From NCBI GenBank assembly GCA_022711595.1, contig JAKLET010000002.1:1-64000 (forward strand): 64,000 nt of DNA, given 5' to 3'. Source of the stretch: Deltaproteobacteria bacterium. GTDB lineage: Bacteria; Desulfobacterota; Syntrophorhabdia; Syntrophorhabdales; Syntrophorhabdaceae. A model generated the notes under the pieces. The model saw only the letters and a list, made by a program, of their open reading frames with translations, did not search any database and had not been told where the DNA came from. Made by a program: the position numbers and the translations under genes. Below, in pieces: positions 1-64,000 of this stretch (positions are counted from its first letter, which is position 1; each line of letters opens with the position of its first letter).

Positions 1-3000
1 CTCGATGATCTTGCGCTGGGCCTTTTTCCACTCGGTGATGTCTACGGAAACACCAAGGACGGAAGGGGTTTCGGTGCCCGAAAAGGTGAAGGGGATCTTT
101 ATGGTCTGGAGAAAGCGCACCGCACCCCGGCTGTCTGTGATCGTTTCTTCAGGGATGGATTTTGTGATGCCCTTCGATATCACGTCCATGTCATCACTGC
201 GGAAGCGGTCCAGCTCTTCGCCGGAGGGGGTGAACTGTGCATCGGTCTTCCCGATCAGATTTTCCACGGTGGTGCCGTATGTGTCAGACACTGCCTTGTT
301 GGCGAGTATGAACCTGCCGTCGATGTCCTTGGCGAAAATAAAATGGGGGACGAGGTCGATGATCTGCCGAAGGCGTTTTTCGCTCTCCATCAATGCCTTC
401 TCGGCAAGTTTCCTGTCCGTGATATCGCGGGCCGCGGCGAAGATCTGTTTGCCCGCGGGGTACGACCTCCATTCGATCCAGCGATAGGAGCCATTTTTGC
501 ACCGGTAGCGGTTCGTGAAGTTGGAAACTTCCATCTGCTGTTTAAGCCGGGACAGCGCCTGGAGCGTTGCATCCATGTCGTCGGGGTGGACAAGATCGAG
601 GAACCTGTAGCCTTCGAGTTCTTCGAGGGGAAATCCAAGGGTTGTTTCCCAGGCATTATTGAGTCGTCTGAAAAAACCCTCTGTGTCTGCTATGCAGAAA
701 AGGTCGAGGGCGTTGGTGAAGTACATGTTCAGCTCTTCCGTTGTGCTCTTGAGTGCCTCCTCGGCCATTGTCCGCTCGGTGATGTCGCGGATGAAGCCGC
801 CTATCCCGGTCTTCCCTTTTGCTATCTCTACGGGGAACTTCAGGGTTTCGAATATTCTGTCACCTACAGCTTCCCTGCTCACATTGACCGCGGCGGCCTC
901 AAGCGCCTTCAGGTCTGTTTGGTGGCAATTGGATGCGCCTTCAAGGGGCATGAGAGCAAAATCGGTCATGCCGAGGATCTCGTGTTCTTTCTTGCCGAAA
1001 AAATCAGCAAGGGCCTTGTTCACCAGTATATAGTGCAGCTTTTCGTCCTTGAGGAAGACGAAGTCAGTTGTTGAATCGAAGAATGTGCGATACATCTTTT
1101 CGCTCTCTTCGATGCTTCGCTGCGCACGTTTTTGTTCGGTGACATCGATGATGATCCCGCGATAGCCGGCAAGGCGTCCCTCCTGCATGATCCTGGTGAC
1201 ATGGATGATGACGGGGAACGAAGCGCCGTCCTTTTTATACGCCGTGTATTCGTTGCCTGCCGACCTCTCGCCTTCGGCGATCTTTTGCAGGTTTGCCGTC
1301 AGCCTGGGAAGCTCTTCGGCGGGGAAAAGGGAAAAGGCATTGATCCCGCCCGAGAGATCATGTTCGCTATATCCGAATATCTCAAAGGCCTGCTTGTTGG
1401 CAAATGTGATCGTCCCTTTTTCGTCCATCTCGAAGATGACCTGCGGCATGAGCTCGGCGAGATCGCGGAATCTCCGCTCCCGTTCACGGAGCTCTTCATC
1501 GGTTTTTTTCAATCGCGTGATGTCGACGAGGACACCGCGAAAACCTGCGAGCTTGCCGTTCCTGAAAATGGCGGTTGTGTAAATGATGGCCGAAAAGGTG
1601 GTGCCGTCCTTTCTTTGCACCGTGTATTCATATCCCGTGGTTCCCCGCTCGCCGGAGACGATCTTCGCGAGGTTCTCCCTTACCGTGGGACGCTCTGATT
1701 CGGGGAAAAGGTCCATGGCCTTGACAGTGCCTTTTTGCAGGTCTTCTTCGGTGTAACCGAAGAGCTCGAGACCTTGCTTATTGGAAAAGGTGATCACCCC
1801 ATCGGCATTTTGCTCGAAGATGGCCTGAGGCGAGAGCTCGGCGATGTCACGGAACTTCCGCTCGCTTTCCCTGAGCTTTTCCTCGGCATGTTTACGAGCT
1901 GTTATGTCAAGGAGCACGCCGTTGAATAAAAGGGTGTTACCTTTTTTTGCCGGACTTGATATACCCGTAAAGGACATGGCCTCGCCGGAAGGTTTTATGA
2001 ATTCCCCCTCGAACTGCCAATCGCATTCTTTTGCTATTGCCTCCCTTATGGATTCGAGGAAGCCTTCCTTGCCGGAAGGTGTGAGGCCCTCAAGGAATTG
2101 TTCGAAGGCGTCCGGTGCATTAGCGTCGATCCCGAAAAACTCTTTCGAAGAACCGCTCAGGTAGGAGAGGCCCATTTCACCATCAGGCCTGGCGTAGAAC
2201 TGATAGATCACCCCTGGGATGCTGTCGGCTATGCGCTGGAGGAACTGCCTGCTTTGCCTGAGCTCCTCCTCGGCCCCCTTCCTTTCCGTTATATCGATGA
2301 TGATCCCGCGCCAGCCGACGAAACGGCCGTCTTTCATGATCCTGGCCGAATGGGAGATGACGGGGAACGTGCTGCCGTCCTTCCTTACTGCGTTATATTC
2401 GCTGCCCGTCGACAGTGCTCCTTCGGCTATATTGCGGAGCACCGACTTGATCCTGGGGAGATCTTCCGGATGGATGAGATCGAAGGCGTTAATGCCCGCA
2501 TCGAAGTCTTCAGGGGTGTATCCATATATATTGTAGGCCTGTCTGTTAGCGAAGGTTACCGTGCCCCTTGCATCCATCTCGAAGACGACCTGGGGGGTGA
2601 ACTCGGCGATGTCCCGGAATTTCCGCTCGCTCTCCCGGAGTTCTTCTTCCACCCGCTTTCTTTCCGTGATCTCATTTTTTAACTCGGAAAGGGTTTCTTC
2701 CGAGGGCCCTTCCACGGCACTTTGCGGTTTTTTGCCGCCGCGGGCCTGTATTTTCATCGTCATTGTCCTGGCCTGGTGGAACAGCGGCCACAGGAACCTT
2801 GCCTGCGCCTCATCGAGCTTGAGCCCCATGACCGTTCTTTCAATGGAGATCAGTATATATGCGATGTCGGACGAAACTCTGCCCCCGGCACCTTTTTCCA
2901 GATAGGGATAGAAACGTCCCCGGAATATTGCGGGATCCATCGCTTCAATGCTGTCCGCAAGGGCGTCGATAAGGTCCTCCGTCATGGCGAGGCATCTCTT

Positions 3001-3102
3001 TTTGTTCCTGGAGTGTACCAGACCGGCTTCTTCCAGATACTTTAAGCATTGGGCCGAGACCATTTTGGAGTTTGTTCGGAAAAATAACGGTAATTCGCTC
3101 AT
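1..3102 (-). CDS. Multi-PAS sensor protein (partial, C-terminus beyond window)
   Basis: An open frame of 1034 codons runs from the ATG at 3102 to the window edge with no stop, so the output domain is not visible. A GGGAG Shine-Dalgarno sits just upstream. The first 125 residues or so match no family I recognise. After a short coiled linker come seven PAS/PAC units, starting near residues 150, 280, 410, 530, 655, 775 and 895. Each opens with a motif such as FRDIAEFTPQVVFEMD and ends with a DITERK-type PAC motif. No membrane segment is seen, so a cytoplasmic sensor is likely. By analogy with such proteins the missing end is probably a histidine kinase or GGDEF domain; this is inference. The PAS units resemble one another, suggesting internal duplication. 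Confidence 0.9.
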   Translation of the reverse strand, partial: MSELPLFFRTNSKMVSAQCLKYLEEAGLVHSRNKKRCLAMTEDLIDALADSIEAMDPAIFRGRFYPYLEKGAGGRVSSDIAYILISIERTVMGLKLDEAQARFLWPLFHQARTMTMKIQARGGKKPQSAVEGPSEETLSELKNEITERKRVEEELRESERKFRDIAEFTPQVVFEMDARGTVTFANRQAYNIYGYTPEDFDAGINAFDLIHPEDLPRIKSVLRNIAEGALSTGSEYNAVRKDGSTFPVISHSARIMKDGRFVGWRGIIIDITERKGAEEELRQSRQFLQRIADSIPGVIYQFYARPDGEMGLSYLSGSSKEFFGIDANAPDAFEQFLEGLTPSGKEGFLESIREAIAKECDWQFEGEFIKPSGEAMSFTGISSPAKKGNTLLFNGVLLDITARKHAEEKLRESERKFRDIAELSPQAIFEQNADGVITFSNKQGLELFGYTEEDLQKGTVKAMDLFPESERPTVRENLAKIVSGERGTTGYEYTVQRKDGTTFSAIIYTTAIFRNGKLAGFRGVLVDITRLKKTDEELRERERRFRDLAELMPQVIFEMDEKGTITFANKQAFEIFGYSEHDLSGGINAFSLFPAEELPRLTANLQKIAEGERSAGNEYTAYKKDGASFPVIIHVTRIMQEGRLAGYRGIIIDVTEQKRAQRSIEESEKMYRTFFDSTTDFVFLKDEKLHYILVNKALADFFGKKEHEILGMTDFALMPLEGASNCHQTDLKALEAAAVNVSREAVGDRIFETLKFPVEIAKGKTGIGGFIRDITERTMAEEALKSTTEELNMYFTNALDLFCIADTEGFFRRLNNAWETTLGFPLEELEGYRFLDLVHPDDMDATLQALSRLKQQMEVSNFTNRYRCKNGSYRWIEWRSYPAGKQIFAAARDITDRKLAEKALMESEKRLRQIIDLVPHFIFAKDIDGRFILANKAVSDTYGTTVENLIGKTDAQFTPSGEELDRFRSDDMDVISKGITKSIPEETITDSRGAVRFLQTIKIPFTFSGTETPSVLGVSVDITEWKKAQRKIIE

Positions 3103-3293
3103 GGGGCTCCCTGAATGTCAGAACAAGTGTGGATTATTATACGGAGCTACCGTCAAAAGAAGGATTACAAGGACCGGCATTGTCACTTCCTCAAGGTTGA
3201 ACGGACATAGATGCATAAGTGTTATCGGCCACACTATGGAACCATTAATTATATCACAGGGAAGGGAAACAGGGAAGAAGGAACGTGGAACAC

Positions 3294-3436
3294 AGGCTGT
3301 TCCAGCCGTTCCGGGGTTTCAACGGACTGTCGGGAAATGGTGAATAATAAAGTCCCGGCCGTTCCAGGGTCGGATGCTTTTTTTTGCGTCTTTTTACCCT
3401 GAAACGGCCGGGACGGTTCAAACGGCTGGAACAGCC
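3294..3436. repeat. Nested inverted repeats in the gap beside ppdK
   Basis: The gap 3103-3440 holds no gene. It contains two nested inverted repeats. The outer arms, GGCTGTTCCAGCCGTT (3295-3310) and its exact complement (3421-3436), are 16 bp each. The inner arms (3352-3370 and 3396-3414) are 19 bp with one mismatch. The arms carry a loose 9-bp period (GGCTGTTCC, AGCCGTTCC). The right end lies five bases from the ppdK stop codon, so on the minus strand the inner hairpin can act as the ppdK terminator. The same kind of 9-bp sequence recurs in other gaps of the window. Confidence 0.75.
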
Positions 3437-3440
3437 TTTT

Positions 3441-6221
3441 TTATTTCTTCTTCGCAGCCTTCTTCGGATGCGCCTGTTTCTCTTTTATAGCGGCGCGCGC
3501 CGCGGCAAGCTTCGCTATCGTAACGCGGTACGGGGAGCAGCTCACGTAGTCGAGGCCTGTCCTGTGGCAGAAATCAACGGAATTTGGTTCACCGCCGTGT
3601 TCGCCGCAGATGCCGACCTTGAGGTTCTTCCTGACGCCCCGGCCCAGCGCGACGCCGATCTCCATGAGCCTGCCGACACCGCCTTCATCGATCCTCTGGA
3701 AGGGATCAAAGTCATAGATCTCGTGTTCCACGTAGTAGCCGAGGAATTTGCCGGCGTCATCACGGCTCATGCCGAGGGACATCTGTGTGAGGTCGTTGGT
3801 GCCGAAGGAGAAGAACTGCGCCTCTTTTGCTATTTCGTCTGCCGTGATAGCGGCCCTGGGTATCTCGATCATGGTTCCGATCATGTAATCGATCTTCACC
3901 TTGTTTTTTTTGAGGACCTCCTGGGCTACATTTTCCACTATCTCCTTCTGGAGTTTCAGTTCGTTGATATGCCCTACGAGGGGTATCATAACCTCCGGTT
4001 TCACGTTGATACCCTTTTTCTTGACCTCGCAGGCTGCCTCGAATATGGCCCTGGCCTGCATCTCTGTGATCTCGGGATATACGATGCCGAGCCGGCAGCC
4101 GCGGTGGCCGAGCATGGGGTTTGCCTCGTGGAGGCTGTCCACCTTTGAGAGGACCTTTTCATAGGTTATGCCCATTTTCTTCGCGAGCTCCCTCATTTCC
4201 TTTTCAGTGTGGGGGAGGAATTCGTGGAGCGGGGGATCAAGGGTCCTGACTGTGACGGGAAGGCCCTTCATGACCGTGAAGAGGCCCACGAAATCCTTTT
4301 TCTGCATGGGGAGCAATTTCGCAAGCGCTTTCCTTCTGCCCGCTTCGTCGTCGGATATGATCATCTCCCGGACTGCGTCAATGCGGTTGCCTTCAAAGAA
4401 CATGTGCTCCGTGCGGCAAAGGCCGATGCCCTCCGCGCCGAAAGCCACGGCTGTCGCTGCCTGGTCCGGCTGATCGGCGTTCGTTCTGATGCCGAGCCTG
4501 CGCGCCTCGTCCGCCCACTTCATGAGCAAAGCAAAATCCTGGTAGATCTGTGACTGTGAAGGTTTTAATGTCTTCTCGACCATGACCCTCAGGACCTCCG
4601 AGGGGATCGTCTTGATCTGTCCGGCGAAGACCTCACCCGTTGTCCCGTCGATGGAAACGTATTCACCTTCCTTAATTGCCTTCCCGTTTACTTTGATGGT
4701 TTTTTTGGAATAATCGATATCGAGATCGCCGCAGCCGGCCACGCAGACCTTTCCCATCTGCCGCGCGACGAGTGCCGCGTGGCTTGTCATGCCGCCGCGC
4801 GAGGTAAGGATGCCCTCGGCGGCGTTCATGCCGCGGATGTCCTCGGGCGACGTGTCGATGCGGACAAGGATCACCTGCTCTTTACGGGCCGCCCATTCCT
4901 CTGCGTCATGCGCGTTGAAGACGACCTTGCCGGCTGCCGCGCCGGGGCCCGCGTTGAGTCCTTTTGATATCAGGTTGCCGGCCTTTAAGGCCTTGTCCTT
5001 TTCCCTCGGGTCGAATATGGGGCGGAGGAGCTGGTTCAGCTGGTCCGGCTCCACCCTCATGAGGGCCTCCTCCCTGGAGATGAGCTTTTCCTTGACCATG
5101 TCCACGGCGATTTTGAATGCCGCGAAGGCCGTTCTTTTGCCTGTTCTCGTCTGGAGCATCCAGAGCTTTTTGTTCTGGATCGTGAATTCCACGTCCTGCA
5201 TGTCACGGTAGTTTTTCTCCAGCGTTCCGCGGATCCTGATGACCTGTTTGTAGATATCGGGCCAGACCTCTTCGAGGGACTTCACTGATTTGTCAGTCTT
5301 TTGCTTCTTGTTGATAGGAAGGGGTGTCCTGATGCCCGCGACAACGTCCTCACCCTGCGCGTTGATCAGGTATTCGCCGTAGAACTGGTTGTCGCCGGTG
5401 GAGGGGTCTCTTGTGAACGCGACGCCCGTACCGCAGTCCTCACCCATGTTGCCGAAGACCATGCACTGGACGTTGACCGCCGTGCCCCAGTCGCCGGGGA
5501 TGTTGTTGAGCTCGCGGTACGCGACGGCACGGTCGGTGTTCCATGATTTGAAGACCGCGCCGATAGCTCCCCAGAGCTGCTGAACGGGGTCTTCAGGGAA
5601 GTTTACCTTCAATCTGTCCTTGATGGCCTTTTTAAACTGCTTCACGAGGTCCTTCAGGTCGTCGACGGTGAGATCCGTGTCGGATTTGATCTTCCTCTGT
5701 GCTTTCTTTTTGTCGATTATGACCTCGAAGGGGTCGTGTTCCCCCTTGCCTTCAGGTTTGAGTCCGAGGACCACATCGCCGTACATCTGGACGAAACGGC
5801 GATAACAGTCGTAGGCAAAACGGGGGTTCCCGGTGAGCTTCGCGAGTCCTTCGACGGTCTTTTCATTGAGACCCAGGTTGAGCACGGTATCCATCATGCC
5901 AGGCATGCTGACCCTGGCGCCGGAACGCACGGAAAAGAGCAGAGGGTTTTTGGGGTCGCCGAATTTCGCGCCCATTTCCTTCTCGACCTTTTTGACGTTC
6001 CCCAGTACTTCCTGTTCGAGGCCCCTGGGGAACTTCATCTTGTTTTCATAAAAAAGGGTGCAGACCTCGGTGGTGATAGTGAAACCCGGGGGAACCGGTA
6101 TACCGAGATTGACCATGTCGGCAAGGCCGGCGCCTTTTCCACCAAGCAGGTTTTTGAGCTTTAAGTTGCCCTCCGCCTTCTTCCCACCGAAAAAATAGAC
6201 GTATTTATTTCCTTTTGCCAT
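3441..6221 (-). CDS. ppdK: Pyruvate, phosphate dikinase
   Basis: A 926-residue protein that interconverts pyruvate, ATP and phosphate with phosphoenolpyruvate, AMP and pyrophosphate in the cytosol. The N-terminal third is the ATP-grasp nucleotide-binding domain, opening with [12 protein letters not shown]. The swivelling phosphohistidine domain has [16 protein letters not shown] (His near residue 479). The C-terminal TIM barrel ends with [15 protein letters not shown] and the active-site Cys region. Length and motifs fit the bacterial family. The start ATG follows AAGGAGG at ideal spacing. It is last in a minus-strand run glyQ-glyS-ppdK with only 10 bp after glyS. In anaerobes the enzyme usually serves gluconeogenesis or pyrophosphate-linked glycolysis. 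Confidence 0.97.
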
Positions 6222-6231
6222 GGTTTCCTCC

Positions 6232-8307
6232 TTATTCGAATCTTATCTTTGAAAAATCTGCAAAGGTTAAAAACATGTTCTTTATATTAGCAAGGAGAGC
6301 GAGCCTGTTGTGCTTGACCGACTCGTCCTTGTCCATGACGAAGACCTTATCGAAGAAGTTGTCGATGGTTTCCTTGAAGCTGATGAGAATGGCCAGCGCG
6401 CCATCATAGCCGCGCTTTCCCATGAGATCGAAAAAAGCGCCTTTCTTTGCCTCGTACAGATCAAAAAGCTCTTTTTCCTCGTTGAGAACAAGGAGCGCCG
6501 GGTCTATAGCCATATCCTCGGTGATCTGCTTGGTGATGTTGAAGACGCGCCTGAAGCCTACCATGAGACGTTCGAAATCCTCGATGGACCTCTGCGTTTC
6601 CAGTGCGACGAGCCTCATATAACCGTCGTAAATGTCGTTCGCGACGCAGGGAAGGACGCTTTCAACGAAGTCCTGGTTGTGGTTCTCTTCCAGCATGGAG
6701 AATTTGAAGCGGGTGCATATAAAGTCGGTGATAGATGCCTTTGTCTCATTTAGAGGCAGTCTTTTGGCTATCTGACCGCCAGCCGAGTAGGCCACTTCCA
6801 TGAGCGTCTCGAGGGGGATGTGGAGTTTTCTGTCTATCGCGGTTTTGATGATCCCCAGCGATTGCCTGCGAAGAGCGTAAGGGTCCAGATTTCCTGTCGG
6901 GGTGATCCCCACGGAGAAGAAAGAAACGATGGAGTCTATCTTGTCGGCTATTCCGGCGATGGAGCCGATCATCGATTGGGGCAGGCTGCCGTTGCCGCCC
7001 GTGGGAAGATAATGCTCCTCGATGGCGCGGGCCACATCGGCGTCTTCGCCTTCTATCATGGCGTAGATCCTTCCCATCGTTCCCTGCAGTTCGGGAAACT
7101 CTCCGACCATGTGGGTCACGAGGTCCGTTTTCATGACAGGGATGAGGCGGTCTATCTTTTCCGCGAGGGCCACATCAGCGGCTGACGCAAGATGATGGGC
7201 GATCACCTTCACCCTTTCCATTTTGTCCTTCAGTGTACCGAGCTTGACATGGAAGACGATGGAGGCAAGCCGTTCGTAGCGGTCGGCAAGCTTCGTCCTC
7301 TGGTCTTCATCGAAAAAGAACCGCGCGTCAGCAAGGCGGGCGCGCAGCACTTTTTCGTTGCCTCTGACGATGTTCGCATCTTCTTTCGGGGCCGTGTTGG
7401 CAAAGAATATGAAATGGGGCATGAGCTTCCCCGAATCGTCCTCTATGGGTATATAACGCTGATGACTCTTCATGACGTTGACGAGGACCTCTTTCGGTAT
7501 CCCGAGATATATCTCCTCGAAGGAGCCCTTGAGGGGATAGGGGTACTCGGTAATGTAAAGGATCTCCCCTATAAGTTCTTCATCCCGTATGGCATTGCCT
7601 TTTGTCTCTTCCTCGATGCGCGCGATGCCTCCCCGTATGATCTCCATCCGCTCTTCTTCGTTAACTATTATGTGGTTCTTCCGGAGGGTATCCGCATATT
7701 CGAGGGGATTGGATATCTCTACCGGGCCAGGCGAGAGGAAGCGGTGGCACCAGGTGGAGTTCGAGCTCTTCACGTCTGCCACGGAAAATTCCACCGCTGC
7801 CGAGCCGAAGAGACAGAGGACCCACTGGATGGGCCGGGCGTATTCGAAGCTGCCGGCGCCCCAGTGCATCTTTTTTTGAAAGGGTATTTTCGCGATGATT
7901 TCAGGCAGTATATCGGGAAGGATTTTTACGGTCTCGACGCCTTTTTCGAGTTTTTCCACGGTGATGAACTCCACGCCGTCCTTGACGCCCTTCGCCAGGT
8001 CCGAGACCTCAACGCCCTGCGATTTCGCGAAGCCGGCCGCGGCCTTCGTGGGATTGCCCGCTTCATCATAGGCGCGGTTATAAGGCGGACCGAACTTGAC
8101 GGTGAGAGTCTCTTCCTGTTTTTCGGCAACGTTCTGGACAAAAAGCGCCATGCGCCTCGGTGTCGCCTGGATGTTCATGTTGCCAAAAGAGATACGGGAC
8201 TGGGTGAAGCTGTCCCTGATGAGCCTCAGGAGCCCCTCTTTGGCGGGAAACAGAAAACGGGCCGGTATTTCCTCTGTGCCGATCTCTAAAAGTAAAAATT
8301 CGCTCAT
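6232..8307 (-). CDS. glyS: Glycine-tRNA ligase beta subunit
   Basis: A 691-residue beta chain of the alpha2beta2 bacterial glycyl-tRNA synthetase. It binds tRNA-Gly and supports aminoacylation by the alpha chain. The N-terminus carries the family signature [14 protein letters not shown] central HD-like region includes the [15 protein letters not shown] stretch, and the C-terminal part resembles a DALR-type anticodon-binding domain. Length is normal for the family. It lies 44 bp downstream of glyQ in the same orientation and 10 bp upstream of ppdK, so the three are likely co-transcribed. A GGGAATCGCC stretch precedes the ATG. Confidence 0.97.
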
Positions 8308-8351
8308 GGCGATTCCCTTTCTCGCTTCTCCCCGGCTTAAGGCGATGTGTT

Positions 8352-9224
<873 letters not shown>

Positions 9225-9241
9225 GTCGGAAAAACCACTTT

Positions 9242-9271
9242 TCTATACCATAAATGGAACGGATTTACCAA
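9242..9271 (-). promoter_or_regulatory. Candidate promoter for glyQ-glyS-ppdK
   Basis: Read on the minus strand: TTGGTA (9271-9266), an 18-bp spacer, then TATAGA (9247-9242), about 18 bp before the glyQ start. It is a fair sigma70-type match and the only good one seen in the short gap after dusB. Confidence 0.4.
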
Positions 9272-9302
9272 TGATTTTCGATGAAAGGGGAGGCGAAAAC
9301 AG

Positions 9303-9396
9303 TTTTTGAGCGCGTCCAGGCGTTCCAGTGTCGGAAGACCAGGAACATAAAAAAATCACAGGGCCACAACCAAACAAACCGGAGAAACCGAAGAAA
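9303..9396. repeat. 9-bp-period intergenic repeat downstream of dusB
   Basis: Two tracts lie between the dusB stop and the glyQ start. The first (about 9310-9330) reads GCGCGTCCA, GGCGTTCCA. The second (9365-9400) reads ACAACCAAA, CAAACCGGA, GAAACCGAA, GAAACTATA. Both step by nine bases with variable letters, and the second runs into the dusB stop codon. No open frame is supported here. Confidence 0.6.
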
Positions 9397-10401
9397 CTAT
9401 AAAGACTGATCGCTTTTTCTCCGGCTCAAGCCCCCTGGAAAGCGGGCAAGGTCTTCTATGACCTCCAGGAGCTCCTCCCTGGAGGCTGCACGGAAAGCCC
9501 TGTCACGCAGCGGCCTCAGACCGTGGAGTCCTCTTGTATACCAGATAAAGAACTTGCGGAAGCTGCCGATCCCTCTTTTCTCACCCCAGTGTCCGGCCGC
9601 CAGTTCAAGATGGCGCTTCATGACGGCCACGCGCTGCGCGATATCAGGCCAGTGGACCGCCGCTGAGCCGGCGAAGGAATCTGTGATCTGCCTGAATATC
9701 CACGGATTGCCAAGGGCGCCCCTGGCGATAGCAACACCATCGCAGCCTGTCTCATTGAACATTTTTTGAACGCGTTCAACCGAAAGGTTGTCGCCAGAGG
9801 CGATAACGGGTATACTCAGAGCTTCTTTCACCTCCCTGATGATCCCGTAATCGACGGTTCCGCTGTACCCCTGGGTTTTTGTCCTCCCATGGATGAAAAG
9901 GGCGTTTATCCCGGCTTCCTCTGCGTAAAGGGCCACGTCACGGGCATTGACGGAGTCTGCGTCCCAACCGGCGCGGATCTTTACCGCGACGGGTATCGGG
10001 GAATGGCGCACCAGCGCCGCGAGGATATCGCGGAGTTTTTTGGGTTCAAGCATCAGGGCGGCGCCCTTTCCTTTGCGTGTGACCTTCGGCGACGGGCAGG
10101 CGGCATTGAAATCGATAAGATCGCAGGTGTGACCGGATAGCCTCTCCAGGGCGACGGGTATCTGTGATTCGCTGTTGCCGAGGAGCTGAACGCCGAGCGG
10201 CCTGTCATCAGGGGCTGAAGAGAGCATGTGGGCGGTCCTTTTGTCTTTCTGAAAGATGGCGTTCACGTCGATCATCTCCGTGAATGCAAGGGGACAGCCG
10301 AAAGAGCGGCTGATCAGCCTGAACGGAAGGTCGCTGACCCCGGCCATGGGTGAGAGCATGAAGGGGAGCTCGAGATTGATGTTCCCGATCGTGAGCATCA
10401 C
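9397..10401 (-). CDS. dusB: tRNA-dihydrouridine synthase (DusB-like)
   Basis: A 334-residue flavoprotein that reduces specific uridines in tRNA to dihydrouridine using NADPH and FMN. The TIM barrel starts with LPFMLSPMAGVSDLPFR. The catalytic cysteine is in IDFNAACPSPKVTRKG, and the FMN/tRNA-binding segment VAVKIRAGWD follows. GDNLSVERV and GCDGVAIARGALGNPWIF are also typical. Which Dus subgroup it belongs to is not decided by eye; DusB is the usual one in this group of bacteria. It lies 172 bp upstream of glyQ on the same strand, separated by repeats, so a separate transcript is likely. Confidence 0.93.
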   Translation of the reverse strand: MMLTIGNINLELPFMLSPMAGVSDLPFRLISRSFGCPLAFTEMIDVNAIFQKDKRTAHMLSSAPDDRPLGVQLLGNSESQIPVALERLSGHTCDLIDFNAACPSPKVTRKGKGAALMLEPKKLRDILAALVRHSPIPVAVKIRAGWDADSVNARDVALYAEEAGINALFIHGRTKTQGYSGTVDYGIIREVKEALSIPVIASGDNLSVERVQKMFNETGCDGVAIARGALGNPWIFRQITDSFAGSAAVHWPDIAQRVAVMKRHLELAAGHWGEKRGIGSFRKFFIWYTRGLHGLRPLRDRAFRAASREELLEVIEDLARFPGGLSRRKSDQSL

Positions 10402-10440
10402 CTATTCTATGTCCGGCGGCCCTGCGCTGTCAAACGGCAA

Positions 10441-10566
10441 GAGGGATAACAGGTAATAGGTCATGGGTCATAGACAGGTTTGTACGGTTTCTCCGGTTTT
10501 TCTTGTTTCTGTGGTTGTTTTAACCAGGCAAATTGAATAAACCAAAGAAACCAGATAAACCATGTC
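10441..10566. repeat. Composite 7-bp and 9-bp period repeat with inverted arms
   Basis: Between divergent dusB and the 10674 lipoprotein gene. From 10451 the sequence steps by seven bases (GGTAATA, GGTCATG, GGTCATA). From about 10485 a pyrimidine-rich 9-bp series begins (GGTTTCTCC, GGTTTTTCT, TGTTTCTGT). From about 10538 a purine-rich complementary series follows (AAACCAAAG, AAACCAGAT, AAACCATGT). The 9-bp arms are inverted relative to each other. The same 7-bp plus 9-bp arrangement appears between dnaJ and htpG. Confidence 0.65.
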
Positions 10567-10594
10567 CTCCCTAATTATCTGTCTTTCAATTACC

Positions 10595-10624
10595 TTGACT
10601 ACGTTTTAAAAGGTCTGTTAGCAT
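10595..10624 (+). promoter_or_regulatory. Candidate promoter for the 10674 lipoprotein gene
   Basis: TTGACT (10595-10600), an 18-bp spacer and TAGCAT (10619-10624). The spacing is reasonable but the -10 match is moderate. It lies about 50 bp before the chosen start. Confidence 0.4.
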
Positions 10625-10673
10625 TGGGAATGTTCATGCAAAGAAATCTCTCGAGGGGATGATGGAGGGAAGG

Positions 10674-11612
10674 ATGAAAGAGGTCGCTCGCTTGTTTGGA
10701 TCGGATGGTTCAGGGAAGAAGGCCTTTCGTGTCGGGGCATTGCTCAGGGTTGCCGTCGCTATCGCGGCGGTATGTCTGTTTTCCGGGTGCATTCAGGATA
10801 ATGTGCTCGTCAGCATCAAGCCCGACGGCAGCGGCACGATCGAAGAGACGGTCCTTGTTTCGAATTCTTTTATAGAAATGATGCAGGACATAGGTAAGGA
10901 CTTAAAGGAAGAAGGCAAGGAAGGAACGAAGCAGGATGGTGCGGCGGCGGAGAAAAAGAAGCCCCCCGATGTTGTAGGGGAGATGATGGAAAAGGCACAG
11001 AAGAGCGAGAACGACTTTGGCGAGGGAGTGAAGTTCGTTTCAGCAAAGCGCTCAAAGACAGATACGGCAAGCGGTTACACGGCGGTCTATTCTTTTCGGG
11101 ACATAAACAAGGTGACGCTTAATCAGAACCCCGGAAAGAAGACGCCCGGTGATGAGGGCAAAAAAGACAAGAACGGAGACGATAAGGGCGCGTCGAAGAA
11201 CGACACAATAAAGTTTGCCTTCATAAAAGGGTCTCCGGCGAAGCTTACCGTTCAAATGCCGCCGCCGAAGGCGAAGAAGGATGAAAAGGGCGCCGCGCCG
11301 GAAAAGGACAAACCGCAGACGGCGGACGACCCCAAAGCCATCGAGATGATGAAGGCCATATTTAGGGACATGAGGGTCAGCATTGCCCTCAATATAGATG
11401 GTGATATAGTGAACACAAATGCCACGCACCGCTCTGGCAGAAAGATCACGCTGATAGATATGGATTTCGGAAAACTGATAGGCGACATCGAACTGCTCAA
11501 GAAGATCAACAAAGAACAGCCCGAAACGCTGGAAGAGATGAAAAAGATGGTAAAGGGTATTGAAGGGCTCAAACTGGAATTCAATAGCCCCGTTACCGTG
11601 GAGTTCAAGTAA
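10674..11612 (+). CDS. LppM-like lipoprotein of unknown function
   Basis: A predicted lipoprotein of 312 residues. The start at 10674 follows GGAGGGAAGG; two upstream in-frame ATGs at 10659 and 10662 are possible but less well placed. A hydrophobic segment (about 22-38) ends in the lipobox LFSGC with the lipidated Cys at 39. Right after it comes a beta-rich segment, VSIKPDGSGTIEETVLVS, of the kind seen in LppM-type lipoproteins. The middle (about 75-215) is very rich in Lys, Asp and Glu, and probably a flexible linker. No enzyme motif is visible. It probably sits on the periplasmic face of a membrane. A second lipoprotein gene follows. Confidence 0.75.
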   Translation: MKEVARLFGSDGSGKKAFRVGALLRVAVAIAAVCLFSGCIQDNVLVSIKPDGSGTIEETVLVSNSFIEMMQDIGKDLKEEGKEGTKQDGAAAEKKKPPDVVGEMMEKAQKSENDFGEGVKFVSAKRSKTDTASGYTAVYSFRDINKVTLNQNPGKKTPGDEGKKDKNGDDKGASKNDTIKFAFIKGSPAKLTVQMPPPKAKKDEKGAAPEKDKPQTADDPKAIEMMKAIFRDMRVSIALNIDGDIVNTNATHRSGRKITLIDMDFGKLIGDIELLKKINKEQPETLEEMKKMVKGIEGLKLEFNSPVTVEFK

Positions 11613-11694
11613 AGGACAGTCCTCGCGGCATTGGAACATGAGATGTTTTAATGACAGTATGGGGGCCATTAAAGGTATTTTTGGAGGCAGAGGC

Positions 11695-11928
11695 ATGAAA
11701 AGAATATTTATACCCCTTTTAATGTGTCTTTTTCTGGCAGGGTGCGGCACGGTTTACACGAATCCCGCGAAGTCAGAGGCGGATTTCAACAAGGACAAAA
11801 GTGAATGCGAGATGGCGGCAAAGAAGGATCTCGCAGCCGGGGGCATTCCGGAAACCTGCAACGCAATCAACGAAAGGATGAAGCGCTGTATGGAAAAAAG
11901 GGGCTGGAAAGCAACGGACAGGTGGTAA
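11695..11928 (+). CDS. Small lipoprotein, function unknown
   Basis: A 77-residue protein. The ATG at 11695 is chosen because GGAGG lies just upstream and because it gives a clean lipoprotein signal: MKRIFIPLLMCLFLAGC, with the lipid-attached Cys at 17. The mature part is short, polar and has three further cysteines in CEMAAKKD, ETCNAIN and KRCMEKRGW, a pattern of small Gram-negative lipoproteins where cysteines may form disulfides. It follows the larger lipoprotein gene by 82 bp and may be read from the same transcript. Confidence 0.7.
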   Translation: MKRIFIPLLMCLFLAGCGTVYTNPAKSEADFNKDKSECEMAAKKDLAAGGIPETCNAINERMKRCMEKRGWKATDRW

Positions 11929-12111
11929 TTCGGAAAACAGGGAACAAGATGATGATACATTACATGGTGCACGATGTATGTTAAAAGCTTAACGCGTGAT
12001 GTGCGGGGGCGTTTAAAGACCGTGAAACGTCAGGTGCGGTGAGGCATGAACGCCTTGCGCTTCACGGCGCACTCTTATCGTCTTCCCCCTCCCCCCTTTC
12101 TTTTTCATTCC

Positions 12112-12140
12112 TTGACTTTGATCCCTTAAATCATTAATTT
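12112..12140 (+). promoter_or_regulatory. Promoter for the 12187 gene (and perhaps lepA-hemW)
   Basis: TTGACT (12112-12117), a 17-bp spacer, TAATTT (12135-12140). The predicted start point leaves a leader of about 40 nt that includes AAGGAGG. Upstream, 12032-12070 can fold into an imperfect hairpin with arms near GTGCG/CGCAC, but it has no clear T-tract. Confidence 0.55.
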
Positions 12141-12186
12141 AAAGATTGTTTTTCTCATAACAAATAGCAAGGAGGGCCAGGAAGAG

Positions 12187-12537
12187 ATGGTCAGGGCAAA
12201 ATTATGGTTCCGGTGTGCGGCAATGCACGATCCAGTTACGCCCATGGTGGCTGAACCGGCCCGCGTAGGCTGGGAAGCCAAGAAGCGCCGTGTGGACCTG
12301 ACGATAGAACGGTCTTTCAACGGCGAGGAGCTCGTGAAGCGCATGAAGGGCTGGGTGACCACCGACCCCAACGAGGTCATCGAGGTCGTAAGGAAATATG
12401 GCAGGCTCAAGGTCCTCGATGACCGGGAGCTTGTCATCGAAACGGAAAAGGAAGAGGACGTGGACAATCTCAACAGGGAACTCGCGGAGGTTTTCAAGGG
12501 TGAGGTGGATGCGGAACTCATAAAAAAATCGCGGTAA
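12187..12537 (+). CDS. Conserved-looking small protein of unknown function
   Basis: A 116-residue soluble protein that I do not recognise. It begins [14 protein letters not shown]. The middle is Lys/Arg-rich ([15 protein letters not shown]) and the C-terminal half is acidic and helical, with a segment about relating to [14 protein letters not shown]. There is no signal peptide or membrane segment. The ATG at 12187 follows AAGGAGGGCCAGGAAGAG, so ribosome binding is plausible but the strongest GGAGG is rather far away. It lies 106 bp upstream of lepA in the same direction and may share its transcript. Confidence 0.6.
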
Positions 12538-12643
12538 CAGGCAAGGCCGGCACTGTGCGTTTTTGCGGGTGACCCGTGGAAGAGATGTGTGTATTTTTTG
12601 CGGCACCCCGATCTCCCGAGTTTTCAAGGACACATATAATACT

Positions 12644-14440
12644 ATGAAACACATCAGGAACTTCAGCATCATAGCACATATCGACCATGGCAAATCGACC
12701 CTTGCCGACCGTCTCATCCAGTACACGAAGCTGGTAGATGCCCGTCAGTTCAGGGACCAGATCCTCGACAACATGGACATCGAGCGGGAGCGCGGCATCA
12801 CCATCAAGAGCCAGACCGTGGACCTGCCGTATGTGGACGAAAATGGCGAAGAATATGAATTGAACCTCATCGATACCCCGGGGCATGTCGATTTCTCTTA
12901 CGAGGTCTCACGGGCGCTCGCTTCCTGCGAGGGCGTGCTGCTGCTTGTTGATGCCTCCCAGGGCGTTGAGGCGCAGACACTGGGGAACCTCTACGCGGCC
13001 CTGGAGCACAACCTTGTGGTCATTCCCGTGATCAACAAGATCGATCTGCCCGTTGCCGATATCGAGCGGGTCAAGCTTGAGATCGATCAGGAACTGGGGC
13101 TTGATCCGGAAGGCGCCATCCTCTGTTCCGCAAAGGAAGGTACCGGCATCGAGGACATCTTCCACGCGGTTGTCGGAAAGATACCGCCCCCGGAAGGTGA
13201 CCCTGAAAAGCCGCTTACCGCTCTTATCTTTGACGCTCACTACGACCCGTTCCGCGGTACCATTGTGAGCTGCCGGGTTTTTGACGGGACCGTGAAACAG
13301 GGGGACACCATCAGGCTCATGTCCCAGGGTACAACGTACCGTGTGGAGGAGGTAGGGGTGTTCCGTTTGACGAGAGAGCCCAAGAAAGAGCTCACCGCGG
13401 GTATGGTCGGTTATATTATCGCCGGCATCAAGACAGTCAGCGACACGAGGATCGGCGATACCATCACGCTCGATACGAGGCCTGCGTCTTCGCAGCTTCC
13501 CGGCTTCAAGGACGTAAAGCCCGTCGTTTTTTCCTCGATCTACCCGATAGCGTCTGACGACTACCAGTCACTACTGGAAGCCCTCGAAAAATACAAGCTC
13601 AACGATGCGTCCCTCGTCTATCAGAAAGATTCTTCAGCGGCACTGGGCCAGGGTTTCCGATGCGGGTACCTGGGGCTTTTACACCTGGAGATCGTTCAGG
13701 AGCGCCTCGAGCGGGAATTCGACCAGTCGATAATCATGACGGCGCCGAGCGTGCAATACAGGTTCTATCTTGACGACGGCAGTGTGCTCGATGTCGACAA
13801 CCCTTTATATTATCCCGATCCGGGTACCATAAAGTCATCGGAAGAGCCTTATATACGCGCCAGCATCCTTATCCCGGAGCGATACGTCGGCGCGGTCATG
13901 AAGATCTGCATGGAGCGCCGGGGCGTCAATTCGCATCTGAGCTACCCCACGCCGGGTCGCGTGGAGGTCACCTTCGATATGCCGCTTGCCGAGGTGATCT
14001 TCGATTTCTACGACAAGCTCAAAAGCATCACCCAGGGCTATGGTTCATTTGATTATGAGATCACCGATTACCGGGAGAGCAACCTGGTGAAGCTCGATAT
14101 CCTGGTGAACGGCGAGAAGGTGGACGCCCTTTCCATCCTCGTCCATCGGGACAACGCCCGGGAAAGGGCCGTAAAGGTATGTGACAGGCTCAAGGACGAG
14201 ATACCGAAGCAGCAGTTCAAGATTGCCATCCAGGGCGCGATAGGCGGCAAGATCATCGCCCGTTCGACCATCTCCGCATACCGGAAAGATGTAACCGCAA
14301 AATGCTATGGCGGCGATATTACCCGAAAGAGGAAGCTCCTGGAAAAACAGAAGAAGGGCAAGAAACGGATGCGAATCGTGGGCAACGTCGAGATCCCCCA
14401 GAGCGCCTTTCTTGCCGCATTGAAAACAGACGATGAATAG
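12644..14440 (+). CDS. lepA: Elongation factor 4 (ribosomal back-translocase LepA)
   Basis: A 598-residue translational GTPase that acts on the ribosome, promoting back-translocation or affecting initiation. The ATG at 12644 gives the standard N-terminus [18 protein letters not shown] with the P-loop at about residues 11-19; the frame stays open 27 codons further upstream but that stretch is not family-like. DTPGHVDF (G3) and NKIDLP (G4) are intact. The C-terminal LepA-specific domain ends in [20 protein letters not shown]. Length equals the usual one. The last 8 bp overlap the start of hemW, so the two are translationally coupled. Confidence 0.97.
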
Positions 14441-15551
14441 ATCGGATCTCCCCGGGCTTTATATCCATGTACCTTTTTGCAAGACCAAATGCCCCTATTG
14501 CGATTTCTATTCCGTAACGGACACAAAGCGGGCGGTTCAGTGGCTAAGCACAACTCTCATGGAGGCTTCATTGTACCGTGAGGAGTTCCCCTCCTTTGAT
14601 TCCCTTTATATAGGCGGCGGTACCCCTTCTCTTCTTGGCGGGCCCCTGTTGGAAGATCTCCTTTGCGGTCTCAGGGATATATTCCGTTTCGACGGCGGAA
14701 CGGAGTTGACGATGGAGGTGAACCCCGATGATGTCACCCGCGAGAAACTTGCCTTGTACAGGGCGCTCGGGGTGAACCGCATCAGCCTTGGCGTGCAGTC
14801 TTTCAGGGAGGACGAGGTCAGGTTCCTCGGGAGGCGCCACAGTGCAAAACAGGCCGAAGAGGCCCTCAGACTCATTGCCGACGAAGGGTTTGCTGAATTT
14901 GGCATCGATCTCATCTACGGATTGCCCGGGCAGACCTTGAGATCGTGGAGACAAACACTGCGAAAGGCACTCGAGCACGGGCCGTCCCATATCTCCTGTT
15001 ATCAGCTTACCCTTGAAGGTGATACACCCTTCTCCCGTATGTCGGGAGGGGGGAGCCTTAAGCTTCCGGCGGACGCTATCCAGGCGAGGTTTTCCCTTGC
15101 CGCATCGGAAACCCTTTCGGAGGCAGGATTTATCCATTATGAGGTGTCCAACTTTGCCCGCGGACTCGAGCATCTTTCCCGTCACAACGTCAAGTATTGG
15201 CAGCACAAGCCTTACCTGGGCCTTGGCCCTTCAGCGCATTCATTCAGGGGAAACAGGCGGTGGTGGAACGCGCGCTGCCTTGACGAGCATCTCTTGAAGA
15301 CAGGCAGGGGCGAGAAGGCAACGGGAGGTTCCGAGAGGCTGTCAGCGGACCAGATGCGCCTCGAAAGGCTGCTCTTCGGTTTCAGGACGCTCTGGGGGGT
15401 GGAGATGTCCGAGATATCCGGCAAGGACGGTCAAAAGGCGATTGACGGCCTTTTGACATCGCGCCTTGTTGAGCTTCATGAAACACGTATCATCCCCACG
15501 GAAAAAGGATACCTCTTCGCGGATGGCCTGCCTGTAATGGTTTCGGGCTAA
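14433..15551 (+). CDS. hemW: HemW-type radical SAM protein (heme chaperone)
   Basis: A 372-residue radical SAM protein of the HemW/HemN-like family. The cluster motif [12 protein letters not shown] (about residues 16-27) holds the three cysteines. The heme-binding HNxxYW motif typical of HemW rather than true coproporphyrinogen oxidase is seen as RHNVKYW, followed by [10 protein letters not shown]. HemW delivers heme to membrane cytochromes; a membrane cytochrome c is encoded at 35096. The gene overlaps the lepA stop, a common pairing of lepA and hemW in bacteria. Confidence 0.93.
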
Positions 15552-15575
15552 CAGTTAATTAAAATATTTTTTTTG

Positions 15576-15604
15576 TTGACAAAAGACCCTCTCTTCATTA
15601 TTAT
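15576..15604 (+). promoter_or_regulatory. Strong sigma70-type promoter in hemW-tolQ gap
   Basis: TTGACA (15576-15581), a 17-bp spacer and TATTAT (15599-15604). This is one of the best promoter matches in the window. The predicted transcription start is at about 15611, exactly where the long inverted repeat of the candidate RNA begins. Confidence 0.7.
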
Positions 15605-15610
15605 TAATAC

Positions 15611-15822
15611 AGCTATGTTAAATAATTCACATACTGGCATGATCAAGCCCTTGAAATTAGTGGGCACTACAAGACAGAGTGTTTTAGTGTTCGATATTAT
15701 GAACAGATTTGAGTTTAAAAAGTGCATTATTTCACATAGCATAAATTAACCTAAGAAATTCACCTCCACAAGCTTCTCATAATAACCCCCCTTCCCCCTG
15801 GCACCCAACCAGGGGGTTTTTC
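15611..15822 (+). ncRNA. Candidate structured small RNA
   Basis: This AT-rich stretch between hemW and tolQ has no convincing open frame. It is bounded by a near-consensus promoter and a canonical terminator, giving a transcript of about 210 nt. Its first 19 nt (15612-15630) pair with 15722-15740 with only two single mismatches, enclosing about 90 nt. Inside, GCCC/GGGC and TGTTC/GAACA form smaller hairpins. The closed long stem with a large internal region recalls 6S-like RNAs, but no family-specific sequence was recognised. It could also be a long attenuated leader for tolQ. Confidence 0.45.
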
Positions 15823-15825
15823 TTT
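15794..15825 (+). terminator. Rho-independent terminator
   Basis: CCCCCTGG (15794-15801) and CCAGGGGG (15809-15816) form a perfect 8-bp stem with a 7-nt loop, followed by TTTTTCTTT. It ends either the candidate small RNA or the lepA-hemW transcript. Confidence 0.85.
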
Positions 15826-15851
15826 ACAATGAGATCGTTTTATTGTAAGCT
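15823..15851 (+). promoter_or_regulatory. Candidate tolQ promoter, very close to the start codon
   Basis: TTTACA (15823-15828), 17 bp, TAAGCT (15846-15851), overlapping the terminator tail. The tolQ ATG is only 12 bp past the -10 element and no Shine-Dalgarno is visible, so the leader would be just a few bases. Confidence 0.35.
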
Positions 15852-15862
15852 CTACACGCAAA

Positions 15863-16540
15863 ATGGACGTTTCAAGCGCAGACATGTATACGGGGGGGCT
15901 TTTTGGCCTTATTGTTGCAGCTGGTCCGGTCGCGAAGGCGATCATGGTCATCCTCCTGTTCTTTTCCATCGTATCGTGGACGATCATCCTGATCAAGTTC
16001 AAGCAGTACAGCAGGACCGAATCGGAAGGCGACAGGTTTTTCAGGGCCGTCAAAGAGGCAGATTCATTCAAGAAACTCATATCGATCTACCGGGACAGCC
16101 AGGACAACGCTTTTTACCGCCTGGTTCTCGCCTGCTACAAGGAAGTTACATCGAGGCAAAAGGAAAATCCCGGCAAGGTCCACAAGGAAGACCTGCCCGT
16201 CATAGAGAATATGCTCAGAATAGCCATATCGGATGAATCGGTAAAGCTTGAAAGAAGGCTTTCCTTCCTTGCGACCACGGCAAACACAGCGCCGTTCATC
16301 GGCCTGTTCGGCACGGTGTGGGGTATTATGGATTCATTCCGTGAAATAGGAGTGCGAGGCACAACGAGCCTCGCCGTCGTTGCACCCGGGATCAGCGAAG
16401 CGTTGATAGCCACCGCGATCGGCCTTGCAACAGCCATTCCTGCGGTACTTGCATACAACTATTTTTTGGGAAGGCTTAAAAGGATCCTCTCCAGGATGGA
16501 AAACGCGGCTATATATCTTATAAATATCATAGAGAAATGA
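15863..16540 (+). CDS. tolQ: TolQ/ExbB-type proton channel protein
   Basis: A 225-residue inner-membrane protein of the MotA/TolQ/ExbB family. With TolR it forms the proton channel that powers the Tol system or a TonB-type transporter. Three membrane segments are visible, at about 15-40, 130-155 (NTAPFIGLFGTVWGIMDSF) and 170-195 (GISEALIATAIGLATAIPAVLAYNY split around a Pro). No Shine-Dalgarno precedes the ATG; an in-frame ATG at 15884 is an alternative. The gene overlaps tolR by 4 bp, and tolR overlaps the next gene, so the three are one operon. Confidence 0.93.
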   Translation: MDVSSADMYTGGLFGLIVAAGPVAKAIMVILLFFSIVSWTIILIKFKQYSRTESEGDRFFRAVKEADSFKKLISIYRDSQDNAFYRLVLACYKEVTSRQKENPGKVHKEDLPVIENMLRIAISDESVKLERRLSFLATTANTAPFIGLFGTVWGIMDSFREIGVRGTTSLAVVAPGISEALIATAIGLATAIPAVLAYNYFLGRLKRILSRMENAAIYLINIIEK

Positions 16541-16950
16541 AAGCACGGGGCGATTCAAAGGGACCATTGTCGGAGATCAACGTTGTTCCGCTCGTTGATG
16601 TCATGCTCGTCCTCCTGATCATCTTCATGATCACGGCGCCCATGATGCAGCATGGGCTCGGGATCGATATACCAAATGTGTCTGCCAGGGCACTGCCTTC
16701 GAAAGACGAACCCCAGGTCCTCAACATAACGAAGGACCAGAGACTTATCCTCAATGAAAAGACCATTGCCCCCAAAGACCTCAAGGCGGCGATACAATTT
16801 CTCTTTGCCAACAAGGACAAAAAAGAGGTGTTCCTCCGGGCGGACAAGGATGTGCCCTATGGTTTTGTCGTGAGATGCATGGGAACCATCAGGGAAGCAG
16901 GCGTGGACAAGGTCAACATCGTAACGAAGCCTCTGGACAAAAATGAGTGA
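16537..16950 (+). CDS. tolR: TolR/ExbD-type protein
   Basis: A 137-residue partner of TolQ. One N-terminal membrane segment (about 17-38, VPLVDVMLVLLIIFMITAPM) contains the proton-binding Asp of the family in LVDVMLVLLIIF. The rest is a small periplasmic domain with the typical ending VRCMGTIREAGVDKVNIVT. The start ATG overlaps the tolQ stop (ATGA). The TolR versus ExbD choice is not settled by sequence reading alone; the following gene has a TolA/TonB shape. Confidence 0.92.
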   Translation: MKARGDSKGPLSEINVVPLVDVMLVLLIIFMITAPMMQHGLGIDIPNVSARALPSKDEPQVLNITKDQRLILNEKTIAPKDLKAAIQFLFANKDKKEVFLRADKDVPYGFVVRCMGTIREAGVDKVNIVTKPLDKNE

Positions 16951-17719
16951 AGAATCCTGGTTCAAGATGCTCATCGTTTCACTGGTACTGCATGTACTGG
17001 TGGTGGCCTCTTTTTCAATCCATATAAAATCTTCGAAGAAAATAGATCTGTCATCGGCGTATTCCGTTAATCTTGTCGGCAGTACAGGAAGCTTTGGCGG
17101 TTCCGGTGCGCCCAAAGCCGTGAGCGAGCCGAAACAAAAGCCGGAAAAACCCGTCCCCGAGGCCAGGGAGAAAAAATCTCCGCCAAAAAAGCCTCAGCCC
17201 ATCAAGAAGGAAGATGACGCGGTATCAATTTCCAAAAAAAAGGTGCCGCCCAAGAACAAGGCCACAAAGGAAGAAGTTGACCGCCTTGAGGAACGGATAA
17301 AGAACATCCGGAAAAAGACCGATTACATGGACGTCGCAAAAGCGGGCTCGGGAGGTTCGGGCAAGGGAGGTGCCGGGGGAGGTGTCGGAAGCGGTTCGCC
17401 TTTCACCGGGGACGGTACCGGGAAGCCCCTTGATCCCGCATTACAGAGATACTATCTCGATATATGGGAAAAGATAAAGAATGCCTGGAATGTGCCCGGC
17501 ATGGCAAAAAAGAACCTCGAAACGATAGTGACGATAAAGGTCAGAAAGGACGGACGCATTGTTGACATAAACATAGAAAAGCGTTCCGGCAACAGGGTGT
17601 ACGATGAATCGATCCTCAGGGTCCTTCGGGCCGTGGAGCCTTTGCCGCCCATCCCTGCTTCCCTCCACACGGACTATCTGGAAATCGGTTTCAGGTTCCT
17701 GCCCGGGGATCTTTCGTGA
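16943..17719 (+). CDS. TonB/TolA-type energy transducer
   Basis: A 258-residue protein with one N-terminal membrane anchor (about 8-26), then a long Pro/Lys-rich region (about 55-120), a Gly-rich stretch (about 130-155) and a C-terminal TonB-type domain (about 165-258: IVTIKVRKDGRIVDINIEK and YDESILRVLRAV). It would span the periplasm and transmit proton-motive force from TolQ/TolR to an outer-membrane partner. It overlaps tolR by 8 bp. No tolB or pal gene follows here, so whether it serves as TolA or TonB is open. Confidence 0.88.
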   Translation: MSEESWFKMLIVSLVLHVLVVASFSIHIKSSKKIDLSSAYSVNLVGSTGSFGGSGAPKAVSEPKQKPEKPVPEAREKKSPPKKPQPIKKEDDAVSISKKKVPPKNKATKEEVDRLEERIKNIRKKTDYMDVAKAGSGGSGKGGAGGGVGSGSPFTGDGTGKPLDPALQRYYLDIWEKIKNAWNVPGMAKKNLETIVTIKVRKDGRIVDINIEKRSGNRVYDESILRVLRAVEPLPPIPASLHTDYLEIGFRFLPGDLS

Positions 17720-18513
17720 CGATACTGCACAGTATTATCATGGGCGCCATTCAGGGTATCACGGAATTCCTTCCCATAAGCAGTTCCGCACATCTCATTG
17801 TCATCCCCTGGTTTTTCAATATCTCCGAGGGTAATGTCAATCCCCTGACCTATGATGTGATGCTCCATTTAGGTTCACTGATGGCTGTACTCCTGCTCTA
17901 TGGCAAGAGGTTTTTGCGTGTCGTCATTGAAGGCCTCATAGATTTCAGGGACGGACGGGGCAGACAGTCAATGCTCTTCAAGATCGTTATTGCCACCATC
18001 CCGGCTGTCATAGCGGGCCTGCTCGGCAAGGACATCATAGAGAACTATCTCAGGACACCTTTTGTGGCCGCCTATATGCTTGCCTTTGTATCGATATTGA
18101 TGATCGTATCGGAACGCCTCAATGTGGACAGAAGCGAGATATCAATGCCAATCGCGGTCGCCATAGGCGTCGCTCAGGCGATCGCTCTTGTGCCAGGGAC
18201 CTCGCGCAGCGGCATCACCATAGTCATGGCGATGCTCCTCGGTCTTAAGCGCAGCGAAGCGGTGGATTTCTCTTTCCTGCTCTCCATACCCATTATCCTG
18301 GGGACATCGTTGTACGAGATGCGGCATGTCCAGTTCCAGGGTGACGCGGTAGGGCTGTATATCTATGGAATGCTGTCTGCCTTCATATTTGGCGCCCTCA
18401 GTCTCCGGTTCCTTATCGCATACCTTAAGAAACACACCCTGGACCTTTTTGCCTATTACCGGATCGCCCTTGCCCTTGTTATCCTTGCCTTTTCGCTGGT
18501 ACCCCGTATTTGA
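17716..18513 (+). CDS. uppP: Undecaprenyl-diphosphatase
   Basis: A 265-residue integral membrane enzyme (BacA/UppP family) that removes a phosphate from undecaprenyl pyrophosphate to recycle the lipid carrier of cell-wall synthesis. The two signature motifs are present: ITEFLPISSSAHL near residue 16 and LVPGTSRSGITI near residue 160. About eight membrane segments are seen. The start is a GTG that overlaps the stop of the preceding gene (GTGA), so it is probably the last gene of the tol-type operon. It confers some bacitracin tolerance in other bacteria. Confidence 0.95.
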   Translation: MTILHSIIMGAIQGITEFLPISSSAHLIVIPWFFNISEGNVNPLTYDVMLHLGSLMAVLLLYGKRFLRVVIEGLIDFRDGRGRQSMLFKIVIATIPAVIAGLLGKDIIENYLRTPFVAAYMLAFVSILMIVSERLNVDRSEISMPIAVAIGVAQAIALVPGTSRSGITIVMAMLLGLKRSEAVDFSFLLSIPIILGTSLYEMRHVQFQGDAVGLYIYGMLSAFIFGALSLRFLIAYLKKHTLDLFAYYRIALALVILAFSLVPRI

Positions 18514-18538
18514 CAGGGGGCGTCTCACGCCTTACAAT
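18510..18538 (+). promoter_or_regulatory. Near-consensus promoter overlapping the uppP stop
   Basis: TTGACA (18510-18515), 17 bp, TACAAT (18533-18538). The transcription start would fall at about 18545, one base before the ATG of the small gene at 18546. Confidence 0.6.
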
Positions 18539-18545
18539 ATGTTCC

Positions 18546-18707
18546 ATGGAAAAGGATGATGCAGACAGGCCTGGAAGAGGCCATGAAATAATTTTTGCCG
18601 TCTATGACCCCGATGACCTTCCCTATGAAAAGCAGCACATATGCAAGATAATAAGCGAACTCCCGGAAGTCACCCCTGAAGAGATCGACGGATACAAAAA
18701 AGATTAA
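18546..18707 (+). CDS. Small acidic protein, possibly leaderless
   Basis: A 53-residue soluble protein (MEKDDADRPGRG at the start, PEVTPEEIDGYKKD at the end) with no family I recognise. It is supported mainly by position: a near-consensus promoter ends seven bases before its ATG, and no Shine-Dalgarno is present, which suggests a leaderless message. The frame stays open upstream to a TTG at 18510 that overlaps the uppP stop, but that stretch lacks a ribosome-binding site. The mutY-like gene follows 52 bp later and could share this promoter. Confidence 0.45.
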   Translation: MEKDDADRPGRGHEIIFAVYDPDDLPYEKQHICKIISELPEVTPEEIDGYKKD

Positions 18708-18759
18708 AGCAAGGCAGGACCGCCTTCAGAAAAAAGGACCCGGTGATCCCTGCCCCGGC

Positions 18760-19572
18760 ATGTCAGGGCCGGATATCGGAGACTTTCGCCGTGTTGTCTA
18801 TGAGTTCTACCGGCATCACAAGAGGACCCTTCCCTGGAGGGAAGATATCACTCCCTACCGGGTACTTGTCTCTGAGATCATGCTCCAGCAGACACAGGTT
18901 GAAAGAGTTATAGATAAATATCTTCCCTTTCTCTCCCTGTTCCCTGATTTTCCCTCACTTGCATCGGCATCTTTAAGGGATATCTTGCTGGCCTGGCAGG
19001 GGCTCGGTTACAACCGGAGAGCACTCTTGCTGAAGAGGCTCTCGGAAAGGGTTGTGGAAAGACACGGGGCCGACCTCCCGGCGGACCGCGATGAACTGCA
19101 CGCGCTTCCGGGGGTGGGAGAGGCCACGGCAGGGGCAGTCCTTGCCTTTGCCTTCAATGTGGCCGTCCCTTTCATTGAAACAAATATCAGGCGGGTCATT
19201 ATCCACCATTTTTTCCAGGGGGCGGACAAGATACCCGACCGGCAGATCATGCCCGTCGTGGTTGCCGTTCTCGACCGCGAGAACCCGCTCGACTGGTACT
19301 GGGCCCTCATGGACTACGGTTCCTTTCTCGGCAGGGCCGTTGACAATCCGAACCGGCGAAGCGCCCATTATAACCGGCAGGGCCCCTTCGCGGGTTCTGA
19401 CAGGAAGGTGCGCGGCGAGGTCATCAGGGCCCTGCTTGGGACCGAAGCGATGTCCGCAGATGATATCGCCTCCGTTACAGGCCTGGATGCCGGCCGCCTG
19501 GTCCGCACGCTCGGCGCCATGATGCAAGACGGGCTGGTTGCTGAAAACAGGGGGCTCTACTCTATTGTTTGA
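18760..19572 (+). CDS. MutY-like DNA glycosylase lacking the iron-sulfur cluster
   Basis: A 270-residue helix-hairpin-helix glycosylase of the MutY/Nth superfamily. MutY features are clear: LPWREDITPYRVLVSEIMLQ with QQTQV (the catalytic Glu is in SEIMLQQTQ), LAWQGLGYNRRA, and the HhH LPGVGEATAGAVLAFAF. Three things differ from classical MutY. The Asp of the ILDGNVKRV motif is Glu (FIETNIRRV). The protein has no cysteine, so the [4Fe-4S] loop is absent. The NUDIX-like C-terminal domain is missing and is replaced by about 55 residues that look like a winged helix. It probably excises adenine opposite oxidised guanine or another mispaired base, but the substrate is uncertain. Its last 16 bp overlap the convergent gene. 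Confidence 0.82.
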   Translation: MSGPDIGDFRRVVYEFYRHHKRTLPWREDITPYRVLVSEIMLQQTQVERVIDKYLPFLSLFPDFPSLASASLRDILLAWQGLGYNRRALLLKRLSERVVERHGADLPADRDELHALPGVGEATAGAVLAFAFNVAVPFIETNIRRVIIHHFFQGADKIPDRQIMPVVVAVLDRENPLDWYWALMDYGSFLGRAVDNPNRRSAHYNRQGPFAGSDRKVRGEVIRALLGTEAMSADDIASVTGLDAGRLVRTLGAMMQDGLVAENRGLYSIV

Positions 19573-20045
19573 ACGAATACAATGGATATCCGGTGCGCGA
19601 GGTGGAGTGCGCCGTAATAGGCCGCAAGGAACAGAACATGGAGAATGAGCTGTTCGAGCCATGTCGACGCGCCGGCCTTTCTGCCGAGCATGCCCTGGCC
19701 CGATGTGGGAAGGGCGATGAATAGCATGGAAAGCCAGAGGAAAAAAACATAGAGGGAAGCCGGCAGTATGGAGAGTGCCGGAAGATCGAAAAGTGATGTG
19801 CCCAATGTGTATATGGCCCCGAAAACACCGCTTGTCACCAGGTGAATGGGCACACCGGCAAGATAGACAAGCTTTGCGGTGCCTTTCACCTGTATCGATC
19901 TCATGAAGAAATTGCCATCAATGACGAAAAGGCTTGATCTGAAAAAGTGTGCCCTGCAGGCGATATCGGAAGCTATTCCCATAACTGCACCCGCAGCTAC
20001 GCCCGCCAGAAAACCTGCTGATGCCTGAATGACATACCAGATCAT
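19557..20045 (-). CDS. Small integral membrane protein, unknown function
   Basis: A 162-residue protein with four likely membrane segments (about 3-24, 58-82, 92-114 and 138-158). The start ATG at 20045 is preceded by AAGGAGG, which decides against the longer upstream frame. Between segments one and two is a positively charged stretch with RAHFFRSSLFVID. No enzyme motif or known family was recognised. It is convergent with the MutY-like gene and overlaps its end by 16 bp, leaving no room for a terminator. Confidence 0.72.
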   Translation of the reverse strand: MIWYVIQASAGFLAGVAAGAVMGIASDIACRAHFFRSSLFVIDGNFFMRSIQVKGTAKLVYLAGVPIHLVTSGVFGAIYTLGTSLFDLPALSILPASLYVFFLWLSMLFIALPTSGQGMLGRKAGASTWLEQLILHVLFLAAYYGALHLAHRISIVFVQTIE

Positions 20046-20215
20046 GAACAACCTCCTTGTAAGGCGTGATGTATCTTTTTCATTATATCGGGGGGAAGGG
20101 AAAATTGGAATAAACAGTTCCTGATCGCAGCAAACCAAAGAGGCTGTAAAACGATGCGGCAGTTCCGGGCCTGGTGCTATTAATCCAATCATATCATGAT
20201 GTTGTAGTTTCCAAC

Positions 20216-20243
20216 TTGACAAAATATGAATAATGCATAATCT
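20216..20243 (+). promoter_or_regulatory. Promoter of the HesB-like selenoprotein gene
   Basis: TTGACA (20216-20221), 16 bp, TAATCT (20238-20243). The leader of about 48 nt holds a small GGCGC/GCGCC hairpin and ends with AAGGAG before the ATG. Confidence 0.55.
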
Positions 20244-20297
20244 TAATGGACACGGCGCTAATCATAGGCGCCACGAATTATCGAGAAAGGAGAACTT

Positions 20298-20639
20298 ATG
20301 TTCCAAGTGACGGAAAAGGCAGGAGAAGTGATAAAGAAGCTGATCGAGGGTAAAGATCCTCAAACGGTCAGGATAATGATGACCGAAGGCGGCTGATCGG
20401 GGCCCTCATTGGGCATGGCCCTGGATGGGCCGCTGGACAGCGATGAGATCTTTACCGAACAGGGAGTCAAGTTCGTCATTGATAAAGGGTTGTTCGAGGA
20501 AGCGAAACCGATCAATATCGATTTTATCGAATCTGCCATGGGAGCTGGTTTCATGCTCAAGTCGGCTTTAACCGCAAAGCAGGGCGATAGCTGCTGCGCA
20601 ACAAGTGCCGGCGGCTGCGGCAGCGGCTGCAGCAGCTGA
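20298..20639 (+). CDS. HesB-like selenoprotein with Sec encoded by UGA
   Basis: Reading from the ATG at 20298 (Shine-Dalgarno AAGGAG) gives 32 codons, then an in-frame TGA at 20394-20396, then 80 more codons to the stop at 20637-20639. If the TGA is selenocysteine the product is 113 residues. The two halves join into one HesB/IscA-like domain: VRIMMTEGGUSGPSLGMALD around the U at position 33, where A-type iron-sulfur carriers have their first conserved Cys. The C-terminus is Cys-rich (DSCCATSAGGCGSGC). A hairpin suited to bacterial Sec insertion lies right after the TGA. Sec-containing HesB-like proteins are known in delta-proteobacteria. A gene caller will usually report only the fragment from 20409. 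Its role is presumed to be redox or cluster/metal handling. Confidence 0.85.
20399..20432 (+). promoter_or_regulatory. SECIS-like hairpin after the in-frame UGA
   Basis: GGCCC (20417-20421) and GGGCC (20427-20431) pair perfectly, extended by a T-G wobble, around the loop TGGAT. The loop begins 26 nt after the UGA and contains GG, as expected of a bacterial SECIS (stem-loop some 16-37 nt downstream with G in the apical loop). An alternative fold pairs 20399-20404 with 20417-20422. Confidence 0.6.
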
Positions 20640-20653
20640 TATTTTCTCATGTT

Positions 20654-20693
20654 AAGCAAACGGGCCGCGAAACACGCGGCCCGTTTGCTTTTT
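20654..20693 (+). terminator. Rho-independent terminator
   Basis: A perfect 16-bp stem (20654-20669 with 20675-20690), a 5-nt AAACA loop and a T-run. It ends the selenoprotein transcript and, read backwards, could also serve the convergent gene at 20720. Confidence 0.9.
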
Positions 20694-20719
20694 GAAGACC
20701 TTTATATGTTGAAGACCAG

Positions 20720-21055
20720 CTATCGGTAATTGTAAGATTTGTTTTTGTTCACAACCCTGGCGATGGCCCTTCCTTCCTTCATAACGTACTGAACGGTTAC
20801 CCGGTCGCCTTCCTTGATATTATTGATAGAGTTATACCCTTTAAAACGTGCGGCCCCGAGATCGAAGGTCATCCCGGCTTTTTTTGATTCCGCCACCATG
20901 GTCATATCGGGGATGCTGACGGAGGTGACCCTTCCCGTGAAGCGTTCCACCTTCATCGCTTTGGGAGGTTTGGGTGCCATGGTGCGCGCAGCGGCTTCCG
21001 TGGTAAAGACGGTGAAACATAAAAGGATTAAAAGGAACGAAAGAGTTTTTTTCAT
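20720..21055 (-). CDS. Small secreted protein, OB-like, unknown function
   Basis: A 111-residue protein with a Sec signal peptide (about 1-22, ending TEAAA). The ATG at 21055 follows AAGGAG; a longer frame upstream has no such site. The mature part is small and basic, with alternating hydrophobic residues (VERFTGRVTSVSIPDMTMV, then DRVTVQYVMKEGRAIARVV), which looks like a five-stranded OB-type fold seen in small periplasmic metal-related proteins. No metal-binding cysteine or histidine cluster is present. Function unknown. It lies 43 bp after the DUF523-DUF1722 gene on the same strand. Confidence 0.7.
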   Translation of the reverse strand: MKKTLSFLLILLCFTVFTTEAAARTMAPKPPKAMKVERFTGRVTSVSIPDMTMVAESKKAGMTFDLGAARFKGYNSINNIKEGDRVTVQYVMKEGRAIARVVNKNKSYNYR

Positions 21056-21098
21056 ATGCAGACTCCTTTTTGAAGAAATGATTAAATTCCGGCCTGTT

Positions 21099-22082
21099 TC
21101 ACACATGGTTCCTCAGCATCAGTTCAACGGGGTGGGGGTTGAGATAGTGCTGTCTTTTCAGGTATGTCTTGTCGTATTTGAGCGCATAGTGGTTGAGGAG
21201 CGTAACGGGAACCACGAGGGGTATGAGACCGCGGTGGTATCGGTCGATTATATCGAGGAGCTCGCGTTTTTCCTCCCCGCTCAACTCTTTTTTAAAGTAT
21301 CCCATGATGTGATGAAGGACGTTGGTGTTCTTACGTGATGTGGCGATGAGGCGCAGGCCCTCCATCATGGTTTCGATATAAAGGCTGCCTGGGTGAGCCG
21401 GAGTATTTTTCGAACCCGCCGCAAGCCTGCCGAGGGTAGTAAGGTGCCTGGGACTATGGGCCATGACAAGGAGCTTGTGGTCGCTGTGGAACCCGACAAG
21501 GCCTCCCGCAGTGCCGTCCTTTTCCAAATAATCCTGCCATCTTTTCAACACAAAAACGCGCTCGATGAAGTTTTCCCTTAAGCCCGGGTCGTGAAGACGG
21601 CCCTCATCCTCGACGGGCATGAGGGGAAACCTCTTCATGAAGGCGTTCGCGAAGATGCCCACACCGCGGTGGACGGGCGGCGAACTGCCCATGTAGACCT
21701 TGACGCCGCGCATGCCGGAACTGGGCGATTTGCTTTTGAATATATAGCCGGAGAGTCCCCTGCGGGAGAGCTCATCAAGCTTTTTCCCGGCCCACTTTTT
21801 CATCCCTTCAGTGTGGTCTATGCAGGTGCGGACAGTTACCAGCCGCGGGTCATCGACGTTATCGGCGAGGTGCATGGCCTCCCGAGGGACAGGAAGGCCG
21901 TATTCGACCTCGGGGCAGACGGGAACGTAATCGAAGAACTGCCCGAGAGTGTCCGTTATATAGCGGTCGTGCTTGTGCCCGCCATCGTAGCGTACCTTCT
22001 CGCCGAGGAGGCACGCGCTTATGCCCACAGTTATTTTATCCAGAATATCCTCCTTCTTAACGGGCGCCGGCACCCCGGTCAT
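21099..22082 (-). CDS. DUF523-DUF1722 protein (TudS-like plus YbgA-like)
   Basis: A 327-residue two-domain protein. Residues about 15-165 are DUF523, the family that includes the iron-sulfur thiouracil desulfurase TudS; GISACLLGEKVRYDGGHK and PVCPEVEYGLPVPREAM give two of its cluster cysteines. The third, normally in SPSCG, is Ser here (KSKSPSSGMRGV). Residues about 190-320 are DUF1722, the YbgA family, recognisable from GLVGFHSDHKLLVMAHSP and NTNVLHHIMGYFKKELS. A nearby extra Cys (VRTCIDHTEG) might compensate. The ATG at 22082 has a weak ribosome-binding site; a GTG 18 codons later is an alternative start. Biological role uncertain. Confidence 0.85.
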   Translation of the reverse strand: MTGVPAPVKKEDILDKITVGISACLLGEKVRYDGGHKHDRYITDTLGQFFDYVPVCPEVEYGLPVPREAMHLADNVDDPRLVTVRTCIDHTEGMKKWAGKKLDELSRRGLSGYIFKSKSPSSGMRGVKVYMGSSPPVHRGVGIFANAFMKRFPLMPVEDEGRLHDPGLRENFIERVFVLKRWQDYLEKDGTAGGLVGFHSDHKLLVMAHSPRHLTTLGRLAAGSKNTPAHPGSLYIETMMEGLRLIATSRKNTNVLHHIMGYFKKELSGEEKRELLDIIDRYHRGLIPLVVPVTLLNHYALKYDKTYLKRQHYLNPHPVELMLRNHV

Positions 22083-22208
22083 TGTAAAATCTTAATTGCC
22101 GGGCCGATATTAATCAAGGATATTCAAGGTGGGTATATTTCATTATCAGGTAAATGATGGGGAATGGTATACAACCGGAAATACGCGTTCGTCGCGATGG
22201 CACAAAGC

Positions 22209-22224
22209 TGGCATAAAAATTGCT
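22209..22224 (+). promoter_or_regulatory. Sigma54-type promoter
   Basis: TGGCAT, five bases, TTGCT: the GG (22210-22211) and GC (22222-22223) are exactly 12 positions apart, as in -24/-12 promoters. Transcription would begin near 22235, about 50 nt before the start codon of the gene at 22286. Confidence 0.5.
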
Positions 22225-22285
22225 TTAAGATATTGCGAGACACAGATGCCCGGCCCGGGCCGTTCTCTTATTTGATGGCGGTGAA

Positions 22286-23869
22286 ATGAAAACTCAGGTC
22301 AAAGAGATAAATGAAAGGTTAAACAGATCGAAAATAGGCATTCGCGAGATCCTTTCAATAATTGATATGACGATGGGAGATCACGTGGGGAGTCAAGCCG
22401 CCGAATCCCCGTATGAGGTCTTTGAGGGTGTCAGCGGACTGATTGACAGGACCGTCCATGGATGCAGGATAGGACGCTACAGGCCGGCAGAAACCAGGAA
22501 CCCCTTCCACACCTTTGAGATACATACGGAAGACGGCGGGACCCTGGGCTATCTGAACATGGTCTATTTGAGTAAACCCATACCGTGCTATTACCTGGTT
22601 TACGTGGAAGTGCTGCTGCCTTTTCGCGGGAGGGGGCTCGGCTGCAGCATTCTCAAGGCTTATAAGGAAATTGCAGAGGACAGGAAGGCGGTTGCGCTCC
22701 TTGATAATATCATCCCCCCCGAGGACCCTGCTTACGATATCTATTCCAGGCTCGGCTGGGTGCCGGCAGAAAGAATGATCGGGGAGAGCCTGATCAACGA
22801 AAAAGGCCATTACATGGCCTATGTCCCGTCCACCGTCAAGACGCGGGGAATAGAATGCAGCCTGAAGAAGGCCCTGCTCAAGATCATGAAAAAGAGGCCC
22901 GTGGTCGACATGTATGACAACGAGGCAATGGTAAAGCGCACCATAGGGGAGTTGCGCTCCCTTTACAAAGCGCTGGAGAGCCTCTTTGAAAATGAACTCG
23001 AAAACCGGACCTCAACACCTCTTATGAGTTTCATGTTCACCAAGTTTGCCACAAAGATGCTCGGATTCAAAAGGAGGATCTCAATGCTCCTCGGCTACAC
23101 GGGAGGGGAGTCTCTTGAACAGATCCATATTTCCGACCATGTCAGGGCCCTTCCCATTCAGCCGTTCTCTCTCTGGGGTTTTGAGGAAGGCCGTTTTGAG
23201 ATATGGGAAGAGGGCCTCGGCGGGAACGTGCGCACCCTGCTGGAGAAATTGGGCCAGGGGGGCCTTTCATCAATAGAAGGGCTGCCTCTTTACAGGCGCC
23301 CATACGTGGTCGAATGGATGGAGGAGAACGACAAGGACGAGACAGCCGATCTTAAGATCGCCGACATATTTGAACTGGGGTTCGACCCGACAAAGCTGAA
23401 GGAATTGCGTCATGAAGGCGTTGACTACATGATCGAAAGGGTGTCAGGGGGCTTTCTTTCCTCCGTCGAAAAGAAGAGGGCCCTCCTGCCGAGGATCGCC
23501 AGTCGTTTTTCGGGGATGCGCATCCGCAATGCGGCCATCGAAATAAACCCGCCGTGTGCCCTCATAAGGAACAGGGGAAACATATACATTCTGTATAAAA
23601 AGGTAAGGGGCATACACCTTGAAGAGGCCCTGGATGAGCTCAGGACCTCACCCCGGCTGAAGGAAATGAACCGTGCCGCCGGGATAGACCGTGCCATGAT
23701 CATGACGGTCAAAGGGATCAGCGAGTATCTTGTGAAGACTTTTGGTGCCAGGGCACGTGAAGAGATCGAGAACATCGTCTTTTTTGTTCCCTGGAACCTG
23801 GACGAAAACCGCCCTGATATCATGGTGGACATCACAGGCGTTTTTCTGAACAGGGTGTGGATCTTTTAG
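22286..23869 (+). CDS. GNAT-domain protein with a long unknown C-terminus
   Basis: A 527-residue cytosolic protein. Residues about 60-190 look like a GNAT N-acetyltransferase fold: YVEVLLPFRGRGLGCSILKA is the acetyl-CoA loop (R-G-R-G-L-G) and AYDIYSRLGWVPAERMIGE the family end. Residues 190-527 match nothing I recognise; they are mixed helix and strand with several basic stretches. A sigma54-type promoter lies 60 bp upstream, suggesting control by an enhancer-binding regulator. GGCGGTGA precedes the ATG. The stop is 5 bp from the convergent attH-like stop, with no terminator between. Confidence 0.65.
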   Translation: MKTQVKEINERLNRSKIGIREILSIIDMTMGDHVGSQAAESPYEVFEGVSGLIDRTVHGCRIGRYRPAETRNPFHTFEIHTEDGGTLGYLNMVYLSKPIPCYYLVYVEVLLPFRGRGLGCSILKAYKEIAEDRKAVALLDNIIPPEDPAYDIYSRLGWVPAERMIGESLINEKGHYMAYVPSTVKTRGIECSLKKALLKIMKKRPVVDMYDNEAMVKRTIGELRSLYKALESLFENELENRTSTPLMSFMFTKFATKMLGFKRRISMLLGYTGGESLEQIHISDHVRALPIQPFSLWGFEEGRFEIWEEGLGGNVRTLLEKLGQGGLSSIEGLPLYRRPYVVEWMEENDKDETADLKIADIFELGFDPTKLKELRHEGVDYMIERVSGGFLSSVEKKRALLPRIASRFSGMRIRNAAIEINPPCALIRNRGNIYILYKKVRGIHLEEALDELRTSPRLKEMNRAAGIDRAMIMTVKGISEYLVKTFGARAREEIENIVFFVPWNLDENRPDIMVDITGVFLNRVWIF

Positions 23870-23874
23870 GTTGT

Positions 23875-25020
23875 TTAAAAAACTCCTCCCAGGGCGCCGG
23901 CGTACCCGGTGAGCTCAACGTACCCCTCAAGGGCCACCTCATTGCCGTTCGAGGTGCCCCTGCCGCCGACGGCGCCCTCCCAGTAGGTGATGCCCGTGGA
24001 TGCCGTTGTGAAGAGCTCCTGGTTGGCAACAAGGGCGCTGGCGGTGATGTCTATCGCTGCCGAAGGGATCCGGATGCGCCATGCCGCCGGGTACCGTCCG
24101 GAACTTTTTTTGCTTGTCCAGTAAGACAGGACCTTCATCTCGATCTCTGCGAGACGCAGGCTTCGTGAGGTCCCGTCCCTCTCCACGAGCGTGCCCGAGG
24201 ATTCCTTTTCCACGGTGCCGTCCTTTTTCCGAAGGTAATAGACCATGAGGTCGCGGCCATCGCTCAGGTGGAGCGCGAACCAATCCCAGCCGGCCTGGTC
24301 TTTTGCCAGCTGGTTTGAGCCGAATTCCTGATCGAACCAGCTTGTACCGCGCACAGATGCCGGTGCAACCATGTCGGGGGTTTTTATGGTCCCCTCGGTC
24401 TTGAGGTTCGTGAACGAATAATAGTATGATGCCTGCCCCGGTGCCGGTCCTTTTTTACTCAGGCCCCCGGCGCCGTGGAGGGCAAGGGGCTTCATCGGGG
24501 TGAGGTGCACAGAGAGCTCTGTCCCTTCGTGGTCGGCCCTGAGCTCAATGCGGCCGCTGCTCATGACCGCTGACCAGTTGAGGACCCGAACGTCCATGCG
24601 GCCCTCTTTTGCCGCGGCCAGGCCGGGTCCTTTCCTTGAGACGATATCGCGATAGCGGAAGGTCCCTTTCCCTATGTCCGTAACGGCAAAATGCGCGAGA
24701 TAGATGTCCCGTACGGACCACGGGTTTTCGGGCTGTTTTGGCTTTGTCGCAAGACCGTAACGGAAGAAGGTGAGCTGGTACCCGTATCGTTTTCCGTCAT
24801 TACCCCTGAGGTTCCCCGTAAAGTACCACCATTCGGTCCTGTATTCACCGTGGCTGCCGTGGTCGCGGGGAAATGACCATTGCCTCTGCGACGCCGCCTG
24901 TCGCCACTCCTCGGCGCAGAGGCCGCCGGGCGAGGCGGCCGCCGCGGCACAAAGGAGGGCCAGGGCAGCCATTGCGACAATTATGAAAGATGAACGGTGT
25001 CCCGGTCTCATCTCTCTCAT
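23875..25020 (-). CDS. AttH/CrtC-like secreted lipocalin-type protein
   Basis: A 381-residue exported protein with a signal peptide (about 8-36). It belongs to the family once named hydroxyneurosporene synthase/CrtC and, in this setting, AttH: FPRDHGSHGEYRTEWWYFTG and GTSWFDQEFGSNQLAKDQ are the two hallmark segments, each with Trp/Phe-rich motifs. The fold is a double lipocalin that binds a hydrophobic ligand. It is the last gene of a three-gene operon and overlaps the permease gene by 4 bp, so it probably receives or hands over a lipid-like compound moved by the ABC transporter. No carotenoid genes are nearby, so a hydratase role is unlikely. Confidence 0.85.
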   Translation of the reverse strand: MREMRPGHRSSFIIVAMAALALLCAAAAASPGGLCAEEWRQAASQRQWSFPRDHGSHGEYRTEWWYFTGNLRGNDGKRYGYQLTFFRYGLATKPKQPENPWSVRDIYLAHFAVTDIGKGTFRYRDIVSRKGPGLAAAKEGRMDVRVLNWSAVMSSGRIELRADHEGTELSVHLTPMKPLALHGAGGLSKKGPAPGQASYYYSFTNLKTEGTIKTPDMVAPASVRGTSWFDQEFGSNQLAKDQAGWDWFALHLSDGRDLMVYYLRKKDGTVEKESSGTLVERDGTSRSLRLAEIEMKVLSYWTSKKSSGRYPAAWRIRIPSAAIDITASALVANQELFTTASTGITYWEGAVGGRGTSNGNEVALEGYVELTGYAGALGGVF

Positions 25021-27506
25021 TCCTCCCTTATCTGCATGACAGGGTATTTTCTCAGGACCGACCAGACGGGGTATGCCGCGGCGGCGAGGCTTGCCGCCAG
25101 GGCGGTCAGGGCCGTCACGGCATAGGGCCCTGCGGAGAAATGATAGAAGATGGTCCAGTTGAAGCTCTGCAGGTTGATGACCTTTATGAGGATAACGGCG
25201 AAGACCGTTCCCACGACGGTGCTCATGAAAAAGCTGATGAGCCCCATCCCCAGGCTTTCCGCGACGGTCATACGGGCCACGTCGCCCGTCGTGAAACCGA
25301 GGGCCCGAAAAATACCGAACTCTTTCCGGCGTTCCACAAAGAGCGTCATCAATGCCCCCGCCATGCCGAAAAAAGCCACGATCACGGCGAGGATGCGCAT
25401 CGACCGCGTCACGGCAAAGGTGCTGTCGAAGATATGGAGTATCCTTTTGTGGAACTCTTCGCGGGTCGCAAAGGGAAGGTTGTAGGAACGCGCCCTTTGT
25501 TTCACCTCTTCGATGATCCTTGCGTGATCGGCGCCGCTTTCATCGATAAAAATACCCAGGCTGTTGATGGTCCTGTCGCGGAACAGTCCGAGGTATGTTG
25601 ACCGGTCCATCATGACAACGCCGTGTTCCGAAGCGTAGTCGTAGTAAATGCCGGTCACGTGAAGACCCACGGGGCCGTCGGCCCCCTCGATGGTGACCAC
25701 GTCGCCTTTTTTCACATTGAAGCGCCGGGAGAAGCTTTCCGAGATGACAACGCTCCCGCGCTTTACCGCCTCCCAGTTCTCGCCGCCTCCCTCGAACCAG
25801 CCGAAGCGGTCGTATCTCTGGAGCACCGACGCGTCGATGGACGTTATGGAAGCGGGCCTTCCGCGAAAGGTCATCGGGACGCTGCGAAAGACGTCGATGC
25901 CGCCGATGCCCCGTATGCCCTTGAGTTCCTCATAGAGCTCTTCGGGCACGTTCACGTCGCCCTTGGTCGAGATGTAGAGGTCACCGCGAAGCTGGCTGTC
26001 CATCCACCACAGGAGGGACGAGCGGAAGCTGTCGATCATAGAGCCAAGCCCGATCGACATGGAAAGGGCGATCATGAACGCGGCAACGGCGACGGACGTC
26101 CTGCCGAGATTTTCCCTGATATTGCCGACGGCGATCTTTCCCGAAAGCCCCATCACCCTTGAGAAGATGTACTTTGCCGCGGGGGTGCAGAGGATGATGA
26201 TAAAGCCCGCAAAAAGGCTGGAACCGAGAAGAAAGGCGAAAGCGCCCGCGAAACCGACATAGACATGGAGGAATGAGAGGCTGAAAAGACCAGCCGCCGC
26301 AGCGAGGCAGAACGCGCCCGAAACAGCGATCGCCCTGGCCCTTTTCGATGCGCCGCGCGACGCGGTCCTGCCGCGCAGGACAAGCACGGGCTGGATACGG
26401 CGCAATTCAATGAGCGAAGGCATGGAGCCTATGATGCTTGCCGCCGTGCCGAGGAGGACGCCGCCCGCGAGGTTCCAGAAAGACCAGGGGAGCGCCTCCG
26501 GCCGCAGGAAAAAGTAGAGCGTGCTGATGGTATTGCCGACGATCTTCACGAGGAACCCGCTCAGCAGGAAACCGAGGACCCCGCCGAGGACCCCGCCGGC
26601 CGCACCGAGGATCAGGACCTCGATGAGAAAGGCAGCGGCGATCTGACCGCGTGATGCGCCGATGGAAAGGAGGACGCCGGCATCCCTGCGCCTGCTGACA
26701 ACAGCGAACATGGCGGTGTTATAGATGAGGAAGACACCGACAAAGAGCGCGAAGAGAGACAGCGCCTGCAGGTTGAGCTTGAAGGCCCCGAGAAGCGCGG
26801 AGAGGGTAAGGGCGTGCTGCCTTCCCGATTCGAGCCTGAAGCCTGTTGCCCATCGTCCGCGGAATGCTTCTTCGTCGGTGACGACGAGGTCGGCCCGGTC
26901 GATATATCCTTTCATACGGAAGAGTTCCTGGGCGTGCCCGATATCGATGATGACAAGCGGTTCGCCGGAGGGGTTGGGGAAGACATGGACAACCCGGAAG
27001 GGCCCCTGCGATGTTTGCAGGGTGCTTCCGGGGGAAAGCCTCATGTTCCGGGCGAGGTTCTCGTCTACGAGGACCGCCCGGGGGTCGAAGAGGAAGGAGG
27101 AAAAGGCCTCTTCCCTGACATTGTCTTTCCCTGAGGAACCTATGCGGGCGGTTATGGAGCGGACATCCCTGTCAAGAAAGGGGTCTACGCCGAGGAAGCG
27201 GACCTGTTCCCAGCCTTCGAGCCTCACCTTGCGGTCGATGACAGGCGCGAAGTGCTTCACCGCGGGGTCAGCCATGAGAGATGCGAGGACCCTTTCCTCC
27301 ATGGGCCCGGCGGGACGTTCCAGGGTATGTGTCGCGCCCCCGCGGAGAAAATCGACGGCATTGCCGAGTCCCTGGAGCGCTGACCGGGAGGCAAGCGTCA
27401 TGCCCACCACCGCCGCAACACCGAAGGCGATGCCCAGGAGTTGGAGAATGCTCAGGCTCTTTCGGCGGACCAGGTAGCGAAGAAATGAGCGGACGACACC
27501 TTTCAA
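25017..27506 (-). CDS. ABC transporter permease, FtsX-type (AttF/AttG-like)
   Basis: An 829-residue inner-membrane permease. It starts with a membrane segment (about 16-36) followed by a periplasmic domain, then a first FtsX core of three segments (about 250-345). A second half repeats the design: membrane segments near 395-445, a MacB-type periplasmic domain, and a final FtsX core (about 700-825, ending VLRKYPVMQIREE). Such proteins use ATP hydrolysis as mechanical force to move lipids or lipoproteins across the periplasm rather than through a channel. The gene overlaps its neighbours by 4 bp on both sides. It seems to correspond to AttF and AttG in one chain. Confidence 0.87.
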   Translation of the reverse strand: MKGVVRSFLRYLVRRKSLSILQLLGIAFGVAAVVGMTLASRSALQGLGNAVDFLRGGATHTLERPAGPMEERVLASLMADPAVKHFAPVIDRKVRLEGWEQVRFLGVDPFLDRDVRSITARIGSSGKDNVREEAFSSFLFDPRAVLVDENLARNMRLSPGSTLQTSQGPFRVVHVFPNPSGEPLVIIDIGHAQELFRMKGYIDRADLVVTDEEAFRGRWATGFRLESGRQHALTLSALLGAFKLNLQALSLFALFVGVFLIYNTAMFAVVSRRRDAGVLLSIGASRGQIAAAFLIEVLILGAAGGVLGGVLGFLLSGFLVKIVGNTISTLYFFLRPEALPWSFWNLAGGVLLGTAASIIGSMPSLIELRRIQPVLVLRGRTASRGASKRARAIAVSGAFCLAAAAGLFSLSFLHVYVGFAGAFAFLLGSSLFAGFIIILCTPAAKYIFSRVMGLSGKIAVGNIRENLGRTSVAVAAFMIALSMSIGLGSMIDSFRSSLLWWMDSQLRGDLYISTKGDVNVPEELYEELKGIRGIGGIDVFRSVPMTFRGRPASITSIDASVLQRYDRFGWFEGGGENWEAVKRGSVVISESFSRRFNVKKGDVVTIEGADGPVGLHVTGIYYDYASEHGVVMMDRSTYLGLFRDRTINSLGIFIDESGADHARIIEEVKQRARSYNLPFATREEFHKRILHIFDSTFAVTRSMRILAVIVAFFGMAGALMTLFVERRKEFGIFRALGFTTGDVARMTVAESLGMGLISFFMSTVVGTVFAVILIKVINLQSFNWTIFYHFSAGPYAVTALTALAASLAAAAYPVWSVLRKYPVMQIREE

Positions 27507-28198
27507 CGGGCGAGGTCCTCGCAGGAGCGCTCTTCAACTATCCTGCCGTCGATCATGCGCAGCACCCTGTCGGCGTATTCGCAGGTGTTGAGGGCATGGC
27601 TCACCATGATGAGGGTCGCTTCGTTGTCGCGGCACCTCTTGACAAGCAGGTCCAGGATCTGTGTCCCTGTGGCGGAGTCCAGGTTTCCCGTCGGTTCGTC
27701 GGCGAGGATGACGGGAGGTTTTTTAACGAGCGCCCTGGCAATGGCAACGCGCTGCTGCTCCCCGCCGGAGAGTTCATGGGGGAAGCGCCCCTCCTTGCCG
27801 GCAAGGCCCACGTGCTCCAGCGCTTCAAGCGCTGGCCGTTTGTCGTTCATTCCCGCCAGTTCAAGGGAGAGCATTATGTTCTCGAGCGCTGTCAGCGTCG
27901 GCAGGAGATTGAAGAACTGGAAGACAAAGCCCAGCTTGTTGCGGCGAAGGAGTGTTCTGCCTGCTTCGCCAAGCGCCTCAATGTCCCTGCCGTCGATCTC
28001 GACCCGGCCTTTCGTAGGCACATCGAGCCCGGCAATGAGATTGAGAAGCGTGGTCTTTCCCGAACCGCTCTTGCCAAAAAGCGTGACGATCTGCCCTTTT
28101 TTGATCTCAAGGTTGATGCCCCGCAGCGCCATTCCGTCATGCCCTTCATCTTCGTACTGTTTCCACAGGTCATAAGTCCGGATCATAACAGGCCCCAT
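27503..28198 (-). CDS. ABC transporter ATP-binding protein (LolD/MacB-type, AttE-like)
   Basis: A 231-residue ATPase of the LolD/MacB group. Walker A is LFGKSGSGKTTLL, the signature is LSGGEQQRVAIARAL, Walker B is PVILADEPTGNLD, and the H-loop is IMVSHA. It provides energy to the permease encoded next. It is the first gene of the operon; the start at 28198 overlaps no other gene and the gap to the divergent acetyltransferase gene is 286 bp. An alternative start at 28186 (MIRTYDL) would trim four residues. Confidence 0.93.
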   Translation of the reverse strand: MGPVMIRTYDLWKQYEDEGHDGMALRGINLEIKKGQIVTLFGKSGSGKTTLLNLIAGLDVPTKGRVEIDGRDIEALGEAGRTLLRRNKLGFVFQFFNLLPTLTALENIMLSLELAGMNDKRPALEALEHVGLAGKEGRFPHELSGGEQQRVAIARALVKKPPVILADEPTGNLDSATGTQILDLLVKRCRDNEATLIMVSHALNTCEYADRVLRMIDGRIVEERSCEDLAR

Positions 28199-28336
28199 AT
28201 CCCCATCCTTTCATCCCTGCATATGCGCGGCAGGGCCACGGTCTGAAATTCACATCATTAAAAGCCGGTAAAAAGACTTTCACGATGGTAATCAATATAT
28301 GCCCGAAAGAAAAAAATGTCCATCAGTTGAAAACAC

Positions 28337-28412
28337 GGGGGGGGAAGGAGGGAGGGGTATGTTTTACGATACCCCGCCGGGCCCTGCCCGTGACGATGTT
28401 CTTTTCCAATGA
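28337..28412 (+). promoter_or_regulatory. G-rich leader hairpin with a 17-codon frame
   Basis: A G-rich run (28337-28357: eight, two, three and four G's separated by A's) can form a G-quadruplex and reads as a strong Shine-Dalgarno. Right after it GGGGTAT (28354-28360) pairs with ATACCCC (28369-28375), and an ATG at 28359 inside this hairpin opens a 17-codon frame ending at 28412. The layout resembles a controlled leader of the gene at 28485, but no known riboswitch was recognised. The rest of the gap 28199-28484 shows nothing clear. Confidence 0.35.
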
Positions 28413-28484
28413 GGTCGAACAATCGGCAATCGTGTTCAGCAATCGATCGGTTCTCACTTGTAAAATATCTGATATTGCAGGAAA

Positions 28485-30953
28485 ATGGTAAAAAAGCAAA
28501 GCGGGGTTATCATGGGCGATCTGAGAAAAATGCTTGATCCGAAGACCGTTGCCTTTATCGGTGCGGATGACAGGGAAGGATCGACGGAGAGGTCGATACT
28601 GGACAACCTGCTCCTGTCGGCAGGGAGGAAGATCTTTCCCGTAAACCCGGACAGAGATCGGGTGCTTGGCCTCGATTGCCGCCCTTCGATCTCCGATATC
28701 GATGAACACATAGACCTTGCTGTGATCTCCGTGGCTGATGAACTGATCCTCCCTGTAACCGGAGAATGCGCCGAAAGAGGGGTCGAAGGGGCCATTATCA
28801 TATCCGCGGGCCCTCGAAACGATACGGGAGAGAGGAAAGAGCTTGAAAAAAAGGTATTGGGGATAAGGAAAAAATTCGGAATGAGGCTTATAGGGCCGGG
28901 CAGCAGCGGCATAATTATGCCCAACGATGGATTGAATGCCACCTTCCTCAAGGCGGCCCCAGTTAAGGGGAGCACGGCTTTCATCTCGCAGAGCGGTACC
29001 ATGGGAAGCGCCATGCTCTACTGGGGTGTGGACAACCTCATCGGTTTCAGCATGTTCGCGTCTCTTGGCTCCATGATAGATGTGGATTTTGCCGATCTCA
29101 TCGATTTTCTCCAGGAAGACTATTTTACAAAGAACATCATGCTTTACATGGAACACGTAAAGGACGCAAAAAAATTCCTGAGCGCTTCGCGCTGTTTCGC
29201 GCGGAACAAACCCATTGTTGTTTTAAAACCAGGCAGGTACCCGCAGAGCACAGAAGCACTTTTTTCGCATACATCTCATGAGACCGGGAGCGATATGGTC
29301 TACGACGCCGCCTTCAGGCGGGTCGGCATGGTAAGGGCAAAGGAGACTGAGGATTTTTTCGATACAGCCAGGATACTTGTTTCGAGAGCGCTCCCCAGGG
29401 GGCCCAGGCTTGCCGTTGTGTCCAATTCGGGCGGTCTCGGCGTCATCGCCTGTGATATCCTCGTGGAGCAGAAGGGACAGCTTGCCCGATTCACGAAAAA
29501 AAGCATTGGAAAGCTTGAAGGGATAATGAATGGCAGCCGCAGCGGGAACAATCCCGTCGATCTGTCCGGAGAGGCGGTGATCGAAGAATACCTGGAGGCA
29601 GTCGATGCTTGCCTGAGGGACGATGGAGTCGACGGTGTTCTTGTGGTGTACGCACCTTCTTCTCATTGCGACCCGGGGGAACTGGCCAGGCAGATGGCGA
29701 CAGCGGCCATGAAGGTCTCCAAAACGCTTGTTGCCGTCTGGATGGGCGGCCAGTACTCGCGTGAGGGTATAGCGGTCTTGAGAGAGTCCGGCATACCCGC
29801 TTACGAAACCCCGGAAGACGCTGTCAGGGCATACATGTATATGGTTGATTACCGGAGGAATATTGCTCTTCTGAACGAAACCCCGGAAGAGCTCCCGGAA
29901 GGAGAGATGAAACTGACAAACCACTTGAAAGCCATCGTTCGCAATGCCGCCAAAGAGCGTCAGGAAACTATCGCCGGAAAGGAGGCCTACGGTTTCCTCA
30001 AGAACTACGGCATTTCCGTCTATAAAGGACCTGTTTCCGGAGAGGAGGAGGCAGCCTCCGGACATCCCGTTGATGAATGGGCATTGAGATCAATGAGGGA
30101 TGTCGATTTCGGGACCGTTATCCTGCTCATATCCATGAACGCTGCAGGCAGCCGCCGGACCGGTTTCGCAGTCGGACTGCCCCCGTTGAACCAGGTGCTG
30201 GCAAGGCGCCTGATGGACGATGCTGGGTTCCATTCAGACAGCGGGCCCGCTATGAGGCATATGGAGGAATTGCTTGTAAGGTTTTCCAACCTCATTGCAG
30301 ATTTTCCGGAGGTCAGCGAGATAGAGATCGAGGCCGCCGTGATGCGCGACGACGGAGTGTATGCGAAGGAAACGGCGATCAGGATCGATGGCGGCTATCA
30401 AAAAGGTATCGGCCAGTATCCGCAGCTTTCCATTATGCCTTATCCGTCGCGGTATATCAGGCAATGGAAGATACGCGACGGCAGGGACGTTCTGCTCAGG
30501 CCCATCAGGGCCGAAGATGCGCCCATGGTGAAGGAGATGATGTCCACCCTGTCAGAAGAAACGCTGCGGCTGAGGTTTTTTGTGATAATGGAGATCGACC
30601 ACAGGATGCTTATGAATTTCTGCAACACCGATTACGACAGGGAGATCGCCATTGCCGTCGAACTGAGGGAAGGCGATAAAAAAAGGATCATCGGCGGCGG
30701 GCGGATCATAGTCGAGCCTGATACGGGAAACGGCCAGTTCGCCCTCCTTGTTTCCGACGATTTCCAGAAGCAGGGCCTCGGGGAAAAGCTCCTTGACACT
30801 GTCATCGGGGTTGCCCAGGACAAGGGCCTGCGAGAGATCTATGGGATAGTGCTCTCGGAGAATACGAAAATGCTTGGTCTGAGCAGGAAAATGGGATTCA
30901 AGCCAACCGTGCTTCCCGACGGCATCACCAGGGTCAGCCTGGAACTTGATTAA
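28485..30953 (+). CDS. Pat-like protein lysine acetyltransferase
   Basis: An 822-residue protein with the build of Pat/YfiQ-type protein acetyltransferases. Residues about 5-130 are a CoA-binding Rossmann domain (MLDPKTVAFIGADDREGSTE). Residues 140-450 are a succinyl-CoA-synthetase-like pair (AFISQSGTMGSAMLYWG, SNSGGLGVIACDI). Residues about 470-650 are a shortened ATP-grasp-like region. The C-terminal GNAT (about 665-822) has the acetyl-CoA loop VSDDFQKQGLGEKLLDTV. Such enzymes inactivate acyl-CoA synthetases by acetylating a Lys in a PX4GK motif; both synthetases in this window carry it. The start at 28485 has AGGA; an ATG at 28512 is possible. It ends 3 bp from the convergent next gene. 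Confidence 0.85.
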   Translation: MVKKQSGVIMGDLRKMLDPKTVAFIGADDREGSTERSILDNLLLSAGRKIFPVNPDRDRVLGLDCRPSISDIDEHIDLAVISVADELILPVTGECAERGVEGAIIISAGPRNDTGERKELEKKVLGIRKKFGMRLIGPGSSGIIMPNDGLNATFLKAAPVKGSTAFISQSGTMGSAMLYWGVDNLIGFSMFASLGSMIDVDFADLIDFLQEDYFTKNIMLYMEHVKDAKKFLSASRCFARNKPIVVLKPGRYPQSTEALFSHTSHETGSDMVYDAAFRRVGMVRAKETEDFFDTARILVSRALPRGPRLAVVSNSGGLGVIACDILVEQKGQLARFTKKSIGKLEGIMNGSRSGNNPVDLSGEAVIEEYLEAVDACLRDDGVDGVLVVYAPSSHCDPGELARQMATAAMKVSKTLVAVWMGGQYSREGIAVLRESGIPAYETPEDAVRAYMYMVDYRRNIALLNETPEELPEGEMKLTNHLKAIVRNAAKERQETIAGKEAYGFLKNYGISVYKGPVSGEEEAASGHPVDEWALRSMRDVDFGTVILLISMNAAGSRRTGFAVGLPPLNQVLARRLMDDAGFHSDSGPAMRHMEELLVRFSNLIADFPEVSEIEIEAAVMRDDGVYAKETAIRIDGGYQKGIGQYPQLSIMPYPSRYIRQWKIRDGRDVLLRPIRAEDAPMVKEMMSTLSEETLRLRFFVIMEIDHRMLMNFCNTDYDREIAIAVELREGDKKRIIGGGRIIVEPDTGNGQFALLVSDDFQKQGLGEKLLDTVIGVAQDKGLREIYGIVLSENTKMLGLSRKMGFKPTVLPDGITRVSLELD

Positions 30954-30956
30954 ACC

Positions 30957-31694
30957 TCATCGTTCCTTTTTTGGCGGCAGGAATATCTCGAAGGGTGTGT
31001 GCGGGACAAGAAGGAGGTTGTGGGGTTTCTCGATCTCGCCGGCGCTGAGGACCCCCAGGTTTTCAAGATAGGGGAAACTGGCGCGGACAGCCCGGCAGAC
31101 CCTTGGCTTCAACGGTTCGTGAAATATTTCGAGGCGCTTGAGGCCTCCCCATGCCGGATAGAAACCCGAAAGGGGGTCCATGAGGTAAAGCAGTGCCTCG
31201 TCGACGCCCGGAAAGGGATCAAGGCCGGTCAGGGCCGCGGCGGTCTGTGCGGCGGCTATCGAGAAGCGCCCATGCCAGTTTCCTTCCACGCGGTAACTGC
31301 CGTATTCCCCTTCTTCGCCCGTTTCCGCGGTGATCTCGAAAGGGCAGTGTTCAACGGGCATACCCGAGAGCGTTTTATACATGAAGGTGATGAACCGGCC
31401 ATTTATGCCACATCGTATGAAATAAACAGCCACCTCCCCGTTGTGCGGGTCAATAACATAGGTCCTTATATTAACCTGGTCGAAGGGAATGGGCGGCGCC
31501 GGGATGTGGAACGCTTTCTCCGTGTTCCCCTTGAAGATGACAAGGGAGAGAAATGCCTTTCCTTCCCCTGCCGGCGCCGGCCTCAATCCCCGGGGCAGCA
31601 GGCCGGCGATGCGTTCCTGCGGCAGCAGGTAAGAGACATAGAGCATGTCTTTCAGCCGCATCGATATGGAGGGCGCACGTTTTATTTTCACCAT
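30957..31694 (-). CDS. DUF2071/acetoacetate decarboxylase-like protein
   Basis: A 245-residue soluble protein resembling the DUF2071 group, which shares the acetoacetate decarboxylase fold. Visible cues are SYLLPQERIAGLLPRGLRPA near residue 20, FLSLVIFKGN, VNIRTYVIDPHNGEVAVYFI and the C-terminal PHTPFEIFLPPKK. The active-site lysine of true decarboxylases is not evident, so the enzyme activity is unclear. It lies 42 bp downstream of fdhD and could share its transcript, although no functional link is obvious. The start codon is an ATG with a weak ribosome-binding site. Confidence 0.6.
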   Translation of the reverse strand: MVKIKRAPSISMRLKDMLYVSYLLPQERIAGLLPRGLRPAPAGEGKAFLSLVIFKGNTEKAFHIPAPPIPFDQVNIRTYVIDPHNGEVAVYFIRCGINGRFITFMYKTLSGMPVEHCPFEITAETGEEGEYGSYRVEGNWHGRFSIAAAQTAAALTGLDPFPGVDEALLYLMDPLSGFYPAWGGLKRLEIFHEPLKPRVCRAVRASFPYLENLGVLSAGEIEKPHNLLLVPHTPFEIFLPPKKER

Positions 31695-31736
31695 CTTTCA
31701 CCGTGACGGTCCGCGTGGACAGATCTTTGCCCCGGT

Positions 31737-32540
31737 TCAGGGCCGGGTGACGAGCCGCTCCGGATGTGTAAAGACGTTCCCCCTGTTGTTCCTCAGGGAT
31801 CCCACAAGGGTGAGACCCATTCTTCTCCCCACTTCAACGGCAAGGGACGTGGCAGCCGAAACCCCGACGAGTATCTCCGCACCGAGCCTGACAGATTTCA
31901 TGACCATTTCGTAACTGAGCCGCGAACTCAGCTGAACAACTGCCGCTTCACCGACCCTTCGTTCAAGGACCAGTTTCCCGATGGCCTTATCGAGGGCGTT
32001 GTGTCTGCCCACATCCTCGGCGAAAGACAAAAGACCGCCTTTCGCGTCAAATATCCCCGCCGCGTGTGTCCCTCTCGTGGCGCGATGGACGTCCTGCTTT
32101 TCAACAAGGGCCTGCTGCATCCGGGAAAGCATTGAAAACTCCATTGTTGTCTTTATCTCGATTTTATTTATAGAACAGGCCAGGTCTTCGACCATGTCCG
32201 AACCGCAGATGCCGCAGCTTGAATACGCCACGGACCGCCTGCGTTTCTGTGCAAGCGCTGCCTCCCTTTTCTCCTTGTCGTTCAAACGGATGTCGATCTT
32301 GTTCGCGGACAGGTCGCCGCAATAACTTGCGCCGGCCAGATCGTCCACTGAGCCGATGATCCCTTCGGTGAAACAGAGGCCCACGGCAAGCGGTATCTCT
32401 TCACCGGGAAGGCGCATGGTCATGTAAAAACGCTCTCCGTCGATGTGTATCTCCAGAGGTTCTTCCATTGCCAGCTGTTCGCCTTCAACGGTGGAGCCGT
32501 GATCGGTATACCTGGTCACGGGGACATTGAGCACGTTCAT
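31737..32540 (-). CDS. fdhD: Formate dehydrogenase accessory sulfurtransferase FdhD
   Basis: A 267-residue protein needed to make active formate dehydrogenase: it carries a sulfur from a cysteine desulfurase to the molybdenum/tungsten cofactor. The sulfur-relay motif SSCGICG is present near residue 110. GGLLSFAEDVGRHNALDKAIG and SSRLSYEMVMKSVRLGAEIL are family hallmarks. The ATG at 32540 was chosen because AGGAGG sits 8 nt upstream; a TTG seven codons earlier is less likely. Its presence implies a formate dehydrogenase elsewhere in the genome, often itself a selenoprotein. Confidence 0.95.
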   Translation of the reverse strand: MNVLNVPVTRYTDHGSTVEGEQLAMEEPLEIHIDGERFYMTMRLPGEEIPLAVGLCFTEGIIGSVDDLAGASYCGDLSANKIDIRLNDKEKREAALAQKRRRSVAYSSCGICGSDMVEDLACSINKIEIKTTMEFSMLSRMQQALVEKQDVHRATRGTHAAGIFDAKGGLLSFAEDVGRHNALDKAIGKLVLERRVGEAAVVQLSSRLSYEMVMKSVRLGAEILVGVSAATSLAVEVGRRMGLTLVGSLRNNRGNVFTHPERLVTRP

Positions 32541-32656
32541 TAATGCGACCTCCTCGTTCAATATTGAACCGTTCCATGCCTTTCATGGGCAAATGATTTC
32601 TACTTTTTCATATTTTAGGAAGAATAGCAATGCATAAAAAACAAGCGACGGGGCCG

Positions 32657-33628
32657 TTATTTTCCCGGGTCCAGGAGGACCTTGAGGACGTTGCGCATCT
32701 TCGCCCGGGTAAAGGCCTTTTTTGCCTCTTCGAAAGGGAAGACTGCGGAGATAAGGGGCTTTACGTTGATGAGGCCCTTCGCGAGGGCATTGAGGGCCGG
32801 CTTGAAGGGCCCGCAGCGGGAGCCGACGACGGTCATCTCGTCAATGACGAGAGGGGCAAGGTTGACAGGGGCGCCATGCGCCACGGTGCTCTTCAGGACG
32901 ATCGTCCCGCGGGGCCTTGTGAGTTTCATGGCGGTCTCGAAGGCATCGGCGCTGCCCGTTGCCTCCACGACGACATCGTATTTATTGCCCGCCGGGAGGA
33001 GGTCCTTTGCCAGTACCACGGGCACTCCCTGCTCACGTGCAACGCTCAGCTTCCAGGGGTGTTTCCCGGCCAGGGTCAGGTCCGCACCGGTTAGTCTCAG
33101 GGTCAGGGCACAGAGTATACCGAGCTTGCCGTCACCGAGGACAAGGACCTTATCGGTGGACTTTATCCTGATTTGCTCCAGTATCTCGAAGGCCGCAGCG
33201 AGCGGTTCTGTGAAAACAGCCTCTTCATCGGTGAGGTTGTCCGGGATTTCATGGAGGTTCCCGACGGGAAGCGTCGTGTACTGCGCGAATGCTCCGTCCC
33301 TTCCCAGTATGCCGAGGGTTGTCCTGTCGGGGCAGTGTTTTTCGAGGCCTTCGAGACACAGGCCGCAATGCCGGCAGCCGCAGTTTATCTCGCCGACAAC
33401 CCGTTTCCCGAGGAGTTTTTTTGATCTGCCGTCAATCGCCTCCACGATGCCGGTGAACTCGTGGCCGATGATCCCCTGGAACCCCAGGTAGCCCTTCATT
33501 ATCTCCATGTCTGTGTTGCAGATGCCCGCCATGGTGACCCTGATCAGGGCTTCGCCATGTACCGCTGCAGGTTTTTGCAGATCATCAGCAAGCCTCAGGC
33601 GGCGGCCGTCGAAGACTATCGCCTTCAA
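32657..33628 (-). CDS. Zinc-dependent alcohol dehydrogenase-family protein
   Basis: A 323-residue medium-chain dehydrogenase/reductase. The catalytic zinc site includes MAGICNTDMEIMKG and GHEF. The structural zinc loop has four cysteines in CGCRHCGLCLEGLEKHC. The NAD(P)-binding Rossmann part begins KVLVLGDGKLGILCALTLRL. The substrate cannot be told from sequence; sorbitol/threonine-type polyol dehydrogenases are close in shape. It starts with TTG at 33628, helped by GGGGGACA upstream, and abuts nudC with no gap, so the two are co-transcribed. Confidence 0.88.
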   Translation of the reverse strand: MKAIVFDGRRLRLADDLQKPAAVHGEALIRVTMAGICNTDMEIMKGYLGFQGIIGHEFTGIVEAIDGRSKKLLGKRVVGEINCGCRHCGLCLEGLEKHCPDRTTLGILGRDGAFAQYTTLPVGNLHEIPDNLTDEEAVFTEPLAAAFEILEQIRIKSTDKVLVLGDGKLGILCALTLRLTGADLTLAGKHPWKLSVAREQGVPVVLAKDLLPAGNKYDVVVEATGSADAFETAMKLTRPRGTIVLKSTVAHGAPVNLAPLVIDEMTVVGSRCGPFKPALNALAKGLINVKPLISAVFPFEEAKKAFTRAKMRNVLKVLLDPGK

Positions 33629-34426
33629 TTATGTCCCCCTTCGGTGTTTTTCGATGAACCAGTCTATGAGCGACCGGGCTATGCTTACCCTGTCGGGTAT
33701 CCTCGGCAGATCACCGGCGGTGAACCACTTCGCATCGACGATCTCTTCGTTGTCGACGGCGATATCACCGGCAGCCCACGCGGCGGTGAAGGCGATCATG
33801 AGGGAATCGGGATAGGGCCACGGCTGGCTGCCGAAGTAACGTATGTCCTTGACCTCTATGCCGACCTCTTCCCTGATCTCTCTTCGTACGACATCTTCAA
33901 GGGTCTCGCCGGGCTCGACAAAACCAGCGAGGACGCTGTAGATGTTTTCGGCAAACCTGCTCGCGCGGGCCAGCAGCACCCTGTCGTCACGCTCGACAAG
34001 GACGATCACCGCAGGAGATATCCTGGGGAACATGGTGAAACCGCACACATCACATTGCTTGGCCAGGATGGATGGATGCCTGCCCGCCTTTGACCCGCAG
34101 TTGCTGCAAAATTGGTGGGTCCTGTCCCAGTTCAAAATTCCCATGGCCCGCACTGCCATGGCATATTCGTCCTCGCTCAAAAGTCCGAAGAGCTGCCTGA
34201 GGCCGAGGAACTCCATCCCCGGGGGAGGATCGGTCCCTTTGGGTACTGAAAATGCGTGACATGAAACGCCCTTTCGGGAACCAAGTCCGTAGCTGTCCGC
34301 AAGGTGCGGTTCGAGACCCTTTGCCGCGCCCTCCAATGGAATACAGGGTGGCTGCGTGGAAGTATCGACGAGCACTTTCTGCCCCCGGAGCACAAAGAAG
34401 CGGGAAACATCCTTCTCCGGTGTCAT
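33629..34426 (-). CDS. nudC: NAD(+) diphosphatase / RNA decapping NUDIX hydrolase
   Basis: A 265-residue NudC-type enzyme that splits NADH and removes NAD caps from RNA. The zinc ribbon FCSNCGSKAGRHPSI with its second pair CDVCGF precedes the NUDIX domain. The NUDIX box is GFVEPGETLEDVVRREIREE with EVGIEVKD continuing, and the NudC-specific SQPWPYPDSLM motif follows. Both are intact. It is the upstream gene of a pair with the zinc dehydrogenase. The exact start is uncertain: the N-terminus MTPEKDVSRFFVLRG has a moderate ribosome-binding site. Confidence 0.94.
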   Translation of the reverse strand: MTPEKDVSRFFVLRGQKVLVDTSTQPPCIPLEGAAKGLEPHLADSYGLGSRKGVSCHAFSVPKGTDPPPGMEFLGLRQLFGLLSEDEYAMAVRAMGILNWDRTHQFCSNCGSKAGRHPSILAKQCDVCGFTMFPRISPAVIVLVERDDRVLLARASRFAENIYSVLAGFVEPGETLEDVVRREIREEVGIEVKDIRYFGSQPWPYPDSLMIAFTAAWAAGDIAVDNEEIVDAKWFTAGDLPRIPDRVSIARSLIDWFIEKHRRGT

Positions 34427-34598
34427 GGAACGTCCCGATTTTCACTGTCGGCTTTCATGTACGAAATCAATACTGCATGGGGACGGGAATGTCAAGGAAG
34501 AAGGACGAAATGAAAATATGGCCCGAACAGCCCGTACGGTGAATTTTTTTCTCGAAGTGAAAGATGTAACATGTTATAGTGTTGCGAAAGATAAACGG

Positions 34599-35060
34599 AT
34601 GGATCTAAACAGTATTCTAATTGAGAACGCCCGGGCGCGTAGGCCCCTGCCTGCCAGTCTGCAGATCGGCAGGAGTGCGGGCACAGGCAGTGACGAGGGG
34701 CGGGACAATAGAAAAAAACAAATTGTCCCCTTTATCCCCTTTGATCGCGACAGCGTTGACATATCTTTGGAAAACAGCAGCAGGACCGAGATACGGCAGG
34801 ACCTCCTTCAGTTCCACATCTCTCTCACCAGGAACCGCGTCGAGATAGAAGAAAAGGGCCGCGAGACCGGGAAAAAGGTTTCCTCAGACATTGCCGCTTA
34901 TAAGGCGGAAGGGGTTGCCATCACCGACAGCAAGATCGTACAGGAAGAAAGGAGCATCGGCCCCTACGGACTGCATGTGAACCAGAGCGCCATGAAAAGA
35001 TATGAGCAGGCCGGGTCTTACCGGAACTGGCATCCCACCACCTTCGAAATAACCGTATAG
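34599..35060 (+). CDS. Protein of unknown function
   Basis: A 153-residue soluble protein starting MDLNSILIENARARRPLP, not recognised. It has a short disordered-looking stretch (about 25-40, rich in Gly, Ser, Arg) and then alternating polar helix and strand with KGRETGKKVSSDIAAYKAEG. The C-terminus NWHPTTFEITV is more ordered. The frame remains open far upstream, but the ATG at 34599 is the first place where codon use and content look protein-like. No good Shine-Dalgarno is seen. It is convergent with the cytochrome gene, and a CAATACC/GGTATTG hairpin (35064-35085) lies between them. Confidence 0.5.
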   Translation: MDLNSILIENARARRPLPASLQIGRSAGTGSDEGRDNRKKQIVPFIPFDRDSVDISLENSSRTEIRQDLLQFHISLTRNRVEIEEKGRETGKKVSSDIAAYKAEGVAITDSKIVQEERSIGPYGLHVNQSAMKRYEQAGSYRNWHPTTFEITV

Positions 35061-35063
35061 TTC

Positions 35064-35085
35064 CAATACCGTAAGCTGGGTATTG
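35064..35085. terminator. Small inverted repeat between convergent genes
   Basis: CAATACC (35064-35070) and GGTATTG (35079-35085) form a perfect 7-bp stem with an 8-nt loop. There is no clear T-tract, so termination is only suggested by position. Confidence 0.35.
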
Positions 35086-35095
35086 ATCATTCCCT

Positions 35096-35839
35096 TCACA
35101 ATGTTTTCATATATGCCACAAGGTTTGTCACCTCCTCCTCGGTGAGCTCGGGGAAGGCCGGCATTTTTTTATAAGGCTTCTTGAGCTGGAGAGCGATGTT
35201 ATCAGCGGTAGCAGGCCGACCGCTCGAAGGGAGCGCTTTTAACTTCATGACGCCCTTGAGGCCGGGGCTGCCGGTTGCCGAGGCGCTCTCTATATCGTGG
35301 CAGGAAAGGCATTTCGACCCGTAGAGATCCTTGCCTTTCTGAACGCCGACAGTGTCGGCTGAAAGGCCTTGTTTTGATGTCTCCGGGGTTCCGGATGCAT
35401 CTGCAGCCGCCCGTGGACTTTTTGGGGTGAGGCCTCCCGACAGGATATAGTACCCCGTGGATGAGGCAACGGTTCCAAGGGCCAGGAGGACGACGGTGAT
35501 CCCTATGGCCGCTACTTTGCCGTAAAACTGCCGGTAAGCCTTGACTATAGCGAGTTTGAGAAGAAAAAGGAAGAGGACGGAATGTGCCAGCATGACATGG
35601 AATGTCGCCCGGGGGGAGAGTTCCGCTCCGGTGCGGGCGATATAGGCCATGCCCAGGCCTGCGAGGACGAGGAAAACGGCGAAAAACAGGATACCGTTTA
35701 TGCGGTGCGCCTTTTTGAGCCTGTCCGTATCAAAACGTTTTTCGCTCCTTCCCAGAGTTTCAAACATTGTGAAGGCGCCGAAAAGGGCAAGGACCAAAAA
35801 CACGATCGATATGAGTGTTTTAACCATGAAGATTGTCAT
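35096..35839 (-). CDS. Membrane-anchored monoheme cytochrome c
   Basis: A 247-residue protein. Four membrane segments fill the first half (about 6-26, 48-69, 80-102 and 108-133). After a linker comes a small cytochrome c domain with the heme motif CLSCH (about residue 175) and the likely distal ligand in KKMPAFPELTEEEVTNLVAYM. It would face the periplasm and pass electrons to or from a membrane partner. The start ATG has AGGGAGG at good spacing. It is divergent from hrcA with 138 bp between. No cytochrome oxidase or reductase subunit is adjacent, so its partner is unknown. Confidence 0.85.
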   Translation of the reverse strand: MTIFMVKTLISIVFLVLALFGAFTMFETLGRSEKRFDTDRLKKAHRINGILFFAVFLVLAGLGMAYIARTGAELSPRATFHVMLAHSVLFLFLLKLAIVKAYRQFYGKVAAIGITVVLLALGTVASSTGYYILSGGLTPKSPRAAADASGTPETSKQGLSADTVGVQKGKDLYGSKCLSCHDIESASATGSPGLKGVMKLKALPSSGRPATADNIALQLKKPYKKMPAFPELTEEEVTNLVAYMKTL

Positions 35840-35937
35840 AACGACCTCCCTTTTTCATGGATCAACAGAAATGAAAGGCACATCTTTAAGGATATGCCGT
35901 AACATCCTGTGAGTCAATGGGCGCAGACGTACTTTTC

Positions 35938-35966
35938 TTGACAAAGACGGCCCGGATAATTAATTT
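35938..35966 (+). promoter_or_regulatory. Promoter of hrcA-grpE-dnaJ
   Basis: TTGACA (35938-35943), 17 bp, TAATTT (35961-35966). The hrcA ATG is 12 bp past the -10 box and has no Shine-Dalgarno, so the leader would be only a few bases. No CIRCE inverted repeat (TTAGCACTC/GAGTGCTAA) is visible. Confidence 0.55.
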
Positions 35967-35977
35967 ATTGTATCGCT

Positions 35978-37021
35978 ATGAAAGGGTTAAATGAAATTCT
36001 CAACGACCGGCAGCGGTCGGTACTCGAACTCATCCTGGAGAGTTACATTGTTTCCGCGGAGCCCGTCGGTTCCACAACGATCTCCAGGGCAATGAAAAAG
36101 AGACTCAGTTCCGCCACGATCAGGAACATCATGAGCGATCTCGAGGAACTCGGCTTTCTTTACAAACCTCATGCTGTTGCGGGGCGCCTTCCCACTCCCA
36201 GGGCTTTCCGTTATTATGTGAACGGTCTTCCTTCATCGGGGGTCCCGGGCAAGAGGGACCTCAAGGCCCTGGAAATGCTCAGCCGCCCCCGTTATGTCTA
36301 CACTGAAGAAGTGATGGCCGATGCCTCCAGGGTCCTTGCGGCGATCTGCCGGTGTGCGAGCATTGTCGTCGAGCCCAGGGTCGATACAATGCTCTTCAAG
36401 GAAGTGGAATTTGTCAGGTTGTTCCGGAACACCATCCTTATTGTCTTTGTTACCACGTCGGGCATGGTTCACAGGCGGTTTGTCGACACCATCGAAGATC
36501 TCCCGCAGGGTGTACTTGACGAGATGAAGCACTATATGAACGAGAGGTTCTCCGGCATGCCCTTCTACGCTCTCAAGGAGAACATTCTCAAGGATATAAG
36601 GAAGGACAGGGAGGATTTCAACAGGCTCTATAAAAAAATACAGGACACGCTCGACCTTCTCGTGGGCGAAGAGGAAAAGAGGGAGGTGCACATCGAGGGG
36701 GCATCAAAGATCATCGGTTCTCCCGAATTCTCCGATGTTGAAAAACTCAAGGACCTCTTCAAGGCGCTGGAGAACAAGGACAGGCTGGTAAAGCTCCTCG
36801 ACCAGTATCTCAGGGAGGAGGGCATCCATGTCATCATAGGCAACGAAAGCGACATGAGGGGAATGGAGGGCATGAGCATCATCACCTCCGCATACCGCAT
36901 CGGAGAGGACAGCTATGGCCTGCTGGGTATTCTCGGGCCCATGAGGATGGACTACTCCCGGCTCATTCCCATAGTCGATTATGCCGCCAGGGCTGTCACA
37001 GACCTATTCAGAATAATGTGA
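35978..37021 (+). CDS. hrcA: Heat-inducible transcription repressor HrcA
   Basis: A 347-residue repressor that normally binds CIRCE operators in front of chaperone genes and is kept active by GroEL. The N-terminal winged helix is clear (LNDRQRSVLELILESYIVSA, then PVGSTTISR and SSATIRNIMSDLEELGFL). The C-terminal GAF-like part ends GLLGILGPMRMDYSRLIPIV. Length is normal. It heads the run hrcA-grpE-dnaJ. Oddly, no CIRCE is visible upstream of itself or anywhere else I looked in the window, so its operator may differ or lie elsewhere. Confidence 0.95.
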   Translation: MKGLNEILNDRQRSVLELILESYIVSAEPVGSTTISRAMKKRLSSATIRNIMSDLEELGFLYKPHAVAGRLPTPRAFRYYVNGLPSSGVPGKRDLKALEMLSRPRYVYTEEVMADASRVLAAICRCASIVVEPRVDTMLFKEVEFVRLFRNTILIVFVTTSGMVHRRFVDTIEDLPQGVLDEMKHYMNERFSGMPFYALKENILKDIRKDREDFNRLYKKIQDTLDLLVGEEEKREVHIEGASKIIGSPEFSDVEKLKDLFKALENKDRLVKLLDQYLREEGIHVIIGNESDMRGMEGMSIITSAYRIGEDSYGLLGILGPMRMDYSRLIPIVDYAARAVTDLFRIM

Positions 37022-37029
37022 GGGTATAA

Positions 37030-37632
37030 ATGGAAGAAAAGGATAAAAGCCGGCTCATCGAAGAAGACATGGAAAAGCATGATGATGCTGACGGACAGAA
37101 AGAGCACGGATACAAGCACGAAGAACACAAAAAAAAGAAAAAGAAGGAAGACGCCGCGGAGGAACTGAAAAAAGAACTGGTTCGGAAGGAAGAAGAGGTA
37201 AAGTCGCTGCAGGATAGAATTCTTTACCTTCAGGCCGATTTCGAGAATTTCAAGAAGCTCAAGGCGAAAGAGAAACTGGACACACTGAGGTACGCCAACG
37301 AGGAGATCGTAAAGGACCTTCTGCCTGTAGTCGACAACCTCGAAAGGGCGCTCGCACATTCTGAATCGACGGATGATCACAAAAGCATCCATGAAGGTGT
37401 CAGGATCACGCTCAACGAGTTTCTTAAGGTCCTGAAAAAGTCAGGCGCAACACCCATCGATGCCATCGGACAGAGATTCGACCCCAATTTCCACGAGGCG
37501 CTTTACCAGGAAGAACGCGGTGATATGGATGCGGACACGGTCGTTGCCGAGATCCAGAAGGGGTATATTCTGAACGACAGGCTCATAAGGCCCTCCCGGG
37601 TGGGGGTCTCAAAGAAGCCCGAAATCCAGTAA
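37030..37632 (+). CDS. grpE: Nucleotide exchange factor GrpE
   Basis: A 200-residue co-chaperone that releases ADP from DnaK. The first 65 residues are highly charged (long Lys/Glu/His run) and probably disordered, followed by the long helix (about 45-100, LYLQADFENFKKLKAKEKLD). The C-terminal beta domain has the typical GQRFDPNFHEALYQEE and VVAEIQKGYILNDRLIRPS. It begins 8 bp after hrcA. The extra acidic/basic N-terminus is longer than in E. coli. The expected neighbour dnaK is absent. Confidence 0.96.
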   Translation: MEEKDKSRLIEEDMEKHDDADGQKEHGYKHEEHKKKKKKEDAAEELKKELVRKEEEVKSLQDRILYLQADFENFKKLKAKEKLDTLRYANEEIVKDLLPVVDNLERALAHSESTDDHKSIHEGVRITLNEFLKVLKKSGATPIDAIGQRFDPNFHEALYQEERGDMDADTVVAEIQKGYILNDRLIRPSRVGVSKKPEIQ

Positions 37633-37650
37633 AAGAAAGAAAGGCATATC

Positions 37651-38748
37651 ATGAGAGGCAGGCAAGTGGATTACTACGAGGTCCTCAATGTTTCCAGAGG
37701 GGCCACCGATGAGGAAATAAAGAAGGCATACCGCAAGCTTGCCCTTCAGTACCATCCCGACCGCAATCCCGGTGACCGTCAGGCCGAGGAGATGTTCAAA
37801 GAGATCAATGAGGCCTATGAGGTCCTGGGCGATCCCCAGAAGAGGCACCATTATGAAAGGTTCGGGACCGCGGGTGACGCTGGTTCCGTCTTCGACTTCG
37901 GTTTCCAGGGCAATTTCGATACTGTTTTTAATGACCTCTTCAGTGATTTTTTCGGGAATCAGAGGCCCCGCCAGCGGAAGGGTGATGACCTCAGGTATCA
38001 TCTGACCATAGAGTTTGAAGAGGCCGTCTTCGGCGGAGAGAAAGAGATCGAGATACCGAAGGAAGAGCGGTGCAGCGTCTGCAATGGTTCACGGACCGAA
38101 CCGGGCCATGAGCCGGTGGTGTGCAAGCACTGCGGCGGCCACGGTCAGGTCCGGCAGAGCCACGGCTTCTTTACCATCAACAGGACCTGCGAGTACTGCG
38201 GCGGCGAAGGCCGCGTGATCAAGCATCCCTGCAAACACTGCAAGGGGAAGGGGAGCGTAAGGACAAAGAAGAAACTGAAGGTCAAGATACCGCCCGGCGT
38301 GGACAACAACACCCGCCTCAAGCTCAGGGGTGAAGGGATGCAGCAGCTCGGGGACACCGTGCCCGGCGATCTCTTTATTGTGCTGCAGGTAAAAGAACAT
38401 GCCATATTCGAACGCGCCGGCGACGACATAATCGTCCAGGTCGACGTCGGTTTCACACTTTTGTGTCTGGGGGGAGAGATCACGGTACCCACGATCGAGG
38501 GCGAATCGGCCCTGAAGATACCGCCGGGGACCCAGCAGGGGAGAGTATTCAGGCTCAAGGGCCTCGGGGTCAACAAATCCAACGGTTACGGGAGGGGCGA
38601 TCAGCTCATATACCTGAACATAGTCATTCCTTCTGACCTGACTGAGCGGCAGAAAGACCTGATAGAAGAGCTGGCAGGGGAGTTCAAGGACTCCTCACCG
38701 AAACCGCGCAAAGGCTTCAAAGAAAAATTTATGGAATTTTTCGAATAA
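37651..38748 (+). CDS. dnaJ: Chaperone protein DnaJ
   Basis: A 365-residue type I Hsp40 that delivers substrates to DnaK. The J-domain (about 7-72) contains the HPD motif ([10 protein letters not shown]). A short Gly/Phe region (about 75-95) is followed by four zinc-finger motifs: [24 protein letters not shown] and CKHCKGKG. The first lacks the second glycine of the CxxCxGxG consensus. The two C-terminal substrate-binding domains end with a short tail. It follows grpE by 18 bp. The glycine-rich linker is shorter than in E. coli DnaJ. Confidence 0.94.
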
Positions 38749-38751
38749 AGA

Positions 38752-38971
38752 CAGGTAATTGGGTAATAGGTCATAGGTGATAGGAAAACCATTTCAGCCG
38801 TTTCAACAATTCCAGCCGTTCCAATCGTTAGACAGACTGTAAAGCGTAAAGCGCGTGAAACCGTAAAGTATAAAAACTTTATGTAAGCCCTTTTTTAGTT
38901 TTTCCTGTTGAAACGGTTGAAACAGCTCAAGCGGTTGAAACTGTCTTTCCCATCACCCATCACCCATCACC
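38752..38971. repeat. Composite inverted element of 7-bp and 9-bp repeats
   Basis: This fills the gap between convergent dnaJ and htpG. The left arm has 7-bp steps (38761 on: GGTAATA, GGTCATA, GGTGATA) and then 9-bp steps (about 38792-38830: CCGTTTCAA, CAATTCCAG, CCGTTCCAA). The centre (38831-38900) contains GTAAAGC repeated. The right arm mirrors the left: 9-bp steps (38907-38943: GTTGAAACG, GTTGAAACA, GCTCAAGCG) and then 7-bp steps CCATCAC three times (38949-38970), running into the htpG stop codon. The arms can form a very long imperfect hairpin and might terminate both transcripts. Confidence 0.7.
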
Positions 38972-40877
38972 TTGCTCCCTCTGCATTCTCCACCATCAGC
39001 TTCGCTATCGCCTTCGAAAAGGACGAAGGGTCTTTCGGTTTCGACCCTTCAAGGACCAGCGCCTGATCATAGAGGAGTTGTATGTAATCCTTGAGCTGCG
39101 AGCCCGTTTCATCCTTTTCGAAAATGCCGTTCATGGCGGCAAAGAGCGGATGGTCCGGGTTTATCTCCAGGATGCGCTTGATGGGCGGAATTTCCTGCCC
39201 CATGGATTTGAGCAGGCGCTCCATGGTGGGATCAAGGTCGCCCTCGTCGGCAACGAGACAGCATACCGTATCGGTGAGCCTCCCTGACAACCTCACGTCT
39301 TTCACCTCGTCGGAGAGAGTTTCTTTGATAAGGTCGATGAGTTTGGAATATTTCTTTTTTGCTTCCTCTTTTTCAGCGGCCCCGTCTTTGTCGAGGGATA
39401 CATCTCCTCTGGTTATGGACTGCATTCTCTTGCCTTTATATTCAAAACCGCTGAATATGAAATCGTCGATATCATCGGTCATGATGAGGACTTCGTAATC
39501 CTTTTTCCTGAAGGCCTCGAGATAGGGGGAATTGGAGGCGTCCGAAAGGGACGAGCCGACAATGTAGTAGATCTCCTCCTGGCCTTCCTTCATGCCGTCG
39601 ACGTAGTCCTTGAGGGTGCGCAGTTTGCCTCCCTCCGATCTCGTTGAAGAAAAGAGGAGGAGATCGGCGATGACTTCCCTCCTGGTCAGGTCGAAGTGGA
39701 TGCCTTCTTTCAGGACCCGGCCGAATTCCCCGTAGATCTTCAGGTAGTCGTCGTACTCTTTTTCTTTCATCTCTTCAAAGGTATCGAGGACCTTCCTGGT
39801 GACGGAGTTTTTTATGATGTCCACCTGGCGATTATTCTGGAGGATCTCCCTTGAGACATTAAGAGGCAGGTCTGAGGAATCGACGACGCCCCGCACGAAG
39901 CGCAGGTACTGCGGCATGAGGTCTTCGCAATGGTCCATGATCCGGACCCTCTTCACGTAGAGCATGGGGCCGTACTTGAAGTCCTTGTAAAGCATGTTAG
40001 CGGGGGCCAGGGACGGGATGAAAAGGAGCGACGCGAATTCCGACGTGCCCTCCGCACGGTAATGAACGACCTTTGCCGGAGGATGGAAATCGTGGGAAAT
40101 GTGTTTGTAGAAGTCGTTGTACTCCTCCTGTGTCACCTCGGAGCGGTCCTTGAGCCAGAGGGCCTTCATGGAGTTCAGGGTTTCCTCCTCGCGGACCTTG
40201 ACCTTTTCGCCCTTTTTCAGTTCGCTGTCGACCTCCTTTTCGACATCCATGACGATGGGATGTTCGATAAAGTCTGAATACTTCTTGACGACGCTGCGGA
40301 TCTCCCACTGACCAAGATATTGTTTCTCATCGTCACGGAGGTGGAGGATGACATCGGTCCCCTTTGTTTCCTTTTCGGTCTCTTCGACGGTGAAGGTGCC
40401 ATCCCCTGCGGACTCCCATTTGACCCCTTTTTTGTCTTTTGAACCGGCCCGGCGGGAGAGGACGGTGATCCTGTCTGCTACCATGAAAGAGGAATAGAAA
40501 CCCACGCCGAACTGTCCGATAAGCTCCGGGTTGTCTTTTACTTCCTGTTTCTGAAGGGCGGCAAGGAACTCCTTCGTTCCGGAATGGGCAATGGTTCCCA
40601 GGGACTCGATGATCTCATCATGGTTCATACCGATGCCGTTATCGCTGATCGTGAGGGTCCCCGCCTCCTTATCCGGGATTATTTTAATCTTCCAGCCGCC
40701 GTCTCCCTCCAGCACATCGCCGTTGGTAAGCGATTCGTAGCGTGCCCTGTCGATCGCGTCGGATGCGTTGGAGATGAGCTCTCTTAAAAAAACCTCCTTG
40801 TGTGAATACAATGAATGGATCATAAGGTCGAGAAGCTCCTTGACCTCGGTCTTGAATTCCATCCGTTCAGTTGTCAT
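38967..40877 (-). CDS. htpG: Chaperone HtpG (Hsp90)
   Basis: A 636-residue bacterial Hsp90. The N-terminal GHKL ATPase domain is intact: LRELISNASDAIDR (catalytic Glu and Asn), TISDNGIGM and GQFGVGFYSSFMVA. The middle domain has the LYVKRVRIMDHCEDLMPQYL region, and the C-terminal dimerisation domain ends at ALVLEGSKPKDPSSF. The ATG at 40877 is chosen for its GAGGTG at seven bases; a GTG nine bases earlier is possible. It faces the hrcA-grpE-dnaJ operon across a repeat element, making this a stress-protein island. Confidence 0.96.
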   Translation of the reverse strand: MTTERMEFKTEVKELLDLMIHSLYSHKEVFLRELISNASDAIDRARYESLTNGDVLEGDGGWKIKIIPDKEAGTLTISDNGIGMNHDEIIESLGTIAHSGTKEFLAALQKQEVKDNPELIGQFGVGFYSSFMVADRITVLSRRAGSKDKKGVKWESAGDGTFTVEETEKETKGTDVILHLRDDEKQYLGQWEIRSVVKKYSDFIEHPIVMDVEKEVDSELKKGEKVKVREEETLNSMKALWLKDRSEVTQEEYNDFYKHISHDFHPPAKVVHYRAEGTSEFASLLFIPSLAPANMLYKDFKYGPMLYVKRVRIMDHCEDLMPQYLRFVRGVVDSSDLPLNVSREILQNNRQVDIIKNSVTRKVLDTFEEMKEKEYDDYLKIYGEFGRVLKEGIHFDLTRREVIADLLLFSSTRSEGGKLRTLKDYVDGMKEGQEEIYYIVGSSLSDASNSPYLEAFRKKDYEVLIMTDDIDDFIFSGFEYKGKRMQSITRGDVSLDKDGAAEKEEAKKKYSKLIDLIKETLSDEVKDVRLSGRLTDTVCCLVADEGDLDPTMERLLKSMGQEIPPIKRILEINPDHPLFAAMNGIFEKDETGSQLKDYIQLLYDQALVLEGSKPKDPSSFSKAIAKLMVENAEGAR

Positions 40878-40930
40878 ATCGGTCACCTCGAATATCTTGT
40901 TTTTTGACTGGTGCGAAAATTTTCTAAGAA

Positions 40931-40959
40931 AAAATAAGACAGATGTGCCCGGTAGTCAA
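40931..40959 (-). promoter_or_regulatory. Candidate htpG promoter
   Basis: Minus strand: TTGACT (40959-40954), 17 bp, TATTTT (40936-40931). It looks like a housekeeping promoter; no sigma32-type or CIRCE element is visible. Confidence 0.45.
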
Positions 40960-40983
40960 TAGATGCAAGGAAATATGAAAAGA

Positions 40984-41013
40984 CTGCTTGAACTGCTCGA
41001 ACAGCTTGAACGT
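40984..41013. repeat. 9-bp-period repeat in htpG-channel gap
   Basis: Three copies stepping by nine: CTGCTTGAA, CTGCTCGAA, CAGCTTGAA. It belongs to the same family as the tracts near ppdK and dnaJ. Confidence 0.55.
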
Positions 41014-41095
41014 CAAAAGAAACAACATAACTCGCTTGCATGGTCCCCGCTGCGAACTCTCGTGATCTCTGTTTCCTATTCATTAATGTCCGTGC

Positions 41096-41101
41096 TATAA
41101 T
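41096..41101 (+). promoter_or_regulatory. Consensus -10 box five bases before the channel gene
   Basis: TATAAT (41096-41101) ends five bases before the ATG at 41107. The -35 position holds only a weak TTTCCT-like match. There is no Shine-Dalgarno, so the message may start at the start codon itself. Confidence 0.4.
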
Positions 41102-41106
41102 GTGCC

Positions 41107-42150
41107 ATGTTTTTAAAGTTCATACCGAAGAAGCTCCGCAATATCCTGCTTATCGTTGTTGCCGTCATCTTCATAGGGACAGCGGGGTTCAAGATCATCG
41201 GCGGTTCAGAGAAAAGCTTTCTCGATGCCCTGTACATGACGACGATCACCATCACCACCGTCGGGTACGGTGATGTCATCGGTCTCGACAACAAACCGCT
41301 GGGAAAACTCTTCACGATCATTTACGTCTTTATCGGGGCCGGCACCATCGCCTATATCTTCACGACGCTTGCGGCCTACATCATCGAAGGGGAATTGAAA
41401 AAGGTTTTCAGGAGGAGGAAAATGGAGAAACGGATCGCGAAGATGAAAGACCACTTTATCGTGTGCGGCATCGGCATGGTGGGCCTCTATGTGGTGCACG
41501 AACTGTTTCTCACGAAGTGGCCGCTTGTGGCCATCGACAACGACGAAGGCAAGCTCGATGTTTTCAGGGCCAACAACATAGACGCGGACCTTATAGTTGG
41601 TGACGCCACGGAGAACGAGGTGCTCTGGAAGGCCATGATAGAGCATGCGAAGGGCCTCTTCGCAACGACCGATTCCGACAACGACAACATTGTTATCTCA
41701 CTTACCGCGAGACAGCTCAATCCCTCCCTGAGGATCGTTTCACGGTGCAACGACACGAAGAACATCGACAAGATAAAAAGGGCCGGCGCCGACAACGTGG
41801 TCGCTCTCAACTTCATCGGCGGTTTGAGGATGGCGTCAGAAATGATACGTCCCCATGTTACCTCCTTCCTTGATATGATGCTGCGCGACAAGTATTCGCC
41901 GATGCGGGTGGAAGAGGTTCACGTTCCCCCCGGATCGCCCTATATCGGCAGGCCGATAAAAGATATCGATTTTAAAGCCATAGGCAACCTCATGGTCATA
42001 TCGGCGCGGAAGACCAGCGGGGAGTGGATATACAATCCCTATCCGGACACTATCGTCGAGGGGAAAATGAGCATGATCATAATCGCCACGCCGGAAGAAA
42101 AAGAACTGCTTGTCGAGCACATCTCCGGCGGCGCGGACAACGGATTGTAG
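41107..42150 (+). CDS. Potassium channel with RCK (TrkA-N) domain
   Basis: A 347-residue two-segment potassium channel. Membrane segments lie at about 10-30 and 70-92, with the selectivity filter TTVGYGD in the pore loop between (about residues 48-54). The cytoplasmic RCK domain begins HFIVCGIGMVGLYVVHEL, a Rossmann motif that binds nucleotide or calcium, and continues to a TrkA-C-like end (YSPMRVEEVHVPPGSPYIGR). The overall plan matches MthK-type ligand-gated channels. It probably regulates potassium or membrane potential. It is the first gene of its strand after htpG. Confidence 0.92.
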   Translation: MFLKFIPKKLRNILLIVVAVIFIGTAGFKIIGGSEKSFLDALYMTTITITTVGYGDVIGLDNKPLGKLFTIIYVFIGAGTIAYIFTTLAAYIIEGELKKVFRRRKMEKRIAKMKDHFIVCGIGMVGLYVVHELFLTKWPLVAIDNDEGKLDVFRANNIDADLIVGDATENEVLWKAMIEHAKGLFATTDSDNDNIVISLTARQLNPSLRIVSRCNDTKNIDKIKRAGADNVVALNFIGGLRMASEMIRPHVTSFLDMMLRDKYSPMRVEEVHVPPGSPYIGRPIKDIDFKAIGNLMVISARKTSGEWIYNPYPDTIVEGKMSMIIIATPEEKELLVEHISGGADNGL

Positions 42151-42239
42151 CCTCACCCCGCGTGCCTCCTCACTCTGCATTGACAATGCTTTGTAAAGGA
42201 TGATAGTGTGTCACCGATGGATATAAGGACAAGGATACA

Positions 42240-43013
42240 ATGAAGATAGCTGTTTCCGGAAAAGGCGGGGCGGGAAAGACGACCCTTGCCGGGGTGATGG
42301 CGAGAATTCTCGGCGGCCGGGGCAAAAAAGTGATAGCCATCGACGCCGACCCCGACTCGAACCTCGCGAGCGCTCTCGGGATTGACGACGGCACCCTGAC
42401 GAAGGTAAAACCCCTTGCAGAAATGGAAGAGTTCATCGCCGAAAGGACGGGCGCGAAAAAAGGGCAGTACGGGGCTTTTTTTCAATTGAACCCCCGCGTC
42501 GATGATATCCCTGAGCGCTTTTCTCTTCAAAAGGACGGGGTGAAGCTCATCGTCCTGGGGAACATACCCCGTGGCGGCGGAGGTTGTTTCTGCGCGGAGA
42601 ACGCACTCCTGAGGAGCCTTCTCTCCCATGTCATGATAGAGCGGGACGACTACGTCATAGTCGATCTTGAGGCCGGTCTCGAGCACATGGGGCGAGGTAC
42701 CACCGAGCACATAGACGCCCTTGTCGTCGTCGTGGAGCCTGGGCGCAGGAGTTTCCAGACCGCTCGCCAGGTGCGCAGGCTTGCCGATGACATAGGCATA
42801 AAAAAGGTGTATGTCGTGGGGAACAAGATCGCCGGTAAAGAAGATGAAGCCCTTGTCCGTGACAATCTGAACGATCTCCCCTTTCTCGGTTTCATTTCAT
42901 ACAACGAAAAGGTCATCGAAGCCGACAAGCTTGGCGTTTCACCTTTCGACCTTGACAAAGGGATCAGGGAAGAGGTCGAAGGGATCCTTGAAGCCCTTGA
43001 GGGTCTCGCGTGA
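42240..43013 (+). CDS. cooC: CooC-type nickel-insertion ATPase for CO dehydrogenase
   Basis: A 257-residue P-loop ATPase of the MinD/CooC group. The deviant Walker A GKGGAGKTTLAG and the VIAIDADPDSNLASALG switch are clear. The CXC motif (Cys116 and Cys118, in GGGGCFCAENALL), where CooC dimers bind nickel or zinc, is present. Such proteins load nickel into CO dehydrogenase or acetyl-CoA synthase (AcsF). It implies a nickel CODH, hence Wood-Ljungdahl carbon metabolism, encoded elsewhere. A weak AAGGA precedes the ATG. It overlaps plsC by 4 bp. Confidence 0.88.
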   Translation: MKIAVSGKGGAGKTTLAGVMARILGGRGKKVIAIDADPDSNLASALGIDDGTLTKVKPLAEMEEFIAERTGAKKGQYGAFFQLNPRVDDIPERFSLQKDGVKLIVLGNIPRGGGGCFCAENALLRSLLSHVMIERDDYVIVDLEAGLEHMGRGTTEHIDALVVVVEPGRRSFQTARQVRRLADDIGIKKVYVVGNKIAGKEDEALVRDNLNDLPFLGFISYNEKVIEADKLGVSPFDLDKGIREEVEGILEALEGLA

Positions 43014-43741
43014 TGAGAAGGGCAGTTGTTTTGGTGAACTATGTCCTTTCGACGATCATCCTCTCCACGTTTGCACTTTTCGTGGCCCTCTTCGACAAGA
43101 GGGAGGAGACCATTCATCGCATCGGCCGTTTCTGGGCAAAGCTTCACCTGTCCCTAGCCGGCATAGATGCCCGCATGGAAGGCCTTGAGAGACTCGGTTC
43201 CCCTCCTTATGTTTTTATGTGCAACCACCAGAGCGCCCTCGATATATACGCGCTTATGACGGGACTGCCCCTGTCTTTCAAGTGGATCGCCAAAAGGCAG
43301 CTCTTTCGCATACCCCTGTTCGGATGGGCGCTCAGAAAAGCGGGCTACATAAGTATTGACCGGGAAAACCCGAGGGAGGCCCTCAAGGCGATCGAAGAAG
43401 CGGCGCGCAAGATCAGGGAAGGGATGAACATTATCATCTTCCCGGAGGGCACCCGCAGCGCTGACGGAGAACTGCTCCCCTTCAAAAAAGGGGGTTTTAC
43501 CCTCGCGCTTCGGGCGATGGTGCCCGTAGTACCCGTGGGGATATATGGTTCGAGCTCCCTCCAGCCAAAAGGAAGTTTCATTCCCCGGAGAAAAGGGGTA
43601 ATATACATTCACGTGGGGGAGCCTGTAATCCTTGAAGGAATGGACCGGTCTAAAAAGACCGGGGTCATGGACGATGTGAGGCGCCGCATCGAAGGGCTCA
43701 TGGCAAAAGGAGAGGGTCTCGGCACGGGCCGGGGCCGTTGA
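43010..43741 (+). CDS. plsC: 1-acyl-sn-glycerol-3-phosphate acyltransferase
   Basis: A 243-residue enzyme that makes phosphatidic acid from lysophosphatidic acid at the inner membrane. One N-terminal membrane segment (about 7-27) is followed by the catalytic NHQSALD (His73, Asp78), the substrate-binding FPEGTRSADGELLPFKKG and the usual VVPVGIYGS. It overlaps cooC by 4 bp in the same direction, probably translationally coupled rather than functionally linked. Confidence 0.93.
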   Translation: MMRRAVVLVNYVLSTIILSTFALFVALFDKREETIHRIGRFWAKLHLSLAGIDARMEGLERLGSPPYVFMCNHQSALDIYALMTGLPLSFKWIAKRQLFRIPLFGWALRKAGYISIDRENPREALKAIEEAARKIREGMNIIIFPEGTRSADGELLPFKKGGFTLALRAMVPVVPVGIYGSSSLQPKGSFIPRRKGVIYIHVGEPVILEGMDRSKKTGVMDDVRRRIEGLMAKGEGLGTGRGR

Positions 43742-43775
43742 CGGCCGTTGCCAGAACGGTGGAGGTCCGGCTGAA

Positions 43776-45809
43776 TTGTCGAAGGAATTGAAAAAAGAGA
43801 TGCTCGGGGTTGCCCTCATCGGGGTGTTCCTCTTCCTTTTCGTCAGCCTCGTAACCTATCATCCCCTCGACCCTTCGTTCCACACCGTCACGGACGGGAA
43901 AGTGCATAACCTCTGCGGAAAGGCGGGCTCGTACCTTTCCGATCTTTTCATCCAGTTTTTCGGCCTCATGAGCTATCTCCTCGTTTTCTTTTCGCTGGTC
44001 TTCGGCATTTTTTACGTGAGGAAGAAGGACCCTCCCAGCATCATCGTCTTTTCCTCGGGGCTTGTACTTTTCTTCCTGTCGCTGGCGGTGTTTTTCCAGG
44101 TGCTCGTCGGGAAGGTCCACATTCGCGGTGTTCCCGTTGAATTTTCCGGCTTAATGGGGGCGCTGCTCGAAAAGGCGCTGATGAACTTTTTCGGCAACTT
44201 CGGGACCATCCTTGTTTCCCTCGTACTTTTGCTCATTTCGGCGTTCCTGATAGTCCAGGCACCGATCCTCACGGTCATCGAGGAGCGTATGGTCAGGAGG
44301 AAAAAAGCCGAGCGCCGCCGTGAGATCAAGGTCACGCAGGAGAAGAAGGAGGAGCCGCCCGCGAAGGTCGAAGAGAAAAAGGCGGCCGTGCAGGAATCAT
44401 TTGAATTCTTCAAGGAGATTGGCCCCTACAAGCTGCCGGACCCTTCCCTTCTCGACAGGATCGAGAAAAAGGAAACCAGGGTGGACAAGGAGTCCATACA
44501 GGCGAACGCCTCAATACTGGAAAAGAAACTGAAGGATTACGGTATAGACGGGAAGGTGACGGAGGTGAGGCCTGGACCGGTCATCACCATGTACGAATTT
44601 GAACCTGCCCCCGGGGTAAAGGTCAGCAAGATAGCCAATCTTGCCGATGACCTTGCCATGGCCCTTTCAGCTGTTTCCATAAGGATCATCGCGCCCATAC
44701 CGGGCAAGGCGGTGGTGGGGATAGAGATACCCAACAGGGAGAGGGAAACGGTCTACATCAGGGAGATCATAGAATCCAAGGTGTTCTCGTCCTCGCAGTC
44801 ATACCTCACCCTGGTGCTGGGAAAGACGATAAGCGGCGAATCCCACGTGGCGGATTTGGCGAAGATGCCCCACCTGCTCGTGGCCGGGGCAACGGGGTCG
44901 GGCAAGAGCGTGTCCCTCAACAGCATGATCTGCAGTATCCTTTTCAAGGCCACTCCCGCGCATGTGCGCTTTCTCATGATAGACCTCAAGATGCTGGAAC
45001 TTTCCTTTTACGAGGGGATCCCCCACCTGCTGCTCCCCGTCGTCACCAACGCAAAGAACGCGAAAACGGCCCTGAGGTGGATGACGGACGAGATGGAGCG
45101 GCGCTATAGCATGATGGCGGAAAAGGGCGTGCGCAATATCGAGAAGTACAACCACAAGGTCGTCCGCGAGGAAGGCGAGACGATACCCTATATAGTCGTT
45201 GTCATCGATGAACTGGCGGACCTTATGATGGTTTCACCCAAGGAGGTGGAGGAATACATAGCCCGCCTTGCCCAGATGGCCCGCGCGTCGGGCATCCATC
45301 TCATCCTTGCGACCCAGAGGCCTTCCGTCGACGTGCTGACGGGTATCATCAAGGCGAACTTCCCCGCAAGGGTCGCGTGCAAGGTCTTCTCCAAGGTCGA
45401 TTCGCGGACCATCCTTGACACGAACGGCGCCGAGAGCCTTCTCGGCTACGGGGACATGCTTTTCATGAGCCCCGGCATTGGGCGGCTCCAGAGGCTCCAC
45501 GGCTCTTACGTCTCCGAGGGTGAGATCAAGCGGATCGTGGAGTTCCTGAGGCAGCAGGGTGCTCCCACCTATCACCACGAGATCCTCGAGGAAAAAGAGG
45601 AAGAGGAAGGCGGCGAGACGATCGACGACGAAAAGTACCAGGAGGCGGTGGAGTTTGTGGAGGGCAAGGGAGAGGCATCGATCAGCATGGTCCAGAGGCG
45701 GTTCAGGATCGGCTACAACCGCGCGGCCAGGATCATAGAGCGCATGGAAAAGGAAGGGATAGTCGGCCCTTCCGACGGTGTAAAGCCGAGAGAGGTGATA
45801 AAACGATAA
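43776..45809 (+). CDS. ftsK: DNA translocase FtsK
   Basis: A 677-residue FtsK/SpoIIIE protein that pumps DNA through the closing septum and activates XerCD at dif. Four membrane segments occupy about 10-165. After a short charged linker comes the motor: Walker A LLVAGATGSGKSVSLNSM, Walker B VVVIDELADLMM. The C-terminal gamma domain (about 615-677, SISMVQRRFRIGYNRAARII) reads KOPS DNA signals. The start is a TTG with GGAGGT 11 nt upstream, the only such site here. The linker is short, as in many non-enteric FtsKs. Confidence 0.95.
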   Translation: MSKELKKEMLGVALIGVFLFLFVSLVTYHPLDPSFHTVTDGKVHNLCGKAGSYLSDLFIQFFGLMSYLLVFFSLVFGIFYVRKKDPPSIIVFSSGLVLFFLSLAVFFQVLVGKVHIRGVPVEFSGLMGALLEKALMNFFGNFGTILVSLVLLLISAFLIVQAPILTVIEERMVRRKKAERRREIKVTQEKKEEPPAKVEEKKAAVQESFEFFKEIGPYKLPDPSLLDRIEKKETRVDKESIQANASILEKKLKDYGIDGKVTEVRPGPVITMYEFEPAPGVKVSKIANLADDLAMALSAVSIRIIAPIPGKAVVGIEIPNRERETVYIREIIESKVFSSSQSYLTLVLGKTISGESHVADLAKMPHLLVAGATGSGKSVSLNSMICSILFKATPAHVRFLMIDLKMLELSFYEGIPHLLLPVVTNAKNAKTALRWMTDEMERRYSMMAEKGVRNIEKYNHKVVREEGETIPYIVVVIDELADLMMVSPKEVEEYIARLAQMARASGIHLILATQRPSVDVLTGIIKANFPARVACKVFSKVDSRTILDTNGAESLLGYGDMLFMSPGIGRLQRLHGSYVSEGEIKRIVEFLRQQGAPTYHHEILEEKEEEEGGETIDDEKYQEAVEFVEGKGEASISMVQRRFRIGYNRAARIIERMEKEGIVGPSDGVKPREVIKR

Positions 45810-46546
45810 TGTCAATTCCGGAGAGTATCGCAATGGAAAAGAGTGTGAAGAACAAAACTTGTTTCGCGCTGTTTTACGCACTGGCAGGCTGCCTGGCGCT
45901 GATGGTATCGCTTGCGCCCCTTTCAGACCTCAGTGCGCAGCAGACGCAACCGAAGGAGGAAAAGCAGGCCGCGTCCGCACCGGCAGGGTCACCTTTTGAT
46001 TCCCTGAAAAAGACCTACGCCGGGGTGAACTCGCTGGAGGCGTCGTTCCGCCAGAAGATCTTCGTTTCGGGCATAAAGAAGATGAGGGACTTTCAGGGCG
46101 ATTTCTTTTTTAAACGCCAGAAAGGGTTCCTCTGGAAGTATACGAAGCCGAAATGGAAGACCTTTCTCTATGACGGCAGGTACATGTGGCAGGATGAAGA
46201 GGGAAAGTCGTTCGTTATCAAGAACAAGGTGAGCCGGGAAAAGACGGGCGGCACCTTCTTCGACCTCATAGAGGACATTGCCCGTATCGACGATATTTTC
46301 AAGGTGAAGGAGCACAGCATTGCCGGTGAAATGGAATATTTTGAGCTCATCCCGAAGAAGGATTCCACGGTCACCATCGCGAAACTGTGGGTGGATAAAA
46401 AGAACCTCCTCAAGAAGATAGAGATCGTCGAGTTCACCGGCAACGTCAACACGATCGAGTTTTCGGACATCAGGGTCAACGCGCCCGTCAGCGACGCGAA
46501 GTTCGTCTACAAGGCCGACGGCGTGAAAGATGTGGTGGAAAGATAA
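45809..46546 (+). CDS. lolA: Outer-membrane lipoprotein carrier LolA
   Basis: A 245-residue periplasmic protein with a signal peptide (about 17-43, ending LSAQ). The mature part is the LolA half-barrel: SLEASFRQKIFVSGIKKMRD, FLWKYTKPKWKTFLYDG and the family ending FTGNVNTIEFSDIRVNAPV. It ferries lipoproteins from LolCDE to the outer membrane. The ATG overlaps the last base of the ftsK stop; an in-frame ATG at 45833 is another possible start. The pairing ftsK-lolA is common in Gram-negative bacteria. Confidence 0.92.
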   Translation: MSIPESIAMEKSVKNKTCFALFYALAGCLALMVSLAPLSDLSAQQTQPKEEKQAASAPAGSPFDSLKKTYAGVNSLEASFRQKIFVSGIKKMRDFQGDFFFKRQKGFLWKYTKPKWKTFLYDGRYMWQDEEGKSFVIKNKVSREKTGGTFFDLIEDIARIDDIFKVKEHSIAGEMEYFELIPKKDSTVTIAKLWVDKKNLLKKIEIVEFTGNVNTIEFSDIRVNAPVSDAKFVYKADGVKDVVER

Positions 46547-46620
46547 AGACCGTTCCACGTTTCAGGTCGCTTTTGCAGCAGAGATCCCTTTTCTTTTCCG
46601 TGGAACCTTGAACAGTCTTT

Positions 46621-47862
46621 TCAGAGGAATCGTTTTTTAAGCTCTTTTACCAGCGCGATGTTTTCAACATGACCTGTCTGGCGGGCGGTTATCCTGCCGA
46701 TGATGGGCCTGTTCAACAGGTAGATGTCGCCGATGAGGTCGAGTACCTTGTGGCGGACGAACTCGTCATCATAGCGAAGCTTTGTGTTTATGACCTCATC
46801 TTCACTTAAGATTATGAAATTGTTGATCCTTCCCCCTGTCCCAAGCCCCATCCTGGTGAGCTGTTCGAAATCCTTGAGGAACCCGAACGTCCGGGCTGGC
46901 GCGATATCGGCGATGTAGTCACTGAGGCCGCCGCGAAAACGGTATTGCTGTGTTCCGATGGGTTTTGTCTGCTCAAGGAGATAATCGATCTCGAAGGCAT
47001 CACATGGCTCCGCCATAAGGTATTTACCGTTCTGCAGGCTGCCAAGTTCCACCTTCTCGGTGATGACAAGGGGCTCGATCCCGTCTGCCTGCTCGACGAT
47101 GCCCGCCTCGTCGATCTTTTTACAGATCTCGATGGAGGAACCGTCGAAGATCGGGACCTCTTCGCTTACCTTTACAAGGAGGTTGGTGACCCCGTACATA
47201 TGGCAGGCAGAAAGAAGGTGCTCTATGGTGCGGACCACGCTGCTCTTGCCTTTCACCGACGAAGCGTAACCAACGGAAAAGACATAGTCGATATATGCCG
47301 GGATGCGTTCGCCGTCGGGGATGGTCTCGAAGATGATGCCCGTGTTCTCCGGCATGGGCAGGAGGATCATGCCCGTCTTTACGCCTGAATGGAGCCCGAG
47401 TCCGTAAACTACGGTGCTTTTCCCAATGGTCTTCTGCTTGGTCATCGTGAGTCCGGGGGAGACTTCCAGCCTGAAATCCGACGTGCCGGCGTCATGCTTT
47501 CCTGCCGCGCCGATGCCGCGCGATACGACTTCCAGGACCTTGTCGATGGAAAGGGGTTTTTCAAGGAAATCATAGGCGCCCATCTTTACGGCCTCGACCG
47601 CTGTTGATATGGTGCCGTGGCCGGAAATGACGATCACCTTTGCGTCATCCCTTTTCCCGCGCATTTTTTTAAGGACCTGGATGCCATCGAGTTCGGGCAT
47701 CCATACGTCGAGAAGCACCACGTCAGGCTTTTCACGCTCGAAGATCGCAAGGCCTTCCTTCCCGTCTGTTGCCTTCAATACGGCGAAGCCTTCATCTTCA
47801 AGTATCCCGGAAAGGGAGTCGATAATGTCCCGTTCATCGTCTATGATAAGGACCGTGTGCAT
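46621..47862 (-). CDS. lpxC: Response-regulator receiver domain fused to LpxC deacetylase
   Basis: One uninterrupted 413-residue frame joins two domains. Residues 1-122 are a CheY-like receiver, close to the NtrC/NtrX type: acidic pair Asp8-Asp9, phosphorylation site Asp52 in VVLLDVWMPELDG, Ser80 in VISGHG, Lys102 in FLEKPL. After a short linker, residues about 142-413 are LpxC, the zinc enzyme that deacetylates UDP-3-O-acyl-GlcNAc, the first committed step of lipid A synthesis. Catalytic pieces are intact: GLGLHSG, TIEHLLSA (Glu214, His215), EVPIFDGSS, APARTFGF, DEFVRHKVLD (His371, Asp375) and ITARQTGH (His398). LpxC alone is normally about 300 residues. No DNA-binding output is present. The gene is convergent with lolA. 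Confidence 0.95.
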   Translation of the reverse strand: MHTVLIIDDERDIIDSLSGILEDEGFAVLKATDGKEGLAIFEREKPDVVLLDVWMPELDGIQVLKKMRGKRDDAKVIVISGHGTISTAVEAVKMGAYDFLEKPLSIDKVLEVVSRGIGAAGKHDAGTSDFRLEVSPGLTMTKQKTIGKSTVVYGLGLHSGVKTGMILLPMPENTGIIFETIPDGERIPAYIDYVFSVGYASSVKGKSSVVRTIEHLLSACHMYGVTNLLVKVSEEVPIFDGSSIEICKKIDEAGIVEQADGIEPLVITEKVELGSLQNGKYLMAEPCDAFEIDYLLEQTKPIGTQQYRFRGGLSDYIADIAPARTFGFLKDFEQLTRMGLGTGGRINNFIILSEDEVINTKLRYDDEFVRHKVLDLIGDIYLLNRPIIGRITARQTGHVENIALVKELKKRFL

Positions 47863-47909
47863 GACCCAATATTCTATACGAAATGTTCACAAGTTACAAA
47901 TATATGTGT

Positions 47910-48452
47910 TTATTGTTTCTTTTCCGGGCAGGAAATTTTTGCAAGCTTGTCTATCATGGTGCCTTCGGGGATGTCCTCCCAGTCTTTCTGGCTTCCCGCC
48001 TTGCCGTAGTCGAGTGTCTTTTTGTCCTTCGATACCTCGAAGACCTTCATGATGGCATACCGCTTCGGCTCGGCGGCGCACTTGAAATCATAGAGAATAT
48101 ACCGGTTGGCCAGCGTGTCCATCCCCGTGGTGAACATGCCGTTCCTGCGTCGCTTGAGCACGTAGGCGTTCCTGCCTTCCCTGGAGTAGGTGAGCCTGTC
48201 CCAGGCACTGGCGATCTGGCCGGACTGGTCGGGCCTTTTTTCGACGATGTAGTGGTGTTCGCCTTCCTGATCGGCTGCCAGGCTCTGCCAGCCGTCTTTT
48301 TCCTCCATACGCGGGAGGGTCCCTTCAATGGACGCCGTAAGGGTCTTGCGCTGCTGGAGGTGTATGGCGATATAGGCGATAACGATCACGGCGATGCCTA
48401 TTATCACGCCTATTGTCAATACTGCTTTGAAGGACAGCGTTTTCTTTGCCAA
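47910..48452 (-). CDS. Membrane-anchored periplasmic protein, surface-adhesin-E-like
   Basis: A 180-residue protein. The TTG at 48452 is chosen because AAGGAAGG precedes it; the frame runs further upstream but that stretch is low quality. One membrane segment (about 8-28, VLTIGVIIGIAVIVIAYIAI) anchors the N-terminus. The rest faces the periplasm and ends with ANRYILYDFKCAAEPKRYAI and a final Cys (KISC), the two-Cys pattern of the surface-adhesin protein E/CNP1 family. Function unknown. It lies 47 bp upstream of the receiver-LpxC gene on the same strand, so co-transcription is possible. Confidence 0.65.
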   Translation of the reverse strand: MAKKTLSFKAVLTIGVIIGIAVIVIAYIAIHLQQRKTLTASIEGTLPRMEEKDGWQSLAADQEGEHHYIVEKRPDQSGQIASAWDRLTYSREGRNAYVLKRRRNGMFTTGMDTLANRYILYDFKCAAEPKRYAIMKVFEVSKDKKTLDYGKAGSQKDWEDIPEGTMIDKLAKISCPEKKQ

Positions 48453-48560
48453 GGGGCCTTCCTTTCGGAGGGCCGGAAGGGGCCCTCGTGGATTTTTTTC
48501 CAAAACGATACCATCGAACAGGCCCCTTTGCAAGCGTGTCGTTGAAAATTCTTACCTGTT

Positions 48561-48589
48561 TTGCAAATCATTGTTTTATGGTATATATT
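48561..48589 (+). promoter_or_regulatory. Promoter for phoH-pgpH-ybeY-lnt
   Basis: TTGCAA (48561-48566), 17 bp, TATATT (48584-48589), followed by a leader of about 25 nt with GAGAGGA before the start codon. Confidence 0.5.
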
Positions 48590-48618
48590 AGGGTATCAAA
48601 ACAAGGGGAAAGAGAGGA

Positions 48619-49623
48619 TTGTTGGACGAGAAGACCGAGGAAGGATTTTTACGACTGTCCTTCGATGATATAAACGTGGCCAGGAACCTCTTCGGGCCGC
48701 GGGAAGAAAACATCAAATACCTGAAAAAGTACTTCAATATAAAGGCGAGTATACGGGGCAACCACCTTACCCTTATCGGCGGTAAAAAAGATATTGAGGA
48801 CACGGGAAAGGTCATAAATGAACTCCACGGTATCGTCAAGAAAGGTTTTCCCGTGGGTGCCTCCGATATAGACCATGCCGTCAGACTTATCGTTCACGCA
48901 CAGCAGGGCGCCGAAGACATCGAGAAGGACCAGATATACATCGCAGGCTCTAAAAAACTTATAACGCCCAAGAGCCCCAATCAGAAGCAGTACGTCAATG
49001 CCATGAAGAAATACGATGTCGTCATCGGCATCGGCCCAGCGGGTACAGGCAAGACATATCTTGCCATGGCGATGGCGCTTTCAGCCTATTACAAGAGGGA
49101 GGTGTCGCGGATCATCCTCACGCGGCCCGCTATCGAGGCAGGGGAGAAGCTGGGGTACCTGCCGGGCACGATGTATGAGAAGGTCAATCCTTACCTGAGG
49201 CCCCTTTATGACGCGCTGTACGACATGGTGGACATGGACAGGGCGACCCGGCTCATCGAAAGGGGCGTCATAGAGATTGCGCCGCTGGCATTCATGCGGG
49301 GCAGAACGCTCAACGATGCCTTCGTTATCCTCGATGAGGCCCAGAACACCGCCTCCGAGCAGATGAAAATGTTCCTTACCAGGCTCGGGTTTTCGTCCAG
49401 GACGGTCATTACCGGGGATATCACCCAGATAGATCTTGCCGATAAGAAAACGAGCGGTCTTGTCGAGGTAAGGGGTATCCTGAAAAGCGTAAAGGGCATT
49501 AAGTTTGTATACTTTACTGAAAAAGACGTTGTGCGCCACCCGCTTGTGCAGAAGATAATCAAGGCCTACGAGGCGCGCCGGTTGGAACTGGAGGAGTCAA
49601 AAAATGCAGAACGGAAAGGATAA
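48619..49623 (+). CDS. phoH: PhoH-like ATPase
   Basis: A 334-residue PhoH-family ATPase, an RNA-linked P-loop protein usually encoded beside ybeY. An N-terminal KH-like part (about 15-85) precedes the P-loop GIGPAGTGKTYLAMAMAL. The family features LTRPAIEAGEKLGYLPG, AFMRGRTLNDAFVILDEAQN and ITGDITQIDL follow. The start is a TTG at 48619 (a second TTG at 48622 is equally possible), with GAGAGGA upstream. It overlaps pgpH by 20 bp. Confidence 0.93.
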   Translation: MLDEKTEEGFLRLSFDDINVARNLFGPREENIKYLKKYFNIKASIRGNHLTLIGGKKDIEDTGKVINELHGIVKKGFPVGASDIDHAVRLIVHAQQGAEDIEKDQIYIAGSKKLITPKSPNQKQYVNAMKKYDVVIGIGPAGTGKTYLAMAMALSAYYKREVSRIILTRPAIEAGEKLGYLPGTMYEKVNPYLRPLYDALYDMVDMDRATRLIERGVIEIAPLAFMRGRTLNDAFVILDEAQNTASEQMKMFLTRLGFSSRTVITGDITQIDLADKKTSGLVEVRGILKSVKGIKFVYFTEKDVVRHPLVQKIIKAYEARRLELEESKNAERKG

Positions 49624-51313
49624 ACCTCCCTCGCAAATCCAGTACGGGAAGTTGCTCGTTCTTTTCTGCCTTGCCGTAAGTCTTTCCGCCATAGTAAGCC
49701 TCAAAAACCCGTTTTTCTCCGCTGAGTACCAGCTTGGCGATATCGCCAGGGAAAACATAAGGGCTCCCGTCCTTTTCGCCGTACCCGGCACGGAAACGAC
49801 GGTCAAGAAGGGGGAGGTCGTAGTGCGTGAAGGCGAGCGCATTACTGAAGACCACCTGTCGAAGCTTGCCGTCTACAATACCCTGGAGAGGCGGGAGACG
49901 TTTGCGATAAAGAAATTCATCGCCGTTTTCCTCCTTCTTTTCTTCCTCATCGCTATACTCTATGAATATGCCGAGAGGAACATAAAAAAGTTTTTCCTTT
50001 CCTGCAAGGACCTTGTTTTTTGCAGTGCCTTCACAGTACTGTGCATCCTTTTCGTCAAGGTCTTTCACCTGATCTTTGAATACTATGCTCCGGGCCACCT
50101 TGGCGAACTGGTCTATATCATACCTGTCTTTCTTTTTGCCATGGTGGTGCGGATCGTTCTTTTTTCAGAGATCGCCATTATCTTTTCGATATTTTACGCC
50201 GCCGCCCTGGCATTCTCTTTCGAGAACAGTCTCCACGTGTTCCTCTACAGTTTTGTCGGCTCCATCCTGGGCGCTTTTTTCGCGGGCAAGTGCGAAAACC
50301 GCAATACCATTCTGAGGGCGGGTTTATACACGGCATTCCTGATGGCCCTTTTTGTGCTTGCAGGCGATATCTTCACGGGTAATACATGGGGAAGCAATGT
50401 TCCCCTCAAGATCGGCTTCGTCCTGGTCAACGGCATTGCCGGCAGTTTTATCGCCCTCGGCCTGCTGCCGGTCATAGAGAGCGTTTTTGATTACACGACT
50501 GACATCAAGCTCCTGGAATTGGCAAACCTTGAACATCCGCTGCTCGGAGACATGATGCTCAATGCCCCCGGGACATATCATCACAGCATCGTTGTGGGCA
50601 GCCTGTCAAAGGCGGCGGCGGAAAGCATCGGTGCCCACCCGCTCCTGACAAGGGTTGCCGCTTACTACCACGATATTGGCAAGCTGAAGATGCCCCATTA
50701 CTACATCGAGAACAGGGTCGGCTCGGAAGATGCTCACAAGGGCCTGACCCCGAACATGAGCGCCCTCATTATTCTCTCCCATGTAAAGGAGGGAGTGGAG
50801 CTTGCCGGTGAATACAGGATAGGAAGCAGGCTGACGCGGATCATAAAGGAACACCACGGAACGACTATCGTGAGCTATTTTTACAGTAAGGCCAAGGACC
50901 TGGAAGACCCGTTGCTCCATGTGATCGAGGAGAAGGATTTTCGGTATCCCGGCCCGAAACCCCAGACAAAGGAAGCGGGCATCATCATGCTGGCCGACGC
51001 TGTCGAGGCATCATCCCGGGTCCTTGAGGAGCCTACGCCGAAAAGGATAGAGAACCATGTGCAGCAGATCATAGAAAAGATATTCCTCGACGGCCAGCTC
51101 GACGAGTGCGAACTGACGCTCAAAGACCTCCACGCTATCCAGAAGAGCTTCATAACGATCCTCATAGGCATTTTCCACCAGCGCATAGAATATCCCGAAA
51201 GGACACAGAATGGCGGTACTGATAAAAAACTCCCAAAGGTCGATGAAAACAGACCAAAAAGCGATAAGAAAGGTGACCGGGGAGTTACTGGCCTCTTTAA
51301 AGCTTCAGGATAA
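49604..51313 (+). CDS. pgpH: 7TM-HD phosphodiesterase (PgpH family)
   Basis: A 569-residue protein. One membrane segment (about 17-35) and a short extracytoplasmic stretch are followed by a cluster of seven segments (about 100-290) and a cytoplasmic HD domain with AAYYHDIGKLKMPHYYIENR. In Firmicutes this family degrades cyclic di-AMP; its role in Gram-negative bacteria is less clear. The extracytoplasmic 7TMR-HDED domain is much shorter than in typical PgpH, leaving about 65 residues. GGAGG precedes the ATG. The final 34 codons overlap ybeY and are not family-like. Confidence 0.9.
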   Translation: MQNGKDKPPSQIQYGKLLVLFCLAVSLSAIVSLKNPFFSAEYQLGDIARENIRAPVLFAVPGTETTVKKGEVVVREGERITEDHLSKLAVYNTLERRETFAIKKFIAVFLLLFFLIAILYEYAERNIKKFFLSCKDLVFCSAFTVLCILFVKVFHLIFEYYAPGHLGELVYIIPVFLFAMVVRIVLFSEIAIIFSIFYAAALAFSFENSLHVFLYSFVGSILGAFFAGKCENRNTILRAGLYTAFLMALFVLAGDIFTGNTWGSNVPLKIGFVLVNGIAGSFIALGLLPVIESVFDYTTDIKLLELANLEHPLLGDMMLNAPGTYHHSIVVGSLSKAAAESIGAHPLLTRVAAYYHDIGKLKMPHYYIENRVGSEDAHKGLTPNMSALIILSHVKEGVELAGEYRIGSRLTRIIKEHHGTTIVSYFYSKAKDLEDPLLHVIEEKDFRYPGPKPQTKEAGIIMLADAVEASSRVLEEPTPKRIENHVQQIIEKIFLDGQLDECELTLKDLHAIQKSFITILIGIFHQRIEYPERTQNGGTDKKLPKVDENRPKSDKKGDRGVTGLFKASG

Positions 51314-51665
51314 GGACCTGAGCATCCTTTTTGTGGATGACAGGGGGATCACCGCACTGAACAGGGAGTATTTCGGAAAAGACCGCCCCACGAATGTGAT
51401 CTCTTTTTCCTATTCCGATGGCATGCCCGGCGAGGCGATGGGGGATATCATAATCTCCGTGGAACGTACGGCCGTCGAGGCAGGCGAGGCCGGAATACCT
51501 TTTTACGAAAGGCTGTTCGCCCTCATTGTTCACGGACTTGTCCATATAATGGGTTATGATCACCTGCGGGGCGAGTCCGAGGCGAGGAAGATGCGTTACC
51601 GGGAGCGCAGGTTCATGGATCTTGTGCGTTCGCAGCCGGCATACCGGGCGCTTGTCGATATATAA
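51210..51665 (+). CDS. ybeY: Endoribonuclease YbeY
   Basis: A 151-residue zinc enzyme for rRNA maturation and ribosome quality control. The metal motif HGLVHIMGYDH (H-x3-H-x5-H) is present, and the N-terminus VLIKNSQRSMKTD is the usual one, so the ATG at 51210 is correct. This makes an unusually long overlap of 104 nt with the end of pgpH, in another frame. The order phoH-pgpH-ybeY is a familiar one. Confidence 0.94.
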   Translation: MAVLIKNSQRSMKTDQKAIRKVTGELLASLKLQDKDLSILFVDDRGITALNREYFGKDRPTNVISFSYSDGMPGEAMGDIIISVERTAVEAGEAGIPFYERLFALIVHGLVHIMGYDHLRGESEARKMRYRERRFMDLVRSQPAYRALVDI

Positions 51666-51680
51666 CGGGATCGAAGTGTT

Positions 51681-53231
51681 ATGAAAGGACGGAAAGGGTC
51701 CGCGATGGATCTGTTTGAAAAGAGAGGCCGTTTTTCCGGAGCCCTGGGGCGCTATGGGCTTTCGGCCGCATCCGGCGTCCTGCTTGTCCTTGTGCAGCCG
51801 CCGGTGTCATTGTACCCGCTCGCCTTTTTCGCTCTTATACCTCTTTTATGCACCATCGACAGGGACGATCTCTTTCTGTCTTTCAAGCGCGGTTTTGCGG
51901 CGGGCGTCGTCGCCTATCTCGGGCTCATCTACTGGGTCATCGTTGCCATGAACCATTACGGAGGCATCAACACTCCCCTGAGCGCCCTTATCCTTGTCCT
52001 TTTTGTTCTTTATCTTTCCATCTATACGGGTTTTTTCGCCTTTGCATGCGCGTACCTTGAAAGAAGGTTCTCTGTTCCGTTGTATCTTTCAGCCCCGCCG
52101 GTATGGGTCATCATGGAGTATGCCCGCGGTTCGGTTATGACCGGATTTCCCTGGTCTTTCCTCGGTCATTCGCAGTACTCCTTTCTTCCTCTTGTCCAGG
52201 TGGTTTCCGTTACCGGGACCTACTTCATATCTTTTCTGATCGTGGCCGTTAACGGTGTATTATTTTCTTTCCTGGCCAGAAAGAAGGTGTCTTTTACATG
52301 GATTGCCATTGTTCTCCTTCTTTTCGCATCATCCCTGGCTTACGGTTTTGCGAGATTGCAGCATAAGGACACAACTTTGCTCAATACGGCCATTGTCCAG
52401 GGCAACATCGGGCAGGACATCAAGTGGAATGACTCGGTCAAGATGATGACCGTCAGTAAATACTATCGGCTGAGCTTCGGGCTGGCGCAGAAGGCCGACC
52501 TTATTATCTGGCCTGAAACGGCGATGCCCTTTATCATCGAACGCGATATCCAGGCCCATAAATATGTGAAGGCCGTTCCCGCAATGCTCGGGTCGCGGCT
52601 TCTCTACGGGGCGGTGGGGCAGAACAGCAAGGGGAATCTCCTCAATGCGGCCCATTACATCGACCGCAGCGGCGAGACCGCGGGGACCTACAACAAGGTC
52701 CACCTGGTGCCTTTCGGAGAATATACGCCCATCGTTTCATACTTCCCCTTTCTTGAGCACATAACCGCCATAGGCGCCGATTTTGTGCCCGGCAAGGGGC
52801 ACCTGCCCATCGTGACGGACACGGGCAGGGTGGGCATACTCATCTGTTTCGAAGGGATATTTCCCTATATTACGAACGAAACTGTGAGGAATGGGGCCCA
52901 GGTGCTCGTGAATCTCACCAACGACGCCTGGTACGACAGGACCTCGGCGCCTTACCAGCATTTCGCCTTTTATGTGTTTCGCGCCATAGAAACGGACCGG
53001 TTTGTCCTCAGGGCCGCCAATACGGGCATCAGTGCCGTCATCGACCCAAGGGGGCGCATCCAGGGGAAGACGCCCATCTTTACCGAAGACGTCCTGAGGG
53101 GGACCTACTCCCTGAAGAACACCATGACGCCCTACGTCCGGTACGGCGATTACTTTATCCTGGTTTGCCTGGTCTTCCTGGCCGGCATCGTTGCCGTATA
53201 CATGTTCCGGGCAAGGGTGAGGGAGAAATGA
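51681..53231 (+). CDS. lnt: Apolipoprotein N-acyltransferase
   Basis: A 516-residue inner-membrane enzyme that adds the third acyl chain to lipoproteins. Seven or so membrane segments in the first 225 residues precede a nitrilase domain with the catalytic triad: Glu in IIWPETAMPF, Lys in TYNKVHLVPFGEY, Cys in VGILICFEGIFP. A final membrane segment is near 490-508. The start at 51681 or the ATG eight codons later are both plausible. The window encodes several lipoproteins that need it. It is the last gene of the phoH run. Confidence 0.95.
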   Translation: MKGRKGSAMDLFEKRGRFSGALGRYGLSAASGVLLVLVQPPVSLYPLAFFALIPLLCTIDRDDLFLSFKRGFAAGVVAYLGLIYWVIVAMNHYGGINTPLSALILVLFVLYLSIYTGFFAFACAYLERRFSVPLYLSAPPVWVIMEYARGSVMTGFPWSFLGHSQYSFLPLVQVVSVTGTYFISFLIVAVNGVLFSFLARKKVSFTWIAIVLLLFASSLAYGFARLQHKDTTLLNTAIVQGNIGQDIKWNDSVKMMTVSKYYRLSFGLAQKADLIIWPETAMPFIIERDIQAHKYVKAVPAMLGSRLLYGAVGQNSKGNLLNAAHYIDRSGETAGTYNKVHLVPFGEYTPIVSYFPFLEHITAIGADFVPGKGHLPIVTDTGRVGILICFEGIFPYITNETVRNGAQVLVNLTNDAWYDRTSAPYQHFAFYVFRAIETDRFVLRAANTGISAVIDPRGRIQGKTPIFTEDVLRGTYSLKNTMTPYVRYGDYFILVCLVFLAGIVAVYMFRARVREK

Positions 53232-53270
53232 ATGCTGACCGGGTGGACAAATCTAACAAATTGAATAAAC

Positions 53271-53404
53271 TGTTTTTTACCGCAGATGAACTCGGATGGT
53301 ATGAGATCTTATGGCCTCCATCAGAATGTATCCGCTTTGATCCGCGTTAATCTGCGGTAAAAAAACTTGTCTTGTCAAAACAACCAAAACAACCAGACAA
53401 ACCG
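53271..53404. repeat. Inverted repeat plus 9-bp tract downstream of lnt
   Basis: GTTTTTTACCGCAGAT (from 53272) and ATCTGCGGTAAAAAAAC (53350-53366) are near-perfect inverted arms differing by one A/T. Between them are degenerate copies of CCGCGTTAATCTG-like steps of about 10 bp. After them comes a 9-bp tract (about 53376-53404: AAAACAACC, AAAACAACC, AGACAAACC). No transposase or open frame is associated. Confidence 0.6.
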
Positions 53405-53426
53405 TTTCCAGCTTTGTGCGGTATAA

Positions 53427-53463
53427 AAAAACCGCCCGGCGGAAACACGCCGGGCGGTTTTAT
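53427..53463. terminator. Bidirectional terminator
   Basis: ACCGCCCGGCG pairs with CGCCGGGCGGT around a GAAACA loop, flanked by an A-run on the left and T-run on the right, so it can work for both convergent transcripts (lnt and the synthetase at 53483). Confidence 0.85.
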
Positions 53464-53482
53464 GCTGCAATATCAATACGTT

Positions 53483-55078
53483 TTACTGTTTTTTAAATTC
53501 CTTCTCCATGGCCTCTTTTGCCGGCTTCACATACATGTCGCGAAGTTTCGGTTTTTCGATCTTGCCAGAGGGATTGCGGGGAACGGTCGTGTAGACCATC
53601 TTTTCCGGCCATTTGTATTTCGCGAGACCCTTTTCCTTGACGAAATTGATGATCTCTTCGTCAGCTATGGTCTCCCCTTCTTTCGGCTGAATGATAGCCA
53701 TGACTATCTCGACGAGCCTGGGGTGAGGGTAGCCGAGGACAGCGACGTCCTGGACCTTCGGGTGTTTACGGAGCGCGTCCTCGATCTCGGCGGGGAAGAT
53801 ATTCTCACCGCCCCTGATGATGAGGTCTTTCGACCGGTCGGCAAAGAAAATGAAGCCTTCCTCGTCCATGTACGCGAGGTCGCCGGTATAAAGCCAGCCG
53901 TCCTTGATCGTTTTATCGGTCATTTCCTTGTTGAAGGCATATTCTTTCATGAGACGGGGCCCCTTGAGGAGCAATTCTCCCACGGCGCCCGCGCCGAGCG
54001 TTTTGTCCTGGCTGTCGACAACCTTGGCTTCCATGAACACCGTTGCCTTGCCGATGGAGCCCGGCTTTCTCATGATGTCCTCGTCGTAGCAGTTGGTGAG
54101 ACCGCCGCCGCCGCCCTCGGTTATGCCGTAAATGTTGGCGATGGGGAGGTTGGGGAAGAACTTCTTTGAATCCTCAAGGAGGACATAGGGGACAGGCTGC
54201 GCGCCGATCTCTATGTGACGGAGCGCGGACAGGTCGTAATCCTTGAGGTTTACCTGACCTGATTTGAGGGCGTTGATAACATCCGACCAGGTCGGGACGG
54301 TGTTCCAGCCGCCGGTGCATTTCTCGTCGGCCATAGCCCTGAGGTAGAATTCAGGCTGGGTCTCCATGGCCATGAGAACCTTGCCGGCCGCGATATAGCA
54401 GGGGAAGGACAAAAAGAGCGTACCGCTGTGATAGAACGGGTGCGGCGAGAGATAAACGCTGTTGAAGCCTTCGTTGTAGGTAAGGGCGTTGCCGATGCCG
54501 ATGTAGAAAAGGCTCTTGTGGGTGTGGTTGACCGGTTTCGGCGCGCCGGTGGTCCCTGACGTGAACATAAGCTCCGCCATGTCATCGTCGGCTGTTTCCA
54601 CGCAGCAGGGACTCTTGTCGCCTTTTGCCACGATCTCATTATATGATTTTGCCCAGGAAGGTACGGTCTCACCGAGGCAAACGAAGTGTTTGCAATAGTC
54701 CATCTCTTTGATGATCGGTTCGACGCGTGCGTTGAACTGGTCGCCGAACATGAAGACCTTGCATTTTGTGACATCGGCGGCGTACTTGATGTCGGCGCTG
54801 GCGAAGCGGAAATTGAGCGGCGTCACCGTCGCGCCCGTTTTCAGGACGGCGATGTAGCTGGCGTACCACTCCATGCAGTTCATCATCAGGTGGAGAACGA
54901 TGTCGCCCTTTTTGACACCGCAGTCCTTGATGAGATAATTGGCGATCTTGTTCGCCTGGTCATCAAACTCTTCCCACGTGAGACTCCGGCGCTGTTTCTT
55001 TGACGGGTAGGTCTCGATGATGAACTCTCGTTTGGGGAATTTGCTCGCATTGAGCCCCGAAAACATACCAAAATTCAT
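53483..55078 (-). CDS. AMP-forming acyl-CoA synthetase
   Basis: A 531-residue class I adenylate-forming ligase that activates a carboxylic acid to its CoA thioester via an acyl-AMP. The P-loop-like AELMFTSGTTGAPKPVNHTHKS, the NIYGITEGGGG loop and YTGDLAYMDEEGF are all present; the C-terminal hinge is DRSKDLIIRGGENIFPAEIE. The substrate, fatty or aromatic, cannot be read from sequence. It has PRNPSGK near residue 500 (Lys506), the PX4GK motif that Pat-type acetyltransferases recognise. GGAGGG precedes the ATG. It is divergent from a paralogue with 118 bp between. Confidence 0.92.
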   Translation of the reverse strand: MNFGMFSGLNASKFPKREFIIETYPSKKQRRSLTWEEFDDQANKIANYLIKDCGVKKGDIVLHLMMNCMEWYASYIAVLKTGATVTPLNFRFASADIKYAADVTKCKVFMFGDQFNARVEPIIKEMDYCKHFVCLGETVPSWAKSYNEIVAKGDKSPCCVETADDDMAELMFTSGTTGAPKPVNHTHKSLFYIGIGNALTYNEGFNSVYLSPHPFYHSGTLFLSFPCYIAAGKVLMAMETQPEFYLRAMADEKCTGGWNTVPTWSDVINALKSGQVNLKDYDLSALRHIEIGAQPVPYVLLEDSKKFFPNLPIANIYGITEGGGGGLTNCYDEDIMRKPGSIGKATVFMEAKVVDSQDKTLGAGAVGELLLKGPRLMKEYAFNKEMTDKTIKDGWLYTGDLAYMDEEGFIFFADRSKDLIIRGGENIFPAEIEDALRKHPKVQDVAVLGYPHPRLVEIVMAIIQPKEGETIADEEIINFVKEKGLAKYKWPEKMVYTTVPRNPSGKIEKPKLRDMYVKPAKEAMEKEFKKQ

Positions 55079-55196
55079 AATAACCCTCCTTGTTGGATCA
55101 CTTTTTTTTTATTGCTTTAGTCCCATTAGCATGATAAAAAGATTCAGGATTATTTGTCAACAGTAAATTCTTCAAATACACATAGGAGGTCTTGCC

Positions 55197-56780
55197 ATGG
55201 CAGAGGTTTTTACGCACATAGGTGAAATTTTGGCACGCAACGCACGCATGTACCCCGACGATGTCGCCCTGATCGAGCGCATTCCCGCAGAGAAAAAGAG
55301 GTTCGAGATTACCTGGAAACAGTTCGATGATCAGGCAAACCAGTTCTCCAACGCTCTCGCAAAGATGGGCGTTAAAAAAGGTGATAAAGTCGTTCATTTC
55401 ATGAACAACTCCATGCAGTGGCTCGTTGCATATTTCGGCATTATTAGGACAGGCGCGTGGGTAGTACCGCTGAACTTCCGCTTTACCGCTGAGGATGTGA
55501 AATACTGCAGCGATGTCGCACAGCCCAAGGTCGTCGTTTTCGACGAGGAATTTACCGACAGGATCGAAGCGATCAAGGACCAGCTCCCGACAGTGAAGAA
55601 CTACATTTGCGTGGGTGCCAAGACACCGGCATTTGCAGAATCATACGAAAAGCTTCTCGCCGGTGCGCCCGCAACCAACCTGAATGTCACGCTTCTTCCC
55701 ACCGATGAGTGCGGTCTCTACTTCACATCGGGCACAACGGGACAGCCCAAACCGATCCTTCTCACGCACAACAACATGTTCTGCGCCTGTGTCACCGAGA
55801 ACATGCACCACAAGCAGACCAAGAAAGACTGCTTTATCCTCATCCCGCCGCTCTATCACACCGGCGCCAAGATGCACTGGTTCGGCAGCTTCATCGTCGC
55901 CAGCAAGGCGGTCATCCTCAAGGGCGTATCACCGGAATGGACCCTCGAAGCGGTCAGTGAGGAAGGCGGCACCATCGTGTGGCTGCTTGTCCCCTGGGCA
56001 CAGGACATACTGCTCAAGTTCGACAAGGGCGACCTCAAACCGTCAAACTACAAGCTCGACCAGTGGCGGCTCATGCACATCGGTGCGCAGCCTGTACCCC
56101 CCGCGCTTATCAAGCACTGGAAAGAATATTTCCCCACAATGGACTATGACACCAACTTCGGCCTCAGCGAATCGACCGGCCCCGGCTGCGTGCATCTCGG
56201 GCTCGGCAACGAGCACAAGATCGGAGCCATCGGCATCCCTGGTTTCAACTGGGAATTCAAGATAGTCGATGAGAACGGCGTCACCGTGAAGGCGGGCGAT
56301 CCGGGCGAGCTCGTTGTCCGCGGCAACGGTGTTATGAGGGAATACTACAATAACCCCGAAGCGACAAAGAAATCCCTCATCGACGGTTGGCTCTTCACCG
56401 GCGACATGGCCCGCGTGGACGAAGACGGTTTCATCTGGCTCGTGGACAGGAAGAAAGACATCATCATCACCGGCGGCGAGAATGTGTTCCCCGTCGAAGT
56501 GGAAGATTTCCTCTATACAAACACGAAGATCAAAGACGCCGCGGCAATCGGCCTTCCCGATGAGCGCCTCGGCGAGATCGTCGCCGTTGTCATCGAGCTC
56601 AAACCGGGCGAGACCATGACAGACGAGGAAGTGATCAAGTTCTGCGACCCGCTGCCGCGCTACAAGAGGCCGAGAAAGATCTTCTTCGGCGATGTGCCGC
56701 GCAACCCGACAGGCAAGATCGAGAAACCGAAACTGAGAAAACAGTATTCCGGCATGGAAGAGGCATTCAAGATCAAATAA
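55197..56780 (+). CDS. AMP-forming acyl-CoA synthetase (paralogue)
   Basis: A 527-residue ligase related to the one opposite: CGLYFTSGTTGQPKPILLTH, NFGLSESTGPG, FTGDMARVDEDGF and LVDRKKDIIITGGENVFPVE. The PX4GK acetylation motif is PRNPTGK (Lys507). The two proteins share the same plan and, in places, wording, but differ in the substrate-binding centre, suggesting duplication and divergence. AGGAGG precedes the ATG at ideal spacing. Like its partner it could activate fatty or aromatic acids; syntrophic bacteria often have several. Confidence 0.92.
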   Translation: MAEVFTHIGEILARNARMYPDDVALIERIPAEKKRFEITWKQFDDQANQFSNALAKMGVKKGDKVVHFMNNSMQWLVAYFGIIRTGAWVVPLNFRFTAEDVKYCSDVAQPKVVVFDEEFTDRIEAIKDQLPTVKNYICVGAKTPAFAESYEKLLAGAPATNLNVTLLPTDECGLYFTSGTTGQPKPILLTHNNMFCACVTENMHHKQTKKDCFILIPPLYHTGAKMHWFGSFIVASKAVILKGVSPEWTLEAVSEEGGTIVWLLVPWAQDILLKFDKGDLKPSNYKLDQWRLMHIGAQPVPPALIKHWKEYFPTMDYDTNFGLSESTGPGCVHLGLGNEHKIGAIGIPGFNWEFKIVDENGVTVKAGDPGELVVRGNGVMREYYNNPEATKKSLIDGWLFTGDMARVDEDGFIWLVDRKKDIIITGGENVFPVEVEDFLYTNTKIKDAAAIGLPDERLGEIVAVVIELKPGETMTDEEVIKFCDPLPRYKRPRKIFFGDVPRNPTGKIEKPKLRKQYSGMEEAFKIK

Positions 56781-56878
56781 AGAGCATATGGTATTCCGGG
56801 ACCAGGGTGAGGCGGCTCATCCTGGTCCTTCCTTTTCACGCCAGTGTTCATTAAAGAGAAGAACCGGTAGCTTAAAAA

Positions 56879-57559
56879 GTGCCCTCAAGACCAATAACCC
56901 TCGAAGCGACTATCGGATACAAGTTCAAGAACAGGGAATTGTATGACCAGGCTGTGACCCACAGCTCCTGTTTCAATGATAAGAGGCATTCGCGCCGCTC
57001 CGACAATGAGAAGCTCGAGTTCCTGGGCGATGCCATACTCAATACCGTCATCAGCATCATCCTTTACAAGCGTTTTCACGGAAGGGACGAAGGTTTCCTG
57101 AGCAACGCCCGCTCAAGCCTCGTGAAACGCGAGACCCTGACAAGCATCGCGAAAGAGATCCATCTTGACAGGCACATGAGCTACGGCAACGGGGACGGCA
57201 TTGTTCCCGAGGAATCAAAGGTCCTCTCCAACATGCTGGAGGCCCTCATCGGCGCGATCTATCTTGACAGCGGCATCCGAAACTCGACGAAGGTGATCAG
57301 GAAGCTTTTCTCTCCCTATTTTACCGAAGAGAAGCTGACAGAGAAAAACCCCAAGAACATCCTCCAGGAACATTCCCAGAAGAAATGGGGCCTGTTGCCG
57401 AAATACAAATTTCCACGCAAGACAAAGGACGGCTTTGCCGTTGTGGTCTTTGTCGGCAAGGAATACAAGGCAAAGGGCTCCGGGAAAAGCAAAAAAGAAG
57501 CAGAGCAGAACGCGGCCCGCACACTGCTGGACCATCTGGTGGAGATAGGCGAGATCTGA
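56879..57559 (+). CDS. rnc: Ribonuclease III
   Basis: A 226-residue double-strand-specific RNase that processes rRNA and mRNA. The catalytic signature NEKLEFLGDAILNTVISI is intact, and the metal-binding ESKVLSNMLEALIGAIYLD follows. The C-terminal dsRNA-binding domain (about 155-222) ends SKKEAEQNAARTLLDHL. The start is a GTG at 56879, giving the usual N-terminus, without a strong ribosome-binding site. It stands apart from the synthetase before it by 98 bp. Confidence 0.95.
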   Translation: MPSRPITLEATIGYKFKNRELYDQAVTHSSCFNDKRHSRRSDNEKLEFLGDAILNTVISIILYKRFHGRDEGFLSNARSSLVKRETLTSIAKEIHLDRHMSYGNGDGIVPEESKVLSNMLEALIGAIYLDSGIRNSTKVIRKLFSPYFTEEKLTEKNPKNILQEHSQKKWGLLPKYKFPRKTKDGFAVVVFVGKEYKAKGSGKSKKEAEQNAARTLLDHLVEIGEI

Positions 57560-57574
57560 AAAGAATCACCTTGA

Positions 57575-57625
57575 CCGTTTTTTATCCGGTTTCGTTAGTT
57601 CTCCCGGTTTATCTCGTTAATAATC
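57575..57625. repeat. 9-bp-period tract after rnc
   Basis: Pyrimidine-rich steps such as CCGGTTTCG, TTAGTTCTC, CCGGTTTAT between the convergent rnc and 57637 genes. It resembles the complement of the AAACC-type tracts at 60710 and 10538. No proper terminator was seen. Confidence 0.45.
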
Positions 57626-57636
57626 GATCTTCAATT

Positions 57637-58797
57637 TCAGTTCACGGTGAATATCTTTTTCCCGGTCTTATGATCGAACCCGATAAGCCCCAACTGGTAA
57701 ACTTCCAGCACAACCATATTGCCTGAACGCAGGACCGCGATCTTGTCCTTGCTCAGATCGACCCTTGTCATAACATCCCTGTCTTCGTCTATCTTCAGTT
57801 GGTCGAATAGTTCGCTTTGCGGGACGGTCCATTTTATTTTTCCGTCATGATCGACGCAGGTAATGATCCTGTCGGCCTTTCTGCCCGTCTGGTTCAGGTG
57901 TATGATAATGGCGCCCTCGTCATCCTGATGGTAGATCATACCCTGGAGAAAGACAAGGTCCTGCATACGCTGTGTTGTGAACCCTTTGATATGGCGGGTA
58001 ATATGTTTCATATTACCGGAACAATTCCTTTCCAGGGCCGATCTTCGGTCTAGCAACTGCCGGCGGGGGCCCGTGGCCCGATATAACAATTTCCGCGCAT
58101 CGTGGCTGTCTTCGGAGCACAAAAAGAACATGTCGGTTTCTCTCGTATCCTTTCTTTGCTCATCTAAAAAACTGCTATAAGAAGGGTAGACCCTCTCGTC
58201 CTCCGAAGAATATACCAGGTTTGTTTTCCCGTCCCTTGTGTCGAACTCCATTGTTCTGTTGTTCTTATCAAGCCGGGCTTTTGTTATCCCGCCGGACAGT
58301 TCGGGGTGCCGGGAAATGAAGCTCTTTGTGTCGCCGACCATCGTCCCGGTCGCCGCGTCATATAAAAGGACCCTTGCTTCGCCTTTACGGTAGGCATCTG
58401 CCACATGATATACGGTCCCTTTACTGTATAAGATCCCCGCGTTCATGATGATATCGTCATATTTGACCTTGATCTTGCGGATCACCTTTTCCCTGACGGG
58501 ATCATATTCATATATCCAGGCCTTGCAGGAAAGGCATTTCCTCCCGATGGAATAGCGCCCCGGGGTCTTTGTGGAGGAAATGTAATTGAACGATCCGTCA
58601 GTGAGGATCCACAATCTGCCAGTTTCTGCATTTTGCGGCACGATGACGCAATCGATCAGGTCGCCCCTGATCCTGTCGGGCGTCAAAATGGGGTAAAGAA
58701 AGAAATATCCCCCGGCGACGAGGATCAAGACAAGGATGACCCCGGTGCACCCGATGCGGAATATCGGCAATGCGCGATGTCTCTGTGACATATCCAC
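57637..58797 (-). CDS. Membrane-anchored protein, unknown function
   Basis: A 386-residue protein with one N-terminal membrane segment (about 15-37), so the bulk is periplasmic or facing outwards. The start GTG at 58797 is favoured by AAAGGGG eight bases upstream; an ATG two codons later is possible. The rest is beta-rich: short strands with glycines and turns (YEYDPVREKVIRKIKVKYDD, VLLYDAATGTMVGDTKSF, IITCVDHDGKIKWTVPQ), which suggests a beta-propeller such as a PQQ-like repeat, but copies are irregular. A CLSC pair near residue 88 is not a heme motif as no His follows. No neighbour suggests a role. Confidence 0.6.
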   Translation of the reverse strand: MDMSQRHRALPIFRIGCTGVILVLILVAGGYFFLYPILTPDRIRGDLIDCVIVPQNAETGRLWILTDGSFNYISSTKTPGRYSIGRKCLSCKAWIYEYDPVREKVIRKIKVKYDDIIMNAGILYSKGTVYHVADAYRKGEARVLLYDAATGTMVGDTKSFISRHPELSGGITKARLDKNNRTMEFDTRDGKTNLVYSSEDERVYPSYSSFLDEQRKDTRETDMFFLCSEDSHDARKLLYRATGPRRQLLDRRSALERNCSGNMKHITRHIKGFTTQRMQDLVFLQGMIYHQDDEGAIIIHLNQTGRKADRIITCVDHDGKIKWTVPQSELFDQLKIDEDRDVMTRVDLSKDKIAVLRSGNMVVLEVYQLGLIGFDHKTGKKIFTVN

Positions 58798-59246
58798 GAA
58801 CTTTGCCCCTTTCTCAATAATCCGAACCGGTGCGGCGTTGTCTTTCGAACGGGCACAGGTTACGTATGCCGCTCGTCTATCAAATATGAGCCCGCGCCTG
58901 CGACAGACCGGTCCTGACAGCTTTAATAACGAAAATTTGTTTTTGTTTCATTTTCCATTATATGCCCATTTTATGCAACAGAAAAAACCTGCCTTATCTT
59001 TCTGTTTCTTCCGCCGGTTCATCGCCTTTTTAGATCGGGTACGTTCGGGGCAACCTTTTCCCGATATCCAGAAAAGATCCTCTGTCTGGGGCACAAACGG
59101 CCCCGCGGCTATCGCTAAAGCGGCGTAAGCCGCATCCGCCGCGAAGGCGGGGAGCGCAAGAGGGTATTGATAGCGGTCCTGTGACAGGCGATCCGCCGTA
59201 GTGTATAATATCTGATAAGAATATCCTTTTGCGCAGGGAGGCACAC
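58798..59246. other. Gap with a GC-rich structured element
   Basis: No convincing gene. From 59088 to 59174 the sequence folds into several stems: GGGGC/GCCCC (59088-59104), GCGGC/GCCGC with a GTAA tetraloop (59120-59133), CCGCC/GGCGG with loop GCGAA (59136-59150), the last two enclosed by GCTATC/GATAGC (59108-59113 and 59169-59174). This would be a three-way junction, as in some structured RNAs. It lies upstream of the promoter of the MORN gene, so it is not part of that message. No known riboswitch consensus was recognised. Confidence 0.45.
59181..59209 (+). promoter_or_regulatory. Promoter of the MORN-repeat gene
   Basis: GTGACA (59181-59186), 17 bp, TATAAT (59204-59209), leaving a leader of about 30 nt with AGGGAGG. 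Confidence 0.6.
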
Positions 59247-59804
59247 ATGATGAGAGCCGCGTCCTTCGTAATTGTCCTCGTTCTCCTTTTCGTCCCCGCC
59301 GGGGCGGGCGGTGCGGAGGAATGGATATCTGACAGCACAACGAACTGCAGAGTACTCAAGGGTGACCCAAAACCGAATGAAAGGGTCTCGTGGTCCGGCA
59401 GATGCGTGGACGGCCGTGCCTCCGGTCCAGGCACAATGGTCCTGTACCATGACAAACTGGAGACAATCCGCTACGAAGGGGAACTGAAGGAGGGCAAGTA
59501 CAACGGCAAGGGCACTCTTACCACGATAACCGGCAACAATTACACCGGTGACTTCGTGGATGGCAAACCACACGGCAAGGGAGCGGTCATATATCCAAAA
59601 GGCGGCGGGTACGAAGGTGACTTCGTGGATGGCAAACCCCATGGCAAAGGGACGCTCACCTGGGTCACCGGCAGAAAATATGAGGGGGATTTTATCAACG
59701 GAGGATTTCATGGCAAAGGGACGATCATCTGCGCCAACGGCAAAAAAATCCCGGGTGTTTTCGAAAACGGGAAACCGGTGGGATTTGTCATAAAATGCGA
59801 CTGA
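59247..59804 (+). CDS. Secreted MORN-repeat protein
   Basis: A 185-residue exported protein with a signal peptide (about 1-23). The ATG at 59247 follows AGGGAGG; a TTG six codons earlier is less likely. At least four MORN-type units of 23 residues follow (YEGELKEGKYNGKGTL, YTGDFVDGKPHGKGAV, YEGDFVDGKPHGKGTL, YEGDFINGGFHGKGTI), forming a beta-hairpin ladder. Two adjacent units are almost identical in DNA (59547 on and 59616 on, 69 bp apart), so the repeat was copied recently. Such proteins often bind membranes or other proteins; the role here is unknown. Confidence 0.85.
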   Translation: MMRAASFVIVLVLLFVPAGAGGAEEWISDSTTNCRVLKGDPKPNERVSWSGRCVDGRASGPGTMVLYHDKLETIRYEGELKEGKYNGKGTLTTITGNNYTGDFVDGKPHGKGAVIYPKGGGYEGDFVDGKPHGKGTLTWVTGRKYEGDFINGGFHGKGTIICANGKKIPGVFENGKPVGFVIKCD

Positions 59805-59820
59805 CCATGAAATGAAAATA

Positions 59821-59910
59821 GCCGGTTTCTCCTGTTTTTTTGGCTAAGGCCGAACCAGGCAAGCCGGGGAAACAATGATCTTTCCCGCTGGAACGTTTCA
59901 TAAACTTTAA
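59821..59910. repeat. Repeat-like tract in MORN-transpeptidase gap
   Basis: Degenerate steps related to the GGTTTCTCC and AAACC families (GCCGGTTTCTCC, then GAACCAGGCAAGCCGGGGAAAC) appear on both sides of a GGC/GCC centre. It is weaker than the other 9-bp tracts. Confidence 0.35.
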
Positions 59911-59928
59911 GAACCCTGGAACCGCTTT

Positions 59929-60657
59929 TTAGTTTTCGATGGAAATCAAGGGGTGTTTGGCCGGATCGAGCCAACCGGTAAGCTTCAGGATGTTCTCTTC
60001 CGAGAGGGCCACACAGCCGGACGTGGCAGTGTTCTCGTCTTTCCAGACATGGATGAAGATGGCGCTGCCGGCGCCTGCTGTGACGGGACCTGTATTGTAT
60101 TCGACAACGATCCCGTATTTGTAGCGGTCATCGGACAGGACCATGTCCTCGAAGGAGCGTGCGGCGGTCATCCCGCGCTTTGTCAGCCTGTTGTAATCGG
60201 GTGAATCGGGGTCATCGACCCAGATATCCTCCGATGTCATCTGTTTGTAGGGCATTTTGGAATCGATGCTGCTTGAGTAGCCGAAAATGAAGCCAAGAGG
60301 GAACATGCCCGGCGGCGTCCTGCCGTCTCCTTCGTGTTTTTCGCCGGCAGGCGCGATACCGTTTCGGCCTGTCATGGTCCGGACGGGCCCGAGAATGACA
60401 TGCCACGCATTCCCCTTTTTTTCAAGGGCGTAAAGGGTGGAGGCCTGCCCGGGAACGCCGCCTGAACGAACAACAATGAGCTGTGATGATGCCGGCCATT
60501 GTCTCTCGACAGCTTGTATCATCGCCTCCATGGATGGAACCGTTGCCATATCCCCCTTCTTCAGCTCTCCCGCTGCACAATTATGCAGAGGGAAAACAAC
60601 GTGCAGGAAAATTGTGAACAATAAAAAGATAACCAGTCGGGAACCTCCGTAACTCAA
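59929..60657 (-). CDS. L,D-transpeptidase (YkuD-type), exported
   Basis: A 242-residue exported protein with a signal sequence (about 8-28). The catalytic region is IFIHVWKDENTATSGCVALS: His and the nucleophile Cys of the SGC-V motif of YkuD-type L,D-transpeptidases, which cross-link peptidoglycan or attach proteins to it. The N-terminal half (LIVVRSGGVPGQASTLYALEKK, MTGRNGIAPAGEKHEGDGRTPPG split by a loop) is also family-like. The start is unclear: the TTG at 60657 has no good site, while GGAGGT precedes a possible CTG at 60636. No L,D-carboxypeptidase is nearby. Confidence 0.82.
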   Translation of the reverse strand: MSYGGSRLVIFLLFTIFLHVVFPLHNCAAGELKKGDMATVPSMEAMIQAVERQWPASSQLIVVRSGGVPGQASTLYALEKKGNAWHVILGPVRTMTGRNGIAPAGEKHEGDGRTPPGMFPLGFIFGYSSSIDSKMPYKQMTSEDIWVDDPDSPDYNRLTKRGMTAARSFEDMVLSDDRYKYGIVVEYNTGPVTAGAGSAIFIHVWKDENTATSGCVALSEENILKLTGWLDPAKHPLISIEN

Positions 60658-60672
60658 ACATGATAAAGTTTA

Positions 60673-60754
60673 TCTTGTTTCTTTAGCTTCTTTGGTTCAA
60701 AGAAATATTAAACCGGAAAAACCAAACAAACCGGACAAACCAGAGAAACCAGAT
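60673..60754. repeat. Best example of the 9-bp-period repeat
   Basis: Five steps of exactly nine bases fill 60710-60754: AAACCGGAA, AAACCAAAC, AAACCGGAC, AAACCAGAG, AAACCAGAT. The preceding 60673-60700 carries a pyrimidine-rich counterpart (TTGTTTCTT, TAGCTTCTT, TGGTTCAAA), so the two arms are inverted. It lies downstream of the TM1266-like gene stop and upstream of the transpeptidase start, both minus. Confidence 0.7.
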
Positions 60755-60762
60755 CGTTTTCT

Positions 60763-61020
60763 TTACAGGTCGAATTCCATCTTCTGCACCTGCAGGCCCT
60801 TTATCACCTTCAGCTTCGCCTCCATGTCAGCGATGGCCGCGTCCCCGCCGTAGATCTCCAGGATGATCAGACCGCCGGGTGCGCACAGGTTCTCGCTGAC
60901 ATCATGAAGGCCGAGGCGCGTCTTGATGTAGCATCCGCAGTCCGTCAGGACCTTTTGCAGTTCTGCTGCATTTTCCACCCTGTTGGTAACGCATATCCCC
61001 ATTACATAACGTTTTGACAT
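60763..61020 (-). CDS. Small TM1266-like ACT-type protein
   Basis: An 85-residue protein resembling the TM1266 group, small ACT/NikR-C-like proteins often linked to iron-only hydrogenases in anaerobes. Features are YVMGICVTNRVENAAELQKV, LGLHDVSENL and GGLIILEIYGG followed by a helix and last strand GLQVQKMEF. It has cysteines in DCGCYIK and LCAPGG. AAGGAG precedes the ATG. No hydrogenase gene is adjacent, so the link is only by family. It probably binds a small ligand as a dimer. Confidence 0.7.
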   Translation of the reverse strand: MSKRYVMGICVTNRVENAAELQKVLTDCGCYIKTRLGLHDVSENLCAPGGLIILEIYGGDAAIADMEAKLKVIKGLQVQKMEFDL

Positions 61021-61031
61021 GGTTTTCTCCT

Positions 61032-61076
61032 TCTAAAGAAAGTTTTAAAGTTTCAGAGTTCCAAGTTCCAAGGTTG
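61032..61076. repeat. About 8-bp-period repeat upstream of the TM1266-like gene
   Basis: Steps of about eight bases: AGTTTTAA, AGTTTCAG, AGTTCCAA, GTTCCAAG. It is a distinct class from the 9-bp tracts. It lies between two minus-strand genes. Confidence 0.45.
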
Positions 61077-61118
61077 AAAGCAAAAAACATAAAAAAAGAG
61101 AAGCCTGTTAGACCTGCA

Positions 61119-62699
61119 CTATATGTGCACAAAGGCCTTTGTGACCGTTTCTTCGCGCACGGGTCGCGTGATCAACGCTATGGTGATGAAAACGATGAAC
61201 GACACGGGCAGCGCGATTATCTGGGGGTCGATCATGTTCCAGGGGTGGCCGGCAAGGGTTTCGACATTGAAGAGCTTTTTGCAGAGGCCGAAGGCCTTTG
61301 CCTCCTGTTCGTGGAAAAAGAGCATCCACAAAAGGGATATGGCGAAACCGGACAGGATACTTGCCTTTGCCGCCGCCCTGGTGGCCCGCCTCCAGTAGAG
61401 CGCGAAGAGGTAGGCAGGGATGAAGGTGGCGCCGCAAAGGGAGAAAAAGAAGGCCGTTGCGACGGCCACAACGCTTTCGGGAAGTATGAGGCCGATGATC
61501 AGCGTGGCGAAAATGCTGAAGACTATCCCCACCCTCGTGACGATCGTTGTTTCTGCAACGGACCGTCCCTTCAGAAGCGCCTGTTCGAAGATGTCCCGGG
61601 AGAGTGACGTCCCGAGGGCGTGGAACTGGCTGCTGCCGGCGCTCATGGCCGCTGACATGAGGGCGACAAGGAAAAGCGCCACGAACCACTGCGGATAGAA
61701 GCGGTCGATGTAGAGCGGGATTATCTTGTCGATGTTGCCGCCGACAGCCATGATGGGCAGCTCGGTGTACACGTTGTAAAAGCGCACGTTCGTCAGCGCC
61801 CCCACCGCGTAGGCTATCGCCGTTGTGCACAGGATGAAGATGGCCGTGAAGGGCACGGAACGGTTCAGCTCCCTGTCGGATTTAAGGGTCATGAAGCGCA
61901 CGTTGAGCTGGGGCTGGCCGATGACGCCAATGCCGACGCCCATGATCATCGTGGTTATGACATACCACCAGATGGGTGAGAATGATCGCGGCATGGACGT
62001 GAATCCCCTGTGCCCTGCCTCCTGGAGAAAGAGAGGTATCATGGGTGTGATCGTTTCGAGGCTGCGGTGCGCGGTTGTTATGCCGCCAAGGGAATGATAG
62101 GTCGTGATACCGATGGCGACCATGGCAATGACCATTATGACGCCCTGGAAGGCGGATGTGTAGAGAACGCCCTTGAGGCCGCCCCATATGACGAAGCAGG
62201 CGGTTATGAGCAGGAAGGCGAGAAAGGCAGTCGAAAAAGGGATGTTGAGGTAGACCTCAATAAAGCGTGAGATCCCTATGAGCACTGCCGCGGTGTAGAC
62301 AGGCATGAAGATGAGCACGACAAGCCCCGAGAAGCCCTGGATGAACCTTGATTCATAGCGCCTTCCCAACAGCTCCGCGAAGGTGTGCGCGTCAAGGGCC
62401 TTGCCCATCTTGCGGGTCCTTTTGCCGAAGATGATAAAGGCAATCCAGACCCCTATCATGATATTGAAAAAGGAGAGCCAGGTGAGGCCAAAGCCGTACA
62501 GCGCGCTCACCCCGCCGAAACCGATGATGGCCGAGGTGCTGATGTATGTGGCGCCGTAGCTCAGGCCCATCGTGACGGGATGGACCTGCCTGCCGGCAAG
62601 GAGATAGTCGGAGACCGTAACGGTCCTGCGGTAGCCGAGGTAGCTGAAATAGACCGTAATAACGAGATAGATAAGGATGAAGGTTATCAGATAGAACAT
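61119..62699 (-). CDS. Sodium:solute symporter family protein
   Basis: A 526-residue integral membrane protein with about 13 membrane segments, of the SSS (PutP/ActP) family that couples sodium to uptake of an organic solute. Family cues are LAGRQVHPVTMGLSYGATYIS, AYAVGALTNVRFYN and MSAAMSAGSSQFHALGTSLS. The substrate (acetate, a short acid, proline or other) is not readable. It follows, by 6 bp, a small gene typical of SSS pairs. Confidence 0.9.
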   Translation of the reverse strand: MFYLITFILIYLVITVYFSYLGYRRTVTVSDYLLAGRQVHPVTMGLSYGATYISTSAIIGFGGVSALYGFGLTWLSFFNIMIGVWIAFIIFGKRTRKMGKALDAHTFAELLGRRYESRFIQGFSGLVVLIFMPVYTAAVLIGISRFIEVYLNIPFSTAFLAFLLITACFVIWGGLKGVLYTSAFQGVIMVIAMVAIGITTYHSLGGITTAHRSLETITPMIPLFLQEAGHRGFTSMPRSFSPIWWYVITTMIMGVGIGVIGQPQLNVRFMTLKSDRELNRSVPFTAIFILCTTAIAYAVGALTNVRFYNVYTELPIMAVGGNIDKIIPLYIDRFYPQWFVALFLVALMSAAMSAGSSQFHALGTSLSRDIFEQALLKGRSVAETTIVTRVGIVFSIFATLIIGLILPESVVAVATAFFFSLCGATFIPAYLFALYWRRATRAAAKASILSGFAISLLWMLFFHEQEAKAFGLCKKLFNVETLAGHPWNMIDPQIIALPVSFIVFITIALITRPVREETVTKAFVHI

Positions 62700-62705
62700 G
62701 GGGTC

Positions 62706-62891
62706 TCAGGGGAGCTTTTCGATGAGCTCGATCTCCTCGCGCTCCCACTGGATCTCTTCGCGGTAGTCGCCTTCCTTTTCGGTGGCGCCCCTGTGCCAGT
62801 TGATAATTCCGTAGATGATGCAGAACACCATAGAGAGAATTGTCAGTGCGTAGCCGGAGAAAATCCAGGGATCGGAGAAACCGAGCATCAT
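62706..62891 (-). CDS. Symporter small accessory protein
   Basis: A 61-residue protein with one membrane segment (about 10-30, GYALTILSMVFCIIYGII) and a charged tail (HRGATEKEGDYREEIQ). Small proteins of this kind often precede SSS transporters and are needed for their activity or stability. The ATG at 62891 has TAGGA nearby; the ATG three bases later is equivalent. Confidence 0.75.
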   Translation of the reverse strand: MMLGFSDPWIFSGYALTILSMVFCIIYGIINWHRGATEKEGDYREEIQWEREEIELIEKLP

Positions 62892-62950
62892 CCTATTTGA
62901 TTAGCACGGCGATTTTTTACCTGTCAAGCAATTAATGTGCAAAAAAGGGG

Positions 62951-62978
62951 TTGACAAATACGGGAACAAAAGTAAAAT
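62951..62978 (+). promoter_or_regulatory. Promoter of the pentapeptide-repeat gene
   Basis: TTGACA (62951-62956), 16 bp, TAAAAT (62973-62978). The leader runs about 125 nt to the ATG and contains a CAGAGA/TCTCTG hairpin and a terminator-like hairpin. Confidence 0.55.
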
Positions 62979-63050
62979 GAATATATAAATTGACTATATA
63001 ACTCGGGTTCAGAGATAGAAGTTGTCTCTGGAGGGTTATGCGGGATGGTC

Positions 63051-63090
63051 GGGCCGCCATCCGGGAAACCGGATGGCGGCCCTTTATTAT
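63051..63090 (+). terminator. Terminator-like hairpin inside the leader
   Basis: A perfect 14-bp stem (63051-63064 with 63069-63082) with a GAAA tetraloop followed by TTTATTAT. It lies between the promoter and the pentapeptide gene, so it would attenuate that message. A 65-codon frame starting at 63038, with GGAGGG before it, runs through the hairpin and into the gene in another frame. Confidence 0.6.
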
Positions 63091-63110
63091 ACTCATCAAA
63101 GGAGGGTTTT

Positions 63111-63476
63111 ATGAGGAAGACAGCAGTTTTATTGATGGTCCTGATCATCGGATCTTTTATGTTCTTACCGGGCGACGGGCTCTCTTTCAATCCTCAGGAT
63201 ATGCAGAAGCTCAATACTACGAACAAATGCAATAATTGCGATCTGTCAAAGGCGAACCTTGCCGGCATCGATTTATACGGCGCAAATCTTGCGGGGGCAA
63301 ACCTGAGCGGGGCGAACCTCAAGGGGACAATATTCGGGGATGCAGACCTGAACGGCGCCAACCTTCAGGGAGCTACGGCTGACAAGGAGACAAATTTTTC
63401 CGGGGCCAAACTATCCAATACTATCTGGATGGACGGGAAGAAATGCAAGGCAGGCTCAATAGGGAAGTGCAAGTAG
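63111..63476 (+). CDS. Secreted pentapeptide-repeat protein
   Basis: A 121-residue exported protein. A signal peptide (about 1-25) is followed by a Cys pair (NKCNNCDLSK) and then about eight pentapeptide units of A(N/D)LxG type (ANLAG, ANLSG, ANLKG, ADLNG, ANLQG), which fold as a right-handed beta-helix. A Cys-rich end (KKCKAGSIGKCK) closes it. The ATG at 63111 has GGAGGG at good spacing. The role is unknown; export and Cys pairs suggest a disulfide-stabilised periplasmic protein. Confidence 0.85.
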   Translation: MRKTAVLLMVLIIGSFMFLPGDGLSFNPQDMQKLNTTNKCNNCDLSKANLAGIDLYGANLAGANLSGANLKGTIFGDADLNGANLQGATADKETNFSGAKLSNTIWMDGKKCKAGSIGKCK

Positions 63477-63521
63477 TTTCAGGCAGTGTGTTGATCGCGG
63501 GTTGACGCTTAAAAATATAGC

Positions 63522-63551
63522 TTGGACTTTTTAAGGTCATTCCGTTAGAAT
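63522..63551 (+). promoter_or_regulatory. Candidate promoter for the TPR lipoprotein gene
   Basis: TTGGAC (63522-63527), 18 bp, TAGAAT (63546-63551), about 44 bp before the start codon. Confidence 0.4.
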
Positions 63552-63594
63552 GATGGGGCTTCCTGTATAAAAAAACAATACGATGCGAGGCCCC

Positions 63595-64000
63595 ATGAAA
63601 TATCTTGTTATTGTCTTTCTTGTGTGCGCGGTCGTTGTTTCCGCAGGCTGTTCCGGGAGTGAAAGCGATGGAATGACCGCGCAGGAATACTATAAAAAGG
63701 CCTATCAGTTCATTGACGCCGGTTATCCGGTGGAGGCCATAGAACTTCTCGACCTTGCCATCAAGAAGGACCCCGGCTACTTCGAGGCTTATTACAACCG
63801 CGGCGTCGTTTATTACCTCATGAAGAACTACAAGGCGGCGATATGGGATCTTTCAAAGGCAATATCCATAAATCCTAAAAGCTCGGAGGCATACGCGAGC
63901 CGTGGTGAGGTGTACGAGATGATGAAGGAGAGCGAAAAGGCGTACAGCGATTACAGAACGGCGGCCCGGATGGGAAACAAGGGAGCACAGAAATATCTTA
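63595..64000 (+). CDS. TPR-repeat lipoprotein (partial)
   Basis: The frame runs off the right edge after 135 codons. A lipoprotein signal (about 1-19) ends in the lipobox VSAGC. Two to three TPR units follow (YYKKAYQFIDAGYPVEAIEL, FEAYYNRGVVYYLMKNYKAA, SEAYASRGEVYEMMKESEKA), each of 34 residues, which suggests a protein-binding scaffold on the outer membrane. The ATG at 63595 has GAGG upstream; an in-frame ATG at 63583 is less likely. Confidence 0.85.
   Translation, partial: MKYLVIVFLVCAVVVSAGCSGSESDGMTAQEYYKKAYQFIDAGYPVEAIELLDLAIKKDPGYFEAYYNRGVVYYLMKNYKAAIWDLSKAISINPKSSEAYASRGEVYEMMKESEKAYSDYRTAARMGNKGAQKYL

Follow-up and report, generated by a model that had tools for sequence, protein, structure and literature searches.

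A predicted HesB/IscA-like selenoprotein gene with a conserved in-frame UGA in a Syntrophorhabdaceae genome

Relationship to described HesB-like selenoproteins

HesB-like selenoproteins were catalogued by 2006 in Deltaproteobacteria, Clostridia and Symbiobacterium (PMC1794560), and were recorded in Syntrophobacter, Syntrophus, Desulfovibrio and Geobacter (PMC1794560; PMC13188914). Their UxGP motif was listed in a 2026 review (PMC13188914). The gene described here lies on the forward strand of a 64,000-nucleotide stretch from a Syntrophorhabdaceae genome (contig JAKLET010000002.1, positions 1 to 64,000; hereafter the window) and is a new, well-supported member of this already described kind.

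The full coding sequence spans positions 20298-20639 (+) and translates as MFQVTEKAGEVIKKLIEGKDPQTVRIMMTEGG-U-SGPSLGMALDGP...GGCGSGCSS. It comprises 113 amino acids, including a putative selenocysteine (Sec) 33 encoded by an in-frame UGA (20394-20396, +) at the site of the first conserved Cys in IscA-type proteins, and terminates with TGA at 20637-20639. Frame, internal TGA and stop codon had all been proposed by an initial, sequence-only reading and were confirmed here. The only output of a mechanical ORF caller at this place was a TTG-started frame of 76 amino acids (20409-20639, +), without the N-terminus and Sec33; a plain ORF caller would therefore drop the first third of a HesB/IscA-like selenoprotein, and with it the active residue. 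That standard annotation would start at 20409, as previously claimed, holds for the mechanical caller, but since this family is already part of the NCBI model library, the complete gene would in principle be within reach of a pipeline using NF038090. A second Sec at the terminal UGA (20637-20639) was considered and rejected, the frames of relatives ending there with either TAA or TGA. Past this stop codon, the sole conserved feature in relatives was the terminator hairpin.

At the protein level, the closest described family was NF038090 (IscA_HesB_Se). The read-through protein matched this model over residues 1-100 with 99.5 bits (cut-off 85), whereas the 20409 fragment scored 54.9 bits, below the same cut-off. 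The sequences on either side of the UGA, which the sequence-only reading had taken as halves of one domain, thus passed NF038090 only when read through, and no separation of the two halves was seen among homologues. Similarity to NF038090 further includes the UxGP motif and Sec at the first Cys, and nothing essential distinguishes the two, except that the present protein displays a C-terminal Cys-rich tail beyond the model which varies between genera. Members of TIGR01911 (HesB_rel_seleno) and published HesB-like selenoproteins (PMC1794560; PMC13188914) share the fold, the Sec position and the UxGP motif. Yet, the present protein remained under the TIGR01911 cut-off (37.2 bits against 66.35), and this model, 92 positions in length, does not extend as far as the Cys-rich tail.

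Canonical A-type carriers (IscA, SufA and ErpA) have the fold and the GG(C/U)SG site in common with the present protein. It differs from them by Sec in place of the first Cys, by the lack of a clear CxC and by scores under the cut-offs of these families; the read-through protein did not exceed those of TIGR00049, TIGR02011 or ErpA, and its Pfam score was likewise below the Pfam cut-off. In phmmer alignments with solved structures, U33 coincided with the Cys of GGCSG in AQ_1857 (1nwb, E 4e-11) and HI1723 (2apn), and with that of SGCSG in E. coli IscA, which is the match to a conserved Cys expected for a Sec residue at this site. The Cys-rich tail (SCC...GGCGSGC) stands where IscA has its CxC. 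An AlphaFold model was of low confidence (mean pLDDT 54) and was taken as fold support only; its best structural matches were IscA, SufA, HI1723 and AQ_1857. From these comparisons, the protein is predicted to have the HesB/IscA fold, with Sec replacing the first cluster-ligand Cys.

Selenocysteine machinery and conservation of the UGA

The genome harbouring the window (3.55 Mb, 100% complete by tool estimate) encodes SelA (573 bits), SelB (381 bits, cut-off 242) and SelD (374 bits), together with a tRNA-Sec of anticodon UCA scoring above the gathering threshold. All of selA, selB, selC and selD were thus found, and Sec machinery is not absent from this bacterium. Its SelD appears to be a selenoprotein too, with an in-frame UGA near the N-terminus (G000:C23:186546-187457, locus L010).

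Homologues were searched with read-through in 60 genomes, own genome included, and were recovered from 48 of them. A UGA copy occurred in 10 of the 11 congeners and in most genomes of the same family; the single exception within the genus is a genome that is 66% complete. TGA was present at the identical column in 64 distinct aligned sequences from many genera, with conservation of both flanks. Most of the "extra" TGA, TAA or TAG codons in the matches of relatives were stops at the end of the frame that the search had run past, and one TAG was located inside the frame of a relative (L049).

Eleven paralogues or homologues displayed Trp, Tyr or Cys at the Sec column. Uninterrupted paralogues from relatives (L071, L076-L082, L084 and L085) formed a well-supported clade with Trp (TGG) or Tyr at this position. 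Members of this clade showed no SECIS stem, many carried a GCRNICDTC-type tail, and some passed or nearly passed the NF038090 cut-off; none was found in the genome of the window. To judge from their sequences, they look like Sec-less derivatives whose role has changed. A distant member of the phylum (L088, 590 and 1020) displayed tandem HesB-like genes, with Sec in one and Cys in the other at the same site.

Only one base separates TGA from TGC or TGT and Cys occupies this site in one phylum member (L088), so that a broken HesB gene, with its Cys codon mutated or misread as TGA in a pseudogene or through a sequencing error, has to be weighed. This explanation is scarcely conceivable in view of the same TGA in 64 distinct sequences from many genera, the conservation of both halves and the covariation of the downstream hairpin (see below); on such comparative grounds, we regard it as refuted by conservation.

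The SECIS hairpin

Published rules for bacterial SECIS elements (bSECIS) call for an apical loop of 3-9 nt on a stem of 4-16 bp, with G among the first two loop nucleotides, the loop lying 16-37 nt from the UGA and the minimum free energy (MFE) not exceeding -7.5 (PMC13188914). The hairpin UGGCCC-UGGAU-GGGCCG (20416-20432, +) agrees with them: its 5-nt loop (UGGAU) has GG at positions 2-3 and tops a stem of 5 bp with an additional U-G pair, the apical loop is 25 nt from the UGA and the energy is -11.2 kcal/mol. The sequence-only reading had mentioned a SECIS-like hairpin with GG in its loop; a valid one does occur, although, as no coordinates were given, it may or may not be the one that was meant.

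Hairpin and UGA were conserved together. All 5 bp of the stem, along with the GG loop, were kept in 60 of the 64 UGA copies against none of the 11 homologues with Trp, Tyr or Cys, and nearly all UGA copies keeping the stem displayed a UGGAU or UGGAC loop. When synonymous codons were redrawn according to codon usage in the remainder of the same genes (2000 trials), the stem arose on average in 1.0 of the 64 sequences and in no trial in more than 5. The sequences are kin, and their counts do not equal independent events. Base pairing was further sustained by compensatory change: pair 24/32 (window positions 20420/20428) was U-A in 49 sequences and C-G in 13. The former comes with Ala GCU and Glu GAG (or relatives with A in second place) and the latter with Ala GCC and Gly GGG. 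Through this pair, a silent change of the Ala codon is linked to a Glu/Gly exchange, so that the RNA element shapes the protein sequence. The switch was seen in the genus of the window and in two genomes of another genus whose third member keeps U-A, and therefore probably arose at least twice.

Folding energy gave a different picture. For the region as a whole, the lowest energy belonged to another fold that competes with the hairpin, and in the isolated RNA (42-53 nt) this competing fold was more stable than the SECIS hairpin. Once the 11 nt immediately 3' of the UGA were removed, as if covered by the ribosome, the predicted fold included the hairpin and the competing fold was lost. A SECIS search by energy alone picks the other structure and was discarded, the covarying hairpin being preferred; it is conservation among the aligned copies, not energy, that singles out 20416-20432 as the predicted SECIS. 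In an Rfam search, the gene region matched nothing but STnc70, below threshold and on account of the terminator hairpin.

These data also bear on whether the UGA is a true stop, with a short N-terminal peptide followed by a second protein reinitiated at TTG 20409. The 76-amino-acid ORF reported by the mechanical caller would fit such an arrangement. Yet, the two halves form one domain, the UGA column is fixed, Sec machinery is present and the adjacent downstream hairpin is kept only where the UGA is kept, which makes this arrangement very improbable. Our results argue instead, with near certainty, for a real HesB/IscA-related selenoprotein gene whose UGA would be read through by the standard bacterial Sec machinery. 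Translation would start at 20298, the hairpin 20416-20432 would recruit SelB with Sec-tRNA so that selenocysteine is inserted at the UGA (20394), and translation would then run on to the UGA at 20637. Comparative analysis establishes a single gene, its Sec codon, a SECIS, the machinery and a domain fold; the actual incorporation of Sec into the protein is what we infer.

Expression signals, neighbourhood and possible function

A ribosome-binding site (AAAGGAG, 20286-20292, +) was read directly from the sequence upstream of the ATG start codon and was invariant in the 11 congeneric copies, in line with the good site noticed at first reading. The promoter announced by the same reading was sustained in part. 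A perfect TTGACA -35 box (20216-20221) was found inside a block of about 40 bases strongly conserved in the 11 congeners (CTTGACAAAA...TTAATGGACACGG, 20215-20254, +), a probable promoter/operator, but no acceptable -10 was seen at normal spacing from it and a pattern scan reported no sigma-70 site on the + strand. Given this lack of an evident -10, the block may correspond to another promoter type or also act as an operator. It may likewise be the site of a regulator. The expected terminator after the true stop was retrieved as an intrinsic one (20654-20693, +, -31.4 kcal/mol), with a perfect 16-bp stem (20654-20669/20675-20690), an AAACA loop and a T-rich end. It was absent from the pattern-scan list, and a GC-rich hairpin occupied its site in all 11 congeners.

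Both neighbouring genes are on the opposite strand, no operon with isc or suf genes was observed around the gene, and synteny was retained in most of the genus. The orientation of the neighbours and this synteny point to a probably monocistronic gene. At 21099-22082 (-), a two-domain protein (2-thiouracil desulfurase and DUF1722) is encoded. Within the genus, and likewise in several further genera, such a protein is encoded close to the selenoprotein gene, and a functional link is possible. Elsewhere in the window, an nhaA-I RNA motif (Rfam RF03057, 53 bits, gathering 37) was located at 63005-63062 (+).

A TIGR00049 search of the genome returned the selenoprotein gene as its only match, and no second protein with a HesB/IscA domain was detected there. 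PF01521 gave no HesB/IscA-domain match there, a result that is not decisive alone since this model also misses the selenoprotein gene itself, and it exceeded its cut-off in none of the 40 genomes of the neighbourhood. NifU_N/IscU-type scaffolds are present in the genome. With such scaffolds and no other HesB/IscA-domain protein detected, the leading guess is an A-type-like carrier that would bind and pass on Fe or an Fe-S cluster, its selenolate acting as ligand and/or redox-active group. We consider this the most likely function, at roughly even odds on the sequence data. Against it speak the variable Cys-rich tail in place of the canonical CxC pair of IscA, the Pfam score below its cut-off and the lack of an operon with isc or suf genes.

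The same tail and missing CxC would suit a selenoprotein with a redox or metal/metalloid-binding role instead of Fe-S carriage, a tentative reading nearly as likely as the carrier. Counted in its favour was the view that uncharacterised selenoproteins are mostly redox proteins (PMC13188914). So was a distant HesB-like selenoprotein of M. maripaludis, identified by mutagenesis and 75Se labelling, whose mutant still fixed nitrogen and whose function is unclear (PMC11097638). On the other hand, the protein resembles A-type carriers in its fold and has Sec where they have a cluster ligand, and no other such protein was detected in the genome.

A stronger form of the carrier proposal, in which the lineage has no canonical IscA, SufA or ErpA and the selenocysteine-containing A-type-like protein is its only carrier, appears unlikely. 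If true, Fe-S cluster delivery in these bacteria would depend on selenium. Since searches of this genome detected no second HesB/IscA-domain protein, the function of the long-uncharacterised HesB-like selenoprotein family becomes testable here.

Follow-up and report, generated by a model that had tools for sequence, protein, structure and literature searches.

LpxC catalyses the committed step of lipid A synthesis and is a target for antibiotics; enzymatic outputs have precedents among response regulators. In Rhodobacter sphaeroides and in Caulobacter, transcription of lpxC is repressed by the kinase-regulator pair NtrYX (PMC7240162, PMC12444477), and a third, periplasmic component of NtrYX systems has been described in the DUF4390 proteins (PlrP) (PMC13001219). 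In Desulfovibrio, lpxC is the single target of the response regulator DVU2934, and in S. fumaroxidans lpxC is located directly upstream of the orthologous DVU2934 operon (PMC3333781). Contact with MurA directly sets LpxC activity in Pseudomonas aeruginosa (PMC12444477).

The locus analyzed here lies within a 64,000-nucleotide stretch of DNA from a member of the Syntrophorhabdaceae (contig JAKLET010000002.1 of assembly GCA_022711595.1), hereafter the window, and encodes an LpxC fused to a response-regulator receiver (REC). The protein resembles LpxC of Aquifex aeolicus and E. coli in its complete catalytic domain, its zinc ligands, its fold and its status as the sole genomic LpxC, but differs from them in the receiver of about 120 residues placed in front, and the fused LpxC domains form a group of their own. 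With NtrYX of R. sphaeroides and Caulobacter it shares an NtrX-type receiver and LpxC as the end point, and related fusions share a linked NtrY-type kinase, which in the window genome is present but unlinked; its output is the LpxC enzyme itself, the sigma-54 AAA+ and DNA-binding part being missing from REC-LpxC proteins and decayed in those of REC-AAA-LpxC architecture. As with DVU2934 of Desulfovibrio vulgaris, which comes from the same broad group, a response regulator is dedicated to lpxC, although DVU2934 is a separate DNA-binding regulator that acts at the promoter (PMC3333781). MurA exerts the direct protein-level control of LpxC activity that is proposed here for the fusion, but it does so in trans and without being part of a two-component system (PMC12444477). 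The LpxC-FabZ protein (NF009667) is also an LpxC fusion, but its partner is a C-terminal hotdog dehydratase, metabolic and not signalling; the NF009667 model matches the window protein over the LpxC part only, with 192.7 bits, and its cut-off of 465 is not met.

A receiver and an LpxC domain in one reading frame

On the minus strand of the window, a single unbroken open reading frame with an ATG start runs from 47862 to 46621 and encodes 413 aa. The preliminary description, which was silent on the strand, had presented this gene as a receiver joined in one frame to an LpxC catalytic domain, and both Pfam domains indeed score far above their cut-offs, Response_reg (PF00072) with 108.4 bits over residues 4-113 (cut-off 30.2) and LpxC (PF03331) with 257.6 bits over residues 143-409 (cut-off 27). 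The residues that it had singled out in the receiver (Asp8/Asp9, Asp52, Ser80, Lys102) and in LpxC (Glu214, His215, His371, Asp375, His398) are all found where it had placed them. The features of the gene are the following:

46621..47862, minus strand: REC-LpxC fusion gene, 413 aa, with the ATG at 47862 and the stop at 46623-46621; homologous fusions are known from other genomes
47524..47853, minus strand: receiver (REC), residues 4-113, of NtrX type (PF00072, NtrX NCBIfam model, REC tree)
47836..47841, minus strand: Asp8-Asp9, metal-binding acidic pair of the receiver, conserved in 87/88 fusions
47707..47709, minus strand: Asp52, predicted phosphoacceptor, conserved in 87/88 fusions (exception L127)
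47623..47625, minus strand: Ser80, switch Ser/Thr (S in 78 and T in 10 of 88 fusions)
47557..47559, minus strand: Lys102, conserved receiver lysine (K in 88/88 fusions)
47440..47511, minus strand: linker, residues 118-141, variable in sequence, with high dN/dS and low pLDDT
46636..47436, minus strand: LpxC catalytic domain (UDP-3-O-acyl-GlcNAc deacetylase), residues 143-409 (PF03331, structural match to 4oze)
47218..47223, minus strand: Glu214-His215, catalytic Glu and first zinc ligand by alignment to solved LpxC, invariant in 25 fusions
46738..46752, minus strand: His371...Asp375, zinc ligands of the HKxxD motif by alignment to solved LpxC, invariant in 25 fusions
46669..46671, minus strand: His398, catalytic histidine by alignment to solved LpxC, invariant in 25 fusions

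The protein also exceeds the cut-off of the NCBIfam lpxC equivalog TIGR00325 (209.8 bits, cut-off 187.25), and D8, D9, D52, S80, K102, E214, H215, H371, D375 and H398 are all invariant across 25 aligned fusions. Its structure as predicted by AlphaFold2 (pTM 0.88, pLDDT 87.9) resembles Aquifex LpxC 4oze (E 9.6e-30, TM-score 0.92 over the target), with pLDDT dropping to 52-59 in linker residues 121-140. As the model came without error matrix or coordinates, the orientation of the domains was not counted as evidence for an interface. The preliminary description had proposed to look for a second, stand-alone lpxC in the same genome; a PF03331 search of the window genome (a draft of 3.55 Mb in 58 contigs, completeness 100) detected one LpxC, the fusion, and no second canonical gene. 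Judged by this search, the fusion is the only LpxC of the cell; its deacetylase activity is inferred, its status as sole copy giving indirect support only.

Upstream of the fusion by 47 nt, on the same strand, is a small gene (47910-48533, minus strand) whose product is probably membrane-anchored and weakly matches Surface-adhesin protein E, with a score below the cut-off; only five close loci (L002-L004, L007, L013) have a relative at the corresponding position. Divergent from the fusion, positions 48619-51665 of the plus strand encode phoH, a 7TMR-HD phosphohydrolase and ybeY; most of the Syntrophorhabdia loci examined keep the phoH and 7TMR-HD genes arranged in this way.

Spread of the fusion and linkage to NtrY

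How far the architecture extends had been left undecided in the preliminary description, and it proved to be widespread. A scan of genome contigs detected full-length fusions in Syntrophorhabdia with 67-87% identity to that of the window, and in Binatia and related genomes with 44-46% identity. Within the GTDB phylum of the window, fused-type LpxC, counted as LpxC matches with an E-value < 1e-75, was found in 91 of 395 genomes, these 91 belonging to 25 family-level groups. Forty-five of these 91 match the query from receiver to LpxC and one is cut by a contig end; the other 45 match mainly over LpxC, but their frames are longer. Retrieval of 23 of the longer-frame cases revealed an in-frame receiver in 21 and a receiver broken between frames in two (L104 and L127), and the remaining 22 are counted solely by their score and the length of their frame. 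Matches confined to LpxC, in frames of 440-490 aa, had been candidates for LpxC-FabZ, an assignment that was rejected, those retrieved being REC-LpxC proteins in which the linker is longer. Of 32 other fused genomes tested, 30 have no LpxC apart from the fused one. No fusion was detected in 150 genomes of Pseudomonadota at an E-value of 1e-55, a threshold that a diverged case could escape, and the phyla surveyed were limited to that of the window and this Pseudomonadota sample.

In the LpxC tree, a branch with 99% support separates all 57 fused LpxC domains from all 20 unfused ones, and identity to the LpxC domain of the window is at least 44% for fused proteins and about 35-41% for the phylum's unfused LpxC. 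The LpxC tree and the receiver tree described below are quick and unrooted, with long branches flagged.

Some individual loci are worth recording. A single genome encodes LpxC twice, in frames of 475 and 479 aa that are both long enough for a fusion (L107 and G393:C1:1532771-1533592). The receiver start is out of frame at L127:768-2111 (minus strand), by assembly error or by decay of the receiver, and L104:7818-9707 (minus strand) is a REC-AAA-LpxC gene just downstream of NtrY with its receiver split into another frame. At L204:1027-2331 (minus strand), in an unrelated genome, LpxC is followed in one chain by a FabZ-like dehydratase, which is the known bifunctional type.

At 28 distinct loci the fusion is immediately preceded by a co-directional NtrY-type kinase gene, which ends no more than about 130 nt from the first receiver codon in the alignment; at L098 the gene order is DUF4390, NtrY, REC-AAA-LpxC. 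A kinase in the same chain as the fusion, for which L087 and L092 with their stop-to-stop frames of 900-1400 aa were candidates, was rejected because the extra N-terminal stretch is an out-of-frame shadow of a separate upstream NtrY gene.

The window genome turned out to possess an orphan kinase of the kind that the preliminary description had proposed to look for. It has exactly one full-length NtrY-type kinase, encoded outside the window (C12, 224208-226424) and composed of HAMP, PAS, HisKA and HATPase domains, which scores 430 bits against the linked L098 NtrY used as query (next kinase, 117 bits). It is flanked by genes resembling pgeF and smpB, and no response regulator is adjacent to it. 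Since this kinase is not adjacent to the fusion and is only 34% identical to the linked L098 kinase, the pairing of the two in the window genome is only inferred.

An NtrY orthologue was detected in 29 of 31 genomes of the window's order, with no match in the other two, and none of 12 such loci has a response-regulator gene within 1.5 kb flanks. Elsewhere, exactly one strong NtrY is present in 13 of 15 genomes whose fusion lacks a kinase neighbour, with no match in the remaining two, both incomplete (68% and 75%). No NtrX lies within about 5 kb of such an NtrY at the nine loci examined widely (L222-L230), and a search of 18 fused genomes yielded none that exceeded the family cut-off; fused genomes do contain many other NtrC-type regulators. 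In most of the fused genomes examined, NtrX is missing beside NtrY, a pattern with exceptions: G285 carries the fusion and an intact NtrY-NtrX pair, and G208 (L096, L190, L221) has a fused LpxC together with an unfused lpxC beside NtrY, the fused gene being elsewhere. The fused copy of G208 sits on a long branch.

Unfused lpxC is followed by NtrY on the same strand at 12 of 20 loci, and at seven of nine of these examined NtrY is followed in turn by an NtrX whose GAFTGA loop is intact, no NtrX following the NtrY of L217 and L218. A DUF4390 gene is present between lpxC and NtrY at both of the two unfused loci checked. This linkage indicates that lpxC and NtrYX often lie together in genomes of the phylum. 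The DUF4390 genes at L167:3989-4615, L181:4097-4804 and L098:32-499, which stand either between lpxC and ntrY or immediately before ntrY, come from lineages other than the proteobacterial classes for which PlrP was described (PMC13001219).

Receiver type and decay of the sigma-54 activator part

Between the NtrC and NtrX types to which the receiver had been provisionally assigned, the models favour NtrX, which is its best response-regulator model with 133.4 bits over residues 1-120 versus 83.5 for NtrC. The cut-off of 600 bits for full-length NtrX is not reached, the match of 134.6 bits covering residues 1-122 only, and Pfam detects neither a sigma-54 AAA+ nor a DNA-binding domain in the window fusion. 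The fusion is thus not an NtrX; the receiver alone is of NtrX type. In the REC tree, fused receivers cluster with NtrY-linked NtrX receivers with 97% support, apart from the genome's own NtrC-type receivers.

Across 88 fusions, D8, D9 and D52 are conserved in 87, the sole exception being L127, in which the first part of REC is out of frame, and the switch position 80 is Ser or Thr in every case. Purifying selection is evident in pairwise dN/dS between close relatives, which is 0.03-0.05 for the receiver and 0.034-0.055 for LpxC, with 0.2-1.2 for the linker; the values are rough, as synonymous sites are near saturation. The domain is thus maintained by selection for its role as a receiver; such conservation shows signalling, but not that catalytic activity is the output.

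The majority architecture is REC-LpxC. In the second, of 700-770 aa, a sigma-54 AAA+ domain with its lid is placed between receiver and LpxC. The GAFTGA loop of such domains contacts sigma-54. Both this loop and the Walker B Asp-Glu are lost in 14 of 14 REC-AAA-LpxC proteins, in which the receiver phosphorylation site is retained; both motifs are kept in most NtrC-type regulators of the same genomes and are intact in the NtrY-linked NtrX of L192. Loss of the AAA output motifs with retention of the receiver site indicates decay of the transcription output but not of the signalling input. By eye, a resemblance to a Fis-type helix-turn-helix persists in L098 in the segment that links AAA+ lid and LpxC, although Pfam reports none.

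The AAA-bearing forms constitute a single group in the receiver tree and require two changes in the LpxC tree. The order of events is inferred: the decay pattern favours, without proving it, a scenario in which REC-AAA-LpxC came first and the AAA domain was lost repeatedly. The ancestor would have had the gene group lpxC-DUF4390-ntrY-ntrX, with NtrYX presumably controlling lpxC expression. NtrX would then have been joined to LpxC, its sigma-54 activator part decaying as seen in REC-AAA-LpxC, and loss of the AAA part in most lineages would have left REC-LpxC. We regard it as reasonably probable that an NtrX-type sigma-54 transcription activator was turned in this way into an in-cis controller of an essential biosynthetic enzyme.

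Proposed control of LpxC and alternatives

Our favoured interpretation, which we hold to be likely on comparative grounds, is that the fusion is a sole LpxC controlled by NtrY, with a working NtrX-type receiver, and derived from the NtrYX-lpxC gene group. A membrane-bound NtrY-type kinase (the C12 orphan in the window genome) would phosphorylate Asp52 and probably also dephosphorylate it. The phosphorylation state of Asp52 would affect the deacetylase intramolecularly and change the amount of active LpxC, so that lipid A synthesis would be set by the kinase signal without transcription. Phosphotransfer from NtrY and its effect on LpxC are inferences, and there are no biochemical data; direct kinase control of LpxC through the receiver, as the preliminary description had suggested, is supported by the comparison of sequences, and a direct change of LpxC output by NtrY-dependent phosphorylation of Asp52 is the most likely reading. 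The established links from NtrYX to lpxC, from DVU2934 to lpxC and between MurA and LpxC point in the same direction.

Phosphorylation by NtrY could instead change the lifetime or place of the enzyme, through proteolysis or membrane tethering beside the kinase, and not its catalytic rate, a possibility that we consider unlikely but worth keeping. RssB is the second-best response-regulator model for the fusion receiver, and the best-scoring solved receiver is 3eq2, which we take to be an RssB-type protein; this likeness is, however, limited to the receiver, the RssB output domain is missing from the fusion, and no degron was identified in its sequence. LpxC of E. coli is under proteolytic control (PMC12444477), and its usual adaptor LapB is apparently absent from the window genome, in which the only zinc-ribbon match looks like RadA, a divergent LapB not being excluded. 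If LapB is absent, something else must set the LpxC level, and its apparent absence fits a different control of LpxC without proving it.

It is considerably harder to sustain that the receiver is a structural relic, dimerising or stabilising and kept for its fold, in an ordinary constitutive LpxC. LpxC functions without an attached domain in most bacteria, and receivers commonly mediate dimerisation in response regulators, but a relic would not account for the conservation of the phosphorylation-site positions in 87 of 88 fusions, including proteins whose AAA domain has lost its catalytic residues, nor for the retention of an NtrY-type kinase along with the fusion. A reverse flow of information, in which substrate- or product-bound LpxC would alter the receiver, thereby the phosphatase/kinase balance of NtrY and finally other response regulators, seems very improbable: the NtrY-NtrX pair of G285 and the abundance of NtrC-type regulators in fused genomes would provide it with targets, but most of these genomes have NtrY with no other partner beside it, and NtrX above the family cut-off is missing from the 18 searched. 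Joining of adjacent genes by a sequencing or assembly error is refuted by the homologous fusions, as nothing beyond the draft state of the genome (58 contigs) could be cited for it and the same unbroken fusion occurs in independent assemblies of many species, including large contigs (1.7 Mb, G056).

For direct control of LpxC by an NtrY-type kinase, the reading that we prefer, no precedent in the form of a published LpxC-receiver fusion was found in the open-licence literature; LpxC as a response-regulator output appears to be new, and the path traced from NtrX to LpxC is unusual. The known controls of LpxC are proteolysis in E. coli, MurA contact in P. aeruginosa and transcription in some alphaproteobacteria, and a receiver on LpxC itself would, if true, represent a fourth kind. 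The poorly understood NtrYX system would then have, in Desulfobacterota and Binatia, a defined output at the envelope, and the fusions would offer a testable case of a transcription factor turned enzyme regulator whose intermediates are still alive. In a large group of uncultured and anaerobic bacteria, an NtrY-type membrane kinase thus probably controls LpxC directly, bypassing gene expression, as far as can be predicted from genomes.
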